Assembly (NCBI GenBank): GCA_015233035.1
Contig: JADFYM010000008.1
Coordinates: 1 to 37,368 of the forward strand
Length of the DNA: 37,368 bases
Direction: 5' to 3'
Origin: Magnetococcales bacterium
Lineage (GTDB): Bacteria; Pseudomonadota; Magnetococcia; Magnetococcales; Magnetaquicoccaceae
Under the pieces are notes generated by a model. The model ran no database searches. It was not told the origin of the DNA and was given only the letters and a program-made list of their open reading frames with translations. Positions 1 to 37,368 of this stretch are shown here, piece after piece; position 1 is the first letter of the stretch; every line of letters begins with the position of its first letter. Made by a program: the position numbers and the translations under genes.

Positions 1-225
1 TCCTTTGCGGGAAGATTGGCCGTTTGGGAGAGTTCTGCTCGCAAAAAAAGACAATGTTTCCAATGGTTGAGCTGGGCATGGTGTTCTTGCGGTCATAAAA
101 AAATTGAGCAATGAAATTTTGAGTTTACCTTTTTCATCTCTCTCTGGTAGCATGCCCAGGAGGCTGTGGATTGCGCCTCTCGTTCTGTGCCGTTGGCTAT
201 TGTCATTCAAACAGGGAGAGACTTG
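1..225. other. Left-edge stretch with no assignable gene
   Basis: The first 225 bases hold no reading frame that I can assign. Short open stretches run in from the left edge in two frames (stops near 70 and 98), and either could be the tail of an upstream gene, but both are too short to call. The part at 90-145 is AT-rich and could carry the promoter of the next gene. No clear -35/-10 pair was found. Confidence 0.4.
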
Positions 226-966
226 ATGATCAAATTACCATCGCTGAAACCGAACTCGCCAGTAGGTACCGTTGGTTCCTTGTTGGTGAAAAATTTGCAG
301 CCCACCCAAATGGCGGTGGGTATGGATGAGACCGATGCAAAAAAAGAAAAATATGCCAGCATGAATGATCAGGAACTGGATAACTACCTGTTGACCCATG
401 TGGTGCCCGTGGTGGTCGGCAACAAGGGCAATTTTTATTTGATCGATCACCACCATCTCTCTTATGCCCTCTGGCAGGCGGCAGGCAATCCGAAAAGAAA
501 GTTTAAAGCCAATCAGAAACAGGTGGTGGTGGTCGCCCAGGTGGTGAGCAATTGGTCTCCCATCACCGGCTATGCCTTCTGGAAGTCCATGTATGATAAA
601 AATTGGCTCTACCCGTTCGATCATTTGGGGGGCGGGCCGTTGAAGCCGAAACAAATACCCACCCATGTCAAAAAGTTGCAAAATGATCCCTACCGGAGTT
701 TGGCGTGGTATGTGCGGAACCACTATGGATATACCAAAAGTGCCGGTAACGCCATTTTCGCCGAGTTCAAGTGGGCCGAGTTTTTCCGTAATCTGGTTCT
801 GTTGAACAACCAGATCCTGAACGACAAGGCGAAGAAAATGACAACACAAAGTGTTATGATCAGCCAACTGCCCAAAGACAAACAGAAAGAGATTGTCGAC
901 TATTCTGTGTATCTGGCGAAGTCGGCGGCAGCTTCTGGCTTGCCGGGCTATCTGGGTAACGGATAG
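226..966 (+). CDS. ParB-superfamily (ParBc_2-like) hypothetical protein
   Basis: A protein of 246 residues if translation starts at ATG 226. That start has a GGGAGAG ribosome site just upstream; a GTG at 166 is in frame but lacks one. The N-terminal third (VKNLQPTQMAVGMDE, then HVVPVVVGNKGNFYLIDHHH) matches the pattern of the ParB/sulfiredoxin-fold family ParBc_2, in which a short strand-helix core ends in a conserved histidine-rich turn. The remainder is rich in Trp, Tyr and Lys and has no motif I know. No signal peptide or membrane segment is visible. There is no parA beside it and no DNA-binding helix-turn-helix, so a role in chromosome partitioning is not supported. It stands alone, followed by a repeat element. 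The function is unknown; the family call rests on recalled motif similarity only. Confidence 0.65.
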   Translation: MIKLPSLKPNSPVGTVGSLLVKNLQPTQMAVGMDETDAKKEKYASMNDQELDNYLLTHVVPVVVGNKGNFYLIDHHHLSYALWQAAGNPKRKFKANQKQVVVVAQVVSNWSPITGYAFWKSMYDKNWLYPFDHLGGGPLKPKQIPTHVKKLQNDPYRSLAWYVRNHYGYTKSAGNAIFAEFKWAEFFRNLVLLNNQILNDKAKKMTTQSVMISQLPKDKQKEIVDYSVYLAKSAAASGLPGYLGNG

Positions 967-1009
967 CGGAACCGGCTGCTGTCAGGGATGAATACATCAT
1001 AATTGATCC

Positions 1010-1158
1010 ACAGACCCTTGATGCCCCTGGCGGGGCTCCGCCCCGCGCCCCGCCAGGGGCTTTGCCCCTGGACCCCACCAGGGGGATAATCCCCCCGGAC
1101 CCCTGCCAATATCAACGACTTGTTGAGATGTGTGTCATGGAATGGGCTTCGCCCCTGG
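1010..1158. repeat. Composite palindromic repeat, right-half copy (R1)
   Basis: A GC-rich intergenic repeat made of consecutive hairpins: GGCGGGGC/GCCCCGCC, CCAGGGGC/GCCCCTGG and the CCAGGGGG-type module around GATAAT. It ends in a tail (ATATCAACGACTTGTTGAGA) that is shared almost base for base with 17195-17215. It equals the right half of the full-length copy at 16911-17284. Frames across it translate into low-complexity Gly/Pro/Trp peptides and are not genes. Confidence 0.85.
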
Positions 1159-1198
1159 CCCGCACCAGCCACTGTCTGGCACAAGCAAAAACGCCTTG

Positions 1199-1214
1199 TC
1201 GAGTATTTACTCGA
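1199..1214. promoter_or_regulatory. Short perfect palindrome upstream of kinase-like gene
   Basis: TCGAGTA and TACTCGA arms (7 bases each) are separated by TT and followed by an AT-rich GATATTAATTT stretch. The position, 170-190 bases before the start at 1387 in a gene-free gap, would suit an operator or promoter-overlapping site. No regulator can be named. The rest of 1159-1386 shows nothing recognisable. Confidence 0.25.
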
Positions 1215-1386
1215 TATTAATTTCTCCCCGGATTCTGTTACGCTTCCAGGAAACGGCCATGGGGGATTCTGCACGGCCGCTTGGTGTGGCCATACCGATT
1301 GGCTTCGGGAGCGATTTCCCCCTTTGTCCGATACAGGCTGTATACACTGCCGGTTTGGCAGGATGACCAACATATGGAGATGGACA

Positions 1387-2097
1387 ATGGGAAATCTGAT
1401 TGGTATGCATGGCATCTCGATGTCACCCTATTTCGACCCGAAACGGATGGAGGAGTGTGTCCGGGAAATCAGATGTCCAGTCGTGACGCTCTCCCGATCC
1501 TTTGGTTCCAATGGCAGCAAGATTGCCGAGTTGCTCGCGGAGTCTTTGGCCGTTCCCTGTTTCGGCTATTCCATGCTGGACGGGATTATCAAAGAGACCA
1601 AAACGGACAAATTTTTGATGCGCCTGATCGATGAACAGGCACCCAATCCGCTGGAAGACTGGATCCATACCCTGCTCACCAAGGGAGATGCCTCCAAAGA
1701 AGGGTTTCACCAGCGGTTGATCAAGGTGGCCTTGGCCATTGCCGAAAGCGGTGGGGTCATCATTGGTCGCGGTGCCCATTTGTTGCTGGCCGAAGATCAC
1801 AAGGTGTTTCGGGTTCGTATCGAGGGATCCCTGGATGTTTGTGCCAAGCGGGTGGCGGAACGCGAACATCTCACGACCGAAGAGGCCAAAAAATTGATCG
1901 CCGGGGTCGACAGCGAACGCAAACTCTTTGTCAAAGGCATCTACAACCGACATCCCACCCAGCGTGCACACTATGATCTGGTCCTCAACTCGGATGATAT
2001 CTCCATCCATACGGCAGTGGAGATCATTATCCTCGTGATGGAAAAGATGGGCTTTTATGTTCCAGATGCCGAGGCGGCCCACCAAAAGACAGCGTGA
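1387..2097 (+). CDS. Cytidylate kinase-like family P-loop protein
   Basis: A 236-residue protein. The start at ATG 1387 is chosen because GGAGA lies six bases upstream; a longer open frame reaches back to 1120 but crosses the repeat and reads as nonsense there. The sequence follows the 'cytidylate kinase-like' family: a P-loop-type stretch at residues 36-48 (SRSFGSNGSKIAE), a central GVIIGRGAH segment, then RVRIEGSLDVCAKRVAERE, corresponding to the LID/Arg region, and a C-terminal YDLVLNSDDIS strand. The family is predicted to bind nucleoside triphosphates and phosphorylate an unknown substrate. It is distinct from the essential Cmk, which has an NMP-binding insert. It may head the unit with the response regulator 167 bases downstream. 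The family call is fairly safe; the substrate is unknown. Confidence 0.75.
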   Translation: MGNLIGMHGISMSPYFDPKRMEECVREIRCPVVTLSRSFGSNGSKIAELLAESLAVPCFGYSMLDGIIKETKTDKFLMRLIDEQAPNPLEDWIHTLLTKGDASKEGFHQRLIKVALAIAESGGVIIGRGAHLLLAEDHKVFRVRIEGSLDVCAKRVAEREHLTTEEAKKLIAGVDSERKLFVKGIYNRHPTQRAHYDLVLNSDDISIHTAVEIIILVMEKMGFYVPDAEAAHQKTA

Positions 2098-2264
2098 GCG
2101 GTTCTCCCGCCACCGATTTTGCCGGAGCGGACCCGCACGTCGACTTTTCATTTGACTTTTGGCCCAAAGGGTATCATGTTCCAGTGTGTGGACGCTGTAA
2201 CAGTGATGGCTGTGGACGGGGCCTGTCTGCCGAAACAGTGCGGTGGGAGCGAAGGAGAGTACGG

Positions 2265-2642
2265 ATGCCCGTTGAAATTTTGATTGTGGATGATGCGCCC
2301 AATATCGCCTTGTCCCTTGAGTTTTTGATGAAAAAAGAGGGTTTCTCCGTGCGGTCGGTCGGCGACGGCGAAGAAGCCCTCAAGGCGGTTGCTGAAAAAG
2401 TTCCCGATCTGATCCTGCTGGATGTCATGATGCCCAAACGGAATGGCTATGAGGTCTGCCAGGCCATTCGTGCCCGTGCGGAGTGGCAAACTGTGCGGAT
2501 CATCATGCTGACCGCCAAAGGGCGCGAAGTGGAACAGGAAAGAGGCTTGGCCATGGGTGCCGATGACTATGTGGCCAAGCCGTTCTCCACCCGGGATCTG
2601 GTGCAAAAGGTGCGGGATATGCTGGGGTTGCCGACTGGCTGA
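2265..2642 (+). CDS. Single-domain response regulator (CheY-like receiver)
   Basis: A 125-residue protein consisting of one receiver domain and no output domain. ATG 2265 has a strong AAGGAGAG site, which fixes the start. The acidic pair is D9/D10 (ILIVDD), the phosphoacceptor is D53 (LILLDVMMP), the switch Thr is T83 (IIMLTAK) and the conserved Lys is K105 (VAKPFS), so every residue needed for phosphotransfer is present. It lies in the same direction just ahead of a small membrane protein and a large transporter-type histidine kinase. The likely role is as the kinase's cognate receiver, acting by protein-protein contact. The pairing is inferred from gene order. Confidence 0.9.
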   Translation: MPVEILIVDDAPNIALSLEFLMKKEGFSVRSVGDGEEALKAVAEKVPDLILLDVMMPKRNGYEVCQAIRARAEWQTVRIIMLTAKGREVEQERGLAMGADDYVAKPFSTRDLVQKVRDMLGLPTG

Positions 2643-2737
2643 ACCGGGAAAAAAGGCGATATCCACGACGGACGGCCATGCGAGCGTGTGGCCACAACGG
2701 AGGTCTGCTTGAAACATTTGGTGCACGGTCCATCGCC

Positions 2738-2947
2738 ATGTCCCCCCTGAAACGACGGCAGGAACGCTTGGTGGCTCTGGTAGTGCTGGGGGGGTTGGCC
2801 CTGAACTTTCCGCTGCTGTCCCTGTTCAGCCGCGAGGCGTTCGTGTGGGGTGTGCCGGTCCTGTTTTTTTATCTGTTTGCGTTCTGGCTGCTGTTTGTCG
2901 TCCTGATCGCCCTGATCGTCAAGGGCAAATCCATGGCAAAAGAGTGA
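2738..2947 (+). CDS. Small two-helix membrane protein coupled to the sensor kinase
   Basis: A 69-residue protein starting at ATG 2738; an in-frame ATG at 2678 would add 20 non-hydrophobic residues, and neither start has a good ribosome site. After a basic N-terminus (KRRQER) come two hydrophobic helices, about residues 10-28 and 35-61, then a basic tail. Its stop is one base before the ATG of the histidine kinase, which points to translational coupling. Small membrane partners are often encoded next to sodium/solute symporter-family transporters, so it may be an accessory subunit of the sensor. It has no enzymatic motif. The function is inferred only from position and topology. Confidence 0.7.
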   Translation: MSPLKRRQERLVALVVLGGLALNFPLLSLFSREAFVWGVPVLFFYLFAFWLLFVVLIALIVKGKSMAKE

Positions 2948-2948
2948 C

Positions 2949-5678
2949 ATGTCCTGGCAATGGATCGCCCCACTGGTTTCAGTCGCTTATTTGGGTGTGC
3001 TCTTTGCACTGGCCTATTATGGGGATCTGCGCGCCGCGCAAGGGCGGTCTCTGGTCAATAATGCGACCGTTTATACCCTTTCCATTGCCGTCTATTGTAC
3101 CTCCTGGACCTACTATGGCAGCGTAGGGCGCGCCGCCGTCAGTGGCGTGGGCTTTTTGCCCATTTTTCTGGGCCCACTGCTGATGGCCCCGCTCTGGTGG
3201 TTTGTGTTGGGTAAGATGATTGCCATTGCCAATGCCAGCCATATTACCTCCATTGCCGATTTTATCGCCTCCCGCTATGGCAAAAGTCCCGTGCTGGGTG
3301 GCATGGTGACCTTGTTCGTGATCATCGGGGTCATGCCGTACATCGCCTTGCAATTGAAGGCGGTGGCCGTCAGCATGGATGTGCTTGTCGATCATCTGGG
3401 TGCCGGTCTTGCCCTGGGAGATCCGCCTTTTTTGTCCAATAATACCGCTCTGTATGTCGCCATCCTGATGGCTTTGTTCGCCATTCTGTTCGGGACCCGC
3501 CACCTGGATGCCAGTGAACGGCACGAGGGCATGGTCATGGCCATTGCCTTTGAATCCCTGGTCAAACTGGGGGCTTTTTTGTCGGTGGGTCTGTTTGTGA
3601 CGTTTGGTCTGTTTGATGGGTTTGGTGATCTCTTCGGCCGTGCCATGGCCGACCCGGCCTTGCGCAGGTTGATGACCTTCGATGCGGTGCCGGGGGGGTA
3701 TGCCTCCTGGTTTTCCATGACCTTTCTGGCCATGATGGCCATCCTGTTTCTGCCCCGCCAGTTTCAGGTTCTGGTGGTGGAAAATTTTAACAAAAACCAT
3801 ATCCGTCAGGCCTCCTGGTTTTTCCCGCTCTATTTGCTGGCCATCAATCTGTTTGTCTTGCCCATCGCCCTGGCGGGTCGCTTGATTTTTGCCAACGGCG
3901 CGATGGACCCGGACACCTTTGTGCTGACCTTGCCCATTCAGGCCGGGCAGCATTGGCTGGCCTTGCTGGTCTATGTCGGCGGCTTGTCGGCCGCGACCGG
4001 CATGGTGATCGTCGAGACCATTGCCCTGTCCACCATGGTCAGCAATGATCTGATCCTGCCGTTGTTGTTGCGGTTTCGTACCGTGTTCCGCGATGATCTG
4101 TCCGGCATGATTTTGTCCATCCGGCGGGGAGTCATTCTGGGCTTGTTGCTGCTGGGCTATCTCTATTTTCGGTTGATCGGTGAATCGCAGACGCTGGTCA
4201 GTATTGGCATTGTCTCTTTTGCCGCTGTGGCCCAGTTCGCGCCCGCCATTCTGTTGGGCATCTATTGGCCAGGAGCCAGTCGTCGGGGGGCGATGGGGGG
4301 GATTCTGATCGGCTTTCTGGTCTGGTCACACACCTTGCTGTTGCCCTCCTTTGCCAAGTCGGGTTGGCTGGCGGGCAGTTTTTTGACCGACGGTCCCTGG
4401 GGCCAGGCCTGGCTCAAGCCGGAAGCCCTGTTTGGTCTGACCCTGTTTGATCCCATCACCCATTCGGTGTTTTGGAGTCTGCTGGCCAATATGGGGGTTT
4501 TGGTCTTCATCTCTCTGTTTGATCGGCAAACCACGGTGGAGCAGATCCAGGCCATGCATTTTGTCAATGTCTTTGACAAGGGGGGCAAGGGCGGGAATGA
4601 GTATGTCTGGAGTGGTTTTGTCTCCGTGGTGGACCTGAAGAGGCTGGTGGCCCGCTTTATTGGACCGATGCAGGCGGAGCGGGATTTTGCCCATTATATT
4701 CACAAGCGGCGTCTCGAACTGGAGGATAATGCACAGGCTCCGGCCCGTCTGGTAGCCTTTGCCGAAAAACGGTTGACCGGTGCCATTGGTTCGGCTTCGG
4801 CGCGGGTGATGATCTCTTCGGTGGTCATCGGGGAGGAGTTGGATCTGCGTGGCGTGATGCGGCTCCTGGATGAAACCAGCCAGGTGATTGAATACAGTCA
4901 GCGTCTGGAACAAAAATCACGCCAATTGGAGGCGGCCACCCGACAGTTGCAGGAGGCCAATGAGCGGTTGCAGGAACTGGATCGGATGAAGGATGAATTT
5001 ATTTCCACCGTCAGCCATGAACTGCGCACTCCCCTGGCCGCCATCCGGGCCTTTTCCGAAATTTTGCGTGATAATGCAGAATTGGAAGCCTCGGAACGAC
5101 AAAAATTTACCGAGATCATCATCAAGGAGGCCGAACGTCTGACCCGTCTGGTCAATCAGACCCTGGATTTGGCCAAGATTGAGTCGGGCAAGATGGAGTG
5201 GCATATTTCCGAGGTCAATTTGGCCCACATTGCGCAGGAGGCGATTGATGCCACCAAGCAATTGTTTGACAATAAATCAGTCCAATTGGTCAATAAGGTG
5301 GATGACCATGACTTGATGTTGCAGGCGGATCGGGATAAAATGATCCAAGTTGTTATCAACCTGTTGTCCAATGCGGTCAAATTTTGTGATGCCACCACCG
5401 GCCTGGTGGAAATCCATTGGCAGGATACGGAGGAGGGGGTTGGCCTGGCGGTGGTGGATAATGGTCCGGGGATCCCTCTGGAGGATATTAATAAAGTGTT
5501 TGACAAGTTTCACCAGGTGCGCGACTCGGCGGCAGATTTTTTGCCGGGGAGCGGGCTGGGGTTGACCATTTGTCATCGTATTATTGAACGTCATCGGGGG
5601 CGAATCTGGGTGGAAAGTGTGGTGGGCCAGGGATCGTCTTTTATCTTTTTGTTGCCAAGAGGGGTTGTGGAGGGGTGA
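2949..5678 (+). CDS. Sodium/solute symporter-type sensor histidine kinase
   Basis: A protein of 909 residues. The first 550 or so form many hydrophobic helices of the SSS (PutP/ActP-type) transporter fold. After a linker and a coiled coil (residues 640-680, LEQKSRQLEAATRQLQEANE) comes a full kinase core: the H box with H690 in SHELRTPLAAI, the N box with N804 (INLLSNAVKF), the G1 box with D837 (VVDNGPGIP) and a G2 box GSGLGLTI. The architecture matches CbrA-like kinases, where a permease domain senses or carries a small solute and controls autophosphorylation. No receiver or PAS domain is fused; a separate receiver (2265-2642) lies upstream. It ends beside repeat copy R2. Kinase identity is certain; the ligand is unknown. 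Confidence 0.93.
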   Translation: MSWQWIAPLVSVAYLGVLFALAYYGDLRAAQGRSLVNNATVYTLSIAVYCTSWTYYGSVGRAAVSGVGFLPIFLGPLLMAPLWWFVLGKMIAIANASHITSIADFIASRYGKSPVLGGMVTLFVIIGVMPYIALQLKAVAVSMDVLVDHLGAGLALGDPPFLSNNTALYVAILMALFAILFGTRHLDASERHEGMVMAIAFESLVKLGAFLSVGLFVTFGLFDGFGDLFGRAMADPALRRLMTFDAVPGGYASWFSMTFLAMMAILFLPRQFQVLVVENFNKNHIRQASWFFPLYLLAINLFVLPIALAGRLIFANGAMDPDTFVLTLPIQAGQHWLALLVYVGGLSAATGMVIVETIALSTMVSNDLILPLLLRFRTVFRDDLSGMILSIRRGVILGLLLLGYLYFRLIGESQTLVSIGIVSFAAVAQFAPAILLGIYWPGASRRGAMGGILIGFLVWSHTLLLPSFAKSGWLAGSFLTDGPWGQAWLKPEALFGLTLFDPITHSVFWSLLANMGVLVFISLFDRQTTVEQIQAMHFVNVFDKGGKGGNEYVWSGFVSVVDLKRLVARFIGPMQAERDFAHYIHKRRLELEDNAQAPARLVAFAEKRLTGAIGSASARVMISSVVIGEELDLRGVMRLLDETSQVIEYSQRLEQKSRQLEAATRQLQEANERLQELDRMKDEFISTVSHELRTPLAAIRAFSEILRDNAELEASERQKFTEIIIKEAERLTRLVNQTLDLAKIESGKMEWHISEVNLAHIAQEAIDATKQLFDNKSVQLVNKVDDHDLMLQADRDKMIQVVINLLSNAVKFCDATTGLVEIHWQDTEEGVGLAVVDNGPGIPLEDINKVFDKFHQVRDSAADFLPGSGLGLTICHRIIERHRGRIWVESVVGQGSSFIFLLPRGVVEG

Positions 5679-5697
5679 ACCGTCCCCCAGCCTCACC

Positions 5698-5882
5698 AAC
5701 CATTTTTTGTCAAGCATTATCAAGGGGGTCCGGGGGGGATTATCCCCCCCGGTGGGGTCCAGGGGCAACGCCCCTGGTGGGGTCTGGGGCGAAGCCCCGG
5801 AAAAACAGGCCCCTGGAGTTGGAACCACCCAGGTATTGCTACTGTGTCATTTTTTGATCCACCGCCCCTGGATGCCCTGACA
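5698..5882. repeat. Composite palindromic repeat, left-half copy (R2a)
   Basis: It begins just after the kinase stop. In order it holds a CCGGGGGGGATTATCCCCCC module, a CCAGGGGC/GCCCCTGG hairpin, a GGGGC/GCCCC hairpin and then the tail AAACAGGCCCCTGGAGTTGG. This is the same order as at 16960-17095 and 36990-37095. Together with 5914-6214 it fills the convergent gap between the kinase and mobB. Confidence 0.85.
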
Positions 5883-5913
5883 GGTGTAGGTTTTGTCTCC
5901 CTCTCCCTCCGGG

Positions 5914-6146
5914 CTACCCTATGCACACAACTTTTGCAGGAATCCGGGGACCGCCACGCTCCCCGGTGGGGGTTTGGGGGAAAAGCCCACAACGGGTTGA
6001 TATTGTGTTCCTCACGGGGCTCTGCCCCGAGCCCCGCCAGGGGCGTTGCCCCTGGACCCCACCAGGGGGATAATCCCCCTGGACCCCTATCACTGCACAA
6101 TATACTTCGGATTTTTTGTCAGCATAAAAATGTGTGCATAGGGTAG
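5914..6146. repeat. 233-base element bounded by perfect 16-base inverted repeats
   Basis: CTACCCTATGCACACA at 5914-5929 is repeated in exact inverse at 6131-6146. The enclosed segment contains a right-half copy of the hairpin repeat (about 6001-6095). The arrangement resembles a small non-autonomous element inserted into, or assembled from, the composite repeat. No coding frame is credible inside it and no target-site duplication is obvious. Confidence 0.6.
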
Positions 6147-6214
6147 GGACCCCACCGGGGGAGATAATCTCCCCCAGACCCCCATCAATAATAACACCTT
6201 TTTGCGATGTATAA
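6147..6214. repeat. Composite palindromic repeat, terminal fragment (R2b)
   Basis: GGGGGAGATAATCTCCCCC followed by CATCAATAATAACACC and TTTTTGCGATGTATAAAC. Read on the minus strand this equals the left terminus seen at 16921-16990 and 36963-37020. It abuts the 3' end of mobB. Confidence 0.75.
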
Positions 6215-6221
6215 ACCCGTC

Positions 6222-6734
6222 TCACACCCCACAACAGGCACGAACAAAACGCGCCACACCCACCACGTCTTCCAGAGAAAATTGCGGCAAACCAGACACC
6301 CAATCGGGATCATCGGTCGCAACGGCCACGACGTTGGTCAGTTGTTCGTGCAGGCTGGTCTGACCACACGCCAGTCGATGCACGATAATCTTGGGGTGGT
6401 GCTCATTTTTATAGCCCTCCACCAGAATCAGATCGTGTCCTTGCAGGAGATGCACCTGCTCTGCCAGGGTGGGTTCCTCCCGACCCTGCAGATCCTGGAT
6501 CATGAACCAGCGTTCCCGTGCTGCAAACAGCACGGTCGCCGCCCCGGCTTGACGGAAGCGATAGGTATCCTTGCCGGGCTGATCGGGATCGGCGGGATGA
6601 TGGCCGTGTTTGATCGCCGCCACGCGCAGTCCCTCTTGATGCAGTTGCCGAATGACACCCACCATCAAGGTGGTCTTGCCGGTGCCACTTGCCGCCGCAA
6701 AGCCCAGCACGGGGATGGGGAGGAGGGGCGTCAT
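6222..6734 (-). CDS. mobB: Molybdopterin-guanine dinucleotide biosynthesis adapter MobB
   Basis: A 170-residue P-loop GTPase-like protein. The Walker A motif is at residues 15-22 (ASGTGKTT, K20), followed by the family signature IKHGHHPADPDQPGKDTYRF and QAGAATVLFAA, and then LILVEGYKNEHHPKI, the MobB hallmark. MobB binds GTP and assists MobA in attaching GMP to molybdopterin. Its ATG overlaps the moaD stop as ATGA, so the two are translated together. No mobA or moaE lies in the window, so the rest of the molybdenum cofactor pathway must be elsewhere. The length is normal for the family, and the identity is secure. Confidence 0.92.
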   Translation of the reverse strand: MTPLLPIPVLGFAAASGTGKTTLMVGVIRQLHQEGLRVAAIKHGHHPADPDQPGKDTYRFRQAGAATVLFAARERWFMIQDLQGREEPTLAEQVHLLQGHDLILVEGYKNEHHPKIIVHRLACGQTSLHEQLTNVVAVATDDPDWVSGLPQFSLEDVVGVARFVRACCGV

Positions 6735-6982
6735 CCGCCACTGACCGGTGGAAAAATAGCCACTTCATCGCCATCCTTCAGGGTATCCTGTAACTGGGCA
6801 TGGCATTGATTGACCGCCACACGCAGTTGCGGATCGGCCAGTGCCGAAGCGTAGGGTTCGCCTCTGCCACGCAGAAAATGCAACAAACGGTCCACCGTGT
6901 CGACCTGTGCGGGCAGGGAGATCCGCTCTTCCGGGGTACCGATCTTCTCCCGCACCCAGGCAAAATAAAAAATGTGCGTCAT
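6731..6982 (-). CDS. moaD: Molybdopterin synthase small subunit MoaD
   Basis: An 83-residue ubiquitin-fold protein. The start at 6982 is chosen because the sequence then begins MTHIFYFAWVREKIG, as in MoaD; an open frame further upstream has no MoaD character. It ends in DEVAIFPPVSGG: the terminal Gly-Gly (residues 82-83) is the site that is adenylated and converted to a thiocarboxylate, the sulfur donor for molybdopterin. It overlaps mobB by four bases. The partner subunit MoaE is absent from the window. The short divergent gap 6983-7163 presumably holds promoters for moaD and the phosphoesterase gene, but none is clear. Confidence 0.9.
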   Translation of the reverse strand: MTHIFYFAWVREKIGTPEERISLPAQVDTVDRLLHFLRGRGEPYASALADPQLRVAVNQCHAQLQDTLKDGDEVAIFPPVSGG

Positions 6983-7163
6983 CCGCTTTTGACCTATTGC
7001 ATGCGTGTGTTTGTGTGGCCCATTGTTCAAAATGGCTTGGCAACAGGGGACCAATCCGTCTAAAGTGTCGTGCCGATCTACCGTCGGCCAACCAACCAAG
7101 GAGATGGATGTGAGCCTACCAGAAAGTGTGCCCCAGTTGAAGGGCAGTCAAGAGGACACCCTG

Positions 7164-7970
7164 ATGATTTTGTTTATTGGTGATGTGTTCGGCAAGTCGG
7201 GACGTCGGGCCCTGGATCTGCATCTGGGCCGGTTGAAAAAAGCCTATCCGTTGGATATGGTCATTGCCAACGGTGAAAACGGTGCCGGTGGCATTGGCAT
7301 TACGCCCGGCGTGGCAACCGAATTGTTCCAGGCGGGCGTGGATGTCATCACCACGGGCAATCATATCTGGCAACACAAGGAAATTTTTGAGTATATTGAT
7401 AATAATAACCGTTTGTTGCGTCCCATGAACTATCCACCCGGCGCGCCTGGAAAGGGTTTTGTCATTTTTACCACCCGCTCCCAGATGCGGGTGGCCGTGC
7501 TGAATTTGTCTGGCCGGGTTTTTATGGATCCTCTGGACTGTCCCTTCCAAATGGCGGATCGATTTCTGGAGCGGGTACGGATGGGGCGGGATGTGGATGC
7601 CATCATGGTGGACCTGCACGCCGAGGCCAGCTCGGAAAAGGGGGCGATGGGCTACCATTTGGATGGGCGGGTCTCGGCGGTATTGGGGACGCATACCCAT
7701 ATTCCCACTGCAGACCATCATATTTTACCCAAAGGAACCGCCTTTCAGACCGATGTGGGCATGACCGGTTGCTATCGTTCCATCATCGGCATGAAGGCAG
7801 AAACGGTCATGCCCCGCTTTCTCCGCCAAATGCCTACCCATTTTGAACAGATGCCGGAGGAGGGGACTTTGTGCGGTGCGTTGGTCACCCTGGCAAAAGC
7901 CACAGGCCTGTGCCAGGCGATTCAACCGATTCGCCTGGGGACACAGTTGTCCAACGCAGGACTGCCATAA
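7164..7970 (+). CDS. ymdB: YmdB-family metallophosphoesterase
   Basis: A 268-residue protein starting MILFIGDVFG at ATG 7164, seven bases after AGAGGA. A GTG at 7110 with AAGGAG is an alternative that adds 18 residues. Metal ligands of the family are all present: D7, E38 and N39 (ANGEN), N66 and H67 (GNHIW), HAEASSEK, and the GTHTH pair near residues 174-178. The numbering is one less than in Bacillus subtilis YmdB. The family hydrolyses phosphodiesters, with 2',3'-cyclic nucleotides or related compounds proposed as substrates, and affects biofilm and motility decisions in Bacillus. It is transcribed alone, divergent from moaD. The length is normal, the family call is secure and the in vivo substrate is uncertain. 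Confidence 0.9.
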   Translation: MILFIGDVFGKSGRRALDLHLGRLKKAYPLDMVIANGENGAGGIGITPGVATELFQAGVDVITTGNHIWQHKEIFEYIDNNNRLLRPMNYPPGAPGKGFVIFTTRSQMRVAVLNLSGRVFMDPLDCPFQMADRFLERVRMGRDVDAIMVDLHAEASSEKGAMGYHLDGRVSAVLGTHTHIPTADHHILPKGTAFQTDVGMTGCYRSIIGMKAETVMPRFLRQMPTHFEQMPEEGTLCGALVTLAKATGLCQAIQPIRLGTQLSNAGLP

Positions 7971-8059
7971 GGCCATTGCTTGCTCTGCGCAAACGGGATG
8001 AAACGACCACAAGGAATACGGAATGAAATAATACCAACCCTTGCCCAGGGGAAAGACGC

Positions 8060-8689
8060 ATGAACACATCAGAATTGAAGAGCTGGTTAAACAATCCACC
8101 AGATGACTATCACCTTATCAAAGAAGGCGACGATGCCGCGTTTGTTCATAAGACCTGTGTCGTTGAGTGCCGCTTGACAATCGGGCGATTCAGTTACATC
8201 TCCCGCTATTCCACGCTGGGAGGGTGTTATCCCATCCATATCGGTGCCTTTGTTTCCATTGGTGAAAATTTTTATTGTTTTACCAATGAGAATCATCAAA
8301 CAAGCTTCGTGTCCACCTCACCCCTCCGTGATATGTTGGGCATGAATATCACCTATCCACAGCTTGCAGTACCCAGGCGGGATCATGTGCAGATTGGCCA
8401 TGATGTTTGGATCGGTTCAGACGTGCGTGTCCTGTCGGGGGCCAGCATAGGCAATGGGTGTGTGGTTGGTGCGCGGTCTGTGGTGGCAAAGGAGTTGGAG
8501 CCTTACGGTATCTATGGTGGCGTGCCAGCCCGCCTCATTCGACTGCGGTTTCCAGAGAAACATATCGAACAATTGCTGACCTTGAATTGGTGGCATTGGC
8601 CATTGCCCAAGTTGCTGGCCAATACGGCGTTTTTTTCGACGGATCTCAACCGGTTTGAGGGTTGTCTCACCGACTTGATCCGGGATTAG
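8060..8689 (+). CDS. CatB-related hexapeptide O-acetyltransferase
   Basis: A 209-residue protein starting at ATG 8060 after AGGGGAAAG. It has left-handed beta-helix hexapeptide repeats (IGRFSYIS, IGAFVSIG, IGHDVWIGSDVRVLSGASIGNGCVVGARSVV) and an NENHQTSF loop that holds the family's catalytic-type His. GVPARLIRLRFPE is typical of the CatB/xenobiotic acetyltransferase group. Such enzymes transfer acetyl from acetyl-CoA to a hydroxyl of a sugar, an antibiotic or a polysaccharide unit. The C-terminal helix (LNWWHWPLPKLL) is also typical of the group. No glycan cluster is adjacent, so the acceptor is unknown. It stands alone between the ymdB-type gene and a repeat. Confidence 0.85.
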   Translation: MNTSELKSWLNNPPDDYHLIKEGDDAAFVHKTCVVECRLTIGRFSYISRYSTLGGCYPIHIGAFVSIGENFYCFTNENHQTSFVSTSPLRDMLGMNITYPQLAVPRRDHVQIGHDVWIGSDVRVLSGASIGNGCVVGARSVVAKELEPYGIYGGVPARLIRLRFPEKHIEQLLTLNWWHWPLPKLLANTAFFSTDLNRFEGCLTDLIRD

Positions 8690-8695
8690 ATCATC

Positions 8696-8757
8696 CAGGG
8701 GGGAGTCGGGGGGATCATTCCCCCCGGTGGGGTCCAGGGGCAAAGCCCCTGGTGGTC
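8696..8757. repeat. Composite palindromic repeat, core copy (R3)
   Basis: Only the GGGGGGATCATTCCCCCC module and the CCAGGGGC/GCCCCTGG hairpin are present. It fills the convergent gap between the acetyltransferase and the triple-receiver gene and could end transcription from both sides. Confidence 0.75.
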
Positions 8758-8800
8758 AACACGACAAGCAAGACTTGGCTCCCTGCTGCCCGTCTTGACC

Positions 8801-10591
8801 TCAACCCTCCTTCAATTTGATCATGCGCAACACTTCAACCGACTCCCCCCGTTCCGGGACATTGACCGAACCAAATGGTTCCACCTCCACAAACGAGGCA
8901 ACCTGTTTCAGGCAGGGTGCAGAGAGAAAAATCCCCGCTTCTCGTACCTCATTGCGAATCGCCCGAATCACCTGGATCCCTTCGCCCAACAAAGTCAGTT
9001 GGCGTCCCAGGCTTTTGATGCCCGTGTTGCCCAGAATGACATGACCGGAATGCAGTACGACACCGAGTTGCAAGGCATACCCGGAGGTTTGATTGAGCGA
9101 GAAGACCGCATTGGTCATGGTCACGGCCACCCGAATGGCCCGTATGATGTCGGCCTCCTGGCCACTCAGGGAGACCAGAATGCGCTCCTCGGATAATTGC
9201 TCCACAGGCAGATCAAACAGCTCCAGCACCTGGGCCACACAGGCCAGATACTGGTTGATCTGCGTAACAACTTCCTGTGATTTTAAATATTTAGACAATT
9301 CAGGCAGATTGACGATCCGGGCGGAAAGGAGAGTCCGAAATTGATCGTCTGCGAAGGTGGGATCCTGCCCGGACTGGTCCAGGGTGTGCTGCCCGGTGGT
9401 GGATGCCAACATCCGTTCGGGGAACAAATGTTGAATCAGGTGCCGTCTCCGCTGCAACACCAACTCTCCCAGAACCCGCTCCACTTCAGCCGCCACCCGG
9501 TCGGGTGTAAACGGTTTGGCGATCACCGCCTGGACGCCAATGGAGCGCATTTTGACGGTATCGGTCTTGGAGGTGCGACTCGTGGCGAAGACAATGGGCA
9601 GGTTTGACTGACCCGTTTCACCCTGCCGGATCCGTTGGCAAAGTTCCAGACCATCCATCTGCGGCATTTCATAGTCGGTGATCAGAAGATGGTATTCTTT
9701 TTCCCGCAACTGGGCCAGTGCCGCCTGGCCATCCTCTGCCTCGTCCACGGAAAATCCCTGTGTGCCCAGTGCCTTGGTGATCAGGATGCGAATGGCCGGT
9801 GAGTCGTCCACCACCAGGATGCGCTCCGTGCGGACCACTTTATGCACGTGACGGTCACTTAACCAGCGTTTGACCCGATCCAGCAATTCGGGCAATACCA
9901 CCGGTTTCAGTAGATAATCGTCCGCCCCGGCCTCAAACCCCTGCACAATGGCCTCTTCCGTATCCAGAGAGGTCAGCAGGATGAACGGAATATCTTCCGG
10001 GAACGACGACCGCACACTTCTGCATAGTTGATGGCCATTCATGGTTGGCATTTCCACGTCGGACAGGATGAGATCCACCTTGCCAGCGGCCTTATCCAGC
10101 AGTTCCACGGCCTCCCGACCATCCCAGGCCTCCCATACCTCATATCCTTCATCGCGCAGGGCGGGTACCACCACCTGATGCATCATGTCGCTGTCATCGA
10201 CATACAACACTTTGAACTTTTCCGTCGTCAGCAGTTCCACGGCCAGGCGAATATCCTGGAGGGTGAACGGCAGGGAGAGAAAACGACTCACCCGGTGTTG
10301 AATGGCCTGCTCACGCATATTGGGGTTGGAAGAGAGGAAGATAATCTTGGCATTTTTGGTCGTTTCCTGTCGGCGGAGACGATCCGATATCTCGATTCCC
10401 TGCGCATGATTCAACTCGGCCTTGATAAAAACCAAGTCTGGTTGAAATTCCATGATTTTGGCAAAGCAGTCCGCATCCTTGGATTGAACCGACAGAATGG
10501 TGTGATTGGCCTTCTCGAATCCGCTGATGATCATGCGATCAATGATGACAGAGTCGGTCAAAAGGAGTGTTCTTGCATGAAAAGGTGCCAT
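8801..10591 (-). CDS. Triple-receiver protein with degenerate class III cyclase-like domain
   Basis: A 596-residue protein with three receiver-type domains, near residues 8-120, 127-245 and 257-375. The first has K57 where the phosphoacceptor Asp should be and is probably inactive. The second (VDD at 131-133, D178, K229) and the third (VDD at 260-262, D306) are complete. Residues 420-590 resemble a class III nucleotide cyclase: ARIVNLPELSKYL, then GHVILGNTGIKSLGRQLTLLGEGI, which mirrors the GNVGS...YTxxGDxVN motif. The metal-binding Asp residues are missing, so catalysis is unlikely. No signal peptide or HTH is present. It starts 26 bases after metG ends and is probably co-transcribed. The likely role is integration of several phosphorelay inputs; its partner is unknown. 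Confidence 0.85.
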   Translation of the reverse strand: MAPFHARTLLLTDSVIIDRMIISGFEKANHTILSVQSKDADCFAKIMEFQPDLVFIKAELNHAQGIEISDRLRRQETTKNAKIIFLSSNPNMREQAIQHRVSRFLSLPFTLQDIRLAVELLTTEKFKVLYVDDSDMMHQVVVPALRDEGYEVWEAWDGREAVELLDKAAGKVDLILSDVEMPTMNGHQLCRSVRSSFPEDIPFILLTSLDTEEAIVQGFEAGADDYLLKPVVLPELLDRVKRWLSDRHVHKVVRTERILVVDDSPAIRILITKALGTQGFSVDEAEDGQAALAQLREKEYHLLITDYEMPQMDGLELCQRIRQGETGQSNLPIVFATSRTSKTDTVKMRSIGVQAVIAKPFTPDRVAAEVERVLGELVLQRRRHLIQHLFPERMLASTTGQHTLDQSGQDPTFADDQFRTLLSARIVNLPELSKYLKSQEVVTQINQYLACVAQVLELFDLPVEQLSEERILVSLSGQEADIIRAIRVAVTMTNAVFSLNQTSGYALQLGVVLHSGHVILGNTGIKSLGRQLTLLGEGIQVIRAIRNEVREAGIFLSAPCLKQVASFVEVEPFGSVNVPERGESVEVLRMIKLKEG

Positions 10592-10617
10592 GATCGTTCC
10601 GTTATTGGGACAAAAGA

Positions 10618-12642
10618 TTATTGTATCCGCATGCCGGGTGTTGCACCCGCATCCGGGGCCAGCAGGAAAATGGCCGTCTTGTCGTGGCTGTTGTCGGGAC
10701 TGGCCGCCAGGGCCATTCCTTCGGAAAGGCCAAATTTCATCTGGCGCGGAGCCAGATTGGCCACCACCACAGTCAAGCGGTCGCGCAGCGATTCCGGGGT
10801 ATAGGCCAAGCGGATACCCGCAAAGACCGTGCGTTGGCCCAATTCCCCCAGATCCAGAGTCAATTTTAACAGCTTATCGGCTCCTGGCACCGTTTCGGCT
10901 AGCAGGATGCGTGCCACCCGCAAATCCACCTGGGCAAAGGTGTCCAGGGTAATGGTCGGGGAGGAGGGGGCGGCCACCGGGAGGGTGGGCGCAACGGTTA
11001 CATCCGGTGAACGGGAGTCGGCCAGCAAGGCCTCGATTTGTTTCGGATCAACGCGCACCAGTAAATGTTTGAACGGTTGGATGGTCGTGCCACACAAAGG
11101 CAGACGACGACCCTCCCAGGTCAAATCGGGCAGATTCAGCAGATCCCGCGTCTTGTCCGCCATGACCGGCAAGACGGGCGCGAGATAGGTCTGCAATACC
11201 CGGAACAGATTGATGGCCACGGAACAGACTTCTTGTAACTCAAACGTCTTGTTTTGTTTGGCCAGACTCCACGGGGCATGGTCTTCGATATAGCGGTTGG
11301 CCAGATCCGCCAGGGCCATGATGGCCCGCATGGCCTTGGAATATTCCCGTGCCTCGTACAAGGCGGCAATCTCTTCTCCTGCCTGGACAAAGGTTTCGTG
11401 TAGTCCACCATCCGCCGGATAGACCGGGCAGAGTTGTCCCTGGAACTGTTTGGACAAAAATCCGGCGGTACGGGCGGCCAGATTGACCACCTTGCCCACC
11501 AGATCGGCATTCACCCGTTGGGCAAAATCTTCCAGATTCAGATCCAGATCATCCACCCGTGCGGTCAGCTTGCAGGCATAATAATAGCGCAAATATTCCG
11601 GATCCAAATGGTTCAGATAATTCCGGGCATTGATAAAAGTCCCCCGTGATTTGGACATTTTTTGACCATTGACGGTGAGAAAACCATGTGCAAAAACCGC
11701 CGTGGGGGTGCGGAAGCCCGCGCCATGCAGCATGGCGGGCCAGAACAGGGTGTGGAAATAGAGAATATCCTTGCCGATAAAATGATACACCTCCGCCGTG
11801 CTGCCCGGTCGCCAATAGGCATCAAAGGAGCGACCGGTGCGTTGGCAATAATTCAAGGTGGAGGCCATGTAGCCCACCGGGGCATCCAGCCAGACATAAA
11901 AATATTTGCCCGGTTGTTCTGGAATTTCAAACCCGAAATAGGGACCATCGCGGGAAATATCCCAATTTTTCAACCCACTGGAAAACCATTCCTCCAGCTT
12001 GTTGACCATCTCTGTCTGGAGTGTACCAGAACGGGTCCACTCTTTCAGGAAGGATTCAAAATGGGCCAACTGGAAAAACAGGTGTTCGGAGGAGCGTTGG
12101 ACCGGTTTTTCTCCGCACAAGGCGCAGGCGGCCTCTTTCAGGTCCAGAGGGGAGTAGGTGGCGGAACAACTTTCACAGGCATCCCCATACTGATCCACCG
12201 CCCCACAACTCGGGCAGGTACCACGAATAAACCGATCCGGCAAAAACATGGCGTCCTTGTTGCAGTAGGCCTGATGCACGGTTTCCGTATGGATGTGTCC
12301 GGCATCGCGGTTTTTGCAGTACACTTCCTCGGCCAGGAGGCGGTTTTCTTCGGAATGGGTGCTGTGATAGTTGTCAAACGCGATGGAAAATGCCTGAAAA
12401 TCGGCCAGATGTTCGCCGTGCATCCGCTGCACCAGGGTTTCCGGGGTAATGCCTTCATTGCGGGCCCGGATCATGATGGGGGTTCCGTGGGTATCGTCTG
12501 CGCAAAAGTAGCGGCAGTCACGGCCCTGCAACTTGTGGAACCGCACCCAGATGTCGGTTTGGATATATTCCACCAAATGGCCCAGATGGATGGATCCGTT
12601 GGCGTAGGGGAGGGCACTGGTGACCAGAATACGGCGTGTCAT
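10618..12642 (-). CDS. metG: Methionyl-tRNA synthetase
   Basis: A 674-residue class I aminoacyl-tRNA synthetase that charges tRNA-Met in the cytoplasm. The HIGH motif is at residues 19-22 (HLGH) within [12 protein letters not shown]. The KMSKS loop is at 328-332. A zinc knuckle region near residues 143-180 has CPSC, CESC and CALC pairs. The anticodon-binding helical domain follows, and the last 100 or so residues ([16 protein letters not shown]...[21 protein letters not shown]) form the EMAP-type tRNA-binding dimerisation domain. This is the long MetG1-type architecture of normal length. It is divergent from the mamB-like gene across 206 bases. Confidence 0.97.
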
Positions 12643-12848
12643 GACAATTTTTCCCTGAGATTAGGACATGGAGACCGGGCGACGACAGAGGATTCTATGC
12701 AGCAAAATGGAATTCGGCAAGTTCCCAGGTGCGATTGTCGGCACAATGTGCTTTTTAGTTTGAATATCGCCCTTTCTTGTGGTAGAAGGGGGCCCGTCAG
12801 TATCCGCCCCTGCGCCCCGGCGCAACTGGAAAACAAGAGCACGCAACC

Positions 12849-13730
12849 ATGAAATTTCCCCAATGTGTTCAATGCCGCGACGTGGTGATCTATTATGCGA
12901 TTGCCGTCAATGGAGCACTCATGATTTTCAAGGGGGGCTTGGGGCTGATGACGGGGAGCGCGGCTTTGGTGGCCGATGCCTTCCACTCGGGGGCCGATGT
13001 GATTGCTTCCATCGTCACCATTATCAGTATGCGGATTTCCCATACCCCGGCAGATGCCGACCATGCCTACGGACACGGCAAGATTCAGTTTCTCTCTTCT
13101 TTTCTCGTCGGCCTGATCCTGGCCGTCGGGGCCTTTTTTCTCCTGTTGAACTCTGTCATGAATGTGATGAATGGCACCTACGAAGCCCCCAGTCGTATTG
13201 CGGTGCTGGGAGCCATTTTGTCCATTCTGGCCAATGAGATCATGTTTCGCGACCAGCGTTGCGTGGCGACGGAGTTGAACAGTCCGGCCATCATGGCCAA
13301 TGCGTGGGACAATCGTTCTGACGCCATTTCCTCGACCGGGGTGTTGATTGGCCTGTTGTTTGCCACCTTTGGCTATCCCATCGCCGATCCACTGGCCAGC
13401 GTGGCCTTGTCCTTGATCGTGCTGCATATCGGTTTTGAGTTGATCCTGGAGGCCATCCAGGGGTTGATGGATACCATGCCGGATCGGGAACGGTTGGAGC
13501 AGGTCTATCGCATTGCCAAACAGTCGCCGGGGGTGTTGGGCGTTGCCTACCTGCGGGCCAGGGTCATGGGCGATGCCCTGCATGTCATCCTCAATGTGCA
13601 GGTGGATGGTCGGCTCAAGGTCTATGAGGGCGACTTGATCGTCGATGTGCTCAAAGAAAAAATCAGGCGCGGACTGGAAGACGACAAGAGCGAGATTCAA
13701 ATCTATTTGACCCCGATGGAGGTGAGGTAG
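12849..13730 (+). CDS. MamB-like cation diffusion facilitator
   Basis: A 293-residue inner-membrane metal/proton antiporter of the CDF family. The N-terminus MKFPQCVQCR has the CxxCR pattern I recall from magnetosome MamB. Further matches are GLMTGSAALVADAFHSGADV (D43, H46, D50 in helix 2), GTYEAPS between helices, and NSPAIMANAWDNRSDAISS (D154 and D158 in helix 5, where zinc CDFs such as YiiP carry His and Asp). A cytoplasmic C-terminal domain from about residue 210 ends IYLTPMEVR. The length is close to MamB (about 297). MamB loads iron into magnetosome vesicles and partners with MamM. Here no mam gene adjoins it, so it may be a paralogue outside the magnetosome cluster or a related CDF of a non-magnetotactic species. 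The ribosome site is weak (AAGAGCAC). Confidence 0.85.
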   Translation: MKFPQCVQCRDVVIYYAIAVNGALMIFKGGLGLMTGSAALVADAFHSGADVIASIVTIISMRISHTPADADHAYGHGKIQFLSSFLVGLILAVGAFFLLLNSVMNVMNGTYEAPSRIAVLGAILSILANEIMFRDQRCVATELNSPAIMANAWDNRSDAISSTGVLIGLLFATFGYPIADPLASVALSLIVLHIGFELILEAIQGLMDTMPDRERLEQVYRIAKQSPGVLGVAYLRARVMGDALHVILNVQVDGRLKVYEGDLIVDVLKEKIRRGLEDDKSEIQIYLTPMEVR

Positions 13731-13754
13731 GAGGGGAGTGGGGTGCGGTCTTTT

Positions 13755-13788
13755 TGCAAGAAAAATAATTATAATAATTTTTTTTGCA
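13755..13788 (+). terminator. AT-rich hairpin after the mamB-like gene
   Basis: TGCAAGAAAAATAATT and AATAATTTTTTTTGCA form an imperfect 16-base stem with two mismatches, with eight T in the descending arm. It lies 25 bases past the stop codon and contrasts sharply with the GC-rich surroundings. It is a possible intrinsic terminator, though the stem is weak. Confidence 0.35.
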
Positions 13789-13910
13789 TACGAGAAGCGT
13801 ACAGGTGGTACCGCTCGTGTAGGTTGGATATCCCGCATCCTCCCTTGTGGAAAACACCTTTCGTCTCTTGCCTCTGAATTATCAAGTCGGTTGCAAACCC
13901 TTACGGCAGG

Positions 13911-14159
13911 GAATTATGCCTGCTCGGCGTACCTTATCCCAAGAAACATGACCTGGACGAATAGGCCGCCCTGTTGGAAAAGGCAGGGGAAATCATCCCC
14001 GACACATTTACTGCGCTGCTTACCTACACCGATTTTGCAGTGTCTTTTCGCTATGAAGCGTTTCCCACCTTCGATGCCGACATTGACCGACCAGCCATCA
14101 CAGCTTTGGCTGGAGATCTTCTCCAACATGTTGAGCAACTCCTGAATGTCACGAACTGA
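13911..14159 (+). pseudogene. Remnant of a HEPN-domain toxin-type protein
   Basis: In one frame the DNA encodes ELCLLGVPYPKKHDLDE, an amber stop at 13962-13964, then ALLEKAGEIIPDTF, LTYTDFAVSFRYEAFP and a final helix ending at 14159. The order 'VPYPKKHDL ... LL.KA ... L..YT..AV..RYE' is the C-terminal half of HEPN domain proteins, the partners of MNT nucleotidyltransferases. The usual RxxxxH active site lies in this half in many members, and RYEAFP is the matching position. The N-terminal half is missing or scrambled (another stop at 13875), and no nucleotidyltransferase gene is present. A TTG-started 61-residue fragment from 13974 might still be expressed, but it has no ribosome site. Confidence 0.5.
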
Positions 14160-14225
14160 CCAATGAGGGGGGAGAGTGACAGATCAGTCTGTATCATGAG
14201 CATGATCCTCACGATTTAGCGGACA

Positions 14226-14567
14226 TTAACAAGCCAACTCCAACTTGCTGGCTACCAAGGCGTTAAGCGAAACACCCTCCCTTGCAGCCTCGACAGCCAA
14301 TCGACGATGGAGCGTCTTGGCGATACGGACGTTGAATTGTCCGCTATAGTTTTTGCGACTGGGAGCAACTGGTATTGCTGTCCCATTGGCGGCGCAACTC
14401 TCCTTTACCATCTCCCACGCCACGCTGAGTTCGGCAATAGCTCGATCCGGGGAAGGCCCAAACGCAGAGATTTCTGGCATCTCTACCAAACAAGCCATCC
14501 AGTCTTTGTCATCTGGTTCTTGCCAAGTATGCACCGTGAAACCGTCAAACATCTCTTTATTTTCCAT
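14226..14567 (-). CDS. hicB: HicB-family antitoxin
   Basis: A 113-residue protein. The N-terminal half (FDGFTVHTWQEPDDKDWMACL...SAFGPSPDRAIAELSVAW) follows the HicB partial RNase H fold. The C-terminal part (SGQFNVRIAKTLHRRLAVEAAREGVSLNALVASKL) is a ribbon-helix-helix DNA-binding domain, so it should both neutralise HicA and repress its own promoter. ATG 14567 shares its A with the hicA stop (TGATG), and GGAGG stands just upstream, giving the antitoxin efficient coupled translation. The order is toxin first. It belongs to a small accessory patch with the HEPN remnant and the paired dif-like sites. Confidence 0.9.
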   Translation of the reverse strand: MENKEMFDGFTVHTWQEPDDKDWMACLVEMPEISAFGPSPDRAIAELSVAWEMVKESCAANGTAIPVAPSRKNYSGQFNVRIAKTLHRRLAVEAAREGVSLNALVASKLELAC

Positions 14568-14800
14568 CAGTTTCCTCCACTTATCAATTTGATCGCCTGC
14601 CGGACCTGGTATCCTTTCGCGTTGCCGTTATCGTTTTGGATTGGAAGGAGTTGGCCGCTTGGTCCGATATACATTCTGTGGCTATCAGACTGGCGGTCCA
14701 ACCGAAACCCCAATCCAACCAGCAACGTCTCGAAATCTCGGAAAGATATTCCGTTCGGGTTGCGTTGCGCTAGGGAGAGGAGTTTTTCAATCTTGTCCAT
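14567..14800 (-). CDS. hicA: HicA-family mRNA interferase toxin
   Basis: A 77-residue double-stranded RNA-binding-like fold protein. It starts MDKIEKLLSLAQRNPNGISF, as HicA toxins do, followed by the core LVGLGFRLDRQSDSHRMYIG with the catalytic His at H41 in the (S)SHxxY motif and a C-terminal KGYQVRQAIKLI helix. HicA cleaves mRNA and halts growth when HicB is lost. There is no Shine-Dalgarno site. The ATG lies seven bases after a good -10 box, so the transcript is likely leaderless or nearly so, which would keep toxin synthesis low relative to hicB. All key features are intact. Confidence 0.9.
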   Translation of the reverse strand: MDKIEKLLSLAQRNPNGISFRDFETLLVGLGFRLDRQSDSHRMYIGPSGQLLPIQNDNGNAKGYQVRQAIKLISGGN

Positions 14801-14807
14801 GTGTGTA

Positions 14808-14836
14808 ACTATACGCAGTCACAAAAACCAAATCAA
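14808..14836 (-). promoter_or_regulatory. Sigma70-type promoter of hicAB
   Basis: On the minus strand TTGATT (14836-14831) and TATAGT (14813-14808) are separated by exactly 17 bases. The predicted start point falls on or within two bases of the hicA ATG (14800). HicB, with its RHH domain, is the likely repressor. This is the clearest promoter in the window. Confidence 0.7.
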
Positions 14837-14862
14837 GAGAAATTTTTGCTCAAACGTCATCA

Positions 14863-14890
14863 ATTTTACATAATACATCTTATGCGACAA
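14863..14890 (-). other. dif-like Xer recombination site, inverted copy
   Basis: Read on the minus strand: XerC-type arm TTGTCGCATAA, central GATGTA, XerD-type arm TTATGTAAAAT. Against recalled Escherichia coli dif (arms GGTGCGCATAA and TTATGTTAAAT), the XerD arm matches 10 of 11 and the XerC arm shares CGCATAA. It points opposite to the second site at 14932-14959, 41 bases away. Confidence 0.65.
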
Positions 14891-14931
14891 TACCAGTCTG
14901 TGCCGGATCGTATGTCAACCGGTGCTGAACC

Positions 14932-14959
14932 ATGTCGCATAAGATGTATTATGTTAAAT
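14932..14959 (+). other. dif-like Xer recombination site
   Basis: XerC-type arm ATGTCGCATAA, central six bases GATGTA, XerD-type arm TTATGTTAAAT. The XerD arm equals that of Escherichia coli dif at all 11 positions; the XerC arm matches at 7. With the site at 14863-14890 it forms a near-perfect 29-base inverted repeat (14861-14889 and 14933-14961, one mismatch). It may be the chromosomal dif or an attP-like/pdif pair from a Xer-dependent element. Confidence 0.7.
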
Positions 14960-15139
14960 TGATACCGTGATGTTTCCCCACGCTTTCCCGTATTTCCCCC
15001 ATGCGCCATTGACAGGCCTGTACGCAATTGGTTAGCGTGTAATTTTTATGGAACTCAGGCATCAGTCCTGTATATACTTCGCCATCTGTCGGATTGGCCG
15101 CACCCGGTTGGGTCGGCACTCGGATCAAGGGAGCCCTGC

Positions 15140-16876
15140 ATGGGTACATACGCTTCACCGGTTTCTTGTCCTGATCATGGTACGGAACACGGATCGTCCA
15201 CATCGGATGAACTCGAGAAACTGCGCACACACTTGCTGGCACGGGTCAGTCGGTTGAATGAGATTGGCGTGGCCCTCTCCTCGATGAAAAATCCGGATCT
15301 GCTGCTGGAAACCATTCTGTTGGGAGCCAAGGCGTTGACCAATGCAGACGCTGGCACCTTGTACACCCTGACCGAAAATCAGACGCTTAAATTTCAGATT
15401 CTCCGCACAGATTCATTAAATATTGCCCAGGGCGGCACAACGGGCGTTGCCATCAAATTGCCCGAATTGCCTCTGTATCGGGATGGCCGACCCAACTTGT
15501 CCATGGTGGCGGCCTATACCGCTTTGAAAGAGGAAACCGTCAATATTCCCGATGCCTATGAGGCCGAAGGGTTTGACTTTTCCGGGATGCGCGCCTTTGA
15601 CGCCGCCATGAAATATCGGTCCCAATCCTTTCTGACCGTTCCACTCAAAAATCACGAAAACGAATTGATCGGAGTGTTGCAACTGATCAATGCCAAAGAC
15701 CCGGATACCAACGAAATTCTGCCCTTCTCCGCCGAGGACCAACAACTGGCTGAATCGCTGGCCTCACAAGCCGCCATCGCCCTGACCAATCAACGTCTGA
15801 TCAGCGATTTGAAAAAGCTGTTTGAGGCGTTCATCCAAACCATTGCGACGGCCATCGACGAAAAATCCCCTTATACGGGTGGACACGGCCATCGTGTCCC
15901 CATCCTGTCGGACATGCTCGCCAAGGCGGCCAAAGAGTCCGAACTGGGTGATTTGAAGGATTTTCATCCCACGGAAGATGAACTGTATGAAATTCGCATC
16001 GCGGCCTGGATGCACGATTGCGGCAAGGTTGTCACGCCCGAGTATGTGGTAGACAAGTCCACCAAACTGGAAACCATCTACGATCGCGTACATACCGTAT
16101 CCACCCGGTTTGAAGTGTTAAAGAGAGATGCCGAAATTGAATTTCTCAACAAAAAACTGGCCCTCCTCTCCCCCTGTGGCGGTTCTGCACACGATGCCAT
16201 CACCCAACTGGAGGAACAAAACAGGCAATTGACGGCCCTGGAAAAGGCCCTCCAGGAGAGGCTGGCGCAATTGGAAGCAGACAGAAAATTTATCATGGAA
16301 TGCAACGTGGGGGGTGAATTCATGTCCCCAGAGTTGCAGGAGCGCGTCAAGACGATTGCCCAATACCGCTGGTTGAATCCGAAAGGCCAGGAAGAGCCCT
16401 TTCTCTCGGAAAACGAAGTGTACAATCTGTGCATTCCCAAAGGAACCCTCACCAAAGAAGAACGGGCCGTCATCAACAACCACGTCACAGTCACCAAAAA
16501 AATGCTCGTCAAATTGCCCTTTCCCAAGATTTTGCGGCGCGTGCCGGAAATCGCGGGCAGCCACCATGAGACCATGGACGGGTCTGGATATCCAGAAGGT
16601 TTGGTCCGGGCACAAATGTCCATTCCCGCCAGAATTATGGCCGTTGCCGATGTGTTCGAGGCCTTGACCGCCAGTGACCGACCGTACAAGCCAGCCAAGT
16701 CCCTCTCCGCCTCCTTGAAAATTTTGGGTTTCATGAAAAAGGATCAACACATCGATCCCGATCTGTTTGATGTCTTCATCCGCAGCAAGATCTATCAGCA
16801 ATATGCTGAACAATATCTGGATCCTTCCCAGATTGATGTGGTGGACGAGAGCAAAATTCCCGGCTATACCCCCTGA
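15140..16876 (+). CDS. GAF/HD-GYP cyclic-di-GMP phosphodiesterase
   Basis: A 578-residue cytoplasmic protein starting at ATG 15140 (AAGGGA seven bases upstream). A short coil (ELEKLRTHLLARVSRLNEIG) leads into a GAF sensor domain, about residues 45-215, then an HD-GYP domain with ATAIDEKSPYTGGHGHRV, H292-D293 (MHDCGK) and G483-Y484-P485 (HHETMDGSGYPEG). HD-GYP enzymes hydrolyse c-di-GMP to pGpG or GMP. The HD and GYP motifs lie 190 residues apart, against about 65 in typical members: a 120-residue insert rich in charged coiled coil (EEQNRQLTALEKALQERLAQ) separates them. Catalytic residues look intact. It faces the GspE-type ATPase gene across repeat R4. Confidence 0.92.
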   Translation: MGTYASPVSCPDHGTEHGSSTSDELEKLRTHLLARVSRLNEIGVALSSMKNPDLLLETILLGAKALTNADAGTLYTLTENQTLKFQILRTDSLNIAQGGTTGVAIKLPELPLYRDGRPNLSMVAAYTALKEETVNIPDAYEAEGFDFSGMRAFDAAMKYRSQSFLTVPLKNHENELIGVLQLINAKDPDTNEILPFSAEDQQLAESLASQAAIALTNQRLISDLKKLFEAFIQTIATAIDEKSPYTGGHGHRVPILSDMLAKAAKESELGDLKDFHPTEDELYEIRIAAWMHDCGKVVTPEYVVDKSTKLETIYDRVHTVSTRFEVLKRDAEIEFLNKKLALLSPCGGSAHDAITQLEEQNRQLTALEKALQERLAQLEADRKFIMECNVGGEFMSPELQERVKTIAQYRWLNPKGQEEPFLSENEVYNLCIPKGTLTKEERAVINNHVTVTKKMLVKLPFPKILRRVPEIAGSHHETMDGSGYPEGLVRAQMSIPARIMAVADVFEALTASDRPYKPAKSLSASLKILGFMKKDQHIDPDLFDVFIRSKIYQQYAEQYLDPSQIDVVDESKIPGYTP

Positions 16877-16910
16877 TCCGGCTGATTTGACCGATCGATG
16901 CCGTTTTGGG

Positions 16911-17284
16911 GGCTTTGCCCATCCCGTTATACACATTGCAAAAACTTGTTATTATTCATGGGGGTCCGGGGGAGATTATCTCCCCCGGTGGGGTCCAGGG
17001 GCAACGCCCCTGGTGGGGTCCGGGTGCTTCGCCCCGGAAAAACAAGACCCTGGAGTTGGAACCACCAACGTGTTGCTACTGTGTCGTTTTTTGATTTACA
17101 GACCCTTGATGTCTCTGGCGGGGCTCCGCCCCGAGCCCCGCCAGGGGCTTTGCCCCTGGACCCCACCAGGGGGATAATCCCCCTGGACCCCTGCCAATAT
17201 CAACGACTTGTTGAGATGTGTGTAATGGAATGGGCTTTGCCCCTGGACCCCACCGGGGGGGATAATCCCCCCCGGCCCCCCTTG
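16911..17284. repeat. Full-length composite palindromic element (R4)
   Basis: The most complete copy. The left end GCCCATCCCGTTATACACAT (from 16918) is an imperfect inverse of the right end GTGTGTAATGGAATGGGC (17217-17234). Between them lie the modules CCGGGGGAGA-T-TATCTCCCCCGG (written split; an 11-base perfect arm pair), CCAGGGGC-AAC-GCCCCTGG, a spacer TGGAGTTGGAACCACCAACG, and then the same hairpins in reverse order. An extra core unit follows at 17236-17284. It lies in the convergent gap between the HD-GYP and GspE-type genes. Confidence 0.88.
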
Positions 17285-17300
17285 ACAAGTGATCGGCTTA

Positions 17301-19595
17301 CTATTCAGAGGCCACGCGGAACAACTGGGTCAAGTCGCATTGCCCTTTGAGCACCTTGGCCACGCCATCCTGCATCAGGGTGCGCATCCCCTCCTTCATG
17401 GCCAAGGCCCGCAGTTCATCGACTCTTCCCCCCTGCGCGATGGCCTTTTTCATCTCGGTGGAGGCCACCAGCAGTTCGTGAATGCCGGTACGGCCTTTGT
17501 AACCGGTTTTGGCGCATTTGCCACATCCCCCCGGCGCGAACAATACCGCATCCGCCTGGCTGATCTCCAGTTCAGGAAAATTTTCTTCGCCGTAGAGCAG
17601 GACCAGGCGTCGCCACTCGGTAGCGGACGGTTTGTAATGCTGTTTGCACTGGGAACAGAGCGTGCGCACGAGGCGTTGGGCCAAAATACCCAACAAGGCA
17701 TCGGCAAAGTTCATGGGATCCAGGCCCAGGTCCAACAGGCGGACAATGGTCTCTGGGGCCGAGTTGGTGTGCAGGGTGGAAAAGACCAGATGACCCGTCA
17801 AAGAGGCCTCGATACCGCTGTGGGCGGTCTCCTTGTCGCGCATCTCCCCGATCAGGATGACATCCGGGTCCGCACGCAAAAAAGAGCGCAACGCCTCGGC
17901 AAAACCAAAGCCGATTTTATGATCCACCTGAACCTGTTGCAGTCCGGGTTGGGTGATTTCCACCGGATCTTCGGCGGTCCAGATTTTGCGGTCCGGGGTG
18001 TTGATGCGTCCCAGTACCGCGTGCAGCGTGGTGGTCTTGCCCGAACCGGTCGGCCCCACCACCAGGATAATGCCCTGCGGAATGGTCAACAAGCGATCCA
18101 ATTCCTTGTAATTGCGCTCGGCCAGATTCAGATTGTCAAAAGGCAGTGCACCTCCCGACGCCAACACCCGCAACACGGCACCCTCGCCGAAGATGGTGGG
18201 AATGGTGGCCACCCGCAGTTCCAGAGGGATGCCTTTGACCTTGATGACAATTTTGCCATCCTGCGGCTTCCGCCGTTCGGCAATATCCATGCGCGCCATA
18301 ATCTTGATCCGCGACAGGACAGCCCGAATATGGGTGGAGGGAATTTCCAAGGCGGGACGACAAATGCCATCAATTCTCAAACGGACTTTGGATGGAGAGG
18401 CACCCTTGGATGGTTCGACATGAATATCCGAGGCTCCGGCGCGATAGGCGTCGATGATGAGACGATTGACCAACTGGATGATGGTGTTTTCATTTTCGTT
18501 GACATCACCCGTTTCGAGTCCTTCATCGGTGGCATCCCCCTCCTCCACATCCTCCTCTTCCAGCTTGGCGGTCAACCCATGCAGGTAGGAGGAGACCGAT
18601 CCCCCGCCGAGATATTGCAGAATATCTTCGCTGAAGCCGACCCGGAAAATATATTTTTTGGCCGGCAGGGCGCGCTGAATCTCCATCTGGCGACCCACAT
18701 CGGTGGGATTGTCGATCAGGATGACAATCTCTTCATCGATTTCACCCGCCAACGGCAGCCACAATTGCCGGCGCAGGTAGGACATGTTGAGTTTTCTGAG
18801 CAGTCGTTTCGGCGGGACGATATTGGGGTCATACCGCATGAAGGGAACCTGGTAATAACTTTCCAGGGAGGCCGCCACCATTTCTGGGGCAATTTTCAGA
18901 TCGCCCACCAACAAAGAGGTCATCGTCACCGCCTCTTTTTTGGCGCGACGGGTCAACTCGTCCAGTTTTTCCGGGGTCAGCAGTTGTTTTTTGATGAGCA
19001 GGTCATACGGGCCATCGGTCCCTTCAAACTCCTCATGAAATTTTTTGGCCAGCATGTCGGCCAGCAGATGGGCGGATTGCAGATCCTGGTCCTGGAACGC
19101 ATCGCCACCGACTTTGTTGATCACCTGCAACACACCCAGCAACGGCGCGCCCAGCTTGATGGGCACCACCAGCATGGCCCTGGAGGTAAAACCGGAACGC
19201 TTGTCAAAACTGCTGTCAAATTTTAACGTCTTGTGAATCTGTGTCAGGGCGTCTGTGTCATAAACATCACGAATATTCAAGGATTTGCTGGTCAGTGCCG
19301 CATAACCGGCAATGGAATTGGGACTCAGAGGCAGGCGGATTTCATGCAATTCCTGACCGGTCTTGAATTTGGCGGTAATTTCCTGGCCATCCCGGGCATT
19401 TTGATAGACGGTCAACCGTTGGGCTTCGAGAAACTGCAACAGCACCTCCTCCAGTTCCGGCAACACATCGGAAAAGGTATTGGATTTGGCCAGTTGGATT
19501 TGTATTTTGCTGAAGAGTAACCGTTTTTGGGCAGGCAGGGAGAGTTCGGCAGGGGTTGCCAGGGGCGCGTCTGCGCTCGTCTCTGGACTATTCAT
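17301..19595 (-). CDS. GAF-domain GspE/PilB-type secretion ATPase
   Basis: A 764-residue protein from ATG 19595 (AGGAAAC upstream); the frame extends to 19673 without support. An N-terminal GAF domain (about residues 20-190) with NIRDVYD and MLVVPIKLGAPLLGVLQVINK is followed by a MshEN/T2SSE_N-like region (LLIKKQLLTPEKLDEL...YYQVPF). The hexameric ATPase core has Walker A GPTGSGKTT (K520), a DVILIGEMRD Walker B, the GHLVFSTLHTNS His box, and CxxC pairs (CSQC, CGKC) for zinc. Such ATPases power type II secretion or type IV pilus assembly. The fused GAF is unusual. The MshEN-like part lacks the RLG c-di-GMP motif. No other pilus gene is adjacent, so the machine it drives is unknown. Confidence 0.9.
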   Translation of the reverse strand: MNSPETSADAPLATPAELSLPAQKRLLFSKIQIQLAKSNTFSDVLPELEEVLLQFLEAQRLTVYQNARDGQEITAKFKTGQELHEIRLPLSPNSIAGYAALTSKSLNIRDVYDTDALTQIHKTLKFDSSFDKRSGFTSRAMLVVPIKLGAPLLGVLQVINKVGGDAFQDQDLQSAHLLADMLAKKFHEEFEGTDGPYDLLIKKQLLTPEKLDELTRRAKKEAVTMTSLLVGDLKIAPEMVAASLESYYQVPFMRYDPNIVPPKRLLRKLNMSYLRRQLWLPLAGEIDEEIVILIDNPTDVGRQMEIQRALPAKKYIFRVGFSEDILQYLGGGSVSSYLHGLTAKLEEEDVEEGDATDEGLETGDVNENENTIIQLVNRLIIDAYRAGASDIHVEPSKGASPSKVRLRIDGICRPALEIPSTHIRAVLSRIKIMARMDIAERRKPQDGKIVIKVKGIPLELRVATIPTIFGEGAVLRVLASGGALPFDNLNLAERNYKELDRLLTIPQGIILVVGPTGSGKTTTLHAVLGRINTPDRKIWTAEDPVEITQPGLQQVQVDHKIGFGFAEALRSFLRADPDVILIGEMRDKETAHSGIEASLTGHLVFSTLHTNSAPETIVRLLDLGLDPMNFADALLGILAQRLVRTLCSQCKQHYKPSATEWRRLVLLYGEENFPELEISQADAVLFAPGGCGKCAKTGYKGRTGIHELLVASTEMKKAIAQGGRVDELRALAMKEGMRTLMQDGVAKVLKGQCDLTQLFRVASE

Positions 19596-19675
19596 CTCGT
19601 TTGTTTCCTGAAAAAGATGGATCATTCCGGCAGCCATTTCTGGGGGGCAGAACCGCCTTCCCAGCTCCCTCACCT

Positions 19676-19763
19676 GTCAAGGGGGTCCAGGGGGGATTAT
19701 CCCCCCTGGTGGGGTTCAGGGGCGAAGCCCCTGGTGGGGTTCAGGGGCGAAGCCCCTGGTGGC
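19676..19763. repeat. Composite palindromic repeat, core copy with tandem duplication (R5)
   Basis: A CCAGGGGGGATTATCCCCCC module is followed by two exact tandem copies of a 25-base unit (19706-19730 and 19731-19755) that carries the CAGGGGC-GAA-GCCCCTG hairpin. It lies between pdxJ and the GspE-type gene, both on the minus strand. Confidence 0.85.
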
Positions 19764-19783
19764 CACCACGATGCCCAAAATTT

Positions 19784-20524
19784 TCATACGCAGGCACCGG
19801 CCAAAGCGGCCTCCCGCATCAGCCGTTTCATCTCGCGGACGGCATTCTCCATGCCATCGAACACGGCGCGGGCGACGATGGCGTGGCCGATATTGAGTTC
19901 CTGCATCCCCGGAATGGCTGCCACCTCTTGCACATTATGATAATCCAGGCCGTGTCCCGCATGAACGATCAGGCCCAGTTCCTGGGCCAGTGCGGCGGCC
20001 TGCCAGAGCTTGTCCCACTCTTTCTTGAACTGTTGCGGACTCCTGGCTGCCGCATAGCGACCGGTATGCAGTTCCACGACAGGGGCCTTGACCTCGGCGG
20101 CGGCCTGTACCTGTTCCAGGTCCGGGTCGATAAACAGGGAGACCCGAATTTCTGCCCGATTCAGTTGGCGCACGGCGGACTGGATGCGTTCGGTATGGTC
20201 CACCACATTCAGCCCCCCTTCCGTGGTCAATTCCTTGCGTCGCTCCGGGACCAGACAGCAATCCGCCGGGCGCAGCAGACAGGCCAGATCCACCATTTCT
20301 GAACTGGTTGACATCTCCAGGTTGACCTTGGTTTGTACCATTTCCAGCAGCAGGCGAATATCCCGCTCCTGGACATGGCGACGATCTTCCCGTAAATGTG
20401 CTGTGATGCCGTCTGCCCCGCCGCGTTCGGCGACGGCGGCGGCCAACACGGGATCCGGAAAGCGTCCCTCTCTGGCCTGCCGGATGGTGGCGATATGGTC
20501 AATGTTAACACCGAGTTTAATCAT
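19784..20524 (-). CDS. pdxJ: Pyridoxine 5'-phosphate synthase
   Basis: A 246-residue TIM-barrel enzyme that condenses 1-deoxyxylulose 5-phosphate with 3-amino-2-oxopropyl phosphate to give pyridoxine 5'-phosphate, the last ring-forming step of the DXP-dependent vitamin B6 pathway. It starts MIKLGVNIDHIATIRQARE with a strong AAGGAGAGG ribosome site at the proper distance. Other family motifs are GGADGITAHLREDRRHV (catalytic His and phosphate contacts), NLEMS, VSLFIDPD, VELHTGRYA and VHAGHGLDYHNV. The length is normal. It is divergent from glnE. The identity is secure. Confidence 0.96.
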   Translation of the reverse strand: MIKLGVNIDHIATIRQAREGRFPDPVLAAAVAERGGADGITAHLREDRRHVQERDIRLLLEMVQTKVNLEMSTSSEMVDLACLLRPADCCLVPERRKELTTEGGLNVVDHTERIQSAVRQLNRAEIRVSLFIDPDLEQVQAAAEVKAPVVELHTGRYAAARSPQQFKKEWDKLWQAAALAQELGLIVHAGHGLDYHNVQEVAAIPGMQELNIGHAIVARAVFDGMENAVREMKRLMREAALAGACV

Positions 20525-20613
20525 GGCCTCTCCTTGTCACGCCGATTGAAAGCCTGGCAATTATAAGAGACAGATGCGGAAAGTGCAAAATTATATTTAG
20601 GGAACCCAAGGCA

Positions 20614-23600
20614 ATGGTTGATCTTTTATTGGCGGAAGTCACGGGTGCGGATCGGGAGATCGAGCGTACCATTCTCGAACTGGCCCAGACCACCGCCGAT
20701 CCCCAGGCTGTCGTACACAATCTGGCGGAATTTGGCCAGAATCATCCCGAGGCACGGGCTGCCCTGCAGCATTGGCTCGTCGATCCCGTCTGTCGACGGC
20801 GGTTGGTCCTGGCCATTGGCAACAGTCCCTATCTGGCCAATGTTTTTCGGAAATGGCCAGAGTGCCTGGCGGCACCCGGTACCCCGCTGCTGGATCTCCT
20901 GGTCGAAAATCAACGGTTACTGGAGACATTGAGGACCACCACCACCTGGAAGGAAGCTGCCCGGCTGATTCGGACCCACAAGCACCGCTGTTTCTTCCAG
21001 ATCGGGACACGGGATTTGAGTGGTGAATCTCAAGTGACCGAGGTGATTTTGGCGATCAGCCGTGTGGCGGATGGCTGTCTGGAGGCTGGCTACCAATGGT
21101 TGCATCGACAGTTGGCCGCCCGTCATGGGCAGCCGATGGTCCAGCGGGAAGACGGGCAGATCCAACCGGCCCGGTTTGTCGTCCTGGGCATGGGCAAACT
21201 CGGGGCCCAGGAACTCAATTTTTCTTCGGATGTGGACCTGATCTATCTGTTTGACGCAGCGGTGGGTGAGGTCGAAGGGTGTTGTTCGCTCTCGGTGAAG
21301 GAATATTTTGACCGTCTGGGCCGTGATTTGATTCGTCTGCTGGGCGAAGCCACGGCGGAAGGACAGGCGTTTCGCATCGATTTGCGATTGCGTCCTGAAG
21401 GGGAAAGCGGCGATCTGGTCATTTCCTGCCGTTCTGCCGAGATCTATTATGAATCCTGGGGACAAACCTGGGAGCGGGCGGCCATGATCAAGGCACGTCC
21501 GGTCGCGGGTGATTTGGCCTTGGGCGAATGCTTTCTCGCCGGTTTGCAACCCTTCATCTTTCGTCGTTATCTCGATTTTGGTGCCCTGGATGCCATTCGG
21601 GAGATGAAACAAAAAATTGACCGCAAAATGGCTGTGGCGCAGGATTATCACCGCAATATCAAGCTGGGGCATGGTGGTATCCGGGAGATTGAATTTTTTG
21701 TCCAGTCCCAGCAATTGATCCATGGCGGCAAAAATCCCCGTGTGCGCCATCGTGAGACCTTGGTTACCTTGGAGGATCTGCTGGCAACCGGGCTGTTGCC
21801 GGCAGAAACGAGCCGTTTTTTGGCCCATGCGTATCGGTTTTTGCGCACCCTCGAACATCGTCTGCAACTCCATCATGACCAGCAAAGGCACTCCATTCCA
21901 GACAATGCCGACGATTTTGCTCTGTTGAGCAAGCGGATGGGAATGGCAGATGGGACACAACTGCGGGTCCATTTGACGGAGATCACCAGCGGGGTACATG
22001 CCATCTATCAGGCATTGTTCTTCGAGGCAGAAAAAAAACGGGAGACCGCCAATCGCTCTTTCATCGAGTCTTTGCTGGCCTGTGAACCGGGCGAACCCCG
22101 CAGTCTGGAGCGGTTGCAACAGGCTGGCTTTAACGACCCGGAACAGGCCAGTATGCTGATGGCTGTCATACGTGATGGTCCGCGCCGGGAGATGACGGAA
22201 CTGACGCGCCGTTGGTATCGGCGCATGGCAACCCCCCTGGTGCAGGAAATTTTGCTGGCTCCCGATCAGGATATGGCCTTGCGCCATGCAGAAAGTTTCC
22301 TGACCAGTCTGGGACACCGGGTCAGTTATTTGGCCTTGTTGCTGGAAAATCCTGCCGTGTTAAGTCTGCTGGTGCGACTGTTCGGCAGTTCCGTCCTGCT
22401 GGCGCAATTTTTCATGAAACATCCCGAGTTGATGGATCACCTGGTGGCGCGGGATTTTCTGCAGCAGTACCGCCATCGGGACGCGCTGGCGGTTGATCTG
22501 GCCCAGCGGCTGCGCCATGAGCCGGAGCGGGAAGAACGGTTCAATCTGATTCGAGAATTCAAGAATGGCGAGACCGTGCGCATCGGGGTGCGCGATTTGT
22601 CCAAGATGGCAGAACTGACAGAGGTGATGGCGGGACTCTCCGCCTTGGCCGATGTCATCCTCACCCAGGTATGGGAAGATGCCCAGGCCGAGTTGCAGCA
22701 CCGCTATGGCAATCCCCAGGCCCCTTTTGTCATTCTGGCCATGGGCAAACTGGGGGGACGGGAGTTGAATTATGCCTCGGATCTGGATCTCATTTTTCTG
22801 TATGACACGCCAGAGGGGATCTCCTGCACGGATGGCGACCATTCGATTGCCAATCCGCTGTTCTTCACCCGCCTCGGCCAAAAAATTATTGCCGGCATTA
22901 CCACCTTGACCCGAGCGGGCAAACTGTATGAACTGGATATGCGGTTGCGTCCTTCGGGCAATTCCGGGACCCTGGTGACCTCGGTGGCGGCCTTTTTGCA
23001 GTATCAAAAAAAAGATGCCTGGATGTGGGAGCATCAAGCCCTGACCCGGGCACGGGTGGTGGTGGGCGACCCGGTCCTGGCCGAGTTTCTGCAAAAAGAG
23101 ATTCGCGCCATCCTGTGCCAACCTCGTGAGGTGACAGCCGTGCGACAGGAGGTCGCCCAGATGCGGTCGCGCCTGTTGGAGGAAAAAAAACCGGCAGCAG
23201 GATGGATAGACATCAAACAGAACCGGGGCGGGATTGTGGATATTGAATTTTTGACTCAATTCCTGATCCTGGCATTTGCCGCGCAGCATCCCGACATTGT
23301 GCGGAGCAATACCGCCTGGGCCTTGCGGGAGTGTCAGCGTGTGGGTTTGTTGACCGTCGAGGAGCAGACCATTTTGGACCAGGTGTATGGCTTTTTGCGG
23401 TTGGTGGAAAACCGCTTGCGCTTGCTGCATGGCCGTTCCGAAAATCGCATTGGTCCCGATTTGGTGGTGCGCGAGCGGTTACGTCGCTTGTGTGACTTGC
23501 CGGAAGGTACCGATATTGTCACGGTATTGCATGGCCATTTCCAGGCGGCCTTTGCCGTCATACAACCTTTTCTGGAGGGTGTTGCCCCCCTCCTCCCGCC

Positions 23601-23625
23601 CCCTCCTCCTGTCCGTGGGTCATAG
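20614..23625 (+). CDS. glnE: Bifunctional glutamine synthetase adenylyltransferase/deadenylase
   Basis: A 1003-residue protein with the duplicated nucleotidyltransferase layout of GlnE. The N-terminal deadenylylase site has GMGKLGAQELNFSSDVDL (from about residue 192) and the C-terminal adenylylase site has AMGKLGGRELNYASDLDL (from about residue 709). Each is followed by an RLRPxG stretch and a helical domain (GHGGIREIEFFVQ and NRGGIVDIEFLTQ). The enzyme adds or removes AMP on a Tyr of glutamine synthetase in response to PII and glutamine, setting nitrogen assimilation. No glnA or glnB is nearby. The stop is three bases before the GTG of an HNH gene. The length is slightly above the usual 940-980. 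Confidence 0.96.
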   Translation: MVDLLLAEVTGADREIERTILELAQTTADPQAVVHNLAEFGQNHPEARAALQHWLVDPVCRRRLVLAIGNSPYLANVFRKWPECLAAPGTPLLDLLVENQRLLETLRTTTTWKEAARLIRTHKHRCFFQIGTRDLSGESQVTEVILAISRVADGCLEAGYQWLHRQLAARHGQPMVQREDGQIQPARFVVLGMGKLGAQELNFSSDVDLIYLFDAAVGEVEGCCSLSVKEYFDRLGRDLIRLLGEATAEGQAFRIDLRLRPEGESGDLVISCRSAEIYYESWGQTWERAAMIKARPVAGDLALGECFLAGLQPFIFRRYLDFGALDAIREMKQKIDRKMAVAQDYHRNIKLGHGGIREIEFFVQSQQLIHGGKNPRVRHRETLVTLEDLLATGLLPAETSRFLAHAYRFLRTLEHRLQLHHDQQRHSIPDNADDFALLSKRMGMADGTQLRVHLTEITSGVHAIYQALFFEAEKKRETANRSFIESLLACEPGEPRSLERLQQAGFNDPEQASMLMAVIRDGPRREMTELTRRWYRRMATPLVQEILLAPDQDMALRHAESFLTSLGHRVSYLALLLENPAVLSLLVRLFGSSVLLAQFFMKHPELMDHLVARDFLQQYRHRDALAVDLAQRLRHEPEREERFNLIREFKNGETVRIGVRDLSKMAELTEVMAGLSALADVILTQVWEDAQAELQHRYGNPQAPFVILAMGKLGGRELNYASDLDLIFLYDTPEGISCTDGDHSIANPLFFTRLGQKIIAGITTLTRAGKLYELDMRLRPSGNSGTLVTSVAAFLQYQKKDAWMWEHQALTRARVVVGDPVLAEFLQKEIRAILCQPREVTAVRQEVAQMRSRLLEEKKPAAGWIDIKQNRGGIVDIEFLTQFLILAFAAQHPDIVRSNTAWALRECQRVGLLTVEEQTILDQVYGFLRLVENRLRLLHGRSENRIGPDLVVRERLRRLCDLPEGTDIVTVLHGHFQAAFAVIQPFLEGVAPLLPPPPPVRGS

Positions 23626-23628
23626 CGC

Positions 23629-23928
23629 GTGGATGCTCTGTTTATACCGGTTGATGATGACTTTGTGGCCCGCGAACGGCGCAAGGCCAAGCAACTCAAG
23701 GCTTCGGCCTGGTGGAAAAACTGCCTGGGGCGCGGGGTCTGTGCCTATTGTGGCCAGCGGGTGCCTCCTGGGGCATTGACCATGGATCATAAAATGCCCA
23801 TCATTCGGGGGGGCGAGTCGACACGGCGCAATTGTGTGCCCGCCTGTCTGGACTGCAATCAAAAAAAGCAAAATCTGCCCGCCGAAGTCTGGCGGACAGA
23901 GATGGCCAAGAGGGCGGATCCAGACTGA
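23629..23928 (+). CDS. Small HNH endonuclease-family protein
   Basis: A 99-residue protein with a GTG start at 23629 right after the glnE stop; there is no clear ribosome site, so translation probably depends on glnE. It contains a zinc-ribbon HNH core: C38 and C41 (CAYC), D53-H54 (TMDHKMP), N68 and the second pair C73/C76 (CLDCN), with IIRGG in between. The N-terminus is basic and charged. The HNH_5-like group includes nicking nucleases of restriction, homing and repair systems, but stand-alone members of this size have no assigned role. Nothing here suggests an intron or a phage. The metal site and catalytic His look intact. Confidence 0.85.
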   Translation: MDALFIPVDDDFVARERRKAKQLKASAWWKNCLGRGVCAYCGQRVPPGALTMDHKMPIIRGGESTRRNCVPACLDCNQKKQNLPAEVWRTEMAKRADPD

Positions 23929-24097
23929 GCCTCTCACGCGCACCCAACGGTCATTATTGTTGTAAAGAATCATCAAGATATATCAAAAAACTTGTGCCGG
24001 GTCTCTTGTTCAGGTAGAGTCTCCGCCTGTGATCATCGTTTCATGGTCAGAAGGATGATCGATACCAGGAGAACCTATCGAGAGGAACCCATAAAAT

Positions 24098-24985
24098 ATG
24101 ATTATTCGCTGTTTTGCTATTGCTATTATTGTTTTCGCTTGGGTGATGCCAGTGAGGGCGGATGATTCCGCCGCCAAGCCCGAAAAGAGGCTGGCTGTCG
24201 TGGCTGAAATGGGAGATGTCAAAATTTCTGATGCTGAATATGATGTCCTGGCCAGCCATCTGACCCCGGAGGCGCGTGAGGCTCTGGAGAAGGATGCCTC
24301 GTTTCGCACCAAATTTGTGCAAGATGCCATTGTCAAGAAATATTTGTTGAGCCAGGCGCGCAGTTCCGGGTTTGACAAAAAACCCCTCACCCGGGAAAGA
24401 ATGGATCTGGCGGCCGAGCAGTCTTTGATCGGGCAGTATGTGGCCTCCCAGGCTGAACCGGCGTCTGACTTTCCCACCGATGCCGAGGTGAAAAGTTTTT
24501 ATGACAAGAACAAGGATGCCGTGCGCAAGCCCGGCCAGGCACATGTGGCCCAGATTTTTATCGGCGTGCCACAGAATGCGGATGGCAACTTTCGGAAAGG
24601 GGCGCGGACGCGCATCTATCAAATTTTCAAGGAGGTCGTGGCGGCCCCCAAAAAGTTTGGGGATGTGGCCAAACTCAAGTCGGAGCACCAGGACAGTGCT
24701 GCCAAGGGCGGCGATTTGGGGTGGTTGAACGGCGACCAGATGCTGCCGGAAATGGTGTCTGTGATCGGGACCATGCAGCCCAACGAGATCAGCTCTCCGG
24801 TACAGTCTGCTGGCGGTTGGCACATTTTGAAGCTGTTGGAAGTGCGGAAGGGGGACGTGTTACCCTTCAACGAGGCCAAGACAACGCTGATTGGTGCCAT
24901 GCGACATCAGGAAATACAAAAGAAGGAACAAGAATTTTTCAAGCAACTCATGACGAGTCAACCACCCAAGGTTTTGATCAAATAG
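24098..24985 (+). CDS. Periplasmic parvulin-type peptidyl-prolyl isomerase
   Basis: A 295-residue protein starting at ATG 24098, preceded by GAGGAACCC. A signal peptide covers residues 1-22 (hydrophobic AIAIIVFAWVMPV, then RA/DD). Residues 30-130 form a SurA/PrsA-like helical chaperone part. Residues 138-245 are a PpiC (rotamase) domain: AHVAQIFIGVP, AKGGDLGWLN, SPVQSAGGWHILKLLEV. It probably helps fold exported proteins in the periplasm. A possible promoter upstream is TTGTTG (23957-23962), 16 bases, TATATC (23979-23984). The gene stands alone and is followed by a strong hairpin at 25000-25034. The exact clients and the orthologue (surA, prsA or ppiC) cannot be told from sequence. Confidence 0.9.
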   Translation: MIIRCFAIAIIVFAWVMPVRADDSAAKPEKRLAVVAEMGDVKISDAEYDVLASHLTPEAREALEKDASFRTKFVQDAIVKKYLLSQARSSGFDKKPLTRERMDLAAEQSLIGQYVASQAEPASDFPTDAEVKSFYDKNKDAVRKPGQAHVAQIFIGVPQNADGNFRKGARTRIYQIFKEVVAAPKKFGDVAKLKSEHQDSAAKGGDLGWLNGDQMLPEMVSVIGTMQPNEISSPVQSAGGWHILKLLEVRKGDVLPFNEAKTTLIGAMRHQEIQKKEQEFFKQLMTSQPPKVLIK

Positions 24986-24999
24986 GGTCATTTTGTTGG

Positions 25000-25034
25000 C
25001 TCCTGCCGGGGACCGTTTCGGTCCCCGGCAGGAG
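25000..25034. terminator. Perfect 15-base hairpin after the isomerase gene
   Basis: CTCCTGCCGGGGACC pairs exactly with GGTCCCCGGCAGGAG around the loop GTTTC, 15 bases past the stop codon. No T-run follows on either strand, so it is either a terminator of the unusual U-poor kind or an mRNA-stabilising structure. Confidence 0.55.
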
Positions 25035-25374
25035 TCCAGAGGGCAAAGCCCATCCCGTTATATACATCGGCAGCAACCAGTCGGCGGGGTGTGGCACAGG
25101 CGGTGCCAGCAAAGACGCGGTCGCCGGATTGTAGCAAACCTGCGGCCATGTACGCCGTGATATATTTTCTTGCACACTCGAATGGGTACCCACCGCGCGC
25201 CATTCCTTCCCCGAAAACTGGCCAATTTGACATGCCCGCCTGCTCTGACCCACCACTGGCTTCGGCTGCTTGAAAGTGGTATCCTTGGCTTCGTTAAGGG
25301 GCAGTCCGTGCCGGGCATGGGCAATGTCTGGCCTGGAGTATTGATGTCGCACAGATCACACAACCTGAACCTGT
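25035..25374. other. Gene-free gap with a repeat-end fragment
   Basis: AGGGCAAAGCCCATCCCGTT at 25037-25056 matches the terminal sequence of the composite repeat (compare 16911-16930), without the hairpin core. The remaining 300 bases hold only short frames without codon bias or motifs. I see no promoter or RNA that I can support. Confidence 0.5.
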
Positions 25375-27489
25375 ATGGAAAAGGCGATGAAACGGTCTCA
25401 AATGGCGTGGCTGGTCTTTGTCATGGCGTTGTTCATTCCCCTGCCGTTCGCTTTGGGAGCGGACAATCCCGGCATGGGACACTCGGCGGTTGAAAAGCGG
25501 GTGGCATTGGTGATTGGCAACGGAGCCTATGTGGGCGAAAATCTGGGTTTGCTTACCAATCCGACCAATGATGCCGAGGATATTGCCAAAGCCTTGAATG
25601 GATTTGGCTTTGACGTAAAGGTCTACAAAAATCTCAAAAAATCCGCCATGGATGAGGCCATTGTCGACTTTGGCCGACGGGCCAGCAATGCGGATGCGGC
25701 TCTGTTTTATTTTGCTGGCCATGGACTGCAAATCAAGAGCCAGAATTATTTGATGCCGATTGACGCCACCGCCAACAGCGAGGCAGCGATTGGGTATGAA
25801 GGGGTCAACGTCAACTATATCCTGGAAGAGATGGAAAACGCCCGCAGCAGCGTCAACATGGTCCTGTTGGATGCCTGCCGCAACAACAGTTTCAGCGGTC
25901 AATTTCGGGGTGGCAAACAGCGGGGTCTGGCGGCTCCCGTGAGTGTGCCGAAAGGCACGGTGATTGTGTATGCCACCGATCCGGGCAACGTGGCATCGGA
26001 TGGGGAAGGGAAAAATGGCTTGTTCACCGCCGGACTGCTGACCGGCTTCAAGGCCAAGGATCTCAGTCTGGATGGGGTGTTAACGACGGCCAGCAGTTAT
26101 GTGGAAGAGAAGAGCGCGCGGGAGCAAACCCCTTATGTCAACGGTCCGCAAACGGTCATGAAGCAGTTTATGTTTCGGGTGGACAAGGCGGCAGACGTGG
26201 CACCGACCCAGTTGGCCGGAACGGTCGGCACCACCATCGGAGCCGTGGTGCAGTCGGATCGGGAGGCATTGTTCTGGCAATCGGCCCAGGGAGATCCAGA
26301 AATTTGTCAGGAATACCTGAAAAAATATCCACAAGGGGAGTTTGTGGTACCCGCCAAACGGTGCGTGGAAAAAAGCAAGACCGTTGCGCCGGTCTCTCCA
26401 TCCCCTCCTCCGGCCCCGATGGCCGCAGAGAACAAGCTGGAGCCGTTGGATCGTGATATGGTCTCTGGAAAAACGGTGCAGATGCGGGAAAGTGCCGACG
26501 CCCAGAGCAAAATTGTGCGCGAGTTGGATCCCGGCGAGAAGGCTCATGTGCTGGGTCGCACGGCAGATGGCAAGTGGTATTGGGTAGAGGTGAAAAGCTG
26601 GATGTGGAAAAAGACCGGTTATGTGCTGGTCGAGGGTTTGCTGGACGAAACGGTATGGGAAGAGAGCAAACGCCAGCGTGCGGAGGCACAAAAGGTGCGG
26701 GAAGAGAGCGAGCGGTTGGCGCGGGAGCAGGCCAAAGTGACGGCGACACCAAAGGATACGCCAGCGGAGGGGGAATTGGGACGGACCGTCCGGTCGGATC
26801 CCGAGGCCAGAAAAAAGACGGAAATGTCCGCCAGCAAGGGTGCCGGTTCCGCTCTGGAGCAGGTGCGCAAAGCGGCCGAACAGGGTGATGCCAAGGCCCA
26901 ATTCAACCTGGGTGTGCTGTACGAGAACGGCACGGGGGTCAGGAAGGATGTTGCCGAGGCGGTGAATTGGTATCGCAAAGCCGCCGAACAGGGCCATGAA
27001 GCGGCCAGGACCAATCTGATGAAACTGGGGGGGGCGCAGGTGGAGGAGACGCGGAAGGTGCCAACGGATGGCGAACGCGCCGATTTTTCCTCGCTCTCGT
27101 CGGCCATTTCCCAATGGCAAACCAACCCGCCTGCCCCACAGCCAGCGCAGGCCCCAGTGAACTCTGAACCGGCGGTGGCGGTTGAGGAGTCGCGTTCCGA
27201 CAATGGCATGATTGCCCTCTGGCAACGTAAAATCCAGAGTAAAATTCATGAAAACTGGAACAAACCGAGCGGGTTGCCCGATGAAAACAGCCTGGAAATG
27301 ACGGTGTTGGTGGAAGTGAGTCAGGAGGGTGCCCTGATCAATCCGCGTGTTGGCCGCACTTCCGGGAATGCCCTTTTTGACCATTCTGTGATTCGGGCCA
27401 TTCAGAAGACGACCAAGGTGGAGCGGCCGCCTGCCGGTTGCCTGGAATGCCAGGAGTTGGAGATCAACTTTCGACCGGTCCGGCCATAG
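25375..27489 (+). CDS. Exported caspase-like protein with SH3, Sel1 and TonB-C domains
   Basis: A 704-residue protein from ATG 25375; ATG 25387, four codons later, is equally possible. A signal peptide (residues 5-29) is followed by a peptidase C14 p20 domain (40-275): KRVALVIGNGAY, catalytic H116 (YFAGHGLQ) and C168 (LLDACRNN), ending in NGLFTAGLL. Residues 360-425 are an SH3-like domain (TVQMRESADAQSKIVRELDPG). A charged helix (430-460) leads to Sel1 repeats (492-555, QGDAKAQFNLGVLYENGTGV) and a TonB C-terminal-like domain (605-704, IQSKIHENWNKP...GNALFDHSVIRAI). Known C14 proteins of bacteria cleave after Arg/Lys or act in programmed death and scaffolding. The export signal puts this one in the envelope. 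It overlaps the convergent glycosyltransferase gene by 26 bases. Confidence 0.9.
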   Translation: MEKAMKRSQMAWLVFVMALFIPLPFALGADNPGMGHSAVEKRVALVIGNGAYVGENLGLLTNPTNDAEDIAKALNGFGFDVKVYKNLKKSAMDEAIVDFGRRASNADAALFYFAGHGLQIKSQNYLMPIDATANSEAAIGYEGVNVNYILEEMENARSSVNMVLLDACRNNSFSGQFRGGKQRGLAAPVSVPKGTVIVYATDPGNVASDGEGKNGLFTAGLLTGFKAKDLSLDGVLTTASSYVEEKSAREQTPYVNGPQTVMKQFMFRVDKAADVAPTQLAGTVGTTIGAVVQSDREALFWQSAQGDPEICQEYLKKYPQGEFVVPAKRCVEKSKTVAPVSPSPPPAPMAAENKLEPLDRDMVSGKTVQMRESADAQSKIVRELDPGEKAHVLGRTADGKWYWVEVKSWMWKKTGYVLVEGLLDETVWEESKRQRAEAQKVREESERLAREQAKVTATPKDTPAEGELGRTVRSDPEARKKTEMSASKGAGSALEQVRKAAEQGDAKAQFNLGVLYENGTGVRKDVAEAVNWYRKAAEQGHEAARTNLMKLGGAQVEETRKVPTDGERADFSSLSSAISQWQTNPPAPQPAQAPVNSEPAVAVEESRSDNGMIALWQRKIQSKIHENWNKPSGLPDENSLEMTVLVEVSQEGALINPRVGRTSGNALFDHSVIRAIQKTTKVERPPAGCLECQELEINFRPVRP

Positions 27490-28513
27490 GCGCATTTGCA
27501 CACACCCGATGCACCAATGCCTCCCTGATCTGTTGCACCACCGTCGACCACTCCCCCGGCTGTTCCTGGTGAAAGAGGCGCAGCACACCGGGATACCAGG
27601 GTGAGTCGGTGCGCCCGTGCAACCAACGCCAATCGGTCCCCACGGCGGGCAACATGACCCAGCACGGTTTGCCCAATGCCCCGGCCAGATGGGCAACGGC
27701 AGAGTCCACACTGATGACCAGGTCCAGATGCGTCACGATGGCCGCCGTATCCGCGAAATCCTGGATCCAATCACCCCAATGCAGAATGGGTTGTCCGGGC
27801 GGTGGCTGGCTGGCCTCCTTCTCGCCTGCGCCCTTTTGCAGACTGACAAAGGCAACGCCAGGCACAGACCACAGGGGGGCCAAAACAGTCAAACCGGGCA
27901 ATGAACGGTTGGCATCGTTGGTGTGTTGGGGGTTGCCGTGCCAAACCAATCCCACCCGGAAACCCTGTTTGGGCATAAGCCCTTCCCAACGGGCCAAACG
28001 ATCAGCCGGGGCATGCAAATAGGGAATTTGATCCGGGATGGTGGCCGGAGTGGTGGCGAGATGGAGCGGAACCGATAAATAAAAAAGCCAAAAATCATGG
28101 GGTGGGCAATCCTGGCCCTTGACCAGCACCTGATCCACTCCGGCCAGGGACGCCAACAATGCCACCAGAGGGGGGTCGCAGACTACGGTGCACCACCGGA
28201 TGCCCGCTGCCAGCAACCGCGTGACATATCGACAAAATTGAATTTGATCACCGAAACCGTGTTCGGAAAAAATCAACAGGGATTTGCCGGTCAAATCTTC
28301 GCCCTGCCACAGTGGAAACGGTACCGGGCTGGACAGGGTGGGCAGGGCGACCGGTGTTTGCGCGCTCGGGTGGACCAGGTGCAATAGTGCTGCATGCCAC
28401 TGGTGCAGGGCATCCCGGCAGTCCGCATAGACTGTTTCATAACAGTGCAACTCGTGCAGGCACATTCCCAGACTGGCATGGGCTTCGGCCTGGTCTTGCT
28501 GGATGTTACCCAC
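27464..28513 (-). CDS. GT9-like glycosyltransferase with TPR-type N-terminus
   Basis: A 349-residue protein from GTG 28513, overlapping the end of the SNF2 gene by eight bases, so expression probably depends on that gene. The first 45 residues (QAEAHASLGMCLHELHCYET) look like one or two leftover tetratricopeptide repeats. From residue 60 come motifs of the heptosyltransferase-like (GT9) fold that is often fused to TPRs: SLLIFSEHGFGDQIQFCRYV, RVGLVWHGNPQHTNDANRSL, and DLVISVDSAVAHLAGALGKP with VMLPAVGTDWRWL. These proteins transfer sugars to polysaccharide or protein, but the substrate is unknown. The N-terminus is shorter than in TPR-fused relatives and may be trimmed. It converges on and overlaps the caspase-like gene. 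Confidence 0.82.
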   Translation of the reverse strand: MGNIQQDQAEAHASLGMCLHELHCYETVYADCRDALHQWHAALLHLVHPSAQTPVALPTLSSPVPFPLWQGEDLTGKSLLIFSEHGFGDQIQFCRYVTRLLAAGIRWCTVVCDPPLVALLASLAGVDQVLVKGQDCPPHDFWLFYLSVPLHLATTPATIPDQIPYLHAPADRLARWEGLMPKQGFRVGLVWHGNPQHTNDANRSLPGLTVLAPLWSVPGVAFVSLQKGAGEKEASQPPPGQPILHWGDWIQDFADTAAIVTHLDLVISVDSAVAHLAGALGKPCWVMLPAVGTDWRWLHGRTDSPWYPGVLRLFHQEQPGEWSTVVQQIREALVHRVCANAPMAGPVES

Positions 28514-31500
28514 GAATCAATGCCAGCAAATCGTCCTCGGACAGCCGCACCGAAGTGTCTGTACCCTCCAACAACGCATCGGCCAGATCCCGTTTGTCCT
28601 GGTGGAGCGTCAACATTTTTTCTTCAATACTGTTCCGCACAATCAGACGATAGACCGTGACGGGTCGATTCTGTCCAATTCGATGGGCGCGGTCGGAGGC
28701 CTGGTCTTCCACCGCCGGATTCCACCAGGGGTCCAGATGGATGACATAATCGGCCGCCGTCAGGTTCAAGCCCAGTCCGCCCGCCTTCAGGCTGATCAAA
28801 AAGAGATCGCCCGTACCCGACTGAAAGGCGGTGACCCGTTTTTCCCGCTCCCTGGCCGGAGTGGAACCATCCAGATACTGGTACGGGATGCCCTGGGCGT
28901 CCAGGGCGGCCCGCACCCGGTCCAAATGGCCGACAAATTGACTGAAGACCAATGCCTTGTGCCGGTTGCGGATCAGTTCCTCTGCCAGTTCCAGAAACAG
29001 GGTGAGCTTGGCCCCTGGCAAAGTTGTCTCCGGGTCCACCAGACCGGGATGACAACAGGCCTGCCGCAGACGGGTGATTTCGGCCAGGATGCGAAACCGT
29101 TGCTGGCCCGGCTGTTCTGCGGCCAGCGCGGCCAGGGTTGCCAGTGCCTTTTGCCGCAAGGCCTCGTGGAACAGCCGTTCGTCATCGGGCAGTTCCACCT
29201 CCAGGGTGACATCGGTCCGGGCGGGCAGTTCGGCGAGCACCATGCTTTTGGTCCGCCGTAAAATGAAGGGCCGGACCAGGGCACGCAGCGACTGCAAGGC
29301 AGTGGCGTCGCGATTTTTTTCAATCGGACCGGCAAACCGCTTCTGGAAGCTTTCCTTTGAGCCCAACAGATGGGGGTTGATCACCTGGAACAGGCTCCAC
29401 AACTCTTCCAGATAATTTTCAATCGGGGTGCCGGAGAGGGCAATGCGAAAGGCGGCGTTCAACTTTCGACTGGCCTGCGCCCGGCGGGTTTCGGCATTTT
29501 TGATGGCCTGGGCCTCATCCAGAATCAACACCTGCCAGCTCTTTTCGGCCAACCGATCCCCTTCCCCCTGGAGCAGGCCATAGCTCACCACCAGTACATC
29601 CATTGGTCCCATGGCCGCCAGCAGGGCGGCCCGGTCCGCCGTGGCCGAAAGGCGATGGACATTCAACACCGGGGCAAAACGGGCCATCTCCCGTTCCCAG
29701 TTGTGACAAACCGAGGTGGGCGCGACAACCAGACAGGGCCCCTGGGGAGCCTGTTCCAGCAGGATCGCGATGGCCTGGACCGTCTTGCCCAGCCCCATGT
29801 CGTCTGCCAGACAGGCCCCGGCTCCCCAGCGCGCCAGGCGGGAGAGCCAGAGAAAACCTTCCACCTGATAATCCCGCAACTCGGCCTGTAGCGTCGAAGG
29901 CACCTCGGGCACCGATGCATTGGCCGCTTGAATACGGGTAGATAACGCATTCCAGGCCCGATCGGCATGGAGTTCGCCGGTCTCTTCGACCAGCTCTTGC
30001 AAGGCGATGGCTCCCAGGGTGGCCAGTTTGCGTCCCTCCCGGGCAGACTCGGTCAGCGCGCGCAGACGTTCCAACTGGTGCCGAAAATGGCTGGTCAAGG
30101 TGACAAAACGGCCATCATCCAGGGGAATGAATCGTCCCCGAGCCTGATCAAGACGTTCCAGCAGATTTTCCAGGGCGACAACCTGCCCCTGGTCCAGGCG
30201 GACTTCACCCTGCACCTGAAACCAGTCCCGGCTTTGTTTGAGATGGAGGACCATCTGTTTGGCCGAGACCGGCGGGCAGACGCGCAACGGTTTGCTCTCC
30301 GGCCATTCCACCACAACCGGGTGGGGACACGCTTGCAGTTCGAGGAGCAGATCCAGACCGGGTTCCAACCCCTCGATCGCTCCTTCATACCCCCCCTCCA
30401 ACAATTGGGGCAGCATCGGGCAGGCCGCATACACCTGAGCCAAGGCCTGGCGTTCTCCCTCCAGGTTGCGGTTGGCGCGCTGCTGGATCTTGTCCAGAGT
30501 GGCGAGCACCGAGCGGCTGCCCTGGCCGGGCAGATAACAGGGCCCCTGCTGGCCGAAAGGACGCACATGGAGGGAGACCGTCAGCCCCTGTTCGATGGGA
30601 CGCATTTGCAGCACGGGGGTGGTATTCCCCTCCACCACGGCAGTTTCCATCCCGGCGATATCCGCCCGAATGGGCAGGGCAAGACCCTGCTCCCGCAACA
30701 GGGTGGTCACCTGCTCCTTGGCCTGCTTGGGGACCTCCAGTCCCTGTGGTCCCAGAATGTCACGCAGGGCCAAAGATTTTTCGGAAAATTCGATCACCCG
30801 AAACCGGGTGGGTGTCTCGGCCTCCACAAAAACGGTGGGACGCGCGTTGCTGTGCGACAGGGTGAAACGATAGCCCGTTTTGGTGCCATGCACCACCAGT
30901 TCCAGCGGATAGGCCACCAGTTCAAGCAGGCGGTCCCGCTGCAGGGCATCGAAAATGGTCGGGTGCCCAATCAGGGCCAACAGAGTTTTTTCCACATCAA
31001 AATAATAATTTTCACACTCTCCCCACCCGCCCGATTCCTTGCGCAGGGCGCGCAGGGCACGACGATCCTGATCGGTCAAATAATGGAGACGGGGATCCTG
31101 TTCGTAGAGTCGTTTCATGGCCACCGGGCGGCCCTCGCTCCAACCCTGCCGGGCGCGAAACGATTGCTCCAACACCTCTACCGTTTGTTGCTTGCAATCC
31201 ACAAACCAGGCCAGTCTTTTGGATGTGGTGCTGGTACGTTCCGGGGCAAGGGGTTTGCTGGAGCGCAACAAGACCGCCAGACTGTCAAAGGCCCGTTCCC
31301 AGGGTTTGCGTATCTGGACGATTTGGGTAAAATCCATCCATTGGGTCGAAACGACCGATGATTCATAGATGCGGGCGAGAATGGCGCCATAAATGTGGGC
31401 CACCAGGGGCAAAATTTCCTGGAAACAAGATTTTTGTTTTTCCAGGTAGAGCAGACGCTGTTGCGCCCGTTCCGCATCGATAAAAAATTCCGCCAGGCAG

Positions 31501-32663
31501 AAACAGGCGGCTGAGAGCGGCTCTTCGGGCAGCCTTTCGGGTAATGCCTTGAACAGGGCTGTTGCCTTGTTGGCCAAACCCTGGACCAGCAACAGCATGG
31601 CCCGGATCGCCATGAATGCGGCCTGATAGAGATTATCTTCCATATTGACGGCATCGAGATGGTTCTGGATTTCCCCATGCAGTGTACTGTCATGGGTGGC
31701 GAGCAACGCCAGCAGGAAATACAGCCCATTGATACCATCCAGAAATATTTTGCGTTTATGGGTGTGTTGCCGGTAGGCCTTCAAGGCAATGCGGTAGCAG
31801 TCGACGGCTTTTGTATTGTCGCCGGACAAAAAGGCAACGGATCCTTGCAAAGCCGGTCGCGTAAAGCCCAGTTTATCCTCCAAGGTATCCGCATAACGGC
31901 GCAGACGCGCCAGATCGCCCGACAGCAAATAAAATTCTGCGGCCCAATCGGCATAATCGACCGCTTGGGGCTGCTCCGCCTGTTCCAGATAGTAGGCCAG
32001 CATCTCTGGCAGGCTGGGACTGACCAGCCCCATATCCAGCAGACCATTCAGTTTGATCAGGAAAATACCATAACGAATCAATGGGGTGCGGCGGAGCAAC
32101 CAGTCCAGGGCGATCGGGGTGTGCAGAAACAGCCTGATCAAAAAATGCGGTCCCGGGTAAAACTGGAGGCTCTTTTCGTAGAGAGCCCGGATTCGGGAAT
32201 AGGTGTCGTCATCGTTGGTGTAAAGGGCGAGCCGCATCTGGCGCAGCGCGTTTGCGTTGTGCAACATCTGCATTGCATACGGAAATCTGGGTATCTCCAC
32301 CGGAAATTTTGTCTGGATGACTTTCAAACACAGGTTTCCCTGGGGACCATCCACCAGGTCGGCTGTCAGTGGATGGAGCAAATCGAGGGGACAGACAAAC
32401 TTGTCGTCCAATAATTCCTGTTGGCGGAGATCTTCCTGCACCTGACTGAGATTGGTCGGGTTCCACGCCTTGCCTTCTGGAGAGGCGGATCGGGTGGCGA
32501 GCATGACCTCATAAAAGACCGTTCTGGTGACGGGTGTGCTGCCGATCAAGGCCTTCATCCCCATGACCATCCTGGCGGCTGGGGAGAGAGCGTGATACCG
32601 TGCCAGGCGTTCGTCTGCCTGGGTGGCCGTTGGATCAATTGTGGTATTCGGTGGGGTAGACAT
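28506..32663 (-). CDS. Large SNF2-family helicase/translocase
   Basis: A 1385-residue protein. The C-terminal 450 residues are a complete SNF2 ATPase: motif I DDMGLGKTVQA (K960), motif II DEAQ (1049-1052), motif III LSGTPIENYLEELWS, then the helicase C half with VFSQFVGHLDRV, LISLKAGGLGLNLTAADYVI and the arginine-finger motif DRAHRIGQNRPV. The 930 residues before it are unusual: a winged-helix-like start (NLSQVQEDLRQQELLDDKFV), a helical repeat region (about 120-450), and beta-rich segments that I cannot assign. There is no zinc SWIM motif. SNF2 enzymes move along duplex DNA; bacterial ones remodel RNA polymerase (RapA) or serve in defence systems. No methylase or nuclease adjoins it. Confidence 0.9.
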   Translation of the reverse strand: MSTPPNTTIDPTATQADERLARYHALSPAARMVMGMKALIGSTPVTRTVFYEVMLATRSASPEGKAWNPTNLSQVQEDLRQQELLDDKFVCPLDLLHPLTADLVDGPQGNLCLKVIQTKFPVEIPRFPYAMQMLHNANALRQMRLALYTNDDDTYSRIRALYEKSLQFYPGPHFLIRLFLHTPIALDWLLRRTPLIRYGIFLIKLNGLLDMGLVSPSLPEMLAYYLEQAEQPQAVDYADWAAEFYLLSGDLARLRRYADTLEDKLGFTRPALQGSVAFLSGDNTKAVDCYRIALKAYRQHTHKRKIFLDGINGLYFLLALLATHDSTLHGEIQNHLDAVNMEDNLYQAAFMAIRAMLLLVQGLANKATALFKALPERLPEEPLSAACFCLAEFFIDAERAQQRLLYLEKQKSCFQEILPLVAHIYGAILARIYESSVVSTQWMDFTQIVQIRKPWERAFDSLAVLLRSSKPLAPERTSTTSKRLAWFVDCKQQTVEVLEQSFRARQGWSEGRPVAMKRLYEQDPRLHYLTDQDRRALRALRKESGGWGECENYYFDVEKTLLALIGHPTIFDALQRDRLLELVAYPLELVVHGTKTGYRFTLSHSNARPTVFVEAETPTRFRVIEFSEKSLALRDILGPQGLEVPKQAKEQVTTLLREQGLALPIRADIAGMETAVVEGNTTPVLQMRPIEQGLTVSLHVRPFGQQGPCYLPGQGSRSVLATLDKIQQRANRNLEGERQALAQVYAACPMLPQLLEGGYEGAIEGLEPGLDLLLELQACPHPVVVEWPESKPLRVCPPVSAKQMVLHLKQSRDWFQVQGEVRLDQGQVVALENLLERLDQARGRFIPLDDGRFVTLTSHFRHQLERLRALTESAREGRKLATLGAIALQELVEETGELHADRAWNALSTRIQAANASVPEVPSTLQAELRDYQVEGFLWLSRLARWGAGACLADDMGLGKTVQAIAILLEQAPQGPCLVVAPTSVCHNWEREMARFAPVLNVHRLSATADRAALLAAMGPMDVLVVSYGLLQGEGDRLAEKSWQVLILDEAQAIKNAETRRAQASRKLNAAFRIALSGTPIENYLEELWSLFQVINPHLLGSKESFQKRFAGPIEKNRDATALQSLRALVRPFILRRTKSMVLAELPARTDVTLEVELPDDERLFHEALRQKALATLAALAAEQPGQQRFRILAEITRLRQACCHPGLVDPETTLPGAKLTLFLELAEELIRNRHKALVFSQFVGHLDRVRAALDAQGIPYQYLDGSTPAREREKRVTAFQSGTGDLFLISLKAGGLGLNLTAADYVIHLDPWWNPAVEDQASDRAHRIGQNRPVTVYRLIVRNSIEEKMLTLHQDKRDLADALLEGTDTSVRLSEDDLLALIRG

Positions 32664-32787
32664 GTATTCATAGTCCGGGTGGTTGTGTTATGCTCTGCTT
32701 TCTTCATCGCCCACGGTGATACTCTAGCAAACATTGGATCAATTGACACGGTTTCGCTTTTTTGCCTATCCATCGGGAGCTTGACGG

Positions 32788-34983
32788 ATGCCATCCATAG
32801 ACCGCCGCATTGCCGAGGAACTTTCGGTACGGGAAGCACAAATCACAGCCGCCATCACCTTGCTGGACGCAGGGGCGACGGTGCCCTTTATTGCCCGCTA
32901 TCGCAAGGAGGTGACCGGCGGTCTGAGTGATGTCCATCTGCGGCATCTGCAAGAACGGCTGCTGGCCCTGCGCGAATTGGAAGAACGGCGTGTGGTCGTT
33001 TTGAAGAGCATTCGGGAGCAGGAAAAACTGACCCCCGCGTTGGAACAAGCCATTCAGGGTGCCGAAACCCGCACCCGGCTGGAAGACTTGTATCTGCCTT
33101 ACCGGCCCAAGCGCAGTAGCAAAGCGACCGTGGCCCGCGAAGCCGGTCTCGAACCCTTGGCCACCCGTTTGCTCCAGCACCCGGCACAACTCCCCGAGCT
33201 ATCCGCTGCCCCGTTTGTCGATGCGCGCAAAGGGATTGACGATGTGCCGGCTGCCCTGGAAGGGGCACGCCATATTCTGATCGACCATATGGGCGAGGCG
33301 GCGGATCTGCTGGGGCAGTTGCGGGAGGCGGCCTGGCGGCAAGGCAAATTGCTGGCCAAGGTCATCCCAGGTCAGGAACAGGAAGGGGCCAAATTTGCCG
33401 ACTATTTTGATTTTGCCCAACCGGTTGCCACGCTGCCCGCGCACCGCATTCTGGCGGTTTGGCGGGGACACAAGGCCGGGGTGCTGCGCCGTTCCCTGGA
33501 TCTGGAGGGCGAGGAGAGTTCAGCATCCACTTTGACCACCAACGAAAATCGCATAGCCAGCCATTTTGGGGTGCGCCATTCGAGCAAACCGGGGGATCTC
33601 TGGTTGCTGGAAACGGTGCGGCTGGCGTGGCGCAAAAAAATTCGGCCCCATCTGGAGACCGATCTGATCAACCGGTTGACCGAACAGGCGCATCAGGAAG
33701 CCATTCGGGTCTTTGCGGCCAATTTGCGGGACTTGTTGTTGGCCGCGCCCGCCGGTGGAGTGCCGGTGCTGGGTCTGGATCCCGGCCTGCGCACCGGGGT
33801 CAAGGTGGCCGTGGTGGAGGGGACGGGCAAGGTGGCGGGTACGGCGGTGATCCATCCCCACGCGCCGCACAATCGTTGGCAGGAGTCCCTGGAACGACTG
33901 GCCGCCCTGGCGCGAACCTTTCAGGTGCGCCTGGTGAGTATCGGCAATGGGACGGCCTCCCGCGAGACCGCCCGCCTGGTGGGCGAACTGCAACAAAAAT
34001 ATCCCGAACTGGGCCTGGTCAGCGTGGTGGTGAGCGAGGCCGGGGCCTCGGTCTACTCGGCCTCCGCCTATGCCTCGGAAGAGTTGCCGGACCTGGATGT
34101 CTCGTTGCGGGGTGCGGTCTCCATTGCCCGGCGTCTGCAAGATCCTTTGGCCGAACTGGTCAAGATTGATCCCCAGGCCATCGGTGTGGGTCAATATCAG
34201 CATGACGTGGAGGCCAAGCGGTTGGCCAGCAGTCTGGATGGGGTGGTGGAAGATGCCGTCAATGCCGTGGGGGTGGATGTCAATACCGCTTCAGCTCCTT
34301 TGCTGGAACGGGTTTCCGGTTTGAATCGTACCCTGGCGCGCAACATGGTGGCCTATCGTGAGGCGCACGGACCGTTTCATAATCGCAAGGAGATCAACCG
34401 GGTGGCCCGGTTTGGTCCCAAGGCCTTCGAGCAGGCCGCCGGATTTTTGCGCATTCGCCAGGGGGATACCCCGCTGGACGGCTCTGCCGTGCATCCCGAA
34501 GCCTATCCTCTGGTGGAAAAGATCCTGGATCGCACCGGTTTGACTCTGACCCAATTGATCGGCAACCGGGATGTTTTGAGCCGTTTGCGGCCCGCCGAGT
34601 GGGTGGACCCGCGATTCGGCGAACCCACGGTACGCGACATTTTGGCCGAGTTGGAAAAGCCGGGCCGTGATCCGCGCCCGGAATTTCGCACGGCCACCTT
34701 TCGTGAGGGGGTGGAATCGTTGTCCGACCTGCAACCGGGGATGCTTCTGGAAGGGACAGTTACCAATGTGACCAATTTTGGTGCGTTTATCGATGTCGGG
34801 GTACACCAGGATGGTCTGGTGCATATTTCGGCCATGGCGCGCCGCTTTGTCAAAAATCCCCACGAGTTGGTCAAGGCGGGCATGGTGGTGCGGGTGCGGG
34901 TGGTGGAAGTGGACAGTGTGCGTCGTCGCATTGCCCTCAGCATGATTCTGGATGAGCAGTCTGTCCAGTCCTGTCCAGGCTGA
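32788..34983 (+). CDS. tex: Tex-family RNA-binding transcription accessory protein
   Basis: A 731-residue protein starting at ATG 32788 (GGGAG upstream). In order: an N-terminal helical HTH region (IAEELSVREAQITAAITLLDAGATVPFIARYRKEVTGG, shown in pieces by its repeats), a YqgF/RNase H-like domain with LGLDPGLRTGVK (D331), helix-hairpin-helix motifs (NTASAPLLERVSGLN) and an S1 RNA-binding domain at about 648-722 (GMLLEGTVTNVTNFGAFIDV, GLVHIS). Tex binds nucleic acid and transcription complexes and affects toxin expression and stress survival in several bacteria. It is divergent from the SNF2 gene, and a DinG-type helicase follows after eight bases. The length is slightly below the usual 770. 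Confidence 0.95.
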   Translation: MPSIDRRIAEELSVREAQITAAITLLDAGATVPFIARYRKEVTGGLSDVHLRHLQERLLALRELEERRVVVLKSIREQEKLTPALEQAIQGAETRTRLEDLYLPYRPKRSSKATVAREAGLEPLATRLLQHPAQLPELSAAPFVDARKGIDDVPAALEGARHILIDHMGEAADLLGQLREAAWRQGKLLAKVIPGQEQEGAKFADYFDFAQPVATLPAHRILAVWRGHKAGVLRRSLDLEGEESSASTLTTNENRIASHFGVRHSSKPGDLWLLETVRLAWRKKIRPHLETDLINRLTEQAHQEAIRVFAANLRDLLLAAPAGGVPVLGLDPGLRTGVKVAVVEGTGKVAGTAVIHPHAPHNRWQESLERLAALARTFQVRLVSIGNGTASRETARLVGELQQKYPELGLVSVVVSEAGASVYSASAYASEELPDLDVSLRGAVSIARRLQDPLAELVKIDPQAIGVGQYQHDVEAKRLASSLDGVVEDAVNAVGVDVNTASAPLLERVSGLNRTLARNMVAYREAHGPFHNRKEINRVARFGPKAFEQAAGFLRIRQGDTPLDGSAVHPEAYPLVEKILDRTGLTLTQLIGNRDVLSRLRPAEWVDPRFGEPTVRDILAELEKPGRDPRPEFRTATFREGVESLSDLQPGMLLEGTVTNVTNFGAFIDVGVHQDGLVHISAMARRFVKNPHELVKAGMVVRVRVVEVDSVRRRIALSMILDEQSVQSCPG

Positions 34984-34991
34984 ACATATCC

Positions 34992-36947
34992 ATGAAACAG
35001 ACTCCCATGGAAAATTCCGAGGTGTGGATACAGACACTGTTTGACTCGACCAGTCGTTTGGCGGGCGAAATTGCGGCCTATGAACCCCGTCTGGTGCAAA
35101 GCCGTATGGCGCAACGGGTGGTGGAGGCGGTCTCGGCCCAACACTGTCTGGTGGTGGAGGCTCCGACCGGCACCGGCAAGACCTTGGCCTATCTGTTGCC
35201 CTTGCTGGCCATGGGCCAATCCCTGATCGTTTCCACCGCCACCAAGGCCTTGCAGGACCAAATCTTTGACAAGGATCTCCCGTTGCTGCGTCGGGTGGTG
35301 GAGCGACCTTTCACGGCCAGCACCTTGAAAGGTCGCAGCAATTATCTCTGCCGCCACCGGTTTAATGCCTTCCGGCATCAGGGGATGCGTGTACCCCATG
35401 CCGAACAGAGATGGGTGGGGGTGGTGACCGATTGGGCCGATCAGACCGAAATGGGTGACCGGGAGGAGTTGGATGCCCTGCCAGACACCTTGGGCTTTTG
35501 GAAAGAGATCAGCGCGGGCGGCGATCACTGTCCCGGACGACGCTGTAGCCATCATGAGCAGTGTTTTTTGACCAAGGCGCGGGACCGGGCCAAAAAATCG
35601 GACCTGGTGGTGGTCAATCATCATCTTTTTTTTGCCGATCTGGCCTTGCGCGACGGAGGATTTGGCGAATTGCTGCCCGATCATGGGGTGGTGGTCTTTG
35701 ACGAGGCGCACAAGATTCCCGATGTGGTCACCCAATTTTTTGGCTGGACCCTCAGCAACCATCAACTGCGGGAGTTGGCGTTGGATTGTCGGCGGGAGTC
35801 GCAAGAGATTGGGGCCGACGATCCCGTTGTATTGTTGGCTCTGCCGGATCTGGAGGTGGCGGGCCAGCGGTTGCGGGAGGCCTTTCCCAAGGAAAGTCGC
35901 CGGGAGGGGCTTACGCCGGAGGATCTGAACCGGGAAGGGGTGCTCGGCCAGGCTCTGGTGCTGGTGGAAAACAGTTTGCACCATCTGATCAAGGTGTTGG
36001 AGCCGCATCGGGTGCGCAGTGTCGGCTTGGCGGCGTGTGCCAAGCGGGCAGAAGTGCTGTTGGACACCTTGGGTTGGATTCGCAGCATGGACGATCCGGC
36101 GCGGGTCTACTGGTATGAGACCCGCGAGCGGGGCATTTTTTTGACCGCCTCCCCCTTGGAGACCGGTCCCACCTTGCGGGAATTACTTTACCCACGTCTC
36201 AAGACGGCTATTTTTACCTCTGCCACTTTGGCCACCGGGGGGCGGGCGGGGGGGTTCGCCTTTCTGTTGGATCAACTGGGGTTGACCGAAGCACAGGTGG
36301 TCACCGAACAACTGCCGTTGGTCTTTGACTATCGGCAGCGGGCCATTCTCTATCTGCCGGAAAAGCTGCCGGAACCGGACGATCCGCATTTTCCGGCGGC
36401 GATTGTTGAAGAAATTTTTGGCCTGCTGGAGGCCGCCTCGGGTCGCACTTTGTGTCTTTTTACCAGTCAGCGCATGTTGGAATTTGTGCGGCATGGTCTG
36501 ACTGGTCGGATCAATTTTCCGTTGTTGGTCCAGGGGGAGCGGTCCAAGGGGGCATTGTTGGAGGCATTCCGGGTGCAAAAATCCTCTGTTTTGCTGGGGT
36601 TGGCCAGTTTTTGGGAGGGGGTGGATGTGCCGGGGGAGGCCTTGTCCATGGTGATTATCGACCGGTTGCCGTTTGTCTCGCCAGCCGATCCCCTGGTGGC
36701 GGCGCGTGGGCGGTGGCTGGAGCTGAACCAACGCAACCCGTTCAAGGAAATGTTTATCCCACGGGCCATCTTATCACTGAAACAAGGGGTTGGGAGACTG
36801 TTGCGGCGCAGTACGGATCGGGGTGGCATGGCAATACTGGATATACGACTGACGCAAAAGGGATATGGTCGTCAACTGTTGGAGGCTTTGCCACCTGCGC
36901 GCATTGTGCGTGACCAGGCGGCGGTGCGGCAGTTTTTTGCGGAGTAG
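34992..36947 (+). CDS. DinG/YoaA-type iron-sulfur DNA helicase
   Basis: A 651-residue XPD-like superfamily 2 helicase. Walker A is EAPTGTGKTLAY (K63), the DEAH box is at 237-240, and four cysteines, C120, C180, C185 and C191, sit where the 4Fe-4S cluster of XPD/DinG proteins is bound. Motifs IV-VI follow: GRTLCLFTSQRMLEFV, LGLASFWEGVDVPGEAL and LKQGVGRLLRRSTDRG. The size and cysteine pattern suit YoaA rather than the exonuclease-fused DinG. It would unwind damaged or blocked DNA 5' to 3'. It starts eight bases after tex, so the two genes are probably one operon. ATG 35007 is an alternative start. Confidence 0.93.
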   Translation: MKQTPMENSEVWIQTLFDSTSRLAGEIAAYEPRLVQSRMAQRVVEAVSAQHCLVVEAPTGTGKTLAYLLPLLAMGQSLIVSTATKALQDQIFDKDLPLLRRVVERPFTASTLKGRSNYLCRHRFNAFRHQGMRVPHAEQRWVGVVTDWADQTEMGDREELDALPDTLGFWKEISAGGDHCPGRRCSHHEQCFLTKARDRAKKSDLVVVNHHLFFADLALRDGGFGELLPDHGVVVFDEAHKIPDVVTQFFGWTLSNHQLRELALDCRRESQEIGADDPVVLLALPDLEVAGQRLREAFPKESRREGLTPEDLNREGVLGQALVLVENSLHHLIKVLEPHRVRSVGLAACAKRAEVLLDTLGWIRSMDDPARVYWYETRERGIFLTASPLETGPTLRELLYPRLKTAIFTSATLATGGRAGGFAFLLDQLGLTEAQVVTEQLPLVFDYRQRAILYLPEKLPEPDDPHFPAAIVEEIFGLLEAASGRTLCLFTSQRMLEFVRHGLTGRINFPLLVQGERSKGALLEAFRVQKSSVLLGLASFWEGVDVPGEALSMVIIDRLPFVSPADPLVAARGRWLELNQRNPFKEMFIPRAILSLKQGVGRLLRRSTDRGGMAILDIRLTQKGYGRQLLEALPPARIVRDQAAVRQFFAE

Positions 36948-36962
36948 CGGGCGGGGATGGGT

Positions 36963-37215
36963 CACATTGCAACGAGTTATTATTCTTCATGGGGGTCCGG
37001 GGGAGATTATCTCCCCCGGTGGGGTCCAGAGGCAACGCCCCTGGTGGGGTCCGGGGCAAAGCCCCGGAAAAACAGCTCCCTGGAATGGGAGCCACGAACA
37101 CATTGCCCGTGTGCCCTTTTCTGATGCACAGCCTCCAAATCCCGCCAGGGGATAATCTCCCTGGTTTTCTGCAAGTATTAACGACTTTTTGAGAGGCATG
37201 TAATGGGGTGGCCCT
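36963..37215. repeat. Composite palindromic element, near full length (R6)
   Basis: The left terminus (CATTGCAACGAGTTATTATT) leads into the GGGGGAGATTATCTCCCCC module, a CAACGCCCCTGG hairpin with one arm changed (CCAGAGGC), and CCGGGGC-AAA-GCCCCGG. A decayed right half follows (CCGCCAGGGGATAATCTCCC) and then the tail GTATTAACGACTTTTTGAGA. It sits between two convergent genes. Confidence 0.85.
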
Positions 37216-37240
37216 ATCCCCGCAGGATTCTGTCGTGCTG

Positions 37241-37266
37241 CCCCCCCCCCCCGACTGGGTCGGGGG
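37241..37266. other. Twelve-C homopolymer overlapping a small hairpin
   Basis: Twelve consecutive C (37241-37252) run into CCCCCGAC-TGG-GTCGGGGG, an 8-base perfect stem. It lies 18 bases past the stop of the minus-strand gene at the edge. It might act in termination, but no T-run follows. The C count may be unreliable because such runs are prone to sequencing error. Confidence 0.4.
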
Positions 37267-37283
37267 ATGTTTATGCAAGAGAT

Positions 37284-37368
37284 CTACTTGCCCACCTTGG
37301 CGGCATCCGTACACTGCTTAACAAAATCATTGGCGGCAGAACCAGTCAAATTCATTTGCACAGCCGTT
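37284..37368 (-). CDS. 3' end of a truncated gene at the window edge
   Basis: The last 27 codons of a minus-strand gene that runs off the right edge, ending TDAAKVGK and a TAG stop at 37284-37286. The visible peptide (MNLTGSAANDFVKQCTDAA) has the pattern of small periplasmic Cys-containing proteins, such as PsiF-like ones, in which 'L-x-G-xx-x-x-FVxxC' recurs. That is too little for a family call. It is convergent with the dinG-like gene, with repeat R6 between them. Confidence 0.5.
   Translation of the reverse strand, partial: TAVQMNLTGSAANDFVKQCTDAAKVGK

Follow-up and report, generated by a model that had tools for sequence, protein, structure and literature searches.

A second, inverted Xer site beside the chromosomal dif of a Magnetococcales bacterium recurs in four families of the order

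A 37,368-nucleotide stretch of a draft Magnetococcales genome (contig JADFYM010000008.1 of GenBank assembly GCA_015233035.1, hereafter the window) contains two dif-like Xer sites in inverted orientation, identified here by sequence comparison as the chromosome's own, vertically inherited dif locus. The dif site is commonly regarded as a single, self-sufficient 28-bp site; the new element, judged from the genomes compared, is a second, inverted site on the XerC side of dif, which recurs in four families. In the open-access literature, to which the search was confined, no description of an inverted or double dif was found. We propose that the locus is a composite dif, in which the accessory inverted Xer site would let FtsK meet XerD from either side; the architecture is observed directly, and for the mechanism we see about an even chance.

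The left site lies at 14863–14890 on the minus strand (XerD arm 14863–14873, centre 14874–14879, XerC arm 14880–14890) and the right site at 14932–14959 on the plus strand (XerC arm 14932–14942, centre 14943–14948, XerD arm 14949–14959), with the XerD arms pointing outward, to the left and to the right, respectively. The spacer between the 28-mers (14891–14931) is not conserved in sequence between species and comprises 41 bp, as the earlier note on this DNA had described. Both sites follow the 28-bp layout of XerC arm, 6-bp centre, and XerD arm, reading from XerC to XerD TTGTCGCATAA.GATGTA.TTATGTAAAAT (left, minus strand) and ATGTCGCATAA.GATGTA.TTATGTTAAAT (right, plus strand), and have in common the centre GATGTA and the XerC arm TGTCGCATAA; the XerD arm of the right site equals that of Escherichia coli dif. 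As 27-mers (14863–14889, minus, and 14933–14959, plus), they are 70 bp apart from start to start, and the two dif-like matches in the window compare with 0 expected from its dinucleotide shuffles. The whole inverted repeat (14854–14968) takes in 8–9 bp beyond each XerD arm. Its arms (14854–14889 and 14933–14968) are 36 nt long, 92% complementary, and separated by 43 nt; the core has 1 mismatch in ~31 nt, which agrees with the single mismatch previously reported for it and is slightly longer than the 29 bases given there. In single-stranded form, 14854–14968 folds as a hairpin of −34.6 kcal/mol (z −10).

Across the 4.5 Mb and 434 contigs of the draft genome, these two were the only sites without mismatches, and a search for further copies found no other dif. 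There is thus one locus in the draft genome, although it has two sites, and a MITE, which would be expected in many copies, is ruled out by this single occurrence. The pair is not an assembly artefact, since the whole pair was seen independently in 16 other assemblies; the contigs of two sister genomes (G004 and G002) break inside or at the pair, so that drafts can hide it. The next-best dif-like site, with 3 mismatches, is on another contig (G000:C416:14706–14732, L003) and has a partial match to a Xer-like recombinase ~180 bp away (C416:14143–14523); a similar 3-mismatch dif-like site is present in G005:C265.

The assignment to chromosomal dif, which the earlier note had offered as an alternative, is supported by gene synteny, by identity with the terminus site of a complete relative, and by convergent KOPS-like motifs. 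Of 47 relatives from the order, 44 have a dif of this type (≤3 mismatches), and a shorter-pattern search located dif in 46 of 48 genomes, this one counted. In the synteny comparison, which covered 46 dif loci, 37 had metG beside dif and 34 a gene for a GAF and HD-GYP-type protein, contig ends accounting for part of the missing neighbours. In the window, the GAF/HD-GYP gene (15140–16876, plus strand) is the conserved right-hand neighbour, and metG (10618–12642, minus strand), the conserved left-hand neighbour, is pushed 2.2 kb off by inserted genes. In the single-contig genome of 4,719,581 bp that we take to be Magnetococcus marinus MC-1 (G027), the dif at 2,303,955 is identical, letter for letter, to the 27-mer of the right window site. 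The sign change of its GC skew falls within 16 kb of dif (cumulative maximum 16 kb off); in MC-1, dif is therefore at the skew switch with which the earlier note had suggested a comparison. The KOPS-like motif GGGNAGGG shows strand counts of 39:8 left and 6:41 right of the MC-1 dif, and the interval of the polarity peak (2,301,848–2,304,924) contains dif. A dif homologue of Magnetococcus has also been listed before (PMC2731167).

The interval of the KOPS-like polarity peak likewise brackets the pair in the paired sister genomes G001 and G006, and counts pooled over paired or half-paired loci were 63:5 on the left and 10:46 on the right (p=1.8e-18). Within the window itself, the motifs (3:0 left and 4:2 right of the pair) are too sparse, as is the GC skew, and the terminus assignment of the window pair rests on relatives. 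The locus thus resembles the proteobacterial dif/XerCD/FtsK system in its 28-bp, three-part, intergenic site, its terminus position in MC-1, its converging KOPS-like motifs, and the encoded XerD and FtsK-gamma; it differs in having two inverted sites with outward XerD arms instead of one. Second dif-like sites with other centres were observed on contigs without metG in two genomes (G022:C88:31014–31040, L066, and G014:C190:3774–3800, L086), perhaps belonging to secondary replicons or integrated elements.

The comparison of the locus in close relatives, which had been suggested as a check, returned one geometry throughout. A second dif-like site was found in 17 relatives from four families (16 intact and one split by a contig break), always inverted, on the XerC side of dif, and with the XerD arms outward. 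The alternative offered earlier, the chromosome's own dif plus a captured inverted copy, is supported as to the dif; for the copy, whose conservation extends across species and families, "captured" is too weak a word. Three more genomes (G020, G032, and G034) have only an inverted XerD half-site, at distances of 41, 64, and 107, respectively; in these and in G035, the XerC arm of the partner site is lost or degenerate and the XerD arm is kept. Exact XerD arms numbered 20 within 300 bp of dif versus 3 in the 727 kb of the remaining loci, and whole genomes contain few of them. Each of the 20 points away from dif: the XerC side has 16, all inverted, and the XerD side has 4, all direct, which belong to three genomes (G021, G030, and G036). 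In the metG trees, f1g1, f13, and f8 are separate clades and the unpaired sister genus f1g2 is another; the paired clades f13 and f8 received 100/100 each, and f1g1 also received 100/100 but was drawn open. A single dif is present in f1g2 and several families, which means that the second site is dispensable, a point against the composite dif. Read on these trees, pairs have been gained and lost during the evolution of the order.

The start-to-start spacings of this genome and the 16 intact relatives with complete or nearly complete second sites were 70, 71, 61, 59, and 60 in f1g1, 61 in f2, 109 (three times) and 81 in f8, and 79, 90, 69, 60, 60, 60, and 59 in f13. The split pair of G004 has a spacing of 61, and G002 has a contig starting at the site. 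These values cluster near multiples of 10 bp (59–61, 69–71, 79–81, 90, and 109). The Rayleigh R was 0.88 at a period of 10.0, whether 18 pairs were used or a single value from each clade and length class, and 0.67–0.72 at a period of 10.5; periods of 9.8–10.0 fit better. The phasing was noticed post hoc, and within-clade differences alone gave p=0.07. The spacings are suggestive of a placement of both sites on one face of the helix.

Between species, the identity of the partner in XerC arm, centre, and XerD arm was 0.86, 1.00, and 0.95 in f1g1 (flanks 0.25–0.31), 0.79, 0.50, and 0.97 in f13 (flanks 0.24–0.28), and 0.77, 1.00, and 0.94 in f8 (flanks 0.38–0.45), respectively. Overall, the partner arms are 77–97% identical, the DNA nearby is at chance or little above (0.24–0.45), and, of the two partner arms, the XerD arm is the better conserved. 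The partner centre differs from the main centre in f13 (six genomes, 6 of 7 partners) and f8 (four genomes). Because six of the seven f13 centres differ, the conservation of the partner there is not explained by copying from the main site; arms that are kept while the centre drifts suggest selection for Xer binding and not for recombination. Homogenisation also happens, since main and partner centres are equal in f1g1, f2, and G046, and G046 has an extended perfect inverted copy, with tccagagacgag outside both XerD arms; part of the partner identity in f1g1 could be due to such concerted evolution. The main and partner roles seem to have been swapped in evolution. Among the f13 species, the main (GATGTA) site faces metG in G035, G039, and G042 and the GAF gene in G029, G044, and G047, and the single dif of f11, MC-1 included, is flipped relative to most of the order; the pair may therefore be a route for dif to change orientation.

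FtsK is guided to dif by KOPS, and its gamma domain activates XerD. Directed FtsK translocation reaches dif from either side (PMC2680272). With one dif only, FtsK coming from one arm would meet XerC first, whereas an outward pair would present XerD first from both arms. The proposed composite dif would consist of a XerCD recombination site and, on its XerC side, an inverted Xer-binding site, with XerD arms toward both replichores and both sites occupied by XerC and XerD. FtsK, steered by the convergent KOPS-like motifs, would come from either arm, meet a XerD-first site either way, and by its contact with XerD switch on XerCD recombination. The spacing would permit contact between the accessory complex and the dif complex, and inverted orientation and a short spacer would both disfavour recombination in cis, as would the unequal centres of one genus; where the centres are equal, as in the window, either site could serve as dif. 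The genome encodes XerD (over cut-off) and two FtsK-gamma regions, and a lower-scoring second full-length match may be XerC. The two-sided FtsK model accounts for the outward geometry and for the conservation of the XerD arm despite a decayed XerC arm or centre, but it has no need of the direct XerD arms of G021, G030, and G036, which count against it.

A broader reading holds that a two-faced dif, with a helix-phased accessory Xer site that presents XerD first from either arm, would form an undescribed control layer of dimer resolution in the order and, by separate origin, in others such as Flavobacteriaceae; this is tentative, and we lean against it. If the composite dif is real, some chromosomes use composite dif sites, which would offer a natural test of whether FtsK's side of approach to XerCD matters, and the locus would be a chromosomal counterpart, perhaps the source, of the paired sites in Xer-dependent phages. 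Other phyla can now be surveyed directly for extra XerD arms near dif.

In the plasmid Xer sites cer and psi, accessory sequence sits on the XerC side of the core. This extra sequence beside the core is thought to shape the complex (PMC5357621). The window locus also has extra sequence besides the core, and its XerC-side position fits; in contrast to cer and psi, the accessory element is itself a Xer-type site ~60–110 bp away, apparently in place of ArgR/PepA sites, and it lies on a chromosome and not on a plasmid.

The gross geometry is also that of attP1 and attP2 of CTXphi, two dif-like sites in opposite orientation, ~90 bp apart, that form a hairpin (PMC3089051). The pair might accordingly be a remnant of, or a landing pad for, ssDNA phages that exploit Xer, as an attP-type hairpin left after prophage loss, with which its strong folding as single-stranded DNA would agree. 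An inovirus with a Zot-like gene (L251) has an outward XerD pair in its own genome, and outward pairs occur in Flavobacteriaceae, Xer-integrated ssDNA phages having been reported in Flavobacterium (PMC9719478). A relic should, however, decay like its flanks, yet the partner arms are conserved; the locus is chromosomal and vertically inherited, and metG and the GAF gene usually stand no more than some hundreds of bases from dif. Neither the neighbouring genes inspected nor the G001 and G036 insertions included a recognisable phage gene. Moreover, the CTXphi attP keeps its XerC arms, with degenerate XerD arms and a long centre in attP1 (PMC3089051), whereas here the XerD arm is best kept and the centres are 6 bp. 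A phage origin is thus possible but unlikely. The pair of L251 (IMG/VR, 5886–5967) has a start-to-start spacing of 55 and resembles a CTXphi-type attP; L251 is presumably Nitrosomonas europaea.

We also doubt, rather strongly, that the two sites are equivalent, an inverted duplication kept as a spare with both copies active in dimer resolution and no accessory function. The equal centres of f1g1, f2, and G046, the extended perfect copy in G046, and the swapping of the main-site role would all be natural under such redundancy, but it fits poorly with the different partner centres of f13 and f8 and with the four genomes in which the XerC arm is lost or degenerate and the XerD arm stays, and redundancy alone predicts neither the XerD-outward geometry nor the phased spacing.

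The prominence of the XerD arm in the conserved element recalls Bacillus subtilis, where XerD unloads SMC at the terminus (as cited in PMC12322038), and there too XerD-arm sequences stand outside the recombination core. A role in unloading SMC complexes in the terminus region would nevertheless be very improbable here, given that canonical Smc (TIGR02168) was not found over cut-off in this genome (G000) and nine relatives (G001, G003, G006, G018, G024, G027, G029, G039, and G044), and that extra XerD arms are local to dif, few elsewhere in the genomes, and not spread through the terminus. The lack of a canonical Smc extends even to the complete 4.72-Mb MC-1 genome, which is an unusual condensin situation.

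The hicB (14226–14567) and hicA (14567–14800) genes, on the minus strand, adjoin dif in no other genome of the sample. The cation diffusion facilitator gene (12849–13730, plus strand) is also beside dif in the sister species G002, where it is 82% identical and directly adjoins dif; in the window, an ORF at 13738–14145 and hicBA intervene. This ORF has no Pfam match, and the HEPN remnant earlier placed near the pair was not confirmed. By this comparison, hicAB is a later local addition beside dif, outside the dif system or any Xer module. Inverted dif-like sites near a toxin–antitoxin pair are also a feature of Acinetobacter pdif modules, but the window has only two sites, 41 bp apart, with no gene between them and no third site or second pair flanking hicAB, which rules out a pdif module. 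The proposal of a mobile element or recombination hotspot is not supported, given the same lack of a third site, the absence of hicAB at the relatives' dif, and the absence of phage genes among those examined. It is scarcely credible that the pair is an operator or promoter of hicAB, metG, or the GAF/HD-GYP gene that resembles dif by chance: a weak promoter-like match overlaps the left site and hicA starts ~60 bp from the pair, but relatives have the pair without hicAB at the locus, which rules out a mere hicAB operator, two different genes flank it, and it matches dif arm by arm at the point of KOPS convergence.

Beyond the order, a scan of genome contigs for outward XerD pairs returned at least 119 stretches, and many of the 80 loci listed from it were Flavobacteriaceae. 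At 108 dif loci of Flavobacteriaceae, a search within 250 bp gave 78 exact extra XerD arms, all of them on the XerC side (0 on the XerD side), it being noted that AT-rich genomes also yield chance XerD-arm matches. Sixty of the 78 were inverted and 18 direct, and the direct ones count against the two-sided FtsK model. Their spacings cluster near 66 and 76 bp, weakly (R ~0.5 on distinct values); with this and the mixed orientations, the family was dropped as out-of-sample support for the phasing. The flavobacterial loci that were read had chromosomal genes around them and no obvious phage genes. Their extra XerD arms are possibly a general accessory element, and the placing of accessory XerD arms next to the XerC arm of dif appears to be a wider, probably convergent phenomenon. 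In the Flavobacteriaceae loci L210–L239 and L391–L470, the extra XerD arms follow one of two arrangements: inverted arms at about −66 and at about −182 to −194, or a direct arm at about −46 that is often accompanied by an inverted one at about −156; they are on the XerC side only and form imperfect hairpins.
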